This document shows, one piece after another, positions 1 through 48,765 of a stretch of 48,765 bases of DNA. A program made the translations under genes and the position numbers. The notes beneath the pieces were generated by a model, which was not told the DNA's origin, searched no databases, and saw only the letters and a program-made list of their open reading frames with translations. Source of the DNA: Chloroflexota bacterium (GTDB lineage Bacteria > Chloroflexota > Dehalococcoidia > Lucifugimonadales > G022566795); the NCBI GenBank assembly GCA_022566795.1, contig JADFIF010000005.1, forward strand, positions 1 through 48,765, in the 5' to 3' direction. Position 1 is the first letter of the stretch; the number at the start of each line of letters is the position of its first letter.

Positions 1-363
1 GCGGTGGCCGTCCAGGTCGTCGGCGTTGACCTCGGGGACGACCAGGGGGACATCGGGGTCCATGCGAAAGGCGGAGCTGTCGTCGATGACCAGCGCGCCC
101 TGTGCCTTCGCAACCGGCGCAAGCTCCAGGCTGACCGCGCCGCTGGCGGAGATGAAGGCGAAGTCGACCTCGCTCAGGAGCTTTGGCGTGGCCTCTTCTA
201 CGACGAGCTCCTGGCCGTTGACCGACAGCCGCTTGCCTACCGAGCGCTCGGAGGCGCACACACGTATCTCGCTGGCCGGGAACTTCCGCTCCTCCAGCAT
301 CCGAAGAAATACCCGGCCAACGGCGCCCGTCGCGCCCACCACGGCGATTCTGCAGGAGTTCAA
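1..363 (-). CDS. asd: aspartate-semialdehyde dehydrogenase, N-terminal part (truncated by window edge)
   Basis: Reverse-strand reading from a TTG at 363 gives LNSCRIAVVGATGAVGRVFLRMLEERKFPASEIRVCASERSVGKRL...DFAFISASGAVSLELAPVAKAQGALVIDDSSAFRMDPDVPLVVPEVN, typical of ASADH; open to the window edge. Confidence 0.88.
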   Translation of the reverse strand, partial: MNSCRIAVVGATGAVGRVFLRMLEERKFPASEIRVCASERSVGKRLSVNGQELVVEEATPKLLSEVDFAFISASGAVSLELAPVAKAQGALVIDDSSAFRMDPDVPLVVPEVNADDLDGHR

Positions 364-454
364 TTTCCCCTCCAGTGGGCTATGCGCCCTGAGCTCAATG
401 ATAGCGCCTGCGCTGGACAGACACCACTCTGGGGCGACCGGTCTAGGGCCTTTT

Positions 455-600
455 CAAACTGCGTCGCGCGGGACATATCATGCTCGAGTGAAGCGAAGCA
501 TCTCTTCCCGGCTGGCGCTGAGACCCTTCGCTTCGCTCAAGGGTGACAATTAAGAGGCCCTGCGACGGGTCGAGCCTAAGCGAAGCGAGCGGGTTGGCGC
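455..600. repeat. dispersed-repeat remnants of the 'cttcgctcaagggtgaca / gagcgaagcgaag' type
   Basis: Motifs gtgaagcgaagcatct, cccttcgcttcgctcaagggtgaca and gtcgagcctaagcgaagcgagcggg; related motifs at 6850-7175, 7655-7695 and 46170-46200. Confidence 0.4.
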
Positions 601-743
601 TCTGTCGCCGAATAGGGGTTTTGCAGACCCCCGCCGTGCTGAAAGCCAATCGAAGAATCAACAACGTATTGGGCGACTTGACTCAACTCGGCTGGCATGC
701 TTTAGAGCGGTCGACCGCACGTTGCCGGACTGCTCGTGACCCT

Positions 744-1535
744 CTACAGCCCCATGATCTTGTCGAGGCCGACGGTCAGGCCGGGGCCCTTCACGGCCTC
801 GTGGATGGCCATGACCACGCCGGGCATGAAGCTCTCGCGGTTGATGGAGTCGTGGCGGATGGTCAGCGTCTGGCCCAGCGTGCCGAAGACGAGCTCGTGG
901 TGCGCCACGCGGCCGGGCATGCGCCCGCTGTGAATGGATATGCCTTCCAGCACGCCACCCCTGGTGCCGGGCAAGACCTCCTTCTCGGCCTTGGGCGCGG
1001 TGAACTTGCCGCCCTTGCCCGCAACCGCCGCGCGGGCGATGGCCAGGGCCGTGCCCGACGGAGCGTCGATCTTCGCCTCGTGGTGTACCTCGGTCAGCTC
1101 GGCGTAGTCGAAGAAGCGCGCCGCTACCTCTGCCAGGTGGATCATCAGGACCGCGCCGAGGGCGAAGTTGGGTGCGATGACGATGCCCACCTGATGCTCC
1201 TGCGCCAGGTTCTCGGCTTCCGCGATGTGTGTATCGGTCAGGCCGGTGGAGCCTATCACGACGTTCACCTTGCGGGCCGAGGCGACGCGCATGACGCTGG
1301 AGGCTCCCTCGGCGTTGGTGAAGTCGACAACGACCTGAGCGCCGTCGAGCACCTCCTCCAGGGTATTCGAGAGGGGGACCGCTCCCGAACCGTCTGGGAG
1401 CGGAAGGGAGCCTGGCTCCGCGGCCGCGTCGGCCCCGCCCGCGGGCTGTAAGTCTGCCTCGCCGCACACCGTGGCCAGCACCTGCTGTCCCATCCTCCCC
1501 AGGACGCCGTGGACAACGACTCTGATGGGCTCCAT
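744..1535 (-). CDS. dapB: 4-hydroxy-tetrahydrodipicolinate reductase
   Basis: MEPIRVVVHGVLGRMGQQVL...VVIGSTGLTD...IAPNFALGAVLM...EVHHEAKIDAPSGTALAIA; ATG at 1535 chosen over the 1610 ORF start. Confidence 0.93.
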   Translation of the reverse strand: MEPIRVVVHGVLGRMGQQVLATVCGEADLQPAGGADAAAEPGSLPLPDGSGAVPLSNTLEEVLDGAQVVVDFTNAEGASSVMRVASARKVNVVIGSTGLTDTHIAEAENLAQEHQVGIVIAPNFALGAVLMIHLAEVAARFFDYAELTEVHHEAKIDAPSGTALAIARAAVAGKGGKFTAPKAEKEVLPGTRGGVLEGISIHSGRMPGRVAHHELVFGTLGQTLTIRHDSINRESFMPGVVMAIHEAVKGPGLTVGLDKIMGL

Positions 1536-1738
1536 GAGGTCACCTCTGCGAAACTCGTGAGAGGCGCGTTCCGTGCGCCGATCAGACCCTGAACCTCGGT
1601 CTGAGGGCAACCATTATAGCGCAGATGTGCCGTCCATGGCCGCGGGATGGCACGTGGGGGGAGACGTCCCGGGTCGCGCCGGGGTTTGGCATCTGGGACG
1701 CCTAGCGAAGGGCATATCGGCTGACTCATCTCCAAATC

Positions 1739-1850
1739 CTCCCTCCCCTAGCGGGAGTCCTGGCGGGAGGGCGCTAGAGGGAGGGGGAAACGCTGAATGC
1801 AGCCAGCGCTCTCACCCTCACCCTAGCCCTCTCCCGTCCGAGGGAGAGGA
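1739..1850. repeat. REP-like imperfect inverted repeats downstream of pnp
   Basis: cctccctcccctagcgggagtcctggcgggagggcgctagagggaggggg and ccctctcccgtccgagggagagg, both able to form hairpins. Confidence 0.45.
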
Positions 1851-1938
1851 GCTTATGCCAGGGGAGCCGAAGACATCAGGCGAAGAGTGGGGCAGATATG
1901 CACCGACCCGCCGGCACTGGGTAGTGACCTTAGGGGCA

Positions 1939-4227
1939 CTAGGGCCGAGGGCCTTGTTGCTCAGGCCTTGGACCGCCTGAACCGCCGCGTCTCGGGCCTC
2001 GCGATCGGTAGCCGCCGCGGTCTCCGCCGGGCCGGTCGCGAGACTGGGGAGGCCTGCCGTCGGTCGGACGGCCTCCACCCCGGTACCCGCCCTGCTGGCT
2101 TGAGGACTCGGTGGGCGGCCCGGAGGCGCCATCGCCGGGGGCAGAGTCGCCGTCTCCTTGAAGCAGCGCGCGGCGCGACAGCTTGACCCGCCCGGTAGGG
2201 TCGACATCTATGACGATGACCGTAATGTCCTCGCCCAGCTGAACGACGTCCTCAACGGTGGGGACGCGGTAGTCGGCGAGCTCGCTGATGTGGACCATCC
2301 CGTCCTTGCCTGGCCGAAGCTGAACGAAGGCGCCGAATGGCGCGATCTTCACCACTTTACCCGTGTAGATTTCACCGACCTTAATGTCTTTGGTTAGGTC
2401 CTCGATCATGGTGACGGCTCTGGCCGCGGCCACCGAATCCGACGAGCCTATGGTCACTGTGCCATCGTCGGCGACATCCACGGTGGCTTTGGTCTCCTCG
2501 ACGATGGCTCGAATGGTCTTGCCGCCCGGGCCTATGACTATTCCAATCTTGTCGACCGGTATCTTGATGCGCGTCATACGTGGCGCGTAGGGGCTGAGGT
2601 CCGCGCGGGCCTCGCTGATCGTCTCCTCGATGCGGTCCAGAAGGAACAGCCTGGCCTCCTTGGCCTGTTCCAGAGCATCGCGGATGACGTCGAAGCCGAT
2701 GTTCTTGACCTTCATGTCGAGCTGGATGGCGGTGATGCCGTCTCTGGAACCGGCCACCTTGAAGTCCATGTCGCCGATGTGGTCTTCCAGGCCCTGGATG
2801 TCCGTCAGAGTGGCGTATTGCCCGTTCTCGCCCACCACGAGGCCGACCGAGATGCCGGCGATGGGCTTCTTGATGGGCACGCCGGCGTCCATCAGCGCCA
2901 GGGTTCCGGCGCACACCGTGGCCATCGACGTGCTGCCATTGGAGCCGAGGACCTCGGAGACGAGACGAATGGTGTACGGAAAATCCTCCTCAGAGGGCAG
3001 TACGGCGGTTAGCGCACGCTCGGCCAGCGCGCCGTGCCCGATCTCTCTTCGTCCCGGCGAGCCGACTCGCCGCACCTCGCCGACGGAGTAGGGCGGGAAG
3101 TTGTAGTGGAGCAGGAACCGCTTGGAGTCTTGGGGACTCAGATTGTCGAGCCTTTGAGCGTCCCCCACGGAGCCCAGGGTGACGACCCCGAGCACCTGGG
3201 TCTCGCCTCGGTTGAACAGACCGGTGCCGTGGGTGCGCGGAAGGAGCGACACCTCGCAGGAGATGGGTCTGATGTCGCGCAAGCCTCGGCCGTCGGGCCG
3301 CGGGCCCCCGCTCAGGACCTTAGTGCGGAACTCCTTTTCGAGAAGGCTGTCGAAGGCATCCGCTATCTGCGCCGGCTCGAACTCATCTTTGACCGCCTCG
3401 GCAAGCTCAGCCTTGAGAGAGCTCATGCGGTCCGCCTGCTCGGTCTTGCTTAGCGACGCATCGAACGTGGAGGCGATTCTCGCGCCGAGGACGGACGCGG
3501 TACGCCGTTCCAGCTCCTCCGAATGGGCCACGGGCGTGAAGCCGATCTTTGGCCTTCCGGCCGACCGGATGAGGTCGTCCTGGAGCTCGATAACGCGCTG
3601 GTTCACGTCCTGAGCTCTCCGAATCCCCTCGAGGACCAGGTCTTCCGAGAGCTCGTTGGCCCCGGCCTCCATCATCAGGACGCCGTCTCGGGTGCCCGCC
3701 ACCACGAGGTCGAGGTCGCTCTCGTCCATCTGCGCGAAGGTCGGGTTCACGACGAACTCGCCGTCTACGTAGCCCATTCGCGTGGCCCCGATGGGCCCCT
3801 CGAAAGGAATGTCCGAGACGGAGAGCGCCGCCGATGCCCCGATGACGGCCAGCACGTCCAGGGTGTTTTCAAGGTCGACGGAGAGGGGAGTGATGATCAC
3901 CTGGACTTCGTTCTTGAAGCCCTTGGGAAACAGCGGCCGGACCGGACGGTCGGTGAGCCGGTCCACCAGAATGGCCTCGGTGCTGGGGCGGCCCTCGCGC
4001 CGGAAGAAGCTTCCCGGTATCTTGCCCCTGGCGTAGAGACGCTCTTCAAACTCGATGGTCAGCGGGAAGAAGTCGATGCCCTCGCGGGGCTTGCTCATCG
4101 TCGCGGTGATCAACAAGACGCAGTCACCGTACCGCAACACGACGGACCCGTTGGCCTGCAACGCCAGCTTGCCGCTTTCCAGCGACAGTGAGCGGGTGCC
4201 AACCTCGCGACTAAACGTAGACAACAT
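1939..4227 (-). CDS. pnp: polyribonucleotide nucleotidyltransferase with Arg/Gly-rich C-terminal tail
   Basis: Two RNase PH domains, KH (IVIGPGGKTIRAIVEE) and S1 (GEIYTGKVVKIAPFGAFVQLRPGKDGMVHISELADYRV) motifs; rpsO lies upstream on the same strand. Confidence 0.97.
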   Translation of the reverse strand: MLSTFSREVGTRSLSLESGKLALQANGSVVLRYGDCVLLITATMSKPREGIDFFPLTIEFEERLYARGKIPGSFFRREGRPSTEAILVDRLTDRPVRPLFPKGFKNEVQVIITPLSVDLENTLDVLAVIGASAALSVSDIPFEGPIGATRMGYVDGEFVVNPTFAQMDESDLDLVVAGTRDGVLMMEAGANELSEDLVLEGIRRAQDVNQRVIELQDDLIRSAGRPKIGFTPVAHSEELERRTASVLGARIASTFDASLSKTEQADRMSSLKAELAEAVKDEFEPAQIADAFDSLLEKEFRTKVLSGGPRPDGRGLRDIRPISCEVSLLPRTHGTGLFNRGETQVLGVVTLGSVGDAQRLDNLSPQDSKRFLLHYNFPPYSVGEVRRVGSPGRREIGHGALAERALTAVLPSEEDFPYTIRLVSEVLGSNGSTSMATVCAGTLALMDAGVPIKKPIAGISVGLVVGENGQYATLTDIQGLEDHIGDMDFKVAGSRDGITAIQLDMKVKNIGFDVIRDALEQAKEARLFLLDRIEETISEARADLSPYAPRMTRIKIPVDKIGIVIGPGGKTIRAIVEETKATVDVADDGTVTIGSSDSVAAARAVTMIEDLTKDIKVGEIYTGKVVKIAPFGAFVQLRPGKDGMVHISELADYRVPTVEDVVQLGEDITVIVIDVDPTGRVKLSRRALLQGDGDSAPGDGASGPPTESSSQQGGYRGGGRPTDGRPPQSRDRPGGDRGGYRSRGPRRGGSGGPRPEQQGPRP

Positions 4228-4260
4228 GTGACCTGATACCTCCTAAGGGGAACCCAATAG

Positions 4261-4291
4261 AAAAACGATAGCCCGAGCCTTCGGGACTATC
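4261..4291 (-). terminator. hairpin + T-tract between rpsO and pnp (attenuator/terminator candidate)
   Basis: Minus strand: gatagtcccgaaggctcgggctatcgttttt; stem overlaps the rpsO stop codon (4287-4289) and is followed by a T-run. Confidence 0.6.
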
Positions 4292-4550
4292 TTCTCAGCC
4301 CAAGCTTTGCGATGAGAGACCTGTAGCGTCCCACATCTTCCCCGTTGAGGTATCGGAGCAGCCGCCGCCGGCGGCCCACCATACTGAGGAGGCCACGACG
4401 TGTCGATTCGTCGTGCTTGTGGACTCTGAGGTGCTGGGTCAACTGGGTGATCCGGGCCGTCAATACCGCGACCTGGAGCCCCGTCGAGCCTGTGTCTTTC
4501 TCGTGCGTGCGATATTCGCTGATCAGGGCGTCCTTCTCAGCTTTCTCCAA
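4287..4550 (-). CDS. rpsO: 30S ribosomal protein S15
   Basis: [68 protein letters not shown]. Confidence 0.97.
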
Positions 4551-4653
4551 CCGAGTCTCCTGGGGTCCCTACTTTTTCCATACGCTCTTTCTTAGCCCCG
4601 ATTGTAGCATGCGGCTCAGGCCTGCCGCAATGAGAGCGCGACGTTTCGCTGGA

Positions 4654-5745
4654 CTAATCGATGGCGGGCAGCTCCTCCGCCGAGTAGTGCGTGGCACGGA
4701 ACACCGCATTGCTCGGCTCGCCCTCCGGACCCTCCGGGAAGTAAGGGTTGATGTACTCCCACACGACTTTGCCTCCGGGAGTTACCTGAAACATCCGCCC
4801 GAAGTTGCCTTCGGTGATCAGCGTGTTCCCGTTCGGCAACCGGCGCGCCCCGGAAATATAGGGGCTGAAGAAGTTGAACGGCGGGGAGTCGGCGTACTGC
4901 CAAACGATCTCGTCTGTGTGAGGGTCGACCTCGATAACGCGCGAGGCCGGCATGGCCCACTCTTTTCGATGGGCTCCGTTGTCGAAGATCAGCACGTTGC
5001 CGTTGGCGAGGAGGGTCGGGTCGTGCTGCTGAGATAGGGTTTCGTAACCCAGCTTCCACGTAAAGTCGCCGCTCTTCTTGTCGACAATCCCCACCGTGGA
5101 GATGTTGCGGAAGGAGACCATGAACCTATCGCCATCCAACGGGACCACCGTGTTGGCGTGAGTCCACTCGTGGCGAGGGTCGTTGAAGGTAATCCTGTCC
5201 GTCGCGAAGTCAAGGTGGTGAGCGGCGTGCCACTCCCAGACCCGATTGCCTGCGGCATCGACCTCGACGATGACGTCGGCCCACATCACATCTACATCAC
5301 TCTCCGCGATTCCGCCCCGTACCCGGCGCGCCACATCGGCCGATAGGCGCTCCACGGCGAGGTAAATCGCACCGCCGGCGGGCGTCCGCCTGGCGTCGTG
5401 GTGGTGCTCAGGGTCACGGTGCTCCCACAGGATCCGCCCATTCCAGTCGGCCTCGAGCATGACGCCGCCTTTGAAGCGGTTCCACAAGCCGAAGCGGTCC
5501 CAAGTCTCGTCCTTGAGCTTCCCTCCGTAGAACAGATTCCCGTTGGGAAGCAGATAGCCCCACAGCCCAGGAGGGTACGGCATGTCCCAGCGGTGGACCT
5601 CGTTTCCCTGCAGGTCGATCAACAACACCTCGCCGCTTCCGTAAAGCGGAGCGTAAAGCGTATATCCGGGGCACGCTAACTCCTCATCCAGGGCCGTTAA
5701 CCCGGTGCGCACGATACGTCTGCGGGTCTGCTGGTCTACAGCCAT
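4654..5745 (-). CDS. arylsulfotransferase (ASST)-family protein
   Basis: Beta-propeller-like repeats (DLQGNEVHRWDMPYPPG, LLPNGNLFYGGK, WEHRDPEHHHDARRT, RRLPNGNTLITEGNFGRMFQVTPGGKVVWEY) typical of ASST/PQQ-like enzymes. Confidence 0.75.
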   Translation of the reverse strand: MAVDQQTRRRIVRTGLTALDEELACPGYTLYAPLYGSGEVLLIDLQGNEVHRWDMPYPPGLWGYLLPNGNLFYGGKLKDETWDRFGLWNRFKGGVMLEADWNGRILWEHRDPEHHHDARRTPAGGAIYLAVERLSADVARRVRGGIAESDVDVMWADVIVEVDAAGNRVWEWHAAHHLDFATDRITFNDPRHEWTHANTVVPLDGDRFMVSFRNISTVGIVDKKSGDFTWKLGYETLSQQHDPTLLANGNVLIFDNGAHRKEWAMPASRVIEVDPHTDEIVWQYADSPPFNFFSPYISGARRLPNGNTLITEGNFGRMFQVTPGGKVVWEYINPYFPEGPEGEPSNAVFRATHYSAEELPAID

Positions 5746-5861
5746 AGGAGAGGCTCCTTTGCTTTGTGGGGGAGCTCCAGCGCAAAGAGGACGATTAACT
5801 CCCCTTTTGAAGCGGGACGGCTAGAGACGGCGTGAAACCTGAGCCCACCTAAGCGGGCGCC

Positions 5862-6851
5862 CTAGCGAAGCCCTTCCAGAAACTCCGTGACGGCCCGTTC
5901 GAACCCTGCCGGATTGTCGCCCATCACCAGGTGCCCGGCTCCGGGCACCGTGACCAGGGTCGCATTGGGAATCCGGGTCTGCATCTCTTTGGCGGTGTCC
6001 ATCGCGATGATGTCGCTAATCTCGCCCCTGACCACCAGCGTGGGGCAACGCAGGCTTTCGACGAACCCCCACAGGCGCTCGGTGGTGTCCGGGCCGGACC
6101 CGATGCGTCGGTCGGGGGACCTGAGCCGCTTGTCGTACTTCCAGGTCCACCTGCCGTTGGGCAGCTGCTTCAGGTTGTGGATGATGCTGCCCCTTATCTG
6201 CTCCGGGTCGCGGCGGGGGTTGTACTCGCGCACGCGCTCGACGAACTCCTCGACCGAGTCGAGCTCGTCGCTTTGCTGGACGAACCGCCGGATGTTTTCC
6301 GAGCCGGTCCGCAGGTTCTGTGGCCCGGCGTCTACGATTACCAGCGCCTTGACCCTGTCGGGATTAGCGGCGGCGTAGGTCAAGGAGTTGCGGCCGCCCA
6401 TGGACAGCCCCATGAGCACAAACTGCTTGAGGCCCAGCCCGTCGACGATGGCGCCGATGTCGCCCTGCTGCGTCTCCGGCGCGTAGTCGCCGTCCTCCGC
6501 CCAATCGCTGTCGCCATGTCCCCTCTGGTCGAGCGCGATGACCCGGTATCGATCGCAAAGCGACAGCGCCACGAAGTCCCACGAGTGGCAGGTCTGCGCG
6601 AAGCCGTGCAGCAGCACGATGGGCGGGCTATGCGGGTCTCCCCACTCAAGGTAGTGGAACCTCATGCCGTTGGCGTCGATGAACCTGTCTCGCGGTGCCG
6701 CCTCGCTGGCGAAGGTGACGCCCTTGGCGCGGGCGGCGTCGTAAAGCGAGAGTCCCTGGCCGCTGGTCTTAGATGTCAATATGCCATCTCCCAAAAATCG
6801 TCTGAAACTCAGCGCGCGGCCCAATCGACTGGACCGTAGTCTCCCTAGCAC
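5862..6851 (-). CDS. alpha/beta hydrolase
   Basis: IVLLHGFAQTCHSWD, ALDQRGHGDSDW, VLMGLSMGGRNSL (nucleophile elbow GLSMGG), GAGHLV. True start may lie inside the ORF. Confidence 0.88.
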   Translation of the reverse strand: MLGRLRSSRLGRALSFRRFLGDGILTSKTSGQGLSLYDAARAKGVTFASEAAPRDRFIDANGMRFHYLEWGDPHSPPIVLLHGFAQTCHSWDFVALSLCDRYRVIALDQRGHGDSDWAEDGDYAPETQQGDIGAIVDGLGLKQFVLMGLSMGGRNSLTYAAANPDRVKALVIVDAGPQNLRTGSENIRRFVQQSDELDSVEEFVERVREYNPRRDPEQIRGSIIHNLKQLPNGRWTWKYDKRLRSPDRRIGSGPDTTERLWGFVESLRCPTLVVRGEISDIIAMDTAKEMQTRIPNATLVTVPGAGHLVMGDNPAGFERAVTEFLEGLR

Positions 6852-7175
6852 TCTGAGCGGGCTGTCATCCCCTAGATGTCATTGGTATGACAATGTCATT
6901 TCGAGCCGGGTCGAGAAATCTAAAGCCCCTTGAGCAAAGACCGATTGTCCCTTTGCCAAGAACGTATCCTGGCCAATGCTACGACAGCGGTTGCGAGGGT
7001 ACAGCCAGGCGGCGAAGGAGAGCAGAGCGCCCCAGACCCCTCGGCTTCGCTCGGGGTGACAGCGGCATGGTATTCTCATTCTTTGCTACGGTTGTCGCAA
7101 CCACCACGAGTGATTCTGAGCGGGCTGTCATTCCTTACATCCATTCTGAGCGAAGCCGAAGAATCTAACGGGACA
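6850..7175. repeat. cluster of 'cattctgagcgaag..gaagaatct'-type dispersed repeat remnants
   Basis: ctgagcgggctgtcat occurs twice (about 6852 and 7118); also gtcatttcgagccgggtcgagaaatct, cttcgctcggggtgacag and cattctgagcgaagccgaagaatct. Confidence 0.5.
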
Positions 7176-7264
7176 ATAGTCAGAACCTTTGAGGTGGCCT
7201 TACCTGGGGGTCCTGTCTAAGCTGCCCGTTCGAATCCTGGCCAGCGAGCCACCACTAACAGCGA

Positions 7265-7639
7265 CTATGCATTCATAGCACGCATCAGCGCATTCCAGTC
7301 TGGATAGACCTCCAACTGCGGCAGCGTGTGGAACAGATGCTCAGCGCTACCAACGATGTAAACCCGCTTTCCAAGCCCAAGGCCGATTCCGAATTCGACA
7401 TGACGAGCGGACCCGCCACCGCTGGTTTCGGTGAAACAGACCAAGGCGTCGGCTCTGCGAATATCGTCTAGGTCCTGCTGCGCCAGCTGCGACCAGTTGG
7501 GATGGGAGAGAGGAGTTCCGGGATCGAACTCAACCTCCAGCCATCTAGATGTTACTGCATGGCCTAACCTCTTCAGGTCTTCAGCGTACGAGCTCATTTC
7601 GTCTTTACGTGCAAACCTAGCGGTGAGGTACACCTTCAT
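7265..7639 (-). CDS. nucleoside 2-deoxyribosyltransferase-like protein
   Basis: MKVYLTARFARKDEMSSYAEDLKRLGHAVTSRWLEVE...DLDDIRRADALVCFTETSGGGSARHVEFGIGLGLGKRVYIVGSAEHLFHTLP; fits the NDT-like fold (Y-ARF, D-AD, G-R-E-G-A-GK). Confidence 0.65.
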   Translation of the reverse strand: MKVYLTARFARKDEMSSYAEDLKRLGHAVTSRWLEVEFDPGTPLSHPNWSQLAQQDLDDIRRADALVCFTETSGGGSARHVEFGIGLGLGKRVYIVGSAEHLFHTLPQLEVYPDWNALMRAMNA

Positions 7640-7827
7640 ATTGCCACTCCTAACGGCACCTGAGATTCTTCGTCGCAAGCTCCTCAGAATGACACTGCGT
7701 CAATGGCCTGCTCCGCTCATGGCGAGCCTAGTCTGCTCGCGGTAGCCTGCCGGTTCATGGGTAGGCTCTTCGCCGACGTCGGGGCGGGCTGTGCCACAAC
7801 CTGCCCCTCGTTCGCCATCGGCTGTCC

Positions 7828-9240
7828 CTACACCGGCGGCCTGCGGGCATGCCAGTCCGTAGCCTGCTCGTAAGCGTGGGCGACGCGCAGAACCGTCGAC
7901 TCCGCGAATGGCCTTCCGGCCAGCTGGAGCCCGATAGGCATATCCTCCGACGTAAAGCCGCAGGGCACCGAGACCGTCGGCACGCCACAGATGTTGAATG
8001 GTCTGGTCAGCCGCGACAGCAGAGCCAGGGCAGGCTCAGGCCTCCCGTCGATATCGACGCTCGACTGGCCGATTCTGGGCGCGCCGATAGGGCCGCATGG
8101 CGCCAACAGGATGTCAAAGCTCTCGAAGGCTCGGGCGATCTGCGAATTGAATACGGTCCGCGCCCTCTGCGCCTTGATGTAGTCGGTGGCGGGTGTCAGG
8201 ACTCCGGCCTCCAGCCTGCTCCGGACATCCTCGCCTACGTCGTCGGGCCTGGTGCGCAGGTGGTCCAGGTGCACCTCCGCCGCCTCGGCGATGAGAATCG
8301 CGCCAGAGATGGTCAGCGAGTGCTCCAGGACGGGAATCGAGGTCTCTTCCACGGAGGCGCCCAGACCTTCGAGGACTTTGGCCGCCGCATCGACCGCGGC
8401 CCGCACGTCGGCAGCGATGACGTCGTAGAAAAACTCCTTCGGAACACCTACCCTTAGCCCCTTCACTCCGAGCTCGATGTCTTTCGTAAAATCTTCCACC
8501 GGCCGGTTGGCAGAGGACGGGTCGCGAGGGTCGTGGCCGGCGATGGCGTTCAGCATCAGGGCCGCGTCACGCACCGTGCGGGTCATGGGGCCGACGGTGT
8601 CCAGGCTCCAGCTCAGTGGGTAGACCCCATGCCTGCTGACGCGGCCGAAGGTCGGCTTCAGGCCGACGATGCCGCAAAGGCCCGCCGGTATGCGGACCGA
8701 GCCGCCGGTGTCGCTCCCCAGCGCGCCCATCACCTGACCGGCAGCCACCGCCGCTCCAGACCCGCCGCTGGAGCCGCCGGTGACGCAGTCGACGTTCCAC
8801 GGGTTGTGCGCCGGGCCATCGTGTGGATTCTCGCTGGTCGCGCCGAGTGCGAACTCGTGCATCTGCAGCTTGCCCATGAGGATGGCCCCGGCCGACTGGA
8901 AGCGCTCGGTGACCGCGGCGTCGTAGTCTGGGACGAAGTCTCGCAGTATCTTGGACCCGACGGTCGTTCGGATGCCCTTGGTGTAGTAGAGGTCCTTGAG
9001 GCCGATGGGGATGCCGTGCAGCGGCCCTCGGTAGCTGCCGGCCCGGACTTCCTGCTCCGCCTGTCGGGCCGCCGCCTTGGCGTCGTCGGCAAGCAGTGTG
9101 ATGAAGGAGTTCAGCCTGCCGTCGGTCTGGTCGATGCGCTCGAGGTGCGCGTCGACCAGCTCCACGGGGGAGAGCTCGCGCGTCCGGACCTTGTCCGCGG
9201 CGTCGGCGATGGAGGAGAAGCAGAGGTCGGTGGCTTGCAT
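7828..9240 (-). CDS. amidase / GatA-like amidotransferase subunit A
   Basis: Amidase signature GPLHGIPIGLKDLYYTKG, GGSSGGSGAAVAAGQVMGALGSDTGGSVRIPAGLCGIVGLKPT. Confidence 0.9.
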   Translation of the reverse strand: MQATDLCFSSIADAADKVRTRELSPVELVDAHLERIDQTDGRLNSFITLLADDAKAAARQAEQEVRAGSYRGPLHGIPIGLKDLYYTKGIRTTVGSKILRDFVPDYDAAVTERFQSAGAILMGKLQMHEFALGATSENPHDGPAHNPWNVDCVTGGSSGGSGAAVAAGQVMGALGSDTGGSVRIPAGLCGIVGLKPTFGRVSRHGVYPLSWSLDTVGPMTRTVRDAALMLNAIAGHDPRDPSSANRPVEDFTKDIELGVKGLRVGVPKEFFYDVIAADVRAAVDAAAKVLEGLGASVEETSIPVLEHSLTISGAILIAEAAEVHLDHLRTRPDDVGEDVRSRLEAGVLTPATDYIKAQRARTVFNSQIARAFESFDILLAPCGPIGAPRIGQSSVDIDGRPEPALALLSRLTRPFNICGVPTVSVPCGFTSEDMPIGLQLAGRPFAESTVLRVAHAYEQATDWHARRPPV

Positions 9241-9243
9241 CGG

Positions 9244-9453
9244 CTACCGTTGGCCGGCGTCGCCACGGCCGGCTTCAAAGGTTATCGCCGGCTCGACGCC
9301 ATCGAGGTCCAGTACCTCGTCGAGGGCGTTGGTGGCGGCCGAGGTCCTCTGAATCAGAGGCAGCAGCGTCTCCAGCCTCTGGTCGCTTATCTCAAGGCCC
9401 GCGAGCTGCGCCATCGCTCTGAGCGACTGCAGGGTAACCTCGGTGTCTGCCAA
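9244..9453 (-). CDS. GatC-like small subunit
   Basis: 69 aa, TLQSLRAMAQLAGLEISDQRLETLLPLIQRTSAATNALDEVLDLDGVEPAITF; ends 3 nt before the amidase start. Confidence 0.65.
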   Translation of the reverse strand: MADTEVTLQSLRAMAQLAGLEISDQRLETLLPLIQRTSAATNALDEVLDLDGVEPAITFEAGRGDAGQR

Positions 9454-9648
9454 AATATAAGCTCCGGTGGAAATGGATCATGCCGCTGTCGACGGCGCCA
9501 ACACTACGATTTATGCGCCTGCCATGTCAACCGGTCTGGGCGTGGACAGGGACCTCTCACCCACGCAGGGAGGTCTTGGGAATGTGCCCCATGTCAACCT
9601 ACGAGGGCGGAAGAGTGGGACGACTGCCCCGGCCCTCTCGAGGCAACT

Positions 9649-10644
9649 CTAGAGGGCCGTTATGGGACGGCTTTGCAGGAGGCTGAGCTCGTCGCCCTCA
9701 AAGGACCACTCGATGTCCTGCGGAGCACCGTAATGCTCTTCGAGCCGGCGGCCCATCTCCGCCAGCCGCCTCACCTGGTCTCCGGAAATCGACGGAGCGT
9801 TCACGCGCTCCGGTGCAACCGGCTCTTCGACCGTCCCGCCTCCGTCCGCCAGGGCGATCATGACGGTCTTGCTCGCCACCTGCAGGGTCTTGAGCTTCAG
9901 GTCCTGCTTGGCCACCACGATGTTGTCGGGGGTGACCATGCCCGACACGACGGCTTCACCCAACCCCCAGCACGCGTTTATGACCATTTCGGAGGCGTCG
10001 CCGGTGACCGGGTTGACGGTAAACATCACTCCCGAGGCCGTGGAGCGGACCATCTGTTGCACGACAACGGCCATCAGCGCATTCATGTGGTCGAAGTGCA
10101 GGCGGTCCCTGTAGTGGATGGCATTGGAGTTCCACAGCGAGGCCCAGCACCGTTGCACGGCCGCGGCAACGGCCTCGTGCCCGACGACGTTGAGGTACGT
10201 ATCGTGCTGGCCTGCGAAGCTGGCGTTGGGCAGGTCCTCGGCGGTCGCCGACGAGCGCACCGAGACCTGCGGCAAGGTGCCAGGCGAGACCGACGCAGCG
10301 GAGACGAGCTGGCTTGTCAGCGCTCCGTAGGCGCTCTCGATCTCCTGGCGGATGTTTCGGGTCATCGGGGCTTCGAGGATTGTCTTCTGTATGCTCCCCG
10401 AGACCTCGCCCATCGCCGCGAAGTCAGTCGGGTCGAAGTCCTTGACCAGATTGACTATCCGGCCCTCCAGCTCATTGTCCTGGAGAAACTGCAGGTAAGC
10501 GTCCGCCGCGACGGTGAACCCCAGGGGCACCGGGAAGCCGGCGGACACCATCCTGGCCAGACTGGCGCCCTTGCCGCCGATTCTGGCCACGTCGGCCGTC
10601 TGCGCCAGTGAAGGAGTCAGGGGCCCGAACTCAAAATTCGCCAC
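9649..10644 (-). CDS. stand-alone PEP/pyruvate-binding (PPDK_N) domain protein
   Basis: IGGKGASLARMVSAGFPVPLGFTV...VSVRSSATAEDLPNASFAGQHDTYLNV...ASGVMFTVNPVTGD...WGLGEAVVSGMVTPD...IEWSFEGDELSLLQSRPITAL; no swivelling-His or C-terminal barrel domain. Confidence 0.85.
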   Translation of the reverse strand: MANFEFGPLTPSLAQTADVARIGGKGASLARMVSAGFPVPLGFTVAADAYLQFLQDNELEGRIVNLVKDFDPTDFAAMGEVSGSIQKTILEAPMTRNIRQEIESAYGALTSQLVSAASVSPGTLPQVSVRSSATAEDLPNASFAGQHDTYLNVVGHEAVAAAVQRCWASLWNSNAIHYRDRLHFDHMNALMAVVVQQMVRSTASGVMFTVNPVTGDASEMVINACWGLGEAVVSGMVTPDNIVVAKQDLKLKTLQVASKTVMIALADGGGTVEEPVAPERVNAPSISGDQVRRLAEMGRRLEEHYGAPQDIEWSFEGDELSLLQSRPITAL

Positions 10645-10675
10645 AATGCTCTGTCGCTCCGGAGGACCGCGTGGA

Positions 10676-12004
10676 TCAGTCGTCGCCGGTGGCCGTGGTC
10701 TGGTAGCCGGGGCCGCCCGCCGCGATAGATTGCTCTGTGCGCAGCAGCAGAGAGCCGATGTTGCGTACGCGGCTGTTTACTAGCGCCGGGCCTAAGGCGA
10801 ACACGGACACGACCAGGCCGCCTATGGCGATCGCAACCGGAACGCCAACCGCGCTCGCCATGGCGCCTGCCTGCATCCCGCCAAGGGGCATGATGCTCCA
10901 CGTCATGCCGTAAAAGCCCATTACGCGGCCCCGCATCCTATCGGGCACCATCATCTGCAGCGAGCTCATGATCGAGATCATGTAGGTCGAGCTAGAGATT
11001 CCCATCGCGAACATCAGGAACAGGGCGAGGGCGTACGAGCCCACGTATTTCGAGGTCAGGCCGAAGGCGGCAACGCTCAACCCGAACACGACCGCGCCGC
11101 CGATCAGCAGCAGTCCCTTGCGCCGGAAGTTTCCTATCGAGCCAAGCAGCAGCGTGGTCATGAGCGCGCCCACACCGCCGACGCTTAACAGAATGCCCTG
11201 CCCATCGGCTCCCACTTTCAGAATGTCCACCGCGAAGACCGGCATCATCATGATGTAGGCCATGCCGAAGAAGCTGTTGAAGAATGTCATGCCGATCAGG
11301 AACGAGAAGATCGAGTTCCGCTTGATGAACTTGAGACCCTCCAGCATGTCCTGGGCCGCGCTGCCCGTGGCGCCACGCTCGATGGGCGGGACGCGAAGAC
11401 CCGAGATGACGGCGGCCATGATGACGAAGCCCATCCCCGCCAGGAAGAACGTGACGGCTGTTCCTGTCGCGGCGATGATGAGGCCCGCAGCGGCGGGCGC
11501 GGCGATCCGCGTCCCCTGCCATATCGACGAGTTCATTGCCACGGCGCTCATCATTACCTTGCGGTCGATCAAGTGGGGATAGAGCGCCTGGCGCGCCGGC
11601 TGATCGAAGGCGTTGACCGCCCCCGTCACGAAGGCGATGGCCAGGACGTGCCAGACCTCCACCAGCTCTAAGACCGTGATTGTGGCAAGCAAGAATATGA
11701 GCAGTGCCGACATGGCCTGCGTGACCATTATCAGGCGGCGCTTGTCTAGCCTGTCGGCAAAGACGCCGCCGAACAGGTTCAGGGCGATGGCGGGAAGGGC
11801 GGTGGCCAGCCCGACGTAGCCCAAGAATAGCGGCGACTCCGTAAGCTCGTGGACCAGCCAAAGCTGGCCGAATGTCAGCATCTGGTAGCCGCTGACGGAG
11901 GCCAGAGTTCCGAGCCAGTAGGCGCGGTACGCTGGGTACTTCAGCGCCGGTGGGAACGAGAATATCGACCCACCAGGGGTTTTTGTATCGGTGCGTTCGG
12001 TCAA
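10676..12004 (-). CDS. MFS transporter
   Basis: About 12 hydrophobic segments; LFGGVFADRLDKRRLIMVTQ motif between TM2 and TM3. Confidence 0.85.
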   Translation of the reverse strand: MTERTDTKTPGGSIFSFPPALKYPAYRAYWLGTLASVSGYQMLTFGQLWLVHELTESPLFLGYVGLATALPAIALNLFGGVFADRLDKRRLIMVTQAMSALLIFLLATITVLELVEVWHVLAIAFVTGAVNAFDQPARQALYPHLIDRKVMMSAVAMNSSIWQGTRIAAPAAAGLIIAATGTAVTFFLAGMGFVIMAAVISGLRVPPIERGATGSAAQDMLEGLKFIKRNSIFSFLIGMTFFNSFFGMAYIMMMPVFAVDILKVGADGQGILLSVGGVGALMTTLLLGSIGNFRRKGLLLIGGAVVFGLSVAAFGLTSKYVGSYALALFLMFAMGISSSTYMISIMSSLQMMVPDRMRGRVMGFYGMTWSIMPLGGMQAGAMASAVGVPVAIAIGGLVVSVFALGPALVNSRVRNIGSLLLRTEQSIAAGGPGYQTTATGDD

Positions 12005-12051
12005 GCTGCTCCGTGAGGGCGTAACCAGTCTCGGCGCTCGTCCAAGCTACG

Positions 12052-12273
12052 CTACTCTTCCCTTAGCGGAATGCGGCCCCAAGTCACGTCGTCGGGGTCC
12101 TCAGCAAGAGACGCTTCCCTGATGACGTCGCGGATCTTCAGAAGGGTAGCATTCACCTCGTCGGTGACGTACACCCAGTCCGGCTCCTCGGGAAACCAGT
12201 AGGGCGACGTGATGCGCACTACTTTCTTGTCGCCGGGGTTGAGGTAGATGCCGAATTTGGACGCGCTGGTCAT
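12052..12273 (-). CDS. hypothetical small protein (73 aa)
   Basis: MTSASKFGIYLNPGDKKVVRITSPYWFPEEPDWVYVTDEVNATLLKIRDVIREASLAEDPDDVTWGRIPLREE; protein-like composition on the coding strand of the neighbourhood. Confidence 0.5.
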   Translation of the reverse strand: MTSASKFGIYLNPGDKKVVRITSPYWFPEEPDWVYVTDEVNATLLKIRDVIREASLAEDPDDVTWGRIPLREE

Positions 12274-12444
12274 CGGCGGCTCCTACGCCACCCAACGTTA
12301 GCATACTCGGGAAAGGGCCTTCAACCTCCGAAGGGACGTCGAGCGCTGGCGAGCAGTCCGATTCAAGCCGATGTGCCCGTGGGAATCACCCGCCTTCGGA
12401 GCGGTGCGTGGAGGTAGCGGGGATTTGAAACCCGCCCTCCAAAA

Positions 12445-12480
12445 CCTGCTCGACGCACTACGCAGATCGCGGCGAGCAGG
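12445..12480 (-). terminator. inverted repeat downstream of glmS (terminator candidate)
   Basis: Perfect 8-bp arms cctgctcg / cgagcagg; on the minus strand the stem is followed by tttt; begins 3 nt after the glmS stop. Confidence 0.45.
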
Positions 12481-12482
12481 GG

Positions 12483-14327
12483 CTACTCGACGGTCACCGA
12501 CTTGGCCAGGTTGCGTGGCTGGTCGACGTCGCATCCACGCCGAACCGCGATGTGGTAGGCGAGAAGCTGAAGAGGAATCGCCATGAGCATCGGAGTGATC
12601 TCGGCTGAGGCCGCCGGGATGTAGATCACGTCGTCGGCCTTCGATGCAATTTCGTCATCGCCTTCCGTCGCGATGGCGATGACGATCCCTCCCCGGGCCT
12701 TGACCTCGTTGATGTTGTTGAACATCTTCTCGTAGAGGCCGTCCCGTGGGATGAGCGCGACAACCGGCATGTTCTCGTCGATGAGCGAGATGGGGCCGTG
12801 CTTCATCTCGCCGGCCGGGTACCCCTCGGCGTGGATGTAGCTGATCTCCTTCAGCTTGAGGGCCCCCTCCATGGCCATGGGGTAGTTGAGCCCTCTCCCC
12901 AAGAAGAGAAAGTCGTGGTGCTTGGAGTATCGGTGCGCCAGGGCCTCGTAGCCCGCTTCGTCGGAGAGCATCGACCCCAGCATATTGGGAAGCTGAGCGA
13001 GCTCGCCCACGAGCTTGTCTGAACGCTCTTTGCTCAGTGCGCCCCGCTTCATTCCAAGGTGGAGTGAAAGCAGGTACAGCGTCGTGAGAGAGCAGAGGAA
13101 GGTCTTGCTCGCGGCGACGCCGATCTCCAGTCCCGCGCGAATGAGCGTGGTGCCCTCGGCTATTCGCGTCGTCTGAGTTCCGGGGTAGTTGCACAGCGTG
13201 TGCTGCCGCGCCCCTTTGCGCGCGGCCTCCTCCATAGCCGCCAGCGTATCGGCCGTCTCGCCCGACTGGCAGACGGAGATCACCAGCGTGCGGTCGTCGA
13301 TGACCGGGTCCCTATATCGAAACTCGGAGGAGTTGTCGGCCTCAGCGGGGATGCGGGCGAGCGACTCCATCCACGTGCGGGCCACCATCGCCGCGTGCAG
13401 GCTCGTGCCCATGCCCAGTAGCACGACCCGCTCGAAGCCCTTTATCTCAGCACCGGAGAATGGGAAGTCGTCCAGGTCGACACTCATGGTATCGAACAAC
13501 GCCCGCCCGCGCAGGGTGTCGATGATCGTCTCGGGCTGCTCGTGGATCTCCTTGAGCATGAAGTGCTTGAACTCGCCCTTGGCGGCCGACAGGGCGTCGT
13601 AGGGCACGTGTGTCGGGGTCTTGGGCAGCGGCGATCCATCGATCGAGGTGTAGTGCGCGCCGGCCTCGGTCACCGTGACGGTCTCGCCTCCGGCGAGGTA
13701 GGCCACCCGCCGGGTATGAGGCAGCAGTGCCGGCAGGTCGCTGGCGACGAGCATCTCGCCCTCCCCGTAGCCCACCACTATCCCGCCCGCGTTGCCGACC
13801 TTGAATCCGACGATCTTCCCCGGGTCCCGCTTCGAGATCACAACGACGGCGTTGGCGCCGCGGATGCGGCCTGCGGTCTTGCGGACAGCCTCTTCAAAGG
13901 AGTACTCGTCTCGCATGAAGGTCTCGATGAGGTGGGGAATACACTCCGCATCCGTCTGAGACGAGAACTCGTGGCCGTTTTCGATCAGCTCTCGCCTCAG
14001 CTCGACGTAGTTCTCCACGATGCCGTTGTGCACGACCATCACGTCATTGCCGCAGTCCACGTGTGGGTGGGCATTGTAGTCGGTCGGACCGCCGTGGGTC
14101 GCCCATCTCGTGTGCCCTATGCCGATCGTCCCCGGGGGCAGGCTGCCGTCGAGAGACTCCTTCAGCCGCGACAGCTTGCCCGAGGTGCGATGAACCTCAG
14201 GTTGCCCCGAGGGTGAGATTACGGCGATTCCGGCGCTATCGTATCCTCGATACTCCAGAGTCGACAGGCCATCGAGGAGGATTGGCGCCGCGGGCCTCTG
14301 TCCCACGTAGCCGATGATTCCACACAT
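12483..14327 (-). CDS. glmS: glutamine--fructose-6-phosphate transaminase (isomerizing)
   Basis: MCGIIGYVGQRPAAPILLDGLSTLEYRGYDSAGIA...GIGHTRWATHG...QSGETADTLAAM...QPRNLAKSVTVE. Confidence 0.97.
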   Translation of the reverse strand: MCGIIGYVGQRPAAPILLDGLSTLEYRGYDSAGIAVISPSGQPEVHRTSGKLSRLKESLDGSLPPGTIGIGHTRWATHGGPTDYNAHPHVDCGNDVMVVHNGIVENYVELRRELIENGHEFSSQTDAECIPHLIETFMRDEYSFEEAVRKTAGRIRGANAVVVISKRDPGKIVGFKVGNAGGIVVGYGEGEMLVASDLPALLPHTRRVAYLAGGETVTVTEAGAHYTSIDGSPLPKTPTHVPYDALSAAKGEFKHFMLKEIHEQPETIIDTLRGRALFDTMSVDLDDFPFSGAEIKGFERVVLLGMGTSLHAAMVARTWMESLARIPAEADNSSEFRYRDPVIDDRTLVISVCQSGETADTLAAMEEAARKGARQHTLCNYPGTQTTRIAEGTTLIRAGLEIGVAASKTFLCSLTTLYLLSLHLGMKRGALSKERSDKLVGELAQLPNMLGSMLSDEAGYEALAHRYSKHHDFLFLGRGLNYPMAMEGALKLKEISYIHAEGYPAGEMKHGPISLIDENMPVVALIPRDGLYEKMFNNINEVKARGGIVIAIATEGDDEIASKADDVIYIPAASAEITPMLMAIPLQLLAYHIAVRRGCDVDQPRNLAKSVTVE

Positions 14328-14457
14328 AACCCGCCTCTTCTTGCGAACAGCCGCTATGCCTTGCTACCGGTTCGCCGATTTTCTAGCCAAACGGGCCCGC
14401 CGTAACTGTAGTGTCCAAACGCGCGGAGCTTAAACCTTCACGTCTGTTCAAGCCCGT

Positions 14458-15168
14458 TCACGAAGGAGCAGCATCCGCGTTGCCGACCTTTGCCGGATCC
14501 GGCTCGAGAGATGCCCGCCCCGATGTGGTACGGGCGTAGACGCCTCGATGACTCTCTGGCAGCAGATCGGCGATGCGACCCATGACCATCTCGGTGAGGG
14601 AGTCGAGCTCTTCATCCTTCGGCTTACCCTCCGGCGCCGGAAGGGTAAACGGCTCGCCTATCCTCACGCGCAGCTTCGCCGTTGGGTTAAAGACTCGCCC
14701 AACGTTGTTGAGGTGCTCGGTCCCGGTTATTCCGATAGGAATGAGGGGGGCTCGCGTCCGCAGAGCCACTTGCACGACGCCTGGCTTGGCCCTGCGCATA
14801 GCGCCGGGGTTGCGAGTCCCTTCAGGGAACAGGACCACAGCCTCGCCGCTTTCGAGCTTGCGCAATATCCATCGCAGGGCGCGGATATCACCTTCCTGGC
14901 GGCGCAGTGGGAAGGCGCCCCAAGAGCCCAGGAACCATCGGATAATCGGTCCCTTGAAGATGCCGGCCTTTGCCAGGAACCAGGTGTGCCTTTTCAGGAC
15001 GGCGGCCAGCAGGGGTGGGTCGATGTTGCTCTGGTGATTGGCCACGATGATCAGCGGCCCTGTCGTGGGCAAGTTCCCCTCGCCCGATACCTCGAGGTCG
15101 GCAAAGAGCCGGAGACTCAGCCTTTGCACGGCGGTGCATATAGGCCGGACGATGGGGGTTATCATCAA
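14458..15168 (-). CDS. plsC: 1-acyl-sn-glycerol-3-phosphate acyltransferase
   Basis: IVANHQSNIDPPLL (NHxxxxD variant), VLFPEGTRNPGAMRRAKPGVVQVALRTRAPLIPIGI. Confidence 0.88.
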   Translation of the reverse strand: MMITPIVRPICTAVQRLSLRLFADLEVSGEGNLPTTGPLIIVANHQSNIDPPLLAAVLKRHTWFLAKAGIFKGPIIRWFLGSWGAFPLRRQEGDIRALRWILRKLESGEAVVLFPEGTRNPGAMRRAKPGVVQVALRTRAPLIPIGITGTEHLNNVGRVFNPTAKLRVRIGEPFTLPAPEGKPKDEELDSLTEMVMGRIADLLPESHRGVYARTTSGRASLEPDPAKVGNADAAPS

Positions 15169-15833
15169 CCGGACTCGACTTTGGAGACGATAATCTCAAC
15201 TACCTCACCGATGCCAAGGCGATCGGTTTCTATGGTCGTGGCGTCGTCGTCGGGCTTCAACGGCGAGTCATCGCGCCCTGCATCTATTTTATCACGGTGG
15301 CTCAACGCGGCCATGACCTCGTCGCGGTCTGCGGGTTGCCCTCTCTCTTCTAGCTCACGGTGACGGCGCTGCGCGCGAACCTCGGCCGACGCCGTCAAGA
15401 AGATCTTGGCCTTCGCCTCTGGAAGAACCACCGTGCCGATGTCGCGGCCCACCATGACGATCGACGCTTCCCTGGCTATCGCACGCTGTTGTTGCACCAT
15501 GACGGACCGTACGGCGGGCACCGCGGAGACCTCGGAAACGCTGCCGTCAACCAGAGGGCTGCGTAGCTCGTCCGTGATGTCCCGGCCGTCTACGAGGAGC
15601 CTGTCGCCTGCGTCTCCCCAGACTACGGTAATCTCCAGGCTCGACACGAGTCTCGCGATAGCGTCCTCGTCTCGGATATCGACTCCGGCGCGTATCGCCG
15701 CTAGGGTCGCGGCCCGATACATCATACCGGTGTCCAGAAACCGCACCCCGAGCCTTTCGGCGAGCCGCCGACCAACGGCGGACTTGCCTGAGGCAACGGG
15801 CCCATCGATTGCTATGGAAATTGGGCTAGTCAC
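15165..15833 (-). CDS. cmk: (d)CMP kinase
   Basis: ISIAIDGPVASGKSAVGRRLAERLGVRFLDTGMMYRAATLAAI...VGRDIGTVVLPEAKAKIFLTASAEVRAQRR; 4-nt overlap with plsC. Confidence 0.94.
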   Translation of the reverse strand: MTSPISIAIDGPVASGKSAVGRRLAERLGVRFLDTGMMYRAATLAAIRAGVDIRDEDAIARLVSSLEITVVWGDAGDRLLVDGRDITDELRSPLVDGSVSEVSAVPAVRSVMVQQQRAIAREASIVMVGRDIGTVVLPEAKAKIFLTASAEVRAQRRHRELEERGQPADRDEVMAALSHRDKIDAGRDDSPLKPDDDATTIETDRLGIGEVVEIIVSKVESG

Positions 15834-15962
15834 TATTCGTCGGCCTATGATGAACGTCTGCGACTGCAGCCAAACGTCTCACGAGAGATAAAGCGATTAT
15901 AGGAGGGTCTTCGCGCCGCTAGCAAGGAGATAACGTTGGCCCTCCGCTTCGATTCAATCCTG

Positions 15963-17297
15963 CTACGGCAAAACTCCCTGGCGAAAGTCGGCGTCGTAAT
16001 CGAGGATGCGGCCCAGGCTCTTCTGGGCCTCAAGCGACACTACCGATGGGGCGCTGTGCCTGACCGGCGCATATCCGATGACCCCGTCCTGCTCCAACGA
16101 TTCGATCTCCCGCTCTGTCCGGCCGAGCATGCCGGACAACACGAGCCGGTTATGCTCGCCCATCGTTGGCGCTGGGGTGCGAGCGACGCCGGGAGTCTTG
16201 GAGAATCGCCAGGGCCGGCTAGGGTAGGGGAGCGGCGGCATCTGGGTGCTGGAGTGATGGGCCATAGTCTCGAAAAAGCCGCGGTCCCGCAGGTGGGCGT
16301 CCGCCAAGAGCTCTTTGCCGTTAAGGACGGCGCCGGCCGGCACGCCCTTGGCCTGAAGGGCGTGCATGAGCTTGATGTGGTCCCAGGGCCGGGTGGCGTC
16401 GTCGACGAAGGCGTCCAGATCTCGGCTATGCCTCCACCTCGACAGTGTGTCGGCGAACCTAGCGTCCTCGGCCCAAGCGGGCTGATTAAGAACGGCGCAA
16501 AGCGACCGCCACTGGGCGTCAGTCGCCACGGCGATGGCGATCCACTTGTCGCGTCCCGAGCACCTGTAGTTGCCGTGGGGCGCCATCGTCGAATCCGCGT
16601 TCCCGCGGCGAGGCTGTACGCGTCCGTTGACCGTGTAGTCGAGCAGTGCCTCGGGAATCGTCGAGCTCACCGTCTCGGTCTGAGAAACGTCGATTCGCTG
16701 GCCCTTACCGGTGCGTGCCCGGTGGGTCAAGGCCGCCATGATGGCGAAGACCGTGTGCTCCGCCGCGACGTAGTCTGCGTAGGGGATCTCTGGCACCACC
16801 GGTGGACCGTCCTCATAGCCGGTCATGTACGCGAGGCCCGACGCGGCCTCGGTGGCGTACCCGATGGCGCCGAGCTCCGCCCACGGCCCGGTCTGGCCGT
16901 AACCGGTCGACGAGACCATGATGATGTCCGGCCTTATCTTGCGGAGGTCTTCGTAGGTGAGTCGGAAGTTGCGCACGACGCGGGGCGTAAAGTTCTCCGC
17001 GAACACGTCGCTGACGGCGACCAGGTCGCCGAGTACCTGGCGGCCGGCGGGCAGGCTGAGGTCGAGGGTGACCCCGAGCTTGTTTCGATTCTGCTCGTAG
17101 AAGTTGGCGCAGCGATTCCAAAACGCCCCGTCAACCGAGTTCTCGTAGAACGACGACGCCCGATAGTTCTCGAGACGCCCGCACGACTCGATGCGCACGA
17201 CCTCCGCTCCCATGTCCGACAGCAGTTTGATGGCATGGGGAATGGCGATGAGCTGGCCCATCTCCGTGATGCGGACCCCTGAAAGAGGAAGCGTCAT
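15963..17297 (-). CDS. class III (CaiB/BaiF family) CoA-transferase
   Basis: LSGVRITEMGQLIAIPHAIKLLSDMGAEVVRIES...AENFTPRVVRNFRLTYEDLRKIRPDIIMVSSTGYGQTGPW. Confidence 0.9.
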   Translation of the reverse strand: MTLPLSGVRITEMGQLIAIPHAIKLLSDMGAEVVRIESCGRLENYRASSFYENSVDGAFWNRCANFYEQNRNKLGVTLDLSLPAGRQVLGDLVAVSDVFAENFTPRVVRNFRLTYEDLRKIRPDIIMVSSTGYGQTGPWAELGAIGYATEAASGLAYMTGYEDGPPVVPEIPYADYVAAEHTVFAIMAALTHRARTGKGQRIDVSQTETVSSTIPEALLDYTVNGRVQPRRGNADSTMAPHGNYRCSGRDKWIAIAVATDAQWRSLCAVLNQPAWAEDARFADTLSRWRHSRDLDAFVDDATRPWDHIKLMHALQAKGVPAGAVLNGKELLADAHLRDRGFFETMAHHSSTQMPPLPYPSRPWRFSKTPGVARTPAPTMGEHNRLVLSGMLGRTEREIESLEQDGVIGYAPVRHSAPSVVSLEAQKSLGRILDYDADFRQGVLP

Positions 17298-18500
17298 CTA
17301 GATGACTCCCGACGCGCGCATCCGTGGTAGCTGTGCCGCTGGGTAGCCAAGCCGGTCGCAGAGAATCTCGCGATTGTGCTGGCCGAGGGTGGGGGCGGGC
17401 GACCTGGCGCTCCACGGCGTGCCGCTCATAGCAAAGGGCGCACCCGGGCTCTTCACTGCACCCATCGCGGGATGTTCGATGTCTACAAAGTAGCTTCGCG
17501 CCTGGTACTGGGGGCTCTCGACGAGGTCCTGGGGGCTGTGGACCACCCCATAGATGAAGCCGCGACGCTCGTGCGCCGAGCGGAAGAGATCAGACGAGTC
17601 TTGCCTCTCGAAGGCCGCGCGAGTCACCTCGTCGAGCTCGGAGGCGTTTTGCCGTCGCAGCTCCGGGGTGGCGAACTGAGGCTGCAGCAGCTCTGGGGCC
17701 TGGAGCAGCTCGGCGCTGGCCTCCCAGTCCTCGTCGCCGAAGGACACCGGCACGATGTAGCCGTCCCTGGTCTTGGTAGGGCTGCGAGGGATGTCACCGC
17801 TGAACGCCGGCTGTCTCCGGCGTATCGCACCGGTGTACGTGTAGAGCGACGTCGTGTCCCGAAGGCACGACGCCATGCACTCCTGAATCGACACGTCGAT
17901 GTGCTGCCCTTCGCCGCCGCCGTTCCTGGCGTACAGCCCGATTAGCGCGGCCGACGCCGCGTTGGTCCCGGCCTTGAACTGGGCCTGCCGCAGAGCGTGC
18001 TTCAGCGGCGCTCTGTCGTTGGAGCCGAAGATGTAGCTGAGGCCCCCCAAGGCATACTCGATGAGGTCCGTGGCAAGAAAATCCCGGTACGGCCCGCTCT
18101 GGCCGAAGTTGGATATCGAGACGGCCACAAGCTCGGGATTTGCCTTCTCAAGCTGTTGGTAGCTGAGCCCTAACGAGGGCATGACTCGGGGGCTGAAGTT
18201 CTCGACCAGGATGTCCGCTTCGTGCGCGAGCTGCAGCAGGATTCCTCTGCCATCCTCCGATTTGAGGTTGAGGGTGACGCTCTGCTTGCTGGTGTTCAGG
18301 TAAGCAAAGAGCAGGCTCTTCTCCAGGTCGGGCTCGTCGTGGTAGAACGGGGCCATCCTGCGAGCGGGGTCCCCCGTGAGGGGCCGCTCGATCTTGACGA
18401 CGTCCGCGCCGAAGTCCGCGAGAAGCTTGGTGCAGTAGGGCCCCGCGACGTGGTGCGTGAGGTCCAGGACTTTGACGCCGTCGAGGGCTGACTCGGGCAA
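17298..18500 (-). CDS. class III (CaiB/BaiF family) CoA-transferase
   Basis: LDGVKVLDLTHHVAGPYCTKLLADFGADVVKIERPLTGDPAR...VENFSPRVMPSLGLSYQQLEKANPELVAVSISNFGQSGPYRD. Confidence 0.9.
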   Translation of the reverse strand: MPESALDGVKVLDLTHHVAGPYCTKLLADFGADVVKIERPLTGDPARRMAPFYHDEPDLEKSLLFAYLNTSKQSVTLNLKSEDGRGILLQLAHEADILVENFSPRVMPSLGLSYQQLEKANPELVAVSISNFGQSGPYRDFLATDLIEYALGGLSYIFGSNDRAPLKHALRQAQFKAGTNAASAALIGLYARNGGGEGQHIDVSIQECMASCLRDTTSLYTYTGAIRRRQPAFSGDIPRSPTKTRDGYIVPVSFGDEDWEASAELLQAPELLQPQFATPELRRQNASELDEVTRAAFERQDSSDLFRSAHERRGFIYGVVHSPQDLVESPQYQARSYFVDIEHPAMGAVKSPGAPFAMSGTPWSARSPAPTLGQHNREILCDRLGYPAAQLPRMRASGVI

Positions 18501-18775
18501 GGGTTGTCGCTCCTGGCGTTCGCTTCGATGGCCTGCTAGGTCGGGACGCTCCCGTGGGCCGGCGATGGGCCGGATGGCAACCCATTATACAGAGCAAGCC
18601 CGCCCACCAGAAGGCGCGTTGCGAGCAGAGCCCGCCGTCATCGCGAAGACCTCATGAACGCGCGGGATGCCGCGAGGGCAGACCCTGGCGGGTCATCGTC
18701 TTGTCTCGGCTTGTGCGCCCCCGTATAATCGTGCTGCCCTGGACGGGCGAACGCAACACGAGCGAGGAGGAGCCT

Positions 18776-19750
18776 ATGAGCGGGACGGTGGTTCTTTATG
18801 CGCCCAGCGACGACGCGCTGGCGGATTTCCAGCGGGTCGCACCAGGGGGCGCCGATATTTCGTGGGTGGACTCTACGCAACCCATCGAGGAACAGGCCAG
18901 TCAGCTTAAGGACGCGGTTGCCGTCATCGTTGGCGGCGGTGGCGGCTTCTCGGTCGAGCTCGCCAAGTCCTGCGCCAAGCTGACGCTGATTCAGACGACC
19001 AGCGCCGGGACAGATCGCCTGGACAAGCAGGCCCTCGGCGAGATGGGGATAAGGGTCGCCAACAACGGCGGAGGCAATGCGGTTGCCGTGGCAGAGCATA
19101 CCATGGCGCTGATCGTAAGCACGTATCGGAAGCTCCAGCTTCAGCTTCAGGCGGTGAAGTCCGGGGAGTGGGCCGGTGACATTAGAGCGTCGTGGTTCTC
19201 ACAGGCACACGAGTTGGCCGGGAGGACCGTCGGGATCATCGGGCTGGGCCGAATCGGCTCTCGCGTTGCCAGACGGCTCCAGGGCTGGGAGTGCGACATC
19301 ATCTACCACGACGTAGTGCAGTTCCCGGACCTCGAGGCCGAGCTGGGCGTGTCGTCGGTGTCGAAAGATGAGCTCTTGCAGAGCTCCGACGTGGTGACGC
19401 TTCACGTCCCGCTGAACAAGCACACCAGGGGCATGATGAGCGACCGCGAGTTCGGCATGATGAAGCCGACGGCGGTACTGATCAACGCCTGCCGCGGTCC
19501 GGTCGTCGACGAGGCGGCGCTTATTAGGGCCCTCAAGGAGGGCAAGATCGCCGCCGCGGGACTCGATGTTCTGGAGGAGGAACCCACGCCGAAGGACAAC
19601 CCACTTCTGGACATGGACAACGTTCTGGTCACGCCTCACATGGCATCCTTTGCCCAGGAGTCGGGCGAGAAGAGCAGGGTGTTCGCCATGCGGAACGTGA
19701 CCAAGGTAGCCGAGGGAGGCGAGCCCGAGTCGATCGTCCTACCCGAGTAG
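18776..19750 (+). CDS. D-2-hydroxyacid dehydrogenase
   Basis: GRTVGIIGLGRIGSRVARRLQGWECDIIYHD...PTAVLINACRGPVVDEAALIRALKEGKIAAAGLDVLEEEPTP...TPHMAS; ATG at 18776 after gaggagg. Confidence 0.92.
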   Translation: MSGTVVLYAPSDDALADFQRVAPGGADISWVDSTQPIEEQASQLKDAVAVIVGGGGGFSVELAKSCAKLTLIQTTSAGTDRLDKQALGEMGIRVANNGGGNAVAVAEHTMALIVSTYRKLQLQLQAVKSGEWAGDIRASWFSQAHELAGRTVGIIGLGRIGSRVARRLQGWECDIIYHDVVQFPDLEAELGVSSVSKDELLQSSDVVTLHVPLNKHTRGMMSDREFGMMKPTAVLINACRGPVVDEAALIRALKEGKIAAAGLDVLEEEPTPKDNPLLDMDNVLVTPHMASFAQESGEKSRVFAMRNVTKVAEGGEPESIVLPE

Positions 19751-19753
19751 CCC

Positions 19754-20170
19754 ATGCAGTTCAGGTACTACGGCATCGCCGAGCTGGCCATCGTGGTCTC
19801 CAATCTGGAGCGAGCGAAGACGTTCTACGTCGGCCTGCTGGGCTTCGAGCTGAGCGAGCACGACGTTGGCGAGCGGGCCTGCATTCTGCGAATCGGCGAG
19901 AACAGGTTCTTGGGCCTGTGGGAGCCAGGAGTCTGGAAGAGCGACTTCCTGGCTCCCGAGCGCAGCGCGGCCTACTTCGGCAATGAGGTGGCGCCGACCC
20001 ACCCGGTCTTCGCGGTTCATCAGGACGACGTAGCTGGCATCGCCCAACGCCTGGCCGATGCGGGATACGAGGTCGACGGTCCGATGCCCCACGGAGACGG
20101 CTCGCTCCACCTTTACGTCTCAGACCCCGATAACCACGCTATCGAGTTTTGGGGCTGGCGGCCGGCTTGA
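19754..20170 (+). CDS. VOC (glyoxalase/bleomycin-resistance) family protein
   Basis: GIAELAIVVSNLERAKTFYVGLLGFELSEHDVG...FAVHQDDVAGIAQRLADAGYEVDGP...LYVSDPDNHAIEFW. Confidence 0.88.
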   Translation: MQFRYYGIAELAIVVSNLERAKTFYVGLLGFELSEHDVGERACILRIGENRFLGLWEPGVWKSDFLAPERSAAYFGNEVAPTHPVFAVHQDDVAGIAQRLADAGYEVDGPMPHGDGSLHLYVSDPDNHAIEFWGWRPA

Positions 20171-20185
20171 CCGCCGGTCCTTAGC

Positions 20186-20340
20186 CTTAGTAGGGCGTTC
20201 AAGAATTCTTTCGACCAATCCCTCTGGCGCCCTTTCGAGTGAGGAAAGGGAAGAAAAGTTTTATCTGAGGGACACCCTCAGACTCCCGGCAGAGGGATTT
20301 AGCCCCTCTGCACTCCCCATTTTTCATGAGCCCGTTAGGC
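20186..20340. mobile_element. MITE-like repeat family B, degenerate copy B0
   Basis: tagtagggcgttcaagaattctttcgacc...ttatctgagggacaccctcagactcccggcagagggatttagcccctctgcactccccatttttcatgagcccgttagg aligns to B1-B3. Confidence 0.75.
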
Positions 20341-21075
20341 TACGTACTCGAGGCCGATCTTCGAAAGCACGTGGCGCGGGCCGGATTCCAAGAGCGCGTT
20401 GGCCTCGTCGGCGTCGAGCCCCGCTCCCAGCGCCACCTTCAGCGCGAAGTCCCTGGTCAGCAGGTCGTGGTGGGAGTGGGCGTCTGAGTCCAGCACCGTG
20501 AGGGCGCCGGCCTCCCGCGCCGTCTTGACGACATGGCCGTTGGCGAAGCCATGACCCCTGCGGGCTGAGACCTCGAGGATTACGCCGTTGCGCGCGGCGA
20601 TGCGGGCCTCCTCCAGGGTTATCAGCCCTGGGTGGGCCAGGATATCGACGTTGGTGGAGCTGGCGGCCGCCAGGTTCGTTCCGGGCTCCACCGGCTCGAC
20701 GACGGTTTCCCCATGAACGTTCACCACCTTCGCGCCCATGGCCCGCGCCTCTCGCGCGATAAGGTCGATGTCCTCCTTCGGCACATAGGTTATCTCGACG
20801 CCGGGCAGAGGCCGAATATCCCAACGTTTGGCCGCCATCGCGCACTCCTTGACCAGCGTCGTAAGGATGAACTCGAGGTTGCCGGGTCCCACGTGGTCGG
20901 TGATCGCCATCGTCCGGTACCCGATCTGGTACGCCTGGCGGATCAGCTCCATGGGCGAGAGCACCCCGTCGCTGAGAAAGGTGTGGGTGTGAAAGTCGTA
21001 CAAGCGCTGCTCCTCGTGCTCCGTGAGCCTGTTTTGCGAAACATGATAACAGTGAAGGCGAGGACGAGCCGCCAT
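20335..21075 (-). CDS. PHP-domain phosphoesterase (histidinol-phosphatase-like)
   Basis: LYDFHTHTFLSDGVLSPMELIRQAYQIGYRTMAITDHVGPGN...NVHGETVVEPVEPGTN...DILAHPGLI...LDSDAHSHHDLL. Confidence 0.87.
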   Translation of the reverse strand: MAARPRLHCYHVSQNRLTEHEEQRLYDFHTHTFLSDGVLSPMELIRQAYQIGYRTMAITDHVGPGNLEFILTTLVKECAMAAKRWDIRPLPGVEITYVPKEDIDLIAREARAMGAKVVNVHGETVVEPVEPGTNLAAASSTNVDILAHPGLITLEEARIAARNGVILEVSARRGHGFANGHVVKTAREAGALTVLDSDAHSHHDLLTRDFALKVALGAGLDADEANALLESGPRHVLSKIGLEYVA

Positions 21076-21285
21076 TGGGACATTTCGAGACGTTAGCGAG
21101 ACCGATTGTCATTGCTATGAGACGGAATCTGAAACTGAGCGGGCGCCCCTTCGGCAGGGTCAGGGCAGGCGTGAGACGGAGCCGGTCAGGCAGCGACGCG
21201 GGTATGGAGGCGCGCTGGCGCTTGGCAATGGGGGTAAGTTTTTCTGTGCCGTATTGTCTCATTCTGCTTCGCGAGTAAGGAAGAA

Positions 21286-21309
21286 AGGACTGACGGTGCG
21301 GTCAGTCCT
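21286..21309. terminator. perfect 9-bp hairpin
   Basis: aggactgac ggtgcg gtcagtcct; pyrimidine/T-rich on the minus-strand 3' side (ttcttcc). Confidence 0.4.
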
Positions 21310-21480
21310 CACGAGAACAGAATAGCACGGGTGTTCGTATTGAGTCAAGGGTGAGCGACGAAACTTGTCATGCGCTGGTTTCGGTGTAGACCGTACGCCG
21401 CACGTCTGTCGGCCTGACACGAGATTCGCGGCGTGGACACTGTCGGGGCGTAGGTGCTCCTGAGGCTTCGGCATTCGTTG

Positions 21481-21506
21481 TATAATGTGATTATCAGATT
21501 ATCTGA
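21481..21506 (+). promoter_or_regulatory. TA operon promoter -10 (tataat 21481-21486) and palindromic operator (tcagat-t-atctga 21494-21506)
   Basis: Perfect palindrome immediately downstream of a consensus -10 hexamer and upstream of the antitoxin ATG (21519). Confidence 0.6.
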
Positions 21507-21518
21507 GGCGTTTGTCAC

Positions 21519-21788
21519 ATGGAAACTACCATCACTGCCACGGAGCTGGCCAGGTCGCTTTCGGACATCCTGAGCCGTGTGCGCTACAAGGGCGAGACGT
21601 TCATCGTCGAGCGCCACGGCGAGCACGTTGCTACGCTTGCTCCGCCGGCCTCAGCCAAGCGTATGACCTGGGGCGAGTTTCTGGAGATGATGAAAGAGCT
21701 CCCCCCAGCGGGCCCTGACTTTGCCGATGACCTGGAGATGATTCAGGCATCGCAGCAACCCGCAGAGATGCCACGTTGGGGCTGCTGA
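21519..21788 (+). CDS. type II antitoxin, Phd/YefM family
   Basis: METTITATELARSLSDILSRVRYKGETFIVERHGEHVATLAPP; overlaps the downstream PIN toxin gene. Confidence 0.85.
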   Translation: METTITATELARSLSDILSRVRYKGETFIVERHGEHVATLAPPASAKRMTWGEFLEMMKELPPAGPDFADDLEMIQASQQPAEMPRWGC

Positions 21789-22183
21789 TCGACTCAAGCG
21801 TACTCATCGCGATTGAACGCCGCCGTGAGGTACTCGATACTCTGATCGACGCAGTGGCTGGGGAAGAATTAGGCTTGGCCGCTATCACGGCATCTGAGTT
21901 GCTCGTCGGAGTCCATCGGGCGGTTACCCAGGAGCAACGAAGGCGGCGAACCGCTATCGTGGAAAGCGCCCTGGAGCGCATAGAAATCCTGCCACTGGAT
22001 CTTCAGATTGCTCGAACGCACGCGCGTCTCTTCGTGCAGCTTTCGCGCACCGGCCAAATGATAGGCGCGAACGACCTGCTCATTGCTGCCACGGCGCTCA
22101 CCTACGGCTACGACGTCATGACCCACGACGTCCGGGACTTCGAGAAGGTGCCCGGTCTGGACGTGCGCCGGCCAGATTGGTGA
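21776..22183 (+). CDS. vapC: type II toxin, PIN-domain VapC-like ribonuclease
   Basis: LLIDSSVLIAIERRRE...AITASELLVGVHRA...IGANDLLIAATALTYGYDVMTHDVRDFEKVPGLDV: PIN acidic residues conserved. Confidence 0.9.
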   Translation: MGLLIDSSVLIAIERRREVLDTLIDAVAGEELGLAAITASELLVGVHRAVTQEQRRRRTAIVESALERIEILPLDLQIARTHARLFVQLSRTGQMIGANDLLIAATALTYGYDVMTHDVRDFEKVPGLDVRRPDW

Positions 22184-22187
22184 GCAG

Positions 22188-22754
22188 TTACTCCCCGCCG
22201 AGCTTCTGCGCCAGGCGCTTCATGGCCGCGCCGGTGTTGCCTATGTAGACCGGCGGCTGCTCGTACGGGTGGTCGACCTTCAGGCAGACGAAGACCGGCC
22301 CCGGCTCCCTCATGATCGACGGCAGCTCGCTGGCGAAGTCCTCCAGATTGTCGAACTCGTGGCTGTGCCTGAAGCCGGCGTCCTTTGCCATGCCCGCCAG
22401 GCTCACGCGGCCGGCGCCGGGGACGGGCTGGCTCCCGGTCGTGAAGTAGACGCCGTCCTCGAACAGGAAGTGCACGAGGTTTTCGGGCTCCTGCCCGGCG
22501 ATGGTCACCAGGCTGCCCAGGTTCATGAGCAGGCCGCCGTCACCGTCGAGGACCAGCACCTTCTTCTCGGGCCGGGCGAGAGCCAGGCCCAGCGCCACCG
22601 ACGACGCCTTGCCCATCGCTCCGAATATGGGCAGGTCGAGGTCTGGGTTCTCCGTAACGGCCTCCCAGTACCTGTTGGGGCTCATCGTGCTGACGACGAT
22701 AGCGTTCTCTCGCTCGCGGCTGATGGCCCTGACGGCCTCCAGGGACGGGATCAT
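22188..22754 (-). CDS. TPP-binding protein, sulfopyruvate/phosphonopyruvate decarboxylase beta-subunit-like
   Basis: ENAIVVSTMSPNRYWEA...DLPIFGAMGKASSVALGLALARPEKKVLVLDGDGGLLMNLGSLVTIAGQEPENLVHFLFEDGVYFTTGSQPVP. Confidence 0.8.
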   Translation of the reverse strand: MIPSLEAVRAISRERENAIVVSTMSPNRYWEAVTENPDLDLPIFGAMGKASSVALGLALARPEKKVLVLDGDGGLLMNLGSLVTIAGQEPENLVHFLFEDGVYFTTGSQPVPGAGRVSLAGMAKDAGFRHSHEFDNLEDFASELPSIMREPGPVFVCLKVDHPYEQPPVYIGNTGAAMKRLAQKLGGE

Positions 22755-22797
22755 GTTTCCACTGCTCCTGTAGAGATGTTGCGGCTACCGCAGAATT

Positions 22798-23074
22798 CTA
22801 GTACTTAGTCAGCAAGAAAGCGACATGTGCTTGTTTCCACCCGCCCGCACGTGAGAAACATGGTATGGGGGACACCCCCTCGATGGCTCGACAAACCGTC
22901 GCTGCTCTCGAGGACAGGGCTCAGTGCGGGCTTTGCTCAGGGCAGGCTCCCAGACCCCCGCCAATCCCGACTTGTCGGGACTTGGCCCCCCGGGGAGCGC
23001 GAAGGCTTGCCTCCTGGGGGACTTTTTGGGGGTGGGCGGTTGGCGCTATCAAGTCCTATGCAACGAAGCACTAG
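22798..23074. mobile_element. MITE-like repeat family A, copy A1 (long form)
   Basis: Starts ctagtacttagtcagcaagaaagcga, ends tatcaagtcctatgcaacgaagcactag; termini are imperfect inverted repeats (CTAGTACTT.GT / CTAGTGCTT.GT). Confidence 0.8.
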
Positions 23075-23219
23075 CAGGTTGCCTAAAAACCCTTTCGACC
23101 ATCCCCCTAACCCCCTTCCTGGCCAGGAAGGGGGAAGAAATTATGTCTGAGGGATACCCTCAGCCTCCCGGCAAAGGGGCTTCGCCCCTCTGCACACCCA
23201 TTTTTCATCAGCCTGCTGG
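23071..23219. mobile_element. MITE-like repeat family B, copy B1
   Basis: ctagcaggttgcctaaaaaccctttcgacc...tttttcatcagcctgctgg; TIR AGCAGGYTGnnnAAAAA; internal hairpins ccccttcctggccaggaagggg, ctgagggataccctcag, aaaggggcttcgcccct. Confidence 0.85.
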
Positions 23220-23445
23220 TACTTGGTCAGCAAGAAAGCGATACGTATTTTTTCCCACCCATCCGCCGGTGAGGATTACCGTCTGGGGGACACCCATTCG
23301 ATGGTTCGACAATCCTTCGCTGCGCTCGAGGACAGGGCTCACCACAGGCTTTGCTCAGGGCAGGCTCCCCGAGGGGATTGGCCCCTCGGAGTCTTTTCGA
23401 GCGTGGGCGGTGGGCTGTATCAAGACTTACGCAGCGAAACACTAT
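23216..23445. mobile_element. MITE-like repeat family A, copy A2
   Basis: ctggtacttggtcagcaagaaagcgatacgta...tatcaagacttacgcagcgaaacactat. Confidence 0.8.
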
Positions 23446-23590
23446 CAGGGTGTTGAAAAACCCTTTCGACCATCCCCCTGGCCCCCTTCCTGGCCAGGAA
23501 GGGGGAATATTTTGTATCTGAGGGGCACCCTCAGACTCCCGGCAAAGGGGCTCCGCCCCTCTGCACACCCCTTTTTCATCAGCCTGCTAG
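23442..23590. mobile_element. MITE-like repeat family B, copy B2
   Basis: ctatcagggtgttgaaaaaccctttcgaccatccccctggcccccttcctggccaggaaggggg...ctgaggggcaccctcag...aaaggggctccgcccct...tttttcatcagcctgctag. Confidence 0.85.
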
Positions 23591-23604
23591 GGTGTGGCCG
23601 CAAT

Positions 23605-24231
23605 TCAAGCGTGCGACGTGCCGGAGGGATTGCTCGGACCCTCGTACCGCATTTCTGGCGAGAGCTGGCCGATGATGCCCATCGCGGCCAGCACACGCTG
23701 GACCACGAAGTCGACGATGTCGTCGATCGTCTTGAGCGCGAGGTAGAAGGGCGGCTCCGGCGGTAGAATGGTGACGCCGAGCCGGGCCAGCGACGCCATG
23801 TTCTCGAGATGGATGGCGTTCAGCGGCGTTTCGCGCGGCACCAGCACCAGGGGGCGGCGCTCCTTGAGGCAGACGTCTGCGGCGCGGCGCACGAGGTTGT
23901 CCGCCAGCCCGTGCGCTATCGCGGCGACGGTCGCCATGCTGCAGGGCACGATGGCCATTCCCAGCGTCGGAAAGGTGCCGCTGGCGATGGGCGCCCGTAG
24001 GTCCGCGGCGGCGTAGTAGGCGAAGTCTTCGCTGTCGCTCCAGCGCTCCAACGCGGCGCCGAAGGACTCGTCCATCTCCTCCTGCCAGACCATCCGCGCG
24101 GCCGAGGATGCCGTGGCGATGACCGGCACGCCCATGGCCAGGAGGCGGTCGATGGCCGCGCGCGCAAGCACCGAGCCGCTGGCGCCGGTAATCCCGATGA
24201 TAGCGGGGTGACGCTGTCCGTTCTCAGTCAC
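23605..24231 (-). CDS. ubiX: UbiX family flavin prenyltransferase
   Basis: IIGITGASGSVLARAAIDRLLAMGVPVIATASSAARMVWQEE...SGTFPTLGMAIVPCSMATVAAIAHGLADNLVRRAADVCLKERRPLVLVPRETPLNAIHLENM. Confidence 0.92.
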   Translation of the reverse strand: MTENGQRHPAIIGITGASGSVLARAAIDRLLAMGVPVIATASSAARMVWQEEMDESFGAALERWSDSEDFAYYAAADLRAPIASGTFPTLGMAIVPCSMATVAAIAHGLADNLVRRAADVCLKERRPLVLVPRETPLNAIHLENMASLARLGVTILPPEPPFYLALKTIDDIVDFVVQRVLAAMGIIGQLSPEMRYEGPSNPSGTSHA

Positions 24232-24304
24232 TGTTTACCTCGTCCCATCCAATTTCGATTCGAGCGGAAGGTTATGCCCTCGCCTAGAGGGCTTCCGAAA
24301 CCTA

Positions 24305-24452
24305 AAAGGTTGCTAAAAACCCTTTCGACCATCCCCCTGACCCCCTTCCTGGCCAGGAAGGGGGAAGAAAATTATGTCTGAGGGACACCCTCAGACTCCC
24401 GACAGAGGGGCTCAGCCCCTCTGCACTCCCCATTTTTCATCAGCTTGGTAGT
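24305..24452. mobile_element. MITE-like repeat family B, copy B3
   Basis: aaaggttgctaaaaaccctttcgaccatccccctgacccccttcctggccaggaaggggg...ctgagggacaccctcagactcccgacagaggggctcagcccctctgcactccccatttttcatcagcttggtag. Confidence 0.85.
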
Positions 24453-24459
24453 ACGCTCC

Positions 24460-25347
24460 CTACACGAAAAGCGCGGCCAGCGTCGCCGCCAGCATTGTCG
24501 TCGAGACGTACGCGTTGATTCGACCGAATGACCTGTCGAGCCGCGAGAGGTCGGTAGGGGAGATGAGGCGGTGCTTGTAGACCAACAGCCCGGTGGCGAC
24601 GGCCAGCCCGAGGAAGTAGGGGAAGGCCAGCTCCATCCAGAGGCCGAGGGATAGCATGCATACCATGGCCAGTGCGTCCAGAGCCCGCGCCCACCGGAAC
24701 GCCCCGGCGATGCCGAACCTGCGCGCGACGGAGTGGTACCCCTCGCGCCGGTGAAATTCGTAGTCTTGCGTGTGGTACAGGATATCGAAGCTCCCGGCCC
24801 ACAGGGCGACAGAAAGGGAAAGCAGCACGGGCTGCCACTGGAGCCGGCCGGTGACTCCTATCCAGGCCGCCGAGGGCGATATGGCCAGCGCCCAGCCCAG
24901 GAGGAGGTTGGCGGTCCACGTGAAGCGCTTGGTTAGCGGGTAGAGCACGAGGTAAGCCACAGCCACCGGCGCCAGGGCCAGCGCCAGCGAGTTCAGCTGC
25001 GCCGCGGCGAAGATGAAGATGCCGAGGGATGCCAGCGCAAACGCGGCCAGCTCGCCGACCTTCAGGCGGCCACTGGGCAGGTGCCTGCCGGCGGAGCGAG
25101 GGTTGCGCGCGTCGATGTGCCGGTCGATGATCCGGTTGGCCGACATGCCAACGGTGCGGGCGCTTACCATGGCGACGGTGATCCAGGCGAACTGGTGCCA
25201 CGTGGGCAGTCCGTCCGCCGCGAGCACCATCCCGATGTAGGCGAAGGGCAGCGCGAAGATGCTCTCATGAAAGGTGATGGCCCCCAGGAACATCGCGCTC
25301 TTGTGGACGACCGGGGTCGATGTTCTTGTCGCGGTCAGAGTCCGTAC
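24460..25347 (-). CDS. UbiA family prenyltransferase (MqnP/UbiA-like)
   Basis: NRIIDRHIDARNPRSAGRHLPSG (NRxxDxxxDxxNPR) and DILYHTQDYEFHRREGYHSVARRFG (DxxYxxQDxxFDxxxG-like); probable GTG start near 25347, ORF extends to 25410. Confidence 0.88.
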   Translation of the reverse strand, partial: VRTLTATRTSTPVVHKSAMFLGAITFHESIFALPFAYIGMVLAADGLPTWHQFAWITVAMVSARTVGMSANRIIDRHIDARNPRSAGRHLPSGRLKVGELAAFALASLGIFIFAAAQLNSLALALAPVAVAYLVLYPLTKRFTWTANLLLGWALAISPSAAWIGVTGRLQWQPVLLSLSVALWAGSFDILYHTQDYEFHRREGYHSVARRFGIAGAFRWARALDALAMVCMLSLGLWMELAFPYFLGLAVATGLLVYKHRLISPTDLSRLDRSFGRINAYVSTTMLAATLAALFV

Positions 25348-26789
25348 TCCCGCCACCTGCCGTCGACCAGGCGTTTGATCTCGTCGCTCATCACGATGTC
25401 CGGGGGCCACTCACGGAGGCGTCCGTCGGCCCGTCCCTTGGCGGTGGCGTCGATCCCCATCTTGCTGCCGTACTTCGGCACCGCCGTGGCGTGGTCGAGG
25501 TCGTCGATGGGGCCCTGCGCGAAGACGATATCGTTGGCCGGGTCGATATTGTTGGTGACCCTCCAGGCGACCTCCGAGAGGTTCTGTACGTCCACGAAGT
25601 GGTCGACGATCACGATGGTCTTGGCGAGCATCAGCAGCCCCAGGCCCCACATGGCGTGCATGACCTTCTGGGGATGGCCTGGGAACTCCTTCTTGACGGA
25701 GACCAAGACGAGGTTGTGAAAGATGCCCTCCGCGGGCATGTTCATGTCCACGACCTCCGGCAGCGTCATTTGAAGCGCGGGGAGCATCATGCGCTCGACG
25801 GCCTTCCCCATGAAGAAGTCTTCTGTCGGCGGCCTCCCGACGATCGTCGTCGGGTAGATGGGCTGCTGTCTGTGGGTGATGGCCGTCAGGTGAAAGACGG
25901 GATACTCCTCCGGCGGCGAGTAGTAGCCCGTATGATCGCCGAAAGGCCCCTCGGGACGAAGCTCCCCCGGGACCACGTAGCCCTCCAGCACGAACTCGGC
26001 ATGGGCCGGCGCCTCGAGGTCGATGGTCTGGCACCTGACCATCTCGACGGCCTCCTCCCGCACGAATCCGGCCGCCGCGATCTCGTCCATGTCGGGCGGC
26101 AGGGGCAGCGCGCCCGTCCACATCGTCGCCGGGTCGCCGCCAAGCGCCACCGCGACGTCCAGACGCTCGAGCCGCTGCTCCTCTCCCAGCCTGTAGTGGT
26201 GCGCGCCCACTTTGTGGGTCTGCCAGTGCATGCCCGCCGTGTGCGAGTCGTAGATCTGCATGCGGTAGATCCCGACGTTGCGCCTGCCGGAGACCGGGTC
26301 GCGGCTGATAACCAGCGGCAGCGTAATGAACCTCCCGCCGTCCATCGGCCAGCACTTGAGCGCCGGCAGCATGTTGAGGTCCGCGTCCGCGCCCTTGAGT
26401 ACGACATCCTGGCATGGCCCGCGGCCCACCGTCTTTGGCTGCGTTCTGGCCACTCCGACGAGGTCTCCGAGGGTGCGCACCTTGTTTATCAGTCCGGAGG
26501 GCGGAGCCTGTACCAAGCTGAGCAGCTTGCGGACCCTGTCGGCGAGCTCGTCGATGTGCTCGACCCCCAGGGCCCACGCCATCCGCTGATGGGTGCCGAA
26601 GAGGTTGATCGCGATGGGGGTTTCGTAGCCGCTGACGTTCTCGAAGAGTAGCGCGGGTCCGCCTGACTTGACGGTCCGGTCCGCGATCTCGGTGATCTCC
26701 AGATCGCGGCTCACGGACGACTTGATCCGGAGAAGCTGGCCTTTTTCGTCAAGGAAGGCTATGAAGCCGCGGAGGTCTCTGAACTTCAT
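25335..26789 (-). CDS. UbiD family decarboxylase
   Basis: MKFRDLRGFIAFLDEKGQLLRIKSSVSRDLEITEIADRTVKSGGPALLFENVSGYETPIAINLFGT...ELRPEGPFGDHTGYYSPPEEYPVFHLTAITHRQQPIYPTTIVGRPPTEDFFMGKAVERMMLPALQM. Confidence 0.94.
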   Translation of the reverse strand: MKFRDLRGFIAFLDEKGQLLRIKSSVSRDLEITEIADRTVKSGGPALLFENVSGYETPIAINLFGTHQRMAWALGVEHIDELADRVRKLLSLVQAPPSGLINKVRTLGDLVGVARTQPKTVGRGPCQDVVLKGADADLNMLPALKCWPMDGGRFITLPLVISRDPVSGRRNVGIYRMQIYDSHTAGMHWQTHKVGAHHYRLGEEQRLERLDVAVALGGDPATMWTGALPLPPDMDEIAAAGFVREEAVEMVRCQTIDLEAPAHAEFVLEGYVVPGELRPEGPFGDHTGYYSPPEEYPVFHLTAITHRQQPIYPTTIVGRPPTEDFFMGKAVERMMLPALQMTLPEVVDMNMPAEGIFHNLVLVSVKKEFPGHPQKVMHAMWGLGLLMLAKTIVIVDHFVDVQNLSEVAWRVTNNIDPANDIVFAQGPIDDLDHATAVPKYGSKMGIDATAKGRADGRLREWPPDIVMSDEIKRLVDGRWREYGL

Positions 26790-27937
26790 GCTGTTCCCTT
26801 GCTGGCAGAACCGCGCAGCTCGGTCGAGGAGATGTCGTGCCGGAAGGCGCTCTCAGGTATGGAGCGAAACATCCGCCCAAACCCGGCCGGGACCGCGACA
26901 TCGTCGACGGTGTGGAACTGCACTCCGTCCGCGCGGCCGGCGACGAGAAACGAGCATCCCAGACCGCGCATCTCTTCCAGCGCCAAAAGCATCTGCGTGC
27001 TGCTGCCGTGGTAGTACTTGGGGTCCACGAGTCGCGCCATCGTGTCCCACCCTACCACGAATGTGCAGCCTGGAAAGAGCCTGGCCTTCTCGAAGAAGAC
27101 CGGCGCCCGCGTCAGCACCAAACGTTCATTGCCCCTGAGCTGGCTCGCCCTGGCGCGGACCTCGCTTTTGGCCAGGGGTGGCTTGTCGACGTTCGTGACC
27201 GATAGCTCGAAGGTGACATCGACGCCGAGTATCTTCGATGCCGCGTCTGCAAGCTGCCTGTGGCCCTCGTGCAGCGGGTCGAAGGACCCCGCCAGCACGG
27301 CGCCGGGCACGGGCTCATCAGCGGCCACCCTCCCGTCTCCCTCAAGCGTTGCCGTCGAGATGTGGCCCGCGATAAGCGCCTCGACGCCGTCTATGTAGGA
27401 GACGCGACAGACTTCGACGCGCTCGTCGTGCCCTAGCTCGAGCGGCAGGTCGAAGCTAATGCCGCTGGTCTCCGCGAGCGCGCGCATCACCAGCAGGCTG
27501 ACGACGCGGTCCTCGCCGGCGCGGTCTCGCAATCCCTTGGTCAGCGTCAGGCTATACGTCGTCGCCCCGGTCGCGTCCCAGGCGCAAACGTAGCATCTGT
27601 GGTCCCCGCGCTTTGGACGGTCGGAGGCGATGGCCGCGGTGGACGCTACCCCCGCCACGTGCTCGTTGCCGGGCCTCAGCCGCACCGCTCGGCGATAGGC
27701 TAGCCGGGCCATCTGCTCAGCCGTCTCCGCGCTGACGAGCTGCGCGGGCTCGTGTCCCAGATATTCGACGAGCGAGGCCGAGGCATACGGGACGAGGATT
27801 TCCAGGACGGTCCGGGAGGCCCCGGGCACCTGGAGCAGCCACGAGGTCGATTGGGTTCCCGCCCCGGCCACGACTATGACCGCCATCGTGCCGCAGGCGT
27901 GGAGTTTCTCCGTCAGCCTGTTGATTTCCGCGTCCAT
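26786..27937 (-). CDS. fusion: CinA C-terminal/PncC-like domain + NMN-adenylyltransferase-like nucleotidyltransferase
   Basis: N-term AGAGTQSTSWLLQVPGASRTVLEILVPYASASLVEYLG...VAGVASTAAIASDRPKRGDHRCYVCAWD; C-term VLAGSFDPLHEGHRQLADAAS (HxGH) and ISSTELR. ORF extends to 27958. Confidence 0.8.
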   Translation of the reverse strand: MDAEINRLTEKLHACGTMAVIVVAGAGTQSTSWLLQVPGASRTVLEILVPYASASLVEYLGHEPAQLVSAETAEQMARLAYRRAVRLRPGNEHVAGVASTAAIASDRPKRGDHRCYVCAWDATGATTYSLTLTKGLRDRAGEDRVVSLLVMRALAETSGISFDLPLELGHDERVEVCRVSYIDGVEALIAGHISTATLEGDGRVAADEPVPGAVLAGSFDPLHEGHRQLADAASKILGVDVTFELSVTNVDKPPLAKSEVRARASQLRGNERLVLTRAPVFFEKARLFPGCTFVVGWDTMARLVDPKYYHGSSTQMLLALEEMRGLGCSFLVAGRADGVQFHTVDDVAVPAGFGRMFRSIPESAFRHDISSTELRGSASKGTA

Positions 27938-27971
27938 GAGTACCCTCACCGAATGCACGCGACGGCGCGCT

Positions 27972-27986
27972 CAACTACTATAGTTG
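27972..27986. promoter_or_regulatory. palindrome caacta-cta-tagttg in a divergent intergenic region
   Basis: Perfect 6-bp arms; minus strand reads ttgcac-18 nt-tatagt, a plausible promoter for the 26786-27937 gene. Confidence 0.35.
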
Positions 27987-28118
27987 TGGGAGAGGATATC
28001 GTGCAACCAACGGCGGGGTCGTGGCGACGGCCGATCCCCGGTTGGCTCCGCTGATGGGCCGCCGCGAGGACGGCGGATCAATATCGAACAGGCGTCGGGA
28101 GTAGTCCCGCAATCGCGC

Positions 28119-29696
28119 ATGGCTTTGTTGAGACTCTGCGTCCTGATGTTTCTTGTGGCTGTGGTGGCGGCCTGCGGCGGCGGTGCACCGAGGGGTGGCC
28201 AACCGGCGGGGGGCGAGGTCGTGCCTTCTCGCCTGCCTCGTATTGCACGGATCTCGCCCGCACAGGCTGACCGCTCGCCTGCACAAGAGGAGACTCCCCG
28301 GGCGATGCCTGTGCAGGCGAGCGGCGAGTCCCTTGAGCTTTCCTCGACGTCGGACGCTCCCCCTGGCGGCGCACTGACGATCGCGTATCGCGCGGGTAGC
28401 TTCCTCCCGAAAAGGCTGGAGGCTCCGGCCGGTCAGACAGTGACCTTTGTCAACGAGTCCGACGCACCGATGTGGCCTGCATCCAACATTCACCCCACCC
28501 ACGAGATACTGCCAGGCTTCGACGCCAAGAGTCCGATTGAGCCGGGGGAGTCCTGGACGTTCGTGTTCGAAGAGGTTGGGTTCTGGAGGTACCACAACCA
28601 CCTTTCGCCCTCTGAGAGCGGCATCGTCGTCGCTACGGGCGAGCCCCGGACCGCGAGGGCTGAGCCGCTGCTGATCGACCCCCGCGAGCTGACCTTCGAG
28701 GACGTCGGCGCTGCGTCAGCGCAGGACGTGATTGATCTGTTCCGGGACGACACGCTGCTCAACGCCTTCGTCAAGAGGTATGGCCCCGCCGCTACGGTGC
28801 GCATCCTCTCGGAGAACGCGCACAGCGTCGGCGTCGACTGCCACCAGAGAGCGCACGTGATGGGCAGGCTGGCGTACGAGCAGTTCGGCGCGATCGCATT
28901 CTCGCTGTCGGGTCACGAGTGCCACTCCGGCGGCTACCACGGCGCCACCGAGGCGTTCTTTCGCGACCGCGGGACGTCGCACCTGCAGTCGGATATCGGC
29001 GTGGTCTGTGGCGCCGGCCTGAACGACTTCTTTCGGCACCAGTGCGTCCACGGCATCGGCCACGGGCTGATGGCGTGGACGAGCTACGAGATCTTCGATG
29101 CGCTGGAGCTGTGCGACCTGCTGGGGGCCGTGTCCGATCAGCAGTCGTGCTTCTCCGGCGTGTTCATGGAGAACGTCGGGGGTGGGCTGTCGGGCTCTAT
29201 GGGCCACTTCTCGGAGTTCCTGTCAGACGACCCGCACTTTCCCTGCAACATCCTCGACGACCGGTACGTGGTGCCGTGCTACTTCTTCCAGAGCTCCCGA
29301 ATGATTCAGGTTTTCGGAGGCGATTTCGAGCGGCTGGCCGCAGCGTGCGCCGAGGCGCCTGCCGTCGCCCATGCCGTCTGCTTCGGTAGCATGGGGCGAG
29401 ACGTCGGTGGGGTCACAAGGGGTGACCCCGAGCGCGCGATTCGGCTCTGCTCCCACGCCGAGGACCCGGCGAACCGACTCGATTGCCTGGACGGCGCCGT
29501 CCAGGACTCCTTTTGGGACCCTGCCGGAGCCGACAACGCGTTGGGTTTCTGTCAGACTTTGGAGGGAGACGAGGAAAAACGGCGGTGCTACTCGACGATC
29601 GTGGAAAGGGCGGGCTTCGTCCTCGACGATACACTGGCCCTCGAGGGGTTTTGCGGCAGGGTAGAGGCGGGCTATCGGGACGGCTGCGGATTATGA
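28119..29696 (+). CDS. lipoprotein: cupredoxin-like domain + Cys/His-rich repeat domain of unknown function
   Basis: Lipobox MALLRLCVLMFLVAVVAACGGG; cupredoxin-like region ending VGFWRYHNHLSPSESGIVVATG; C-terminal region with 16 Cys. ATG at 28119 chosen over the 27984 ORF start. Confidence 0.8.
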   Translation: MALLRLCVLMFLVAVVAACGGGAPRGGQPAGGEVVPSRLPRIARISPAQADRSPAQEETPRAMPVQASGESLELSSTSDAPPGGALTIAYRAGSFLPKRLEAPAGQTVTFVNESDAPMWPASNIHPTHEILPGFDAKSPIEPGESWTFVFEEVGFWRYHNHLSPSESGIVVATGEPRTARAEPLLIDPRELTFEDVGAASAQDVIDLFRDDTLLNAFVKRYGPAATVRILSENAHSVGVDCHQRAHVMGRLAYEQFGAIAFSLSGHECHSGGYHGATEAFFRDRGTSHLQSDIGVVCGAGLNDFFRHQCVHGIGHGLMAWTSYEIFDALELCDLLGAVSDQQSCFSGVFMENVGGGLSGSMGHFSEFLSDDPHFPCNILDDRYVVPCYFFQSSRMIQVFGGDFERLAAACAEAPAVAHAVCFGSMGRDVGGVTRGDPERAIRLCSHAEDPANRLDCLDGAVQDSFWDPAGADNALGFCQTLEGDEEKRRCYSTIVERAGFVLDDTLALEGFCGRVEAGYRDGCGL

Positions 29697-29714
29697 CGCG
29701 CCTTGCGAGACATT

Positions 29715-31394
29715 CTACCTGTTCGATCTTCGTAGGAACGTGTACGACAGGCCGCCGATGATTCCGGCTGCCGCGATGAGGGCGATAAGAATGGCTGAGA
29801 TCGTTGGCCCGCCGGAGTCCTCCTCCTCGCCCGCGCCCACATCCCCCGCCTCCGGCGTAGGCTCCCCGATGACAGGTGCGGGCGTTAAGACGGGTGCCGA
29901 CGCCGCGATCATCGCCTCCACGTCGGCGTGCTGACCTGAGGCTACCGAGATCTGCTCGTCCCCTACCATGATTACGATGGTGTCGGCGTTGGTGGCAGGC
30001 GCGTCGAACGTAACCGCCACGGCGTCGAACGTCAGCTCGTTCCCCCGGCCAATGCTGGCCACGGCTTCTGTACCATCCTCCGCGACGAACATCACCTCGA
30101 CGGAGCCTGCGAGCACCTCGATGGTAACGCTTCCGCAGGTGACGATGATGACGTCACCCGCGTCGAGGGTGATAACAGCGGCGCCCTCGCACACGGTGAC
30201 TGTGGCCGGCTTTCGGCCCCTGGAGGTCACGTCGGCGATGATGAGAACGCCGTCTCTCTCGTCTGCCGCGTCGGTGACGATCAGTACCTGATCGCCTTTG
30301 TCTACGACGACGCCTCTCGTTTTGCCATCGCTAAAATCGTTGGAGTTGGGACCTCCGGTGTCGACGATATCCGCGATGCCGTTACCGTCGCGGTCCGGCG
30401 GCATGACCGCTAGAAACGGAGGAGCTGAGCGTGACGGGGCTGGCGTCGTCGTGGGTGTCGCCCGAGGCGGAGATGGCGTGGCCCGAGGCGGAGATGGTGT
30501 CGCCCGAGGCGGAGATGGCGTGGCCCGAGGCGGCTCCGGAGTCGGCGTCGCGCTTGCTGTCGCTGTGGCGGTGGCGGTCGCGGTTGCCGCCGCGGTGGCG
30601 GTCGGAGTCGGCGTGTTCGTCGGCGTCGGCGTGGGCGTTGGAGTCGGAGTTGGCGTGCTCGTCGGCGTCGGCGTGGGCGTGGCGAAGGAGAAACTTACGA
30701 CCGGGCTTCGAGATTCAGCGCACCCATTGGCATCCACAGCAATAACCACGAGCTGTCCCTGATAGGACCCAGCCGTAGTGGGCGTCCAGTCTACTGTGTA
30801 CGTTATCCTGCCGCCGACTCCGGTGGCCTTGAACTGCCCGCTACCGGTCACTCCCAACCCGGGCAGTGTGCCGCCGCTCAGGAACCCTTGACTGAGCGTG
30901 CCCCCGGGGAGAGTCGATGGGAGCGTATCCCCCGGCAGCGTGCCGGATGGAAGGGCGCCTGAACAGGTCGAGGATGGGAGCGTTCCAGCCGGGAGGGTGC
31001 CCGAGGGAAGAGTTCCTCCTCCAGGCAGTGTGCCGCCGGGAGCTGTCAGATTCACCCACACCACGGTGGCCGATAGCGAGGTGCCGCTGGCGCCCACCGC
31101 CGATATCAGGTTGAAGGTGCCCTGCTCTAGCGGTAGCGCCACGTCGAGGTCTTGAGTGCTAGGCCCCGCCACCACCAGCGCGACCTGGTGGATGAAAACC
31201 TCTTCTCCTTCCGAGAAGTCGACTGTGCCTGTAAACCTCGTGGTCCCTCCGACTGTGTAGGAGCTGGCGTTGGTCGACAGTGCGATGTCGGTGTTGCGGA
31301 CGACCCCCTGTACGACTCCACGGTTCACGAGGATTCCCACGGCGATGAGCACGAGCAGCAGCGCACCGAAGTACAGAAGAGGATTTTTGATCAT
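29715..31394 (-). CDS. membrane-anchored secreted protein: Ig-like region with GTLP repeats, TP-rich linker, FecR-like region, C-terminal TM
   Basis: N-term TM (LLYFGALLLVLIAVGILV), about 10 GTLPxG-type repeats, (TP)n and 4x PPRATPS, DRDGNGIADIVD, ITLDAGDVIIVTCGSVTIEVLAGSVEVMF..., C-term TM ISAILIALIAAAGIIGGLSYTFLRRSNR. Confidence 0.75.
   Translation of the reverse strand: MIKNPLLYFGALLLVLIAVGILVNRGVVQGVVRNTDIALSTNASSYTVGGTTRFTGTVDFSEGEEVFIHQVALVVAGPSTQDLDVALPLEQGTFNLISAVGASGTSLSATVVWVNLTAPGGTLPGGGTLPSGTLPAGTLPSSTCSGALPSGTLPGDTLPSTLPGGTLSQGFLSGGTLPGLGVTGSGQFKATGVGGRITYTVDWTPTTAGSYQGQLVVIAVDANGCAESRSPVVSFSFATPTPTPTSTPTPTPTPTPTPTNTPTPTATAAATATATATATASATPTPEPPRATPSPPRATPSPPRATPSPPRATPTTTPAPSRSAPPFLAVMPPDRDGNGIADIVDTGGPNSNDFSDGKTRGVVVDKGDQVLIVTDAADERDGVLIIADVTSRGRKPATVTVCEGAAVITLDAGDVIIVTCGSVTIEVLAGSVEVMFVAEDGTEAVASIGRGNELTFDAVAVTFDAPATNADTIVIMVGDEQISVASGQHADVEAMIAASAPVLTPAPVIGEPTPEAGDVGAGEEEDSGGPTISAILIALIAAAGIIGGLSYTFLRRSNR
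30455..30540. repeat. 21-bp tandem repeat (about 4 copies) encoding PPRATPS
   Basis: tggcccgaggcggagatggcg units tandem on the + strand; in frame within 29715-31394. Confidence 0.85.
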
Positions 31395-31633
31395 CTGATA
31401 AGAACCACGCTACGTTCGCGCCGTTGCTACGCTCTACTTCGGCGCTTGAGTTCTTATCAACCAAGCGAGAGCCACCGAAACCACACATTTCGGGTAGTCG
31501 GGGGCGGCTGTGCACGGCTAGGGTGAGCCGGAGGCGCTCGGTTCGTGACAAGTACCGGGGTTACGGCGAGAGTTCAGGGAGTGCCGGTGAGCCCGCAGGG
31601 AGCGGTGTGCCATCCAGCGGTGACGGGGGGCGT

Positions 31634-32560
31634 CTACCCTTGCCGGAGTCTAATGTGGGCTACGACCTGGTCCACGCCGTCGCTGAAAGTGGTCTGCGGA
31701 GTCCAGCCGAGGACCTGCTCTGCCCTGGAGCAATCGAGGCTGGAGCGGTCGGGCTCTCCGGGGCGCTTGTCGGAGTAGAGGGGTTCTACCGTTGTGCCGA
31801 TGGCGCGTCGTACCGCGTCGAACACTTCGAAGTCCGACACCTCGACGCCTCGGGCGAGGTTGAGGGTGTCGTTGCCGCTCGACCCGATAGTGGCCATCAG
31901 ATTGGCGCGGGCAATGTCTTCCACGAAGACGTAGTCTCGAGTCTTCGTGCCGTCGCCAAAGATGGTCGGTTGAATCTCGTTCAGGAGCTGCTCGGCGAAG
32001 ATCGCCACCACTCCAGCTTCGCCCCCCGGGTCTTGCCTTGGGCCGAAGACATTGCCGTACCTGAAAACCGTGTGCCTGAGGCCGTAAGCGTCTGCATACA
32101 GGCGGATGTAGCCCTCCGCCGTGTACTTGGAGAGGCCGTAGGCAGACTTGGGCGCGATAGGATGGTCCTCGTCCATCGGGATGTACTGGGGCTCAGAGTA
32201 GACGGCGCCGCTCGACGCGAAGACGAGCCTCTTGACGCCGTGAGCGACGCAGTTTTGCAGGACGTTGATGGTCCCGATGATGTTCACGCGCGCATCGATC
32301 TCCGGTCCAGACATCGAGTGCCGAACGCTGGTCTGGGCAGCGTGGTGGTTGACGACGTCCGGCTTCTCGCGGTCGAAGACGTCCCTCAGCCCATCCGAGT
32401 CGGCGATATCGACCTGGTGCACCCTGGCTTGAGGGTTCACGCGATCGGACCGGCCGTTGGACAAGTCGTCGACGACCGTCACCTCGTGGCCGTCCTCGAC
32501 GAGGGTGTCGACAATGTGGGAGGCGATGAATCCGGCGCCTCCGGTTACGAGGATCCTCAT
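31634..32560 (-). CDS. NAD-dependent epimerase/dehydratase (UDP-glucose 4-epimerase-like)
   Basis: MRILVTGGAGFIASHIVDTLVEDGHEVTVVDDLSNGR...VFASSGAVYSEP...SAYGLSKYTAEGYIRLY. Confidence 0.92.
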   Translation of the reverse strand: MRILVTGGAGFIASHIVDTLVEDGHEVTVVDDLSNGRSDRVNPQARVHQVDIADSDGLRDVFDREKPDVVNHHAAQTSVRHSMSGPEIDARVNIIGTINVLQNCVAHGVKRLVFASSGAVYSEPQYIPMDEDHPIAPKSAYGLSKYTAEGYIRLYADAYGLRHTVFRYGNVFGPRQDPGGEAGVVAIFAEQLLNEIQPTIFGDGTKTRDYVFVEDIARANLMATIGSSGNDTLNLARGVEVSDFEVFDAVRRAIGTTVEPLYSDKRPGEPDRSSLDCSRAEQVLGWTPQTTFSDGVDQVVAHIRLRQG

Positions 32561-32697
32561 GCGAGTTGGGCGGCCTCCCTAAATCTTGTCTGCGACTCGC
32601 GGGTCGGCTCGGGAGTGGTTATGCCCGCGGCCCGGGCCTCCGGCGCTGGCCAAGAGTAGCGAACGTGCGGTCGGACGTCAACCAGCGACTCCGGAAG

Positions 32698-33200
32698 CTA
32701 CAGCAAATTGATCAGGCGTCGCCTGAGTACCAGACGAATCAGCGAGAGGATGACGGCGCTGCTCATGATAAACAGGACGGCGGACCAGCTCCAGCCTACT
32801 ATCACCAGGCCGAGCGCGGTTCCCGCCGCCGGAGGGTGCTCTGTGTTGGTGACGGCCATTGCCAGCATGCCCACTCCGACGGATAGGGCTGCCATCAGGT
32901 CCACCGGCAGCCGAGAGGTTTCGGCCGCGGACTCGACGATGGGTATGAAAAGGATCGATGAGAATATCGCGCCGGCGACCCCGGCAACGGCGTGGCCTCC
33001 GATGACCCTGCGAGGCGATGAGGCAATGCTGTTGGGGACTATGAAGATTGTGAAGGCGGACGAGGCCACGGCGACTACGATTGCTGCCCTGAGGACCACG
33101 TCTTCTACGAGCAGGATGCCGATGAGCGAGAGAGTTGCCATGCCGCTTTGGAAGAGGTAGTTGGGCGTCCTGGGCGGATAAGTGCAGGGTACGCCAGATG
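32698..33200 (-). CDS. HPP family membrane protein
   Basis: Four hydrophobic segments; PRRVIGGHAVAGVAG...LPVDLMAALSVGVGMLAMAVTNTEHPPAAGTALGLVI. Start uncertain; ORF extends to 33396. Confidence 0.75.
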
Positions 33201-33517
33201 TCCCGTTGGGCTTTGGACTGTGAGGACCCTGGGGACTCTGATTGCGGCGCCGGCGTGTTGCTATCCATGTACGGCGGGACTCTCCATTCGACGATTGGCC
33301 TGCACAATGGAAGTTAATACAAACCCCATCCGAGCCGCAAGTTCGCAGCCCCCCGAATCGCGCCCAAGTGCGTACGCCGCAAATTGACATCGGCAACCCC
33401 GCGACCTAGAATCGCTGGCACGACGGACTCATCGTTGTGCCTTTTGCGCAGACGCCGGCGCCGAATCCGATGGTGGCGTAACCTTCTGTGGGGCCCGTTT
33501 ATCGGCCGGGAGAAGCA

Positions 33518-34948
33518 GTGCCGGATATCTGGAAACCCAAACCCGGAGACCGCGTCGTTCGCCATCCGCGGCAGGAAGAGATTGGGCCCGTCCGCCTGAC
33601 GGTCACGGCGCGCAAGGCTCAGCCCAGGGCGTTCGCTTCGCCCCTGATCCTGATCTACGCCTTTGCCGGCCTCATCACCATCGGCACGCTGCTTCTTCTT
33701 CTCCCGGTGTCCAGCGAGGGGCGCGGCGCGGCGCCCTTTGTGGACACGCTGTTCACGGCGACCTCCGCGGTGACCGTCACCGGACTGGTAGTCCACGACA
33801 CGGCAACGTACTGGACGCGCTTCGGGCAGGTCGTGATCCTCGGGCTGATGTTCGTCGGCGGGCTTGGATTCATGACCATCGCCACCTTCTTGCTCATACT
33901 CATCGGTCACCGTGTGACGCTGGCCCAACGTCTGCTGGTGAAAGAGAGCCTGGGTGTGGACCAGCTAGGCGGGCTCGTGCGACTGACGGTCATTATCGTC
34001 CTCGTCGCAGCCGCGATACAGGTCGCGGGCTTTATGGTGTTGTTTATCCGGTTCTCGTTTCTCTACTCACCGCCGGAGGCCATCTGGCAGGCGGTGTTCC
34101 ACGCCGTCTCGGGCTTCAATAATGCCGGTTTCATCGCGCTGAAGGAGCCTGGTGGGTTCGCCGCCCTCCGAAACGAGGAGGCGATTATCGGAACCATCGC
34201 GGTGCTGGTGGCCCTGGGGAGCATCAGCTTCTACGTCATGGTAGACGTCGTCAGGTTCAGGAGGTTCTCGCTCTTCAGCCTGAATACGAAGCTGGTTGTG
34301 GTGGCGACATCCGGGCTGTTCCTCCTGGGAACTCTGGTGTTTCTAGCCTCCGAGTACCAAAACCCGGAAACTATCGGTGCGTTGCCGGTGGAGGAGAAGG
34401 TAGCGGTGTCCGTCTTCGAATCCATTAGCGGGAGGACCGCCGGTTTCACTACCGTGGACTTCGGGGCGACCCGTGCCCAAACGAATTTTTTCTTCACGGG
34501 CCTGATGTTCATCGGAGGCGCCTCAGCGTCAGTGGCCGGCGGCGTGAAGGTCAACACCGTAGCCGTCATCCTGGTGGCGCTGGTGGCGATGTTCAAGGGA
34601 CGAACCCACGCATCTGCCTTCAGCCGAGAGATCCCTCAGGCGCAGATCCAACGAGCGATGACCATCGTCGCGGTAGCCATCGCATTCGTCTTCCTGGAGA
34701 TCGCGCTTCTCGCCTCTGTCGAGTCGGGATTCGACTTCGGAGACCTCTTCTTCGAGGGGGTCTCGGCCTTTGGAACTGTAGGCCTCAGCTCGGGCATCAC
34801 CCCTCTGCTCTCTGGCTGGGGCCATGCGATACTGATGGTGGCGATGTTCGTCGGAAGACTTGGCCCGCTGACCATCGGCCTCGCAATGGCGCAAAGCTCC
34901 GGCACGGATCCCTATCGGTACGCTTCTGAACGAGTTACAATAGGCTAG
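33518..34948 (+). CDS. TrkH-family potassium uptake protein
   Basis: TSAVTVTGLVVHDTATYWTRFGQVVILGLMFVGGLGFMT...FHAVSGFNNAGF...ESISGRTAGFTTVDF...FIGGASASVAGGVKVNTVAVI; probable GTG start at 33518 (ORF from 33488). Confidence 0.93.
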   Translation: MPDIWKPKPGDRVVRHPRQEEIGPVRLTVTARKAQPRAFASPLILIYAFAGLITIGTLLLLLPVSSEGRGAAPFVDTLFTATSAVTVTGLVVHDTATYWTRFGQVVILGLMFVGGLGFMTIATFLLILIGHRVTLAQRLLVKESLGVDQLGGLVRLTVIIVLVAAAIQVAGFMVLFIRFSFLYSPPEAIWQAVFHAVSGFNNAGFIALKEPGGFAALRNEEAIIGTIAVLVALGSISFYVMVDVVRFRRFSLFSLNTKLVVVATSGLFLLGTLVFLASEYQNPETIGALPVEEKVAVSVFESISGRTAGFTTVDFGATRAQTNFFFTGLMFIGGASASVAGGVKVNTVAVILVALVAMFKGRTHASAFSREIPQAQIQRAMTIVAVAIAFVFLEIALLASVESGFDFGDLFFEGVSAFGTVGLSSGITPLLSGWGHAILMVAMFVGRLGPLTIGLAMAQSSGTDPYRYASERVTIG

Positions 34949-35019
34949 GTGCACAGTTTCGACTGCGTTCAGGTCGTCGCGGGATACACACGGTTTCGGC
35001 CTTTTCGGGCGGTGCAGAC

Positions 35020-35700
35020 ATGAAAAAGCAGGTCGCGGTCATAGGTTTGGGGCGTTTCGGCTCCAGCGTAGCGAGGTCTCTCTACAATCTGGGACATGAC
35101 GTCCTCGCCATCGACACCGACGAGAGTCGGGTCCAGGACATCATGGGCCAGGCCACCTACGCGCTTAGCGGCGATGCCACCAACGAGGCTGTTCTCAGGG
35201 AGCTGGGAATCGCTGACTACGATGCGGCAGTGGTGGCCATTGGCTCCAACATAGTGTCGAGCATTATGGCCTCGGTCTTGCTAAAAACGATGGGCGTGCC
35301 GTACGTGGTGTCGCGTGCCCAAAATGAGCTGCACGGGAACAGCTTGGAGCGCATTGGCGTCGATAAGGTCGTCCATGCGGAGTCTGAGATGGGAATACGC
35401 CTCGGGCACAGCCTCTTCAATCCCAACGTGCAGGAGTACCTGGAGCTGACGCCGAACTTCGGGATCAGCAAGATGAGGGTCTCCAAGCGGTTCGTCAATA
35501 TGAGCCTCAAAGAGCTCGGATTCTCCAATGCCCGAGACAAGTATGGACTGGTCGTGCTGGCAATTCGGAGAGGGAAAGACATCACGTTGAATCCCGACAC
35601 CGACGACAAGCTTCAGGCTGGCGACCTCCTCGTGCTGGCCGGTCGAGACGAGCTGCTGGATCGACTGGAGCTCGCCCACGACGGGGTCGATGGCCTCTAG
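35020..35700 (+). CDS. TrkA/KtrA-family K+ channel regulatory protein (RCK_N + RCK_C)
   Basis: KKQVAVIGLGRFGSSVARSLYNLGHDVLAIDTDESRVQ...GDATNEAVLRELGI...VLAGRDELLDRLE. Confidence 0.93.
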   Translation: MKKQVAVIGLGRFGSSVARSLYNLGHDVLAIDTDESRVQDIMGQATYALSGDATNEAVLRELGIADYDAAVVAIGSNIVSSIMASVLLKTMGVPYVVSRAQNELHGNSLERIGVDKVVHAESEMGIRLGHSLFNPNVQEYLELTPNFGISKMRVSKRFVNMSLKELGFSNARDKYGLVVLAIRRGKDITLNPDTDDKLQAGDLLVLAGRDELLDRLELAHDGVDGL

Positions 35701-35844
35701 TACTTGGTCAGCAAGAAAACGATACGTACTTTTTCCCACCACCGGCCCGTGAGATTTATGGTCTGGGGGGAGCCCGAGGGGCTTGTCCCCTCGGACCCTC
35801 GGGGGCGGGCGCGATGTATCAAGACTTATGCCACCAAGCACTAG
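35697..35844. mobile_element. MITE-like repeat family A, copy A3 (short form)
   Basis: ctagtacttggtcagcaagaaaacgatacgtact...tatcaagacttatgccaccaagcactag; 12-bp TIR CTAGTACTTGGT / CTAGTGCTTGGT with 1 mismatch. Confidence 0.85.
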
Positions 35845-35967
35845 CCTCGACCACCTCCACGCAGTCCCGTGGCCCGCGTCTCCGCGGAGCCCCTTGCAAT
35901 TGCGATGAGCAAACCTTAGTATTTTCTGGGACACGCAGACGGCTTGGATAAGGGTGTGTAAAGTACT

Positions 35968-36423
35968 ATGACATTGTCTTCGGCACTGGTTGCCGTGCGA
36001 GGCGTCAAGTGCGACGATGACGTGGTTCGATTAGCTTGCGAGCTACTTAGCGCCAAGAAGGGCAAGCTCTATATTCTCCATGTGATAGAGGTGGAGCGAG
36101 GGCTGCCGGTGGACGCCGAGATAGATCTTGCCACGGCGCGAGGTGAGGAGGTTCTGAGCCATCTCGAGGAGGTAGCCGCGCATTACAAGTGCGAGATAGA
36201 CGCAGAGCTCATACAGGCGAGACACGCCGGCTCGGGTGTGGTTCAGGAGGCGGTCGAAAAAGCGGTCGACTCCATCGTTCTCGGGCTGCCGTATAGAGAG
36301 CGATACGGCTCGTTTTCGATGGGCAACACGATTCCCTATGTGCTGAAGAACGCCCCCTGTAGGGTGATCCTGTGGAGGGACCCAATGTGGGACCCCTCCA
36401 GCAACGGGCAGCTGAGTCGGTAG
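35968..36423 (+). CDS. universal stress protein family protein
   Basis: VRLACELLSAKKGKLYILHVIEV...IQARHAGSGVVQEAVEKAVDSIVLGLPYRERYGSFSMGNTIPYVLKNAPCRVILWRDP. Confidence 0.8.
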   Translation: MTLSSALVAVRGVKCDDDVVRLACELLSAKKGKLYILHVIEVERGLPVDAEIDLATARGEEVLSHLEEVAAHYKCEIDAELIQARHAGSGVVQEAVEKAVDSIVLGLPYRERYGSFSMGNTIPYVLKNAPCRVILWRDPMWDPSSNGQLSR

Positions 36424-36460
36424 GCTCGGGGCCCGCTAAGGCGTACGACCTACTCCCAAC

Positions 36461-36907
36461 ATGCGCGCTTCAACCAACGAGACCGACGCCCGGACGAAGC
36501 TCGTGGTCATCATGGGGGCAGGACGGGTTGGCCTGTCCGCGGCGGTCTCGCTCTCGGACGAGGGGCATACGGTCCACCTGTTGGACTTGTCCGAAGGCGC
36601 GTTCGAGCTGGTGCCGCAGGGCAAAGTTGAAGACGGGCAGATCGTGCCTATGGTTGGCGACGGCACTCTCGAGAAGGACCTGCGGAGGGCGATGACCCAG
36701 GATGCCGACGTCTTCATAGCGGTGTCACGCAAGGACGCGAGCAATGCGATGGCCGCCCAGATGGCGAAGCACGTATTTCGGGTGTCCACCGTCATTTGCA
36801 GGATAAACGACCCAACTCGTAAGGAGATGTACAGTCAGCTGGGCCTGGTTACAATCAGCGCGACGAGAATGGTCACCGACATGGTGCTGGACGCCTCACG
36901 CGCCTAG
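36461..36907 (+). CDS. TrkA-N (RCK_N) domain protein, single domain
   Basis: KLVVIMGAGRVGLSAAVSLSDEGHTVHLLDLSEGAFELV...MVGDGTLEKDLRRAMTQDADVFIAVSRKDASNAMAAQMAKHVFRVSTVICRINDP. Confidence 0.88.
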   Translation: MRASTNETDARTKLVVIMGAGRVGLSAAVSLSDEGHTVHLLDLSEGAFELVPQGKVEDGQIVPMVGDGTLEKDLRRAMTQDADVFIAVSRKDASNAMAAQMAKHVFRVSTVICRINDPTRKEMYSQLGLVTISATRMVTDMVLDASRA

Positions 36908-36913
36908 CAGCGA

Positions 36914-37333
36914 ATGTACTTCGTCATAGTCGGGACAGGACGCGTCGGCGGCTCGCTGGCCAGGTGGTTGGTCGCGGCGGGTCACGAGGTGTCCACCGTC
37001 GACATCTGCCCTGCCAGATGCGCGGAGCTCGACGACGAGTTGGGCAGCGTCTCGGTCTTGGGCGACGGCACCGAAGCCGGGATTCTTGCCCGGGCGGGAG
37101 CCAACAGGGCCGACGTCTTTGTGGCCGCGACCGGGAGCGACGAGGACAACCTGGCGGCGTGTCAGCTTGCCCGCCACCGGTTCGGGGCTACTCGCACTGC
37201 GGCACTAGTCCACATCCCCGAGCACGAGCGGCTGTTCAATCTCCTGGGGATCGATATCTGCATCAACACGACGGCGCTTGTCGTGGTGAAGATCGAGGAT
37301 ATCCTCAGTGGACTATTCGTCGATGAAGGGTAA
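36914..37333 (+). CDS. TrkA-N (RCK_N) domain protein, single domain
   Basis: MYFVIVGTGRVGGSLARWLVAAGHEVSTVDICPARCAELDDELGSVSVLGDGTEAGILARAGANRADVFVAATGSDEDNLAACQLAR. Confidence 0.88.
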   Translation: MYFVIVGTGRVGGSLARWLVAAGHEVSTVDICPARCAELDDELGSVSVLGDGTEAGILARAGANRADVFVAATGSDEDNLAACQLARHRFGATRTAALVHIPEHERLFNLLGIDICINTTALVVVKIEDILSGLFVDEG

Positions 37334-37340
37334 GTCGGGC

Positions 37341-38177
37341 ATGACCAAGCGCCTTGCCTATCTGGGTCCCCCGGGCACCTACTCTGAGCAGGCGGCCCTT
37401 GCCCATGACGCAGAGGCCGAGCTGTTGCCGTTCCCCTCCTTCGCCTCCGCCGCCGCGGCCGTCGACTCCGGAGGGGCCGATCAGGCCGTCCTTCCGATCG
37501 AAAACAGCCTCGAAGGGGCCGTCACCGATACCCTCGACGTGCTGATCCACCAGTCGCACCTCTTCATTCGAAACGAGATCGTTGTCCCGATACACCACTG
37601 CCTGGTGATCGAGGCCGACGCCGACGCCGATCAGATAGAGGTCATCTACTCGCACCCGCAGTCGCTGGCCCAGTGCCGCCGATTCCTCGAGAAGCGCTTC
37701 CCCGGTATAGGGCAGGTCGCGTCGCTGAGCAACTCGGCGGCGGTGGAGGACATGCAGAAGAGCACACTACGCGCCGCGGCTATCGCTCCGGAGCGGGCCG
37801 CAGAAATCTACGGCGCCAGGGTCGTGGAGCGCGGCGTGCAGGACGACCCCAACAACCTCACGCGGTTTGTGGTGCTGGCGACGTCCGATCACCCTAGGAC
37901 AGGGGCCGACAAGACTTCGATCTGCTTTGACTTTGGTGACGACGCGCCGGGTATCCTACACGCGGTCCTCGGTGAATTCTCAAGCCGCGGCATCAACCTG
38001 TCGAAGATCGAGAGCCGCCCCACCAGGCGGACCCTGGGCCGCTACATCTTCCTCGTTGACGTGGAGGGTCATCGCGAAGACCCGCTCATGGCAGAGGCGT
38101 TGGCGAGCGTCGAGGCCCAGGTATCGACGTTCAAGGTCTTTGGCTCTTACCCGATGCACGTATCTTCGGCGGTCTGA
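37341..38177 (+). CDS. pheA: prephenate dehydratase
   Basis: MTKRLAYLGPPGTYSEQAAL...ADQAVLPIENSLEGAVTDTLD...NNLTRFVVLA...C-terminal ACT domain (GINLSKIESRPTRRTLGRYIFLVDVEGH). Confidence 0.95.
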   Translation: MTKRLAYLGPPGTYSEQAALAHDAEAELLPFPSFASAAAAVDSGGADQAVLPIENSLEGAVTDTLDVLIHQSHLFIRNEIVVPIHHCLVIEADADADQIEVIYSHPQSLAQCRRFLEKRFPGIGQVASLSNSAAVEDMQKSTLRAAAIAPERAAEIYGARVVERGVQDDPNNLTRFVVLATSDHPRTGADKTSICFDFGDDAPGILHAVLGEFSSRGINLSKIESRPTRRTLGRYIFLVDVEGHREDPLMAEALASVEAQVSTFKVFGSYPMHVSSAV

Positions 38178-38220
38178 AACGGGCGAGAGCGATTCAGAGC
38201 CGCTATCAGGGCTCGAATTC

Positions 38221-38250
38221 GTGCGCGCAGGCACACCTGCGTGCGCGTGC
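38221..38250. terminator. GC-rich hairpin between convergent pheA and the YtxH-like gene
   Basis: gtgcgcgcaggcacacctgcgtgcgc; no clear T-tract. Confidence 0.3.
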
Positions 38251-38285
38251 GGTCTTCAGATGACCACCCAAGGACCGAGCGAGGT

Positions 38286-38789
38286 TTAGGCCTGCTTATC
38301 CTCTGGGTTCTGCTGCGGGGTTTCGCTGCCGTCCACCCCATCGGTGGTGCCATCAGTGGCGCCGTCGATGCTGTCAGGCTCCAGGATGTCCCGACCACCA
38401 CCACCTATCCGAGAGGCGACCTGCTCCATTACTGGGCCGACGCGCTCCCGCATCGACTCGACCGCCGGATTAACCCTCTGGCGCACAGACGCCACGGCTG
38501 GGTTCACGCGCTCACGGATGGTCTCCACCGCCGGGTTGATCCGCTCTCGAACACTGTCGACCGTCGGCCGAACGCGCTCCCGCACATTCTCGACGGTCGG
38601 CGACATGCGCTGGCGCATCACCGCTGCCATCTCCTCGGCGCGCGACCGCCATGCCTCGCTCCGGTCGCTCAGGTCGGCGCGCATCTCAGCGCCGGCGCGT
38701 GGCGCGAGCATAATCCCAATCACCGCTCCAACCATACCGCCGACCAGGAAGCCCAATGCGAAGGAGCCCCCGCCATCGTCGTTAGCCAT
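38286..38789 (-). CDS. YtxH-like membrane-anchored protein with 11-residue repeats
   Basis: GFLVGGMVGAVIGIMLAPRAGAEMRADL (YtxH-like N-term) followed by six RxRVxPxVExV units. Confidence 0.8.
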   Translation of the reverse strand: MANDDGGGSFALGFLVGGMVGAVIGIMLAPRAGAEMRADLSDRSEAWRSRAEEMAAVMRQRMSPTVENVRERVRPTVDSVRERINPAVETIRERVNPAVASVRQRVNPAVESMRERVGPVMEQVASRIGGGGRDILEPDSIDGATDGTTDGVDGSETPQQNPEDKQA

Positions 38790-39075
38790 TGTTGCCCCCT
38801 TGTTTCTTCTTTCGCCTGCTCAATCCCGAGATGAACGCCAGAATCTTTCCGGCCCCAAAAGCTACCCCCGAGCCAGCCGTAGCCGGCTTTACCAGACTGC
38901 CTGAGACGGTCGACATCATGTCCTCTACGCCCTTGGCGGTTCGCTTCGCAGAGTTCAGAACAGCCGACACCTTGCGGACGAGAACAACGCCCATCACCAG
39001 CGTCACTAGCAGCAGCACGATGAACGCGATGTCCCTGATCACCGCGATAATTTCCGCAGCGTCAGTGAAGGTCAA
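38782..39075 (-). CDS. small membrane protein, hypothetical
   Basis: AEIIAVIRDIAFIVLLLVTLVMGVVLVRKVSAVLNSAKRTAKGVEDMMSTVSG; 8-nt overlap with the YtxH-like gene. Confidence 0.7.
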   Translation of the reverse strand: MTFTDAAEIIAVIRDIAFIVLLLVTLVMGVVLVRKVSAVLNSAKRTAKGVEDMMSTVSGSLVKPATAGSGVAFGAGKILAFISGLSRRKKKQGGNNG

Positions 39076-39273
39076 GCGAGCTCCCGTCCGATAACACTAT
39101 CGTATCATGTTGATTTTCGAAGTCGCAAGCTGCACTCGTCCGCGTTCGACAACCTGCCTGCGACAGCACGAAAGCCGTGGTATGTAGCATGCGGGCTTCC
39201 GCAGGATAGACGCTACGACCCGCAATGCATAGATCTAGCTGAGGGGAAGACTCCTGCCCTATCTGGGTTAAGG

Positions 39274-40278
39274 TTAGGGGCGAATCAGTATCCTCACAGA
39301 CCCGCTGGGATCTTTGCGCTGCGTCAAGACGCTGTGATTGCCCTTCTCGGCCCATACGATGACGTCGTAGGTGTTGAGGACATCGGGGATAATCACTTCA
39401 ATGAAGGCCTCGCGGTCCTTTTCTACCTGGCCACTGAGGGCGGCTATGATTCCGGCGCACGTCTTGCCAGTTCCATCGATGACGACCCAGCCATTGCTGG
39501 ACTCACCGGACCCGCTGGTGGCCTCGGCCCCGTTGCCGGGGGCGAGGGTTGAGGCGTACACGTCGATCGCCCCGGTCTGCCGCATCTCGAGCTGCCGCTT
39601 GAACTCGGCCACTGCGTCGCGGTGCACGCCGGACGTGCGGTCCCCCTTCTGGCAGACGGCGCCACGGACCCCGACGATGTCAGGATTGATCCTCGCCAGC
39701 TCGTCGAGGTCACTTATCCGTAGATGGCCAGACAGGGCCGTGCTCATGCCCAGCTCTTTGCCCTCGAAAACCATGTCTCGAAGCTCGGGCTCGGTCAGGA
39801 AGTCGAACAGGTTCCGTCCGTCCTTCGTTAGCGTGTCGATAAGATAGCCGTCGCATTGGCCTTCATGAGCCAGCTTAACCGTGAGGTGAGGGTCCAGACC
39901 GTCGTAGAGCGGATTGTCGGCGAACAACGAGCCGATGAGCTTCGTTTCGAATCCATCGAGCGCCTGCTTGGCCGCCAGCAGCGTCTCGACAGCGTAATCG
40001 TACTCCGTGTTCATGAATCCGACTTTGACCGACGTCGCCTTGAGGACGCCGGCGGTATAGGCGGCCATGGCCACTGTCCCGATCTGGTTCGGTACTACTC
40101 CCAGCGTCACACTGGTATGTCGGTCCAGCGGGATCGCTTCTCGAACGTCTCGCACGATATGGGGATGCGCAGAGCCCACCAGGGCCTCCTGGAGGTTCTT
40201 CACGTCGACGATGTCCGCTCCGCCCTCAAGAGCCTCGATAGACTCCGGCAGATTCTGGACACTTACCATCAAAATCAT
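39274..40278 (-). CDS. (5-formylfuran-3-yl)methyl phosphate synthase-like (MfnB) domain fused to a TusA-like domain
   Basis: MILMVSVQNLPESIEALEGGADIVDVKNLQEALVGSAHP...TSVKVGFMN...GYLIDTLTKDGRNLFDFLT...PDIVGVRGAVCQKGDR; C-term TCAGIIAAL...IEVIIPDVLNTYDVIVWAEKGNHSVLTQRKDPSGSVRILIRP. Confidence 0.82.
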   Translation of the reverse strand: MILMVSVQNLPESIEALEGGADIVDVKNLQEALVGSAHPHIVRDVREAIPLDRHTSVTLGVVPNQIGTVAMAAYTAGVLKATSVKVGFMNTEYDYAVETLLAAKQALDGFETKLIGSLFADNPLYDGLDPHLTVKLAHEGQCDGYLIDTLTKDGRNLFDFLTEPELRDMVFEGKELGMSTALSGHLRISDLDELARINPDIVGVRGAVCQKGDRTSGVHRDAVAEFKRQLEMRQTGAIDVYASTLAPGNGAEATSGSGESSNGWVVIDGTGKTCAGIIAALSGQVEKDREAFIEVIIPDVLNTYDVIVWAEKGNHSVLTQRKDPSGSVRILIRP

Positions 40279-40302
40279 CGCAGATCACCCATAAAGAGTA
40301 GA

Positions 40303-41268
40303 CTAGGCCCGGACGGCCTCGATGTCCTTCTTCAACTCGCGCTTCTCGTCGTCGGTCAGGTCCGAGAGCGGAGGCCTCACGTGACCTCCGGCCATGCCCA
40401 TCAGCTCGCCCCAGTACTTGCAAAGAGGCGCCGGCAGGGCGCCCTTCTGCTTCTGCACGATGCGGGTCCACCACTTGTCAGACACCTGTTTGATGGGCTT
40501 GATCTTTTCGTCGTAAAAATCGTCGTCCAGGTCTCCGCGCATGGCCTTGTCGATGAACTGGACGTAGTAGTTCTCGTCGGGCGTGTCGAACCGCCAGTCC
40601 GACGTGTTGGCGAACATCACCTGCTGCTCGAAGCCGAGCTCTCGACCCTTGAACAGTATCCACTCGTCCGGCGTGCTGATGATCGAATCCCGGCCGATGA
40701 GTTGGTGGGTCTCTATCGACAGCTCCTGATTGAAGCTGGCCTCTTTCACGCCTACGACACTGGGTATCCGGCAGATCTGCGCGAGGCCTTGAGCGCTCAT
40801 GACGATGCCAAACTGCGGCGAGTTGTAGAACATGATGGCCAGCGGCGTGCCTTCGGCGAGCATCCTCACCCAGTCTACCACCTGTTGCTCGGTCTTGGTG
40901 ACGATGTATGGCGCGGCCACGATGAGCAGGTCGAAGCCGACCTCGTTGGCGTGCTCGGCCAGCGCGAGCATCGACTTGGCGGATGTGTGGGTCACGTGGG
41001 CCGCGATAGGCCACTCGCCGTTCGCCTCCTCGGAGACCAAATCGTACACGCGGGTGCGCTCCTCGTGGGTTAGGCTCCAGAACTCGCCCATGCCCCAGGT
41101 GCAGCCGCCGCCCTGTGTGCCGAGCGATCGGATGTGGCGGACATTTCCGCGAAGTCCATCCTCGTCCAACTCGTCGTCCGGCGTGAACGGCGTCATGATT
41201 GTGGTCCACTGGCCGCGTAGGTTTTCCCGCGCCCAGTCCATGGCTTCGCTTTTCGAGTATTCGGCCAC
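40303..41268 (-). CDS. dihydrodipicolinate synthase (DapA) family protein
   Basis: WTTIMTPFTPDDELDEDGLRGNVRHIRSLGTQGGGCTWGMGEFWSLTHEERTRVYD...LLIVAAPYIVTKTEQQVVDWVRMLAEGTPLAIMFYNSPQFG...VVGVKEASFN. Confidence 0.88.
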   Translation of the reverse strand: MAEYSKSEAMDWARENLRGQWTTIMTPFTPDDELDEDGLRGNVRHIRSLGTQGGGCTWGMGEFWSLTHEERTRVYDLVSEEANGEWPIAAHVTHTSAKSMLALAEHANEVGFDLLIVAAPYIVTKTEQQVVDWVRMLAEGTPLAIMFYNSPQFGIVMSAQGLAQICRIPSVVGVKEASFNQELSIETHQLIGRDSIISTPDEWILFKGRELGFEQQVMFANTSDWRFDTPDENYYVQFIDKAMRGDLDDDFYDEKIKPIKQVSDKWWTRIVQKQKGALPAPLCKYWGELMGMAGGHVRPPLSDLTDDEKRELKKDIEAVRA

Positions 41269-41454
41269 TTCGTATCTCCTGTAGGGGCCTGTTCAGCGAA
41301 AAATATCATACCATGGTGGGGGTGCGTGTCAACCGAAATGGCGGGTCGCAAAGAGAGGTTTCGGGCGCAGGGAAACCGGAGACAGCGGCTCGCCGCGAGG
41401 CTGCTCCCAGGCTACTCAAGGGTGGACGCCCCAGACCGACGAGGCCCCCAGGGG

Positions 41455-42699
41455 CTACCTGTCGTCCCCCATCCTGAACAGCTCTTCGAGCGCCTGAAGC
41501 TGCGACTTGTCGGCATCCTGTCGCAGGTACTTGGTGGGCTGGTGGAGGAGCTTCTTGACGATGGATCTTGTCAGGGCCTCGACCACCTCGCGGTCGTTGG
41601 CTGAGATATCGGTCAGCCTGCGTAACGCGCGCTCCAGCTCTCGCTTCCGAATCTGCTCGGCCTGCTGCTGGAGGGTTTTTATGACGGGCACGGCGTCCAG
41701 GCCATCCCACCACTTGAGGAATCGCGCGACCTCTTCATCGACGATGGCTTCGGCGTCGGTCGCTGCCCGGTGCCGCTCCTCGAGGTTCTCCTCGGCTATC
41801 GACGCTAGGCCGTCGATATTGAAGAGGGTCGTTCCCTTGAGCTCCTCGACTCGAGGGTCGACGTCCCGCGGCATCGCAAGGTCGAAGAAGAACTGCGGTT
41901 GGACTCTGCCCGAGTTGGACACCATGTCCGGCGTAACGATGAAGCCGGGGGAGTCGGTTGCCGCAATGACGATATCCGCGTCCGCGAGCGCGGCGGGTAT
42001 CTCCGAGAACAGGGCTACTCTGGCTCCGAGGGACTCGGAGAGCTCGTAGGCCCGTTCCTTGGTACGGTTGGATACGACGAGGTCGCTGACTCCCACGGTT
42101 CTGAGGGCGCTCGCCACCAGCCTGCCCGCTTCCCCGGCGCCGATGAGCAGCACCTTCAGGGGTCTCAGGTCTCCCAGGACCCTCTGCGCCAGACGCACTC
42201 CCGCGTAGCTTACCGATAGCGCATTGCGACCGACGTCTGTCTCCTCGCGCACGCGGCGCCCTGCCCGAACACCGGCGTGGAACAGGCCCACCAGCGGTAA
42301 CTCCGCGGACTCGTGCTCCGTCGCCGCCGCCAGCGAATCGCGGACCTGCCCAAGAATCTGCGATTCGCCTACGATCATCGAGTCGAGTCCACCCGCCACC
42401 CTGAACAGGTGGCGCACGGCCTCGCCATCGATGTAGTCGTAGAGATGGGGGGCAAGATCTTCGGTCCGCAAGCCGTGGAACTCGGCCAGGAAGACCTTGA
42501 CCTGCTGGAGCGCGGCCGCAGGCTCGTCGGAAACCGAGTACACCTCGGTGCGGTTGCACGTAGAGAGGATGACTCCCTCACCGACCCGGCTCTTCAGAGC
42601 CGGCAGCGCCTCGGCGAGGTGTTCTTTGGGGAAGGCAACGCTCTCCCGGACCTGGAGCGGCGCGGTCTTGTGGTTCAGCCCAACTAGCAGGATGTGCAT
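41455..42699 (-). CDS. hemA: glutamyl-tRNA reductase
   Basis: MHILLVGLNHKTAPLQVRESVAF...EGVILSTCNRTEVYSV...RVAGGLDSMIVGESQILGQVRDSL; ATG at 42699 used. Confidence 0.96.
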   Translation of the reverse strand: MHILLVGLNHKTAPLQVRESVAFPKEHLAEALPALKSRVGEGVILSTCNRTEVYSVSDEPAAALQQVKVFLAEFHGLRTEDLAPHLYDYIDGEAVRHLFRVAGGLDSMIVGESQILGQVRDSLAAATEHESAELPLVGLFHAGVRAGRRVREETDVGRNALSVSYAGVRLAQRVLGDLRPLKVLLIGAGEAGRLVASALRTVGVSDLVVSNRTKERAYELSESLGARVALFSEIPAALADADIVIAATDSPGFIVTPDMVSNSGRVQPQFFFDLAMPRDVDPRVEELKGTTLFNIDGLASIAEENLEERHRAATDAEAIVDEEVARFLKWWDGLDAVPVIKTLQQQAEQIRKRELERALRRLTDISANDREVVEALTRSIVKKLLHQPTKYLRQDADKSQLQALEELFRMGDDR

Positions 42700-43102
42700 C
42701 GAGAGGTCGCGACCCTCTGGCTGCAATGCAGCCGACCCGGGTGTGGTTGCAGGCCGGAAAAACTCTGGTCTTCGTTCACAATCTTACTACGTCGCGCTCA
42801 TTGACAACAGTGCCTCCGCTACTGAGCACCGGAGCTGGACTGGACATCGCGGAATAGGCTATCCGAGCCTCCGCGATCAAGCTCTTCTGCTCGGTCTGCG
42901 GACGAAGGGCACGATTGGACCGATGTAGAGCCGGGGGAGTAACGGAGTGGGGCGACGCCACTATGCGGTGAGCCTGACGGGGTCCCTGGAACAAAAGTGT
43001 GCCCCTCTCCCGGTAAGAAAGGGGCGAGGCGGATGCTCGGAAGCGTCTTCGGCACTCTGCTGGAGGCGCGCGCTTGCGGACCTGAGTCGCCCTGGCGGCA
43101 TG

Positions 43103-43294
43103 CTAGCCCTTGACGGCGGTTTTGTACTGGGTGCGGAGACAACGCGTGCATATCTTCACTCGCCGCGGTGCTCCGCCAAGGTTTATGGTGGCCCTATGAA
43201 CGTTCGCAAACCAACGCGTCCTCGTTCGGCGCTTCGAGTGGCTCACGTTGTTCCCGGACTGGCCCGCCTTCAAACAGATCTCACATCTGGCCAT
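43103..43294 (-). CDS. rpmB: 50S ribosomal protein L28
   Basis: MARCEICLKAGQSGNNVSHSKRRTRTRWFANVHRATINLGGAPRRVKICTRCLRTQYKTAVKG; CxxC pairs retained. Confidence 0.95.
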   Translation of the reverse strand: MARCEICLKAGQSGNNVSHSKRRTRTRWFANVHRATINLGGAPRRVKICTRCLRTQYKTAVKG

Positions 43295-43436
43295 GTCTTA
43301 CCTTTGACTGCCCCTAGCCGGTTCAGTAGAATCCATTGCAGAGGCCCTAACCCGCCAGGCGGGTGCCGGACGGCTCCCTAGGCCGTCTTGTTAACGTAGC
43401 ATAGGGCGCTGGATTCGGCAACGGTGAACCGGGCCA

Positions 43437-45110
43437 ATGATGAGTGCTCCGAGCGATATGACCAGGCTCGATGGCAATGACCTCCGAGAGATGTTCTCGG
43501 CGGCGCTTGGCCTGCTGGAGCACAACGCCCAGACTCTGAACGCGCTCAACGTCTTCCCTGTGCCCGACGGGGACACCGGGACCAATATGGTGCTGACGAT
43601 GCGGGAAGTCGTGGCCGCGGCGGAAGAGGTACAGGGCGCGAGTGCGGGACGGATGGCGGCGGCCATGTCGCGCGGGGCGTTGATGGGGGCGAGAGGCAAC
43701 AGCGGAGTTATTCTGAGCCAATTTTTCAAGGGCATTTCCCTTGGGCTCGACGGCGCGGATGACTTCGGTACTGCGGAGCTTGCGGCAGCTCTCGAGCTCG
43801 CCAGAGAGCACGCCTACAACGCCGTCGGCAAGCCTGTGGAGGGCACGCTGCTCACCGCGATCAGCAGCGTGGCGCGCGCGGCCGATGAGAGTGCGTCGGG
43901 CGGAAGCTCGGTCCACCAGATGTTCGACGCCATCTGCGAGGCCGCCGTCAAGGCGGTGGCTCTCACCCCCACGATGTTGCCCGTCCTTCGCGAGGCCGGG
44001 GTCGTCGATGCGGGCGCTCAAGGGCTCTCCGTCATCCTCGAGGGAGCCAGGCGCCACATTCATGGAGAGGACGTCTCCTCCGCGGAAGTGCCGCTGCCAG
44101 GGGCAGTCGGGCCGGACGCCCTGGGAGAGCTCGGCCCTGCGGCTGTCGTCGCGGAAGAGTTTCTCGAGGCGACCGAGGACGAGCTATATGGGTACTGCAC
44201 GCAATTCCTCGTCGAGGGGCACGACCTCGACCCAGACGCGGTCCGAGAGACGCTGAGGTCGATGGCGTTGTCCACTGTAGTCGTCGGAGACGCGGCCATG
44301 GTCAAGATCCATGCCCACGCCCACGATCCGGGCCCGCTCATCAGCCTGGGCGCTTCCCTCGGCTCGCTGAGCCAGGTGAAGATCGAGAGCATGGACGAGC
44401 AGCACCGCGAGTACTCGGTTGCCAGGAGACAGGAGTCTATCGCCGGCGAGGTTGCGCCGATCGCTGTCATCGCAGTCGCGTGGGGGGATGGGTTGGAGGC
44501 GGTCTTCACCGACCTGGGCGTATCGCAGGTGCTTAAGGCCGGAGATACGATGAATCCCAGCGTGCGAGACATCGTCGCGGCGGCGGAGTCAGCGCGGTCG
44601 GACAGCGTCATTTTTCTGCCGAACAACGGCAACATCGTCCCGGCGGCCGAGCAGGCCGCTGAGGTGTGCGACAAGCCGCTCATGGTCGTTCCCAGCGCCA
44701 CGATACCCCAGGGCATCGCCGCGATGATGGCCTTTAACGTCGAGAGCGACCTGGACCGCAACGTGGCCGAAATGGCGGAAATCTTGTCGACTGTCCAGAC
44801 AGGCGAGATCTGTAAGGCCGTCCGAGAGGTCCAGCTTAACGGGGTTGCCGTTCGCAAGGGTCAGATTATCGGCCTCCTCGACCGCGAGCTGAAGGCCGCG
44901 GGCGACGAGCCGAATGCCGTGCTCATGTCACTGCTCGAGGCCGCGGAGATCTCGCGTGGCGGCCTGGTAACGCTGTATTCAGGCAGCCCGTTGCCCGAGA
45001 CCGCCGCCGCCGCCGCTCGGAGCGCGGTCGAGGCCGCGTATCCCGAGATAGAGGTCGAGCTCGTCAGCGGCGGCCAGCCGCACTACCACTACATAGTGTC
45101 TATCGAGTAG
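43437..45110 (+). CDS. DAK2/DhaL-domain kinase, YloV/FakA-like
   Basis: LNALNVFPVPDGDTGTNMVLTMREVV...SRGALMGARGNSGVILSQFFKGI; C-terminal region FLPNNGNIVPAAEQA typical of FakA. Confidence 0.92.
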   Translation: MMSAPSDMTRLDGNDLREMFSAALGLLEHNAQTLNALNVFPVPDGDTGTNMVLTMREVVAAAEEVQGASAGRMAAAMSRGALMGARGNSGVILSQFFKGISLGLDGADDFGTAELAAALELAREHAYNAVGKPVEGTLLTAISSVARAADESASGGSSVHQMFDAICEAAVKAVALTPTMLPVLREAGVVDAGAQGLSVILEGARRHIHGEDVSSAEVPLPGAVGPDALGELGPAAVVAEEFLEATEDELYGYCTQFLVEGHDLDPDAVRETLRSMALSTVVVGDAAMVKIHAHAHDPGPLISLGASLGSLSQVKIESMDEQHREYSVARRQESIAGEVAPIAVIAVAWGDGLEAVFTDLGVSQVLKAGDTMNPSVRDIVAAAESARSDSVIFLPNNGNIVPAAEQAAEVCDKPLMVVPSATIPQGIAAMMAFNVESDLDRNVAEMAEILSTVQTGEICKAVREVQLNGVAVRKGQIIGLLDRELKAAGDEPNAVLMSLLEAAEISRGGLVTLYSGSPLPETAAAAARSAVEAAYPEIEVELVSGGQPHYHYIVSIE

Positions 45111-45120
45111 TATCTAGACC

Positions 45121-45966
45121 ATGACCGTCAGAATCGTCACGGACAGCACCTCGGACCTTCCAGAGGATATCGTCCAGCGCCTTGGCATCACCGTGGTGCC
45201 GCTGAACGTTCACTTTGGCACGGACAGCTTCAAGGACGGTGTCGACCTCTCCGCTGACGAGTTCTACGACCGGCTGCTCAACGGGCCGGTCCTGCCAACC
45301 ACGTCGCAGCCGTCCATCGGCGAGTTCGCTCAGACCTACGAGGAGGTGGCCGACGCCGACGGCATCCTGTCGATCCACATATCCTCCAAGGTCAGCGGCA
45401 CCTACAACTCCGCGGTGCAGGCAACCTCCGAGGCCAAGCTCTCCTGCCCGGTCGAGGTTGTCGATACGCAGCAGATGTCGATGGGCTTGGGTATGACTGT
45501 CATGGCGGCCGCCGCTGCCGTCCAGAAAGGATGCGATCTGGAGGAAGCGACGGCGGTAGCCAAGCGCGCATCCGAGCTGGCGCAGTGTATCGCGCTCTTT
45601 GAGACCCTGGAGTACCTCCAGAAGGGAGGCCGCGTGGGCAAAGCTGGGGCCCTGATCGGGTCACTCTTGAGGATTCGGCCGATGATCATCGTTCGCAACG
45701 GCGAGGTGCACGAGCTGGCCAAAGAAAGGTCGCGTCCCCGCGGCATCGCGAGGCTTCAGCGAACGGCCCGCGACTTCGCTCCGGTGGACGAGCTGGCCGT
45801 CATTTACAGCACGACGCCCGACGACGCTCGCGCCGTTGCCGACAACCTGAGCGACCTGCTCCCAGACTCAAAGGAGCCCATCATCGCCAGGTACGGACCG
45901 GTCATCGGGACGTACGCCGGGCCCGGCGCTCTCGGCCTTGGCCTCCTTCGCTCCGGTCCGGCGTAG
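45121..45966 (+). CDS. DegV family fatty-acid-binding protein (FakB-like)
   Basis: MTVRIVTDSTSDLPEDIVQRLGITVVPLNVHFG...LPTTSQPSIGEFAQTYEE...LSIHISSKVSGTYNSA...EYLQKGGRVGKAGALIGSLLRIRPM. Confidence 0.95.
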   Translation: MTVRIVTDSTSDLPEDIVQRLGITVVPLNVHFGTDSFKDGVDLSADEFYDRLLNGPVLPTTSQPSIGEFAQTYEEVADADGILSIHISSKVSGTYNSAVQATSEAKLSCPVEVVDTQQMSMGLGMTVMAAAAAVQKGCDLEEATAVAKRASELAQCIALFETLEYLQKGGRVGKAGALIGSLLRIRPMIIVRNGEVHELAKERSRPRGIARLQRTARDFAPVDELAVIYSTTPDDARAVADNLSDLLPDSKEPIIARYGPVIGTYAGPGALGLGLLRSGPA

Positions 45967-46146
45967 AAGGTATACCAATTCCCCTGATCAGCGCCGTATA
46001 TTTGTATCCCGATTCCCGATGCGGGACTGTGGTTGCCCAAGGTCAGGGCAGGCACAGGGGCCTGCCCCTACAAGACGCGATGTTGTCCAGGGCGTGAGAA
46101 CAGCTCGCAATCTACAACGTTTTCAAACAGAATTGGTATTAGGCCT

Positions 46147-46214
46147 CTAACAGAACCCGCACTATGCGCGCTAGATTCTTCACTCGTTCAGGATGACGAC
46201 CAGAGTTCTGTTAG
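46147..46214. repeat. 68-bp element bounded by perfect 10-bp inverted repeats
   Basis: ctaacagaac (46147-46156) and gttctgttag (46205-46214) flanking gattcttcactcgttcaggatgac; adjacent ctaagtactag (46220-46230) resembles the family A terminus. Confidence 0.55.
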
Positions 46215-46284
46215 CCGTTCTAAGTACTAGCCTCGGAATCACGGGCGCGGTCCCATATCTCGAGCCATTCTATCGCGTGCGCGC

Positions 46285-48702
46285 ATGCCACCTGCCTCCG
46301 ACTCTAAGCTAGAGGCTCTCCGAAAAATCCTCGAGCAGGAGGAGGCCGCCGGCTTTCCCGATACCACGGTCATCGGCGGCCTGGACCGATTCTTGAGTCG
46401 TTGGACCAGCGAGCTCGCCCCGGCGGTCGACGGCTTGGCGTCCTACTCCGTCCTGACTCCTCCTCAGCGAGAGAAGTGGGCCGGCGGCGCTCGGGCGAAG
46501 ATGGCGAGTGCTGGGCTAGGCTCTGACCAACCTCCGGCGCCAAAACAGGGCAAGGCGTCACGCCGCACGGCCCGTCCACCCGCCGACATCGGCCTCGATG
46601 ACGACGTGACGCGCCTGAGAGGCGTGTCTACCCAGCACCTGGCCAGACTCAAGAAGATCGGAGTAAGCAAGGTCTCCGACCTCGTTCACCTCTTTCCAAA
46701 CCGCCACAACGACTTCGCCCACATGCGGAAGGTCTCCGAGCTCGAGCCCGGCCAGGAGCAGACGGTGGTCGTGACGGTGTGGGAGGCGAGCATATCCCGC
46801 TCGGGCCCAAGGCGAAGGTCTACTCAGGCCGTGCTGGGTGACGACACGGGCAACATCCGCGCCATCTGGTTCAACAACCCCTACATGGCCCGAACTCTGC
46901 GCCCCGGCGCTCAGGTTGTCATCAGCGGCAGAGTCAACGTCTTTCGGGGGCAGCCCGTATTCGAGTCCCCGGAGTACGAGCTTCTCCAGGGTCAAGAAGA
47001 GCTGATCCACACGGGGCGCCTCGTGCCGGTCTATCCCTCGACGGAAGGTCTGCCTCAAAGGACCCTGCGACGGTTTGTCAAGCAGGCGCTGGACCGCTGC
47101 ATCTCACAGGTCGCGGAGTTCTTGCCCGAGGAGCTGATGCACCGAACGGGTTTGATGGGCCTGCAGAGTGCGATCGCCCAGGCGCACTATCCCGATTCGG
47201 AGCGCGATTGGGCGACGGCCCGGTGGCGATTGGCCTTCGACGAGCTTCTCCTCCTGCAGCTAGCCGTTCTCAGCCGCAAGCTACGCTGGCAAGAGTCCGC
47301 TGGCGGTATACCTCTGGAGTCTCGGTCTGCCGGGGTCGAGGCGTTCGTGGGCGCGCTGCCGTTTGCGCTGACGGACGCGCAGTCTCGCGCCCTCGACGAC
47401 ATTCTCAATGACATCGGCCAAAAGGCGCCGATGAGCCGGCTACTCCAGGGAGACGTGGGCAGCGGCAAGACAGTGGTGGCCGTCGCGGCCCTGCTGGCAG
47501 CAGCGTTCAGCGGCTACCAAGGCGCGCTGATGGCCCCCACGGAGATCCTGGCCGAGCAGCACTTCATGACCGTGTGGAGGCTGCTCACCGGCGGGTCGGC
47601 GGCGTTCGAGGGTGGCCCCATACTGACGGCGGAGGCGGACTGGCTTCCCAGGCCGATCACCGTGGGCCTCGCGCTGGGCAGCGCGTCTCAGCGGCAGAAG
47701 GATGAGATCCATCGCCGCCTGGCAGATGGCGAGATCGACCTCGCCATTGGGACGCACGCGCTGATACAGCCGTCTGTGGAGATCCCGAGGCTCGCGCTCG
47801 TCGTCGTTGACGAGCAGCATCGCTTCGGAGTGATGCAGCGGGCATCGCTCAGGGAGAAGGGTAGCCGCCCCCATCTGCTGGTCATGTCGGCGACGCCCAT
47901 ACCCCGGTCCCTGGCCCTGACGCTCTATGGCGACCTGGATGTCTCCAGCATCGACGAGCTCCCGCCCGGCCGTCAGCAGATTCGGACCCGTTGGGTGGAG
48001 CCGGAGCGCCGGCAGGCGGCCTACGGCTTCTTGCGCAAGGAGGTGGACCAGGGCCGGCAGGCGTTCATCGTGTGTCCTCTCATCGAGGAGTCTGAGGCGA
48101 TACAGTCCAGAGCGGCCACGGAAGAGCACGCCAGGCTTTCGACCGATGTATTTCCGGACCTGTCGCTCGGCCTTCTGCACGGCCGCATGCCCCTTCGCGA
48201 GAAACAAGAGGTGATGGACGGATTTCAGCGGGGGAAGCTGAACATTCTCGTGTCGACCCCGGTTGTGGAGGTAGGGATCGACGTGCCAAACGCCTCCGTC
48301 ATGCTGATCGACGGCGCCGACCGCTTCGGCCTCGCGCAGCTACATCAGTTCAGGGGTCGCGTCGGGCGTGGGGAGCACCAGAGCTACTGTCTTCTGCTGG
48401 CCGATTCGCCGGGCGAGGAGGCGAGAGAGCGCCTCCGTATCCTCGAGCGCGTCCACGACGGGTTTGAGCTCGCGGAGGAGGACCTGCGCATCCGCGGGCC
48501 GGGCGACTACCTTGGAACCCGACAGAGCGGGCTGCCCGAGTTTCGCGTCGCACGCATCACCGACCACGACGTGCTCGCGCTCGCCCGCCGAGAGGCTACC
48601 AGGCTGCTGGTCGCGGACCCAGAGCTCGCGGCCCCAGAGAACGCAAGGCTCTCGGAGCATTTCAAAAGGTACGCCGCGGACCTCCCCCAGGAGATGAGCT
48701 GA
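46285..48702 (+). CDS. recG: ATP-dependent DNA helicase RecG
   Basis: RLLQGDVGSGKTVVAVAALL...APTEILAEQHF...VVDEQHRFGVMQR...VMSATPIPRSLALTLYGDLD...LHGRMPLREKQEVM...QLHQFRGRVGRGEHQSYC. Confidence 0.97.
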   Translation: MPPASDSKLEALRKILEQEEAAGFPDTTVIGGLDRFLSRWTSELAPAVDGLASYSVLTPPQREKWAGGARAKMASAGLGSDQPPAPKQGKASRRTARPPADIGLDDDVTRLRGVSTQHLARLKKIGVSKVSDLVHLFPNRHNDFAHMRKVSELEPGQEQTVVVTVWEASISRSGPRRRSTQAVLGDDTGNIRAIWFNNPYMARTLRPGAQVVISGRVNVFRGQPVFESPEYELLQGQEELIHTGRLVPVYPSTEGLPQRTLRRFVKQALDRCISQVAEFLPEELMHRTGLMGLQSAIAQAHYPDSERDWATARWRLAFDELLLLQLAVLSRKLRWQESAGGIPLESRSAGVEAFVGALPFALTDAQSRALDDILNDIGQKAPMSRLLQGDVGSGKTVVAVAALLAAAFSGYQGALMAPTEILAEQHFMTVWRLLTGGSAAFEGGPILTAEADWLPRPITVGLALGSASQRQKDEIHRRLADGEIDLAIGTHALIQPSVEIPRLALVVVDEQHRFGVMQRASLREKGSRPHLLVMSATPIPRSLALTLYGDLDVSSIDELPPGRQQIRTRWVEPERRQAAYGFLRKEVDQGRQAFIVCPLIEESEAIQSRAATEEHARLSTDVFPDLSLGLLHGRMPLREKQEVMDGFQRGKLNILVSTPVVEVGIDVPNASVMLIDGADRFGLAQLHQFRGRVGRGEHQSYCLLLADSPGEEARERLRILERVHDGFELAEEDLRIRGPGDYLGTRQSGLPEFRVARITDHDVLALARREATRLLVADPELAAPENARLSEHFKRYAADLPQEMS

Positions 48703-48765
48703 CAAAGAGGTCAGACGGCCGAAGGGTTTTCCGGCCAGAGCGCGCTCGGCGGGGCCGACTGCGGA

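Follow-up and report, generated by a model that had tools for sequence, protein, structure and literature searches.

Several described proteins resemble parts of the lipoprotein examined here, which is encoded within a 48,765-nucleotide stretch of a Chloroflexota genome (the window). Bacillus subtilis YcnJ is a CopC-CopD-YtkA fusion in which YtkA takes the C-terminal slot, and the metal loading of cytochrome c oxidase is the task of a YtkA paralogue (PMC12362106). EfeO joins a cupredoxin to a helical M75 (imelysin) domain (PMC9174327), and the Sel1-like Hcp proteins of Helicobacter are exported solenoids of helical hairpins, in which disulfides link the end of each repeat with the beginning of the one that follows (PMC3851747). 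The closest solved relative of our N-terminal domain is the purple cupredoxin of Nitrosopumilus maritimus (5fc9), and deoxyhypusine hydroxylase, a HEAT-repeat di-iron enzyme, carries metal ligands on successive helices of its repeat. Literature searches on the motifs of the helical domain, on CopC/CopD and on Patescibacteria with cupredoxin found no description of this domain, and the papers returned for motif strings were unrelated by title.

Each of these likenesses is partial. As in YcnJ, the helical domain of some relatives forms a C-terminal extracellular module on a CopC-CopD protein, with a proposed role as copper chaperone or acceptor; the comparison with YtkA is one of position and proposed role, our module is a disulfide-stapled helical solenoid, and a Pfam search found neither CopC nor CopD in the window protein itself (both occur among relatives L067-L070 and L094). 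As in EfeO, an N-terminal cupredoxin-like domain precedes an all-helical, His/Glu-bearing extracytoplasmic domain. However, neither the window protein nor the family members matched M75 in Pfam, the helical parts do not share a fold because their overlap is poor (TM 0.15-0.22, rmsd 23 A), and our domain differs further in its many disulfides, in an HGATE motif (H77-xxx-E81) in place of HXXE, and in having copper rather than iron partners. The resemblance to Hcp concerns architecture only, namely an exported helical-hairpin solenoid of approximately 36-residue units with regular disulfides; in contrast to the inter-repeat disulfides of Hcp our Cys pairs sit inside one hairpin, an invariant His cluster is present, and we found no Sel1 match and no Foldseek match at E <= 0.001. 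Deoxyhypusine hydroxylase, which is intracellular and uses iron, offers an analogy alone, with no relationship in sequence or fold (TM 0.31).

Domain layout and predicted fold

The reading frame is open over 27984-29696 (+), and directly after the likely start ATG at 28119 it encodes a lipoprotein signal with its lipobox region, MALLRLCVLMFLVAVVAAC, as read from the sequence. The mature protein runs from a linker through a cupredoxin-like domain to a helical Cys-rich domain, and relatives have a lipobox or another type of signal peptide in the corresponding position, which agrees with the original prediction of a secreted lipoprotein whose Cys-rich domain follows a cupredoxin. That prediction had placed the domain at 29007-29693, where every segment it quoted was found; the true start lies upstream, near 28740, and the whole domain holds 16 Cys. 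The main features are:

28119..29696 (+), lipoprotein gene: signal peptide, cupredoxin-like domain and helical Cys/His domain (open reading frame; lipoboxes in relatives)
28119..28178 (+), lipoprotein signal peptide, lipobox VVAAC (VVAAC/GGG; read directly from the sequence)
28371..28640 (+), cupredoxin-like beta-sandwich without Cys, with WPAS-x-IHPTH and HxH (PF13473, phmmer, Foldseek, motifs)
28740..29693 (+), disulfide-stapled (predicted) helical hairpin domain of no named family (AlphaFold2, alignments A2 and A3, no Pfam, NCBIfam or PDB match)

Structure prediction with AlphaFold2, based on the window domain and 42 homologues, returned a confident all-helical model (mean pLDDT 93.7, pTM 0.89) in the form of a hairpin solenoid, and the model of the full mature protein (pLDDT 85.3, pTM 0.82) placed a beta-sandwich ahead of the same helices. 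As had been proposed, the helical domain appears to be uncharacterised: queries with the single protein and with 42 family members produced no credible match in Pfam, NCBIfam or the PDB sequences, and Foldseek returned nothing from the PDB at E <= 0.001. Against the PDB and BFVD together, the Foldseek matches listed were generic solenoids alone, with TM up to 0.31. Sel1/TPR repeat profiles had no match in the 42 members at E <= 0.1. Weak Pfam matches (SOR, SCRG1 and others) were scattered over one or two members each and were taken as chance. We also found no DNA-level tandem repeat within the gene, and no CXXCH motifs of the multiheme cytochrome c type in the translation.

For the N-terminal domain, PF13473 was matched at E=0.011, below the cut-off, and phmmer linked the domain to 5fc9 at E=4e-7. 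Foldseek searches with the full model matched cupredoxins at TM 0.7-0.8 by target length, the best being 5fc9 (TM 0.81 by target length), and these matches together with the AlphaFold2 strands at 60-147 identify a Greek-key beta-sandwich. Type 1 His-Cys-His(-Met) copper ligands are absent, the domain being without Cys; unlike 5fc9, it has Asn aligned at the position of the Cys ligand and shows HPTH and HxH motifs that, together with WPAS, are invariant in 11 relatives. From this sequence pattern, the cupredoxin-like domain likely holds a metal site made of His only.

Cysteine pairs and conserved histidines

Residues of the helical domain are numbered from position 28710 (residue 1). Cys occur at 44, 71, 100, 112, 135, 147, 179, 190, 213, 224, 247, 259, 281, 293, 315 and 326, of which the last fourteen make up the seven C-x(10/11)-C units that had been reported, here confirmed at 29007-29687 (11, 11, 10, 10, 11, 11 and 10 intervening residues) and conserved in homologues. 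Across 200,000 composition-preserving shuffles of the 328-residue region, at most six disjoint pairs arose (twice), and never the seven observed. C44 and C71 are two further Cys of the same domain, upstream of the interval first described. Conservation of Cys and His was counted over 59 non-redundant relatives sharing no more than 92% identity, and is summarized with the features below:

28839..28856 (+), CHxxxH motif: C44, H45 (57/57), H49 (59/59) (conservation)
28920..28952 (+), CHSGGYHGATE motif: C71 (co-varies with C44), H77 (59/59), E81 (43/59) (conservation, co-variation)
29007..29063 (+), hairpin 3: C100-C112; CVHGIGH with H114 and H118 (59/59 each) (conservation, co-variation)
29112..29174 (+), hairpin 4: C135-C147; FMEN with M153 (53/59) and E154 (49/59) (conservation, co-variation)
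29244..29279 (+), hairpin 5: C179-C190, both Cys in 58/58
29346..29381 (+), hairpin 6: C213-C224, 52 with both, 5 with neither, 1 with a single Cys
29448..29486 (+), hairpin 7: C247-C259, 56 with both, 1 with neither
29550..29588 (+), hairpin 8: C281-C293, both Cys in 53/53
29652..29687 (+), C-terminal unit: C315-C326, both Cys in 33/33 of those aligned there

In the hairpins the two Cys are thus kept or lost together with one exception, and for C100-C112, C135-C147, C179-C190, C281-C293 and C315-C326 both are always present where aligned. The C44-C71 pair is complete in 45 relatives and wholly missing from 12, with no case of a single Cys. An alternative pair, C67-C75, which the window protein lacks, is complete in 24, missing from 35 and again never single, and it is present in every relative without C44-C71. 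On the tree these patterns require at least 5 changes for C44-C71, at least 9 for C67-C75 and at least 2 for C213-C224. A phylogenetic sign test alone did not reach significance, since well-supported branches carried only 1 and 4 independent pairs; all independent pairs point the same way.

In the AlphaFold2 model, each pair opens with a Cys that ends a short helix, and its second Cys lies early in the long helix that follows. Co-variation and model together suggest that the Cys pairs form disulfides rather than metal ligands, since in almost every case the two Cys of a pair are retained or lost jointly; eight disulfides would take up all 16 Cys of the domain in the window protein, leaving none for metal. 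The earlier proposal of one disulfide per helical hairpin is therefore supported by both Cys placement and co-variation, and its alternative, that the Cys bind metal, is not, with half states almost missing from the record of gains and losses. Consistent with disulfides, thioredoxin-like proteins and a CcdA/DsbD-type membrane protein are encoded beside three tandem family genes at L003 (1640-4031). A thioredoxin gene also adjoins the copy at L087.

Five His are invariant where aligned (H45, H49, H77, H114 and H118), although identity within the family drops to about 15-25%, and M153 (90%) and E154 (83%) form a near-invariant Met-Glu. The His motifs CHxxxH, CxSGxxHG and CxHGxGHG belong to the same domain and lie mostly upstream of the interval first described. 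Measured from the Cys of the same helix, H49 lies at +5, H77 and H118 at +6, M153/E154 at +6/+7, H45 at +1 and H114 at +2, so that the His and Met-Glu take comparable places early in the long helices of units 1-4; because of these similar positions, all of them are expected side by side on one face. The five His and the Met-Glu likely form a metal site, mostly upstream of 29007. The suggestion that the domain might bind metal thus stands in part, with the ligands being sought among His mostly outside the original interval and not among the Cys. Two very diverged members, L065 and L096, keep the His motifs with MEN replaced by MDA or HDY, and may form a separate subfamily.

Distribution and copper-related partners

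In a first scan of species genomes, 11 relatives came to light, belonging to Chloroflexota (SAR202, Dehalococcoidia), Patescibacteria and Troglogloeales, and further searches extended the family across Chloroflexota, Patescibacteria, Nitrospirota and others, the phylum names of genome-search matches being inferred from the records used as search centres. The spread is wide but patchy. Relatives were found in 7/59 genomes related to the source genome, with no other match in 301 genomes drawn across its phylum; counts that include the genome used as search centre were 15/287 in a Patescibacterial sample, 8/118 in the phylum of the Troglogloeales genome, and 4/59 and 4/345 in the order and class of CAR2_bin_19, respectively. 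Plasmid records add copies from Kitasatospora and Gemmatirosa. A phage or virus origin was rejected, no relatives being present in viral contigs or phage records.

In a quick tree with long branches, the clade containing the window protein is separate and well supported (SH-aLRT 99), and most of its members have a cupredoxin-like domain ahead of the helical one; support for the CopC-CopD clade is modest (SH-aLRT 93). Patescibacteria also provided tandem arrays of diverged paralogues, with six open reading frames each (L086, 4507-15846, G540:C24; L085, 2288-16016, G543:C1), and a protein with a cupredoxin and two copies of the domain (L039/L052). At L015 (1087-2391, G031:C51), the domain is interrupted by two in-frame stops (TGA and TAA), which reflect either a pseudogene or a sequencing error.

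The metal at the predicted site is probably copper, a reading favoured by the presence of related domains within known copper proteins. CopC was matched above cut-off in L067, L068, L069 and L094, with the helical domain as C-terminal part, and CopD above cut-off in L068 and L069 (at or just under it in L070). In CAR2_bin_19 (L009), a gene for a CopC-CopD-domain protein (1861-4287, the L067 gene) precedes a window-type gene with a cupredoxin domain (4741-6639), and both lie on one strand. L004 has a domain gene without cupredoxin and a matching stand-alone cupredoxin gene two genes downstream, and another stand-alone cupredoxin gene lies inside the tandem array of L085. The Kitasatospora plasmid copy, BEK71442.1 of K. 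purpeofusca pKP058, adjoins a cytochrome c oxidase assembly gene, with CopC and a BlaI/MecI/CopY regulator nearby, and the Gemmatirosa copy has a His/Met-rich N-terminus. The neighbours of the window gene (UbiA, UbiD, cytidylyltransferase, epimerase and TrkH) include no copper genes, no CopC was found in the source genome (85% complete), housekeeping genes surround most of the Patescibacterial and Nitrospirota copies, and relatives share little synteny beyond close ones.

Proposed role and alternative readings

On balance we favour an exported, lipid-anchored protein bearing a new family of extracytoplasmic copper-binding domain, with a chaperone or scavenger function. A chain of short helical hairpins, with one locking disulfide inside each of them and C44-C71 cross-linking the first two units, would give a rigid alpha-solenoid able to last outside the cytoplasm, a step that is strongly supported. 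The five His of the first three long helices and the Met-Glu of the fourth would face one another and probably bind copper, and the cupredoxin-like domain, lacking the type 1 Cys ligand and keeping invariant His motifs, probably also binds or hands over copper. The fusions and the single gene pair suggest that the whole protein may be an extracytoplasmic copper chaperone or scavenger; on the other branch, where the same domain would be the outer C-terminal module of CopC-CopD proteins, it would by analogy with YcnJ/YtkA receive or donate copper outside the membrane. More tentatively, and with odds we place somewhat below even, the family could represent a new class of cuproprotein across several phyla, a disulfide-stapled alpha-solenoid holding at least one copper on five His (and Met/Glu) from successive repeats, which would serve as outer copper donor or acceptor or as a redox enzyme using copper that the His-only cupredoxin supplies.

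That the five-His site instead binds iron or zinc, in EfeO-like iron uptake or in a zinc/iron metalloenzyme with a different substrate, seems unlikely. His plus Glu would suit iron and five His zinc or iron, EfeO shares the order of parts (PMC9174327) and appears (7wgu) among the Foldseek matches listed for the full model, and di-iron deoxyhypusine hydroxylase has the best TM among the listed domain matches; yet the poor overlap with EfeO, the missing M75 match, the copper nature of the partner domains found (CopC, CopD, cupredoxin) and a near-invariant Met, which is more typical of copper, all count against it. We consider it less probable still that the stapled solenoid mainly binds proteins or peptides, like many Sel1-type repeats, with His kept for fold or ligand contacts. 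The tandem paralogues of L085 and L086 would fit surface diversification, and disulfide-bearing hairpin repeats recall Hcp (PMC3851747), but five invariant His at approximately 20% overall identity, with i/i+4 spacing in two helices, are characteristic of a metal or active site, and Sel1/TPR matches are missing from Pfam searches. Metal binding by the Cys pairs themselves, as copper-thiolate storage or zinc knuckles, is very improbable: a Cys-rich domain with regular pair spacing in a copper context might suggest it, whereas the protein is exported and lipidated, the Cys come and go in pairs, and the CcdA and thioredoxin genes beside the L003 copy fit disulfides. Csp-type copper-storage proteins, moreover, are four-helix bundles and not hairpin solenoids.

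Neither Pfam nor NCBIfam, in the releases searched, contains this domain, no solved structure comes close to its fold, and its carriers belong to several phyla; defining it as an extracytoplasmic copper-handling family would therefore name many hypothetical proteins and give them a testable role, including in some Patescibacteria, a group about whose metal supply little is known. The set of invariant His, together with the exchange of one disulfide for an alternative one, would also offer a compact test case for the design of metal sites in helical repeats.

Elsewhere in the window, a UbiA prenyltransferase gene adjoins a UbiD decarboxylase gene (24463-27958, -), and the L002 relative likewise has a UbiD homologue and a cytidylyltransferase-like gene (window counterpart 26789-27958) beside it. 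Downstream, 29715-31394 (-) encodes an apparent membrane-anchored secreted protein without a Pfam match, PT-rich and with repeated PPRATPS stretches, and 42-base tandem repeats lie inside this gene within 30454-30684.
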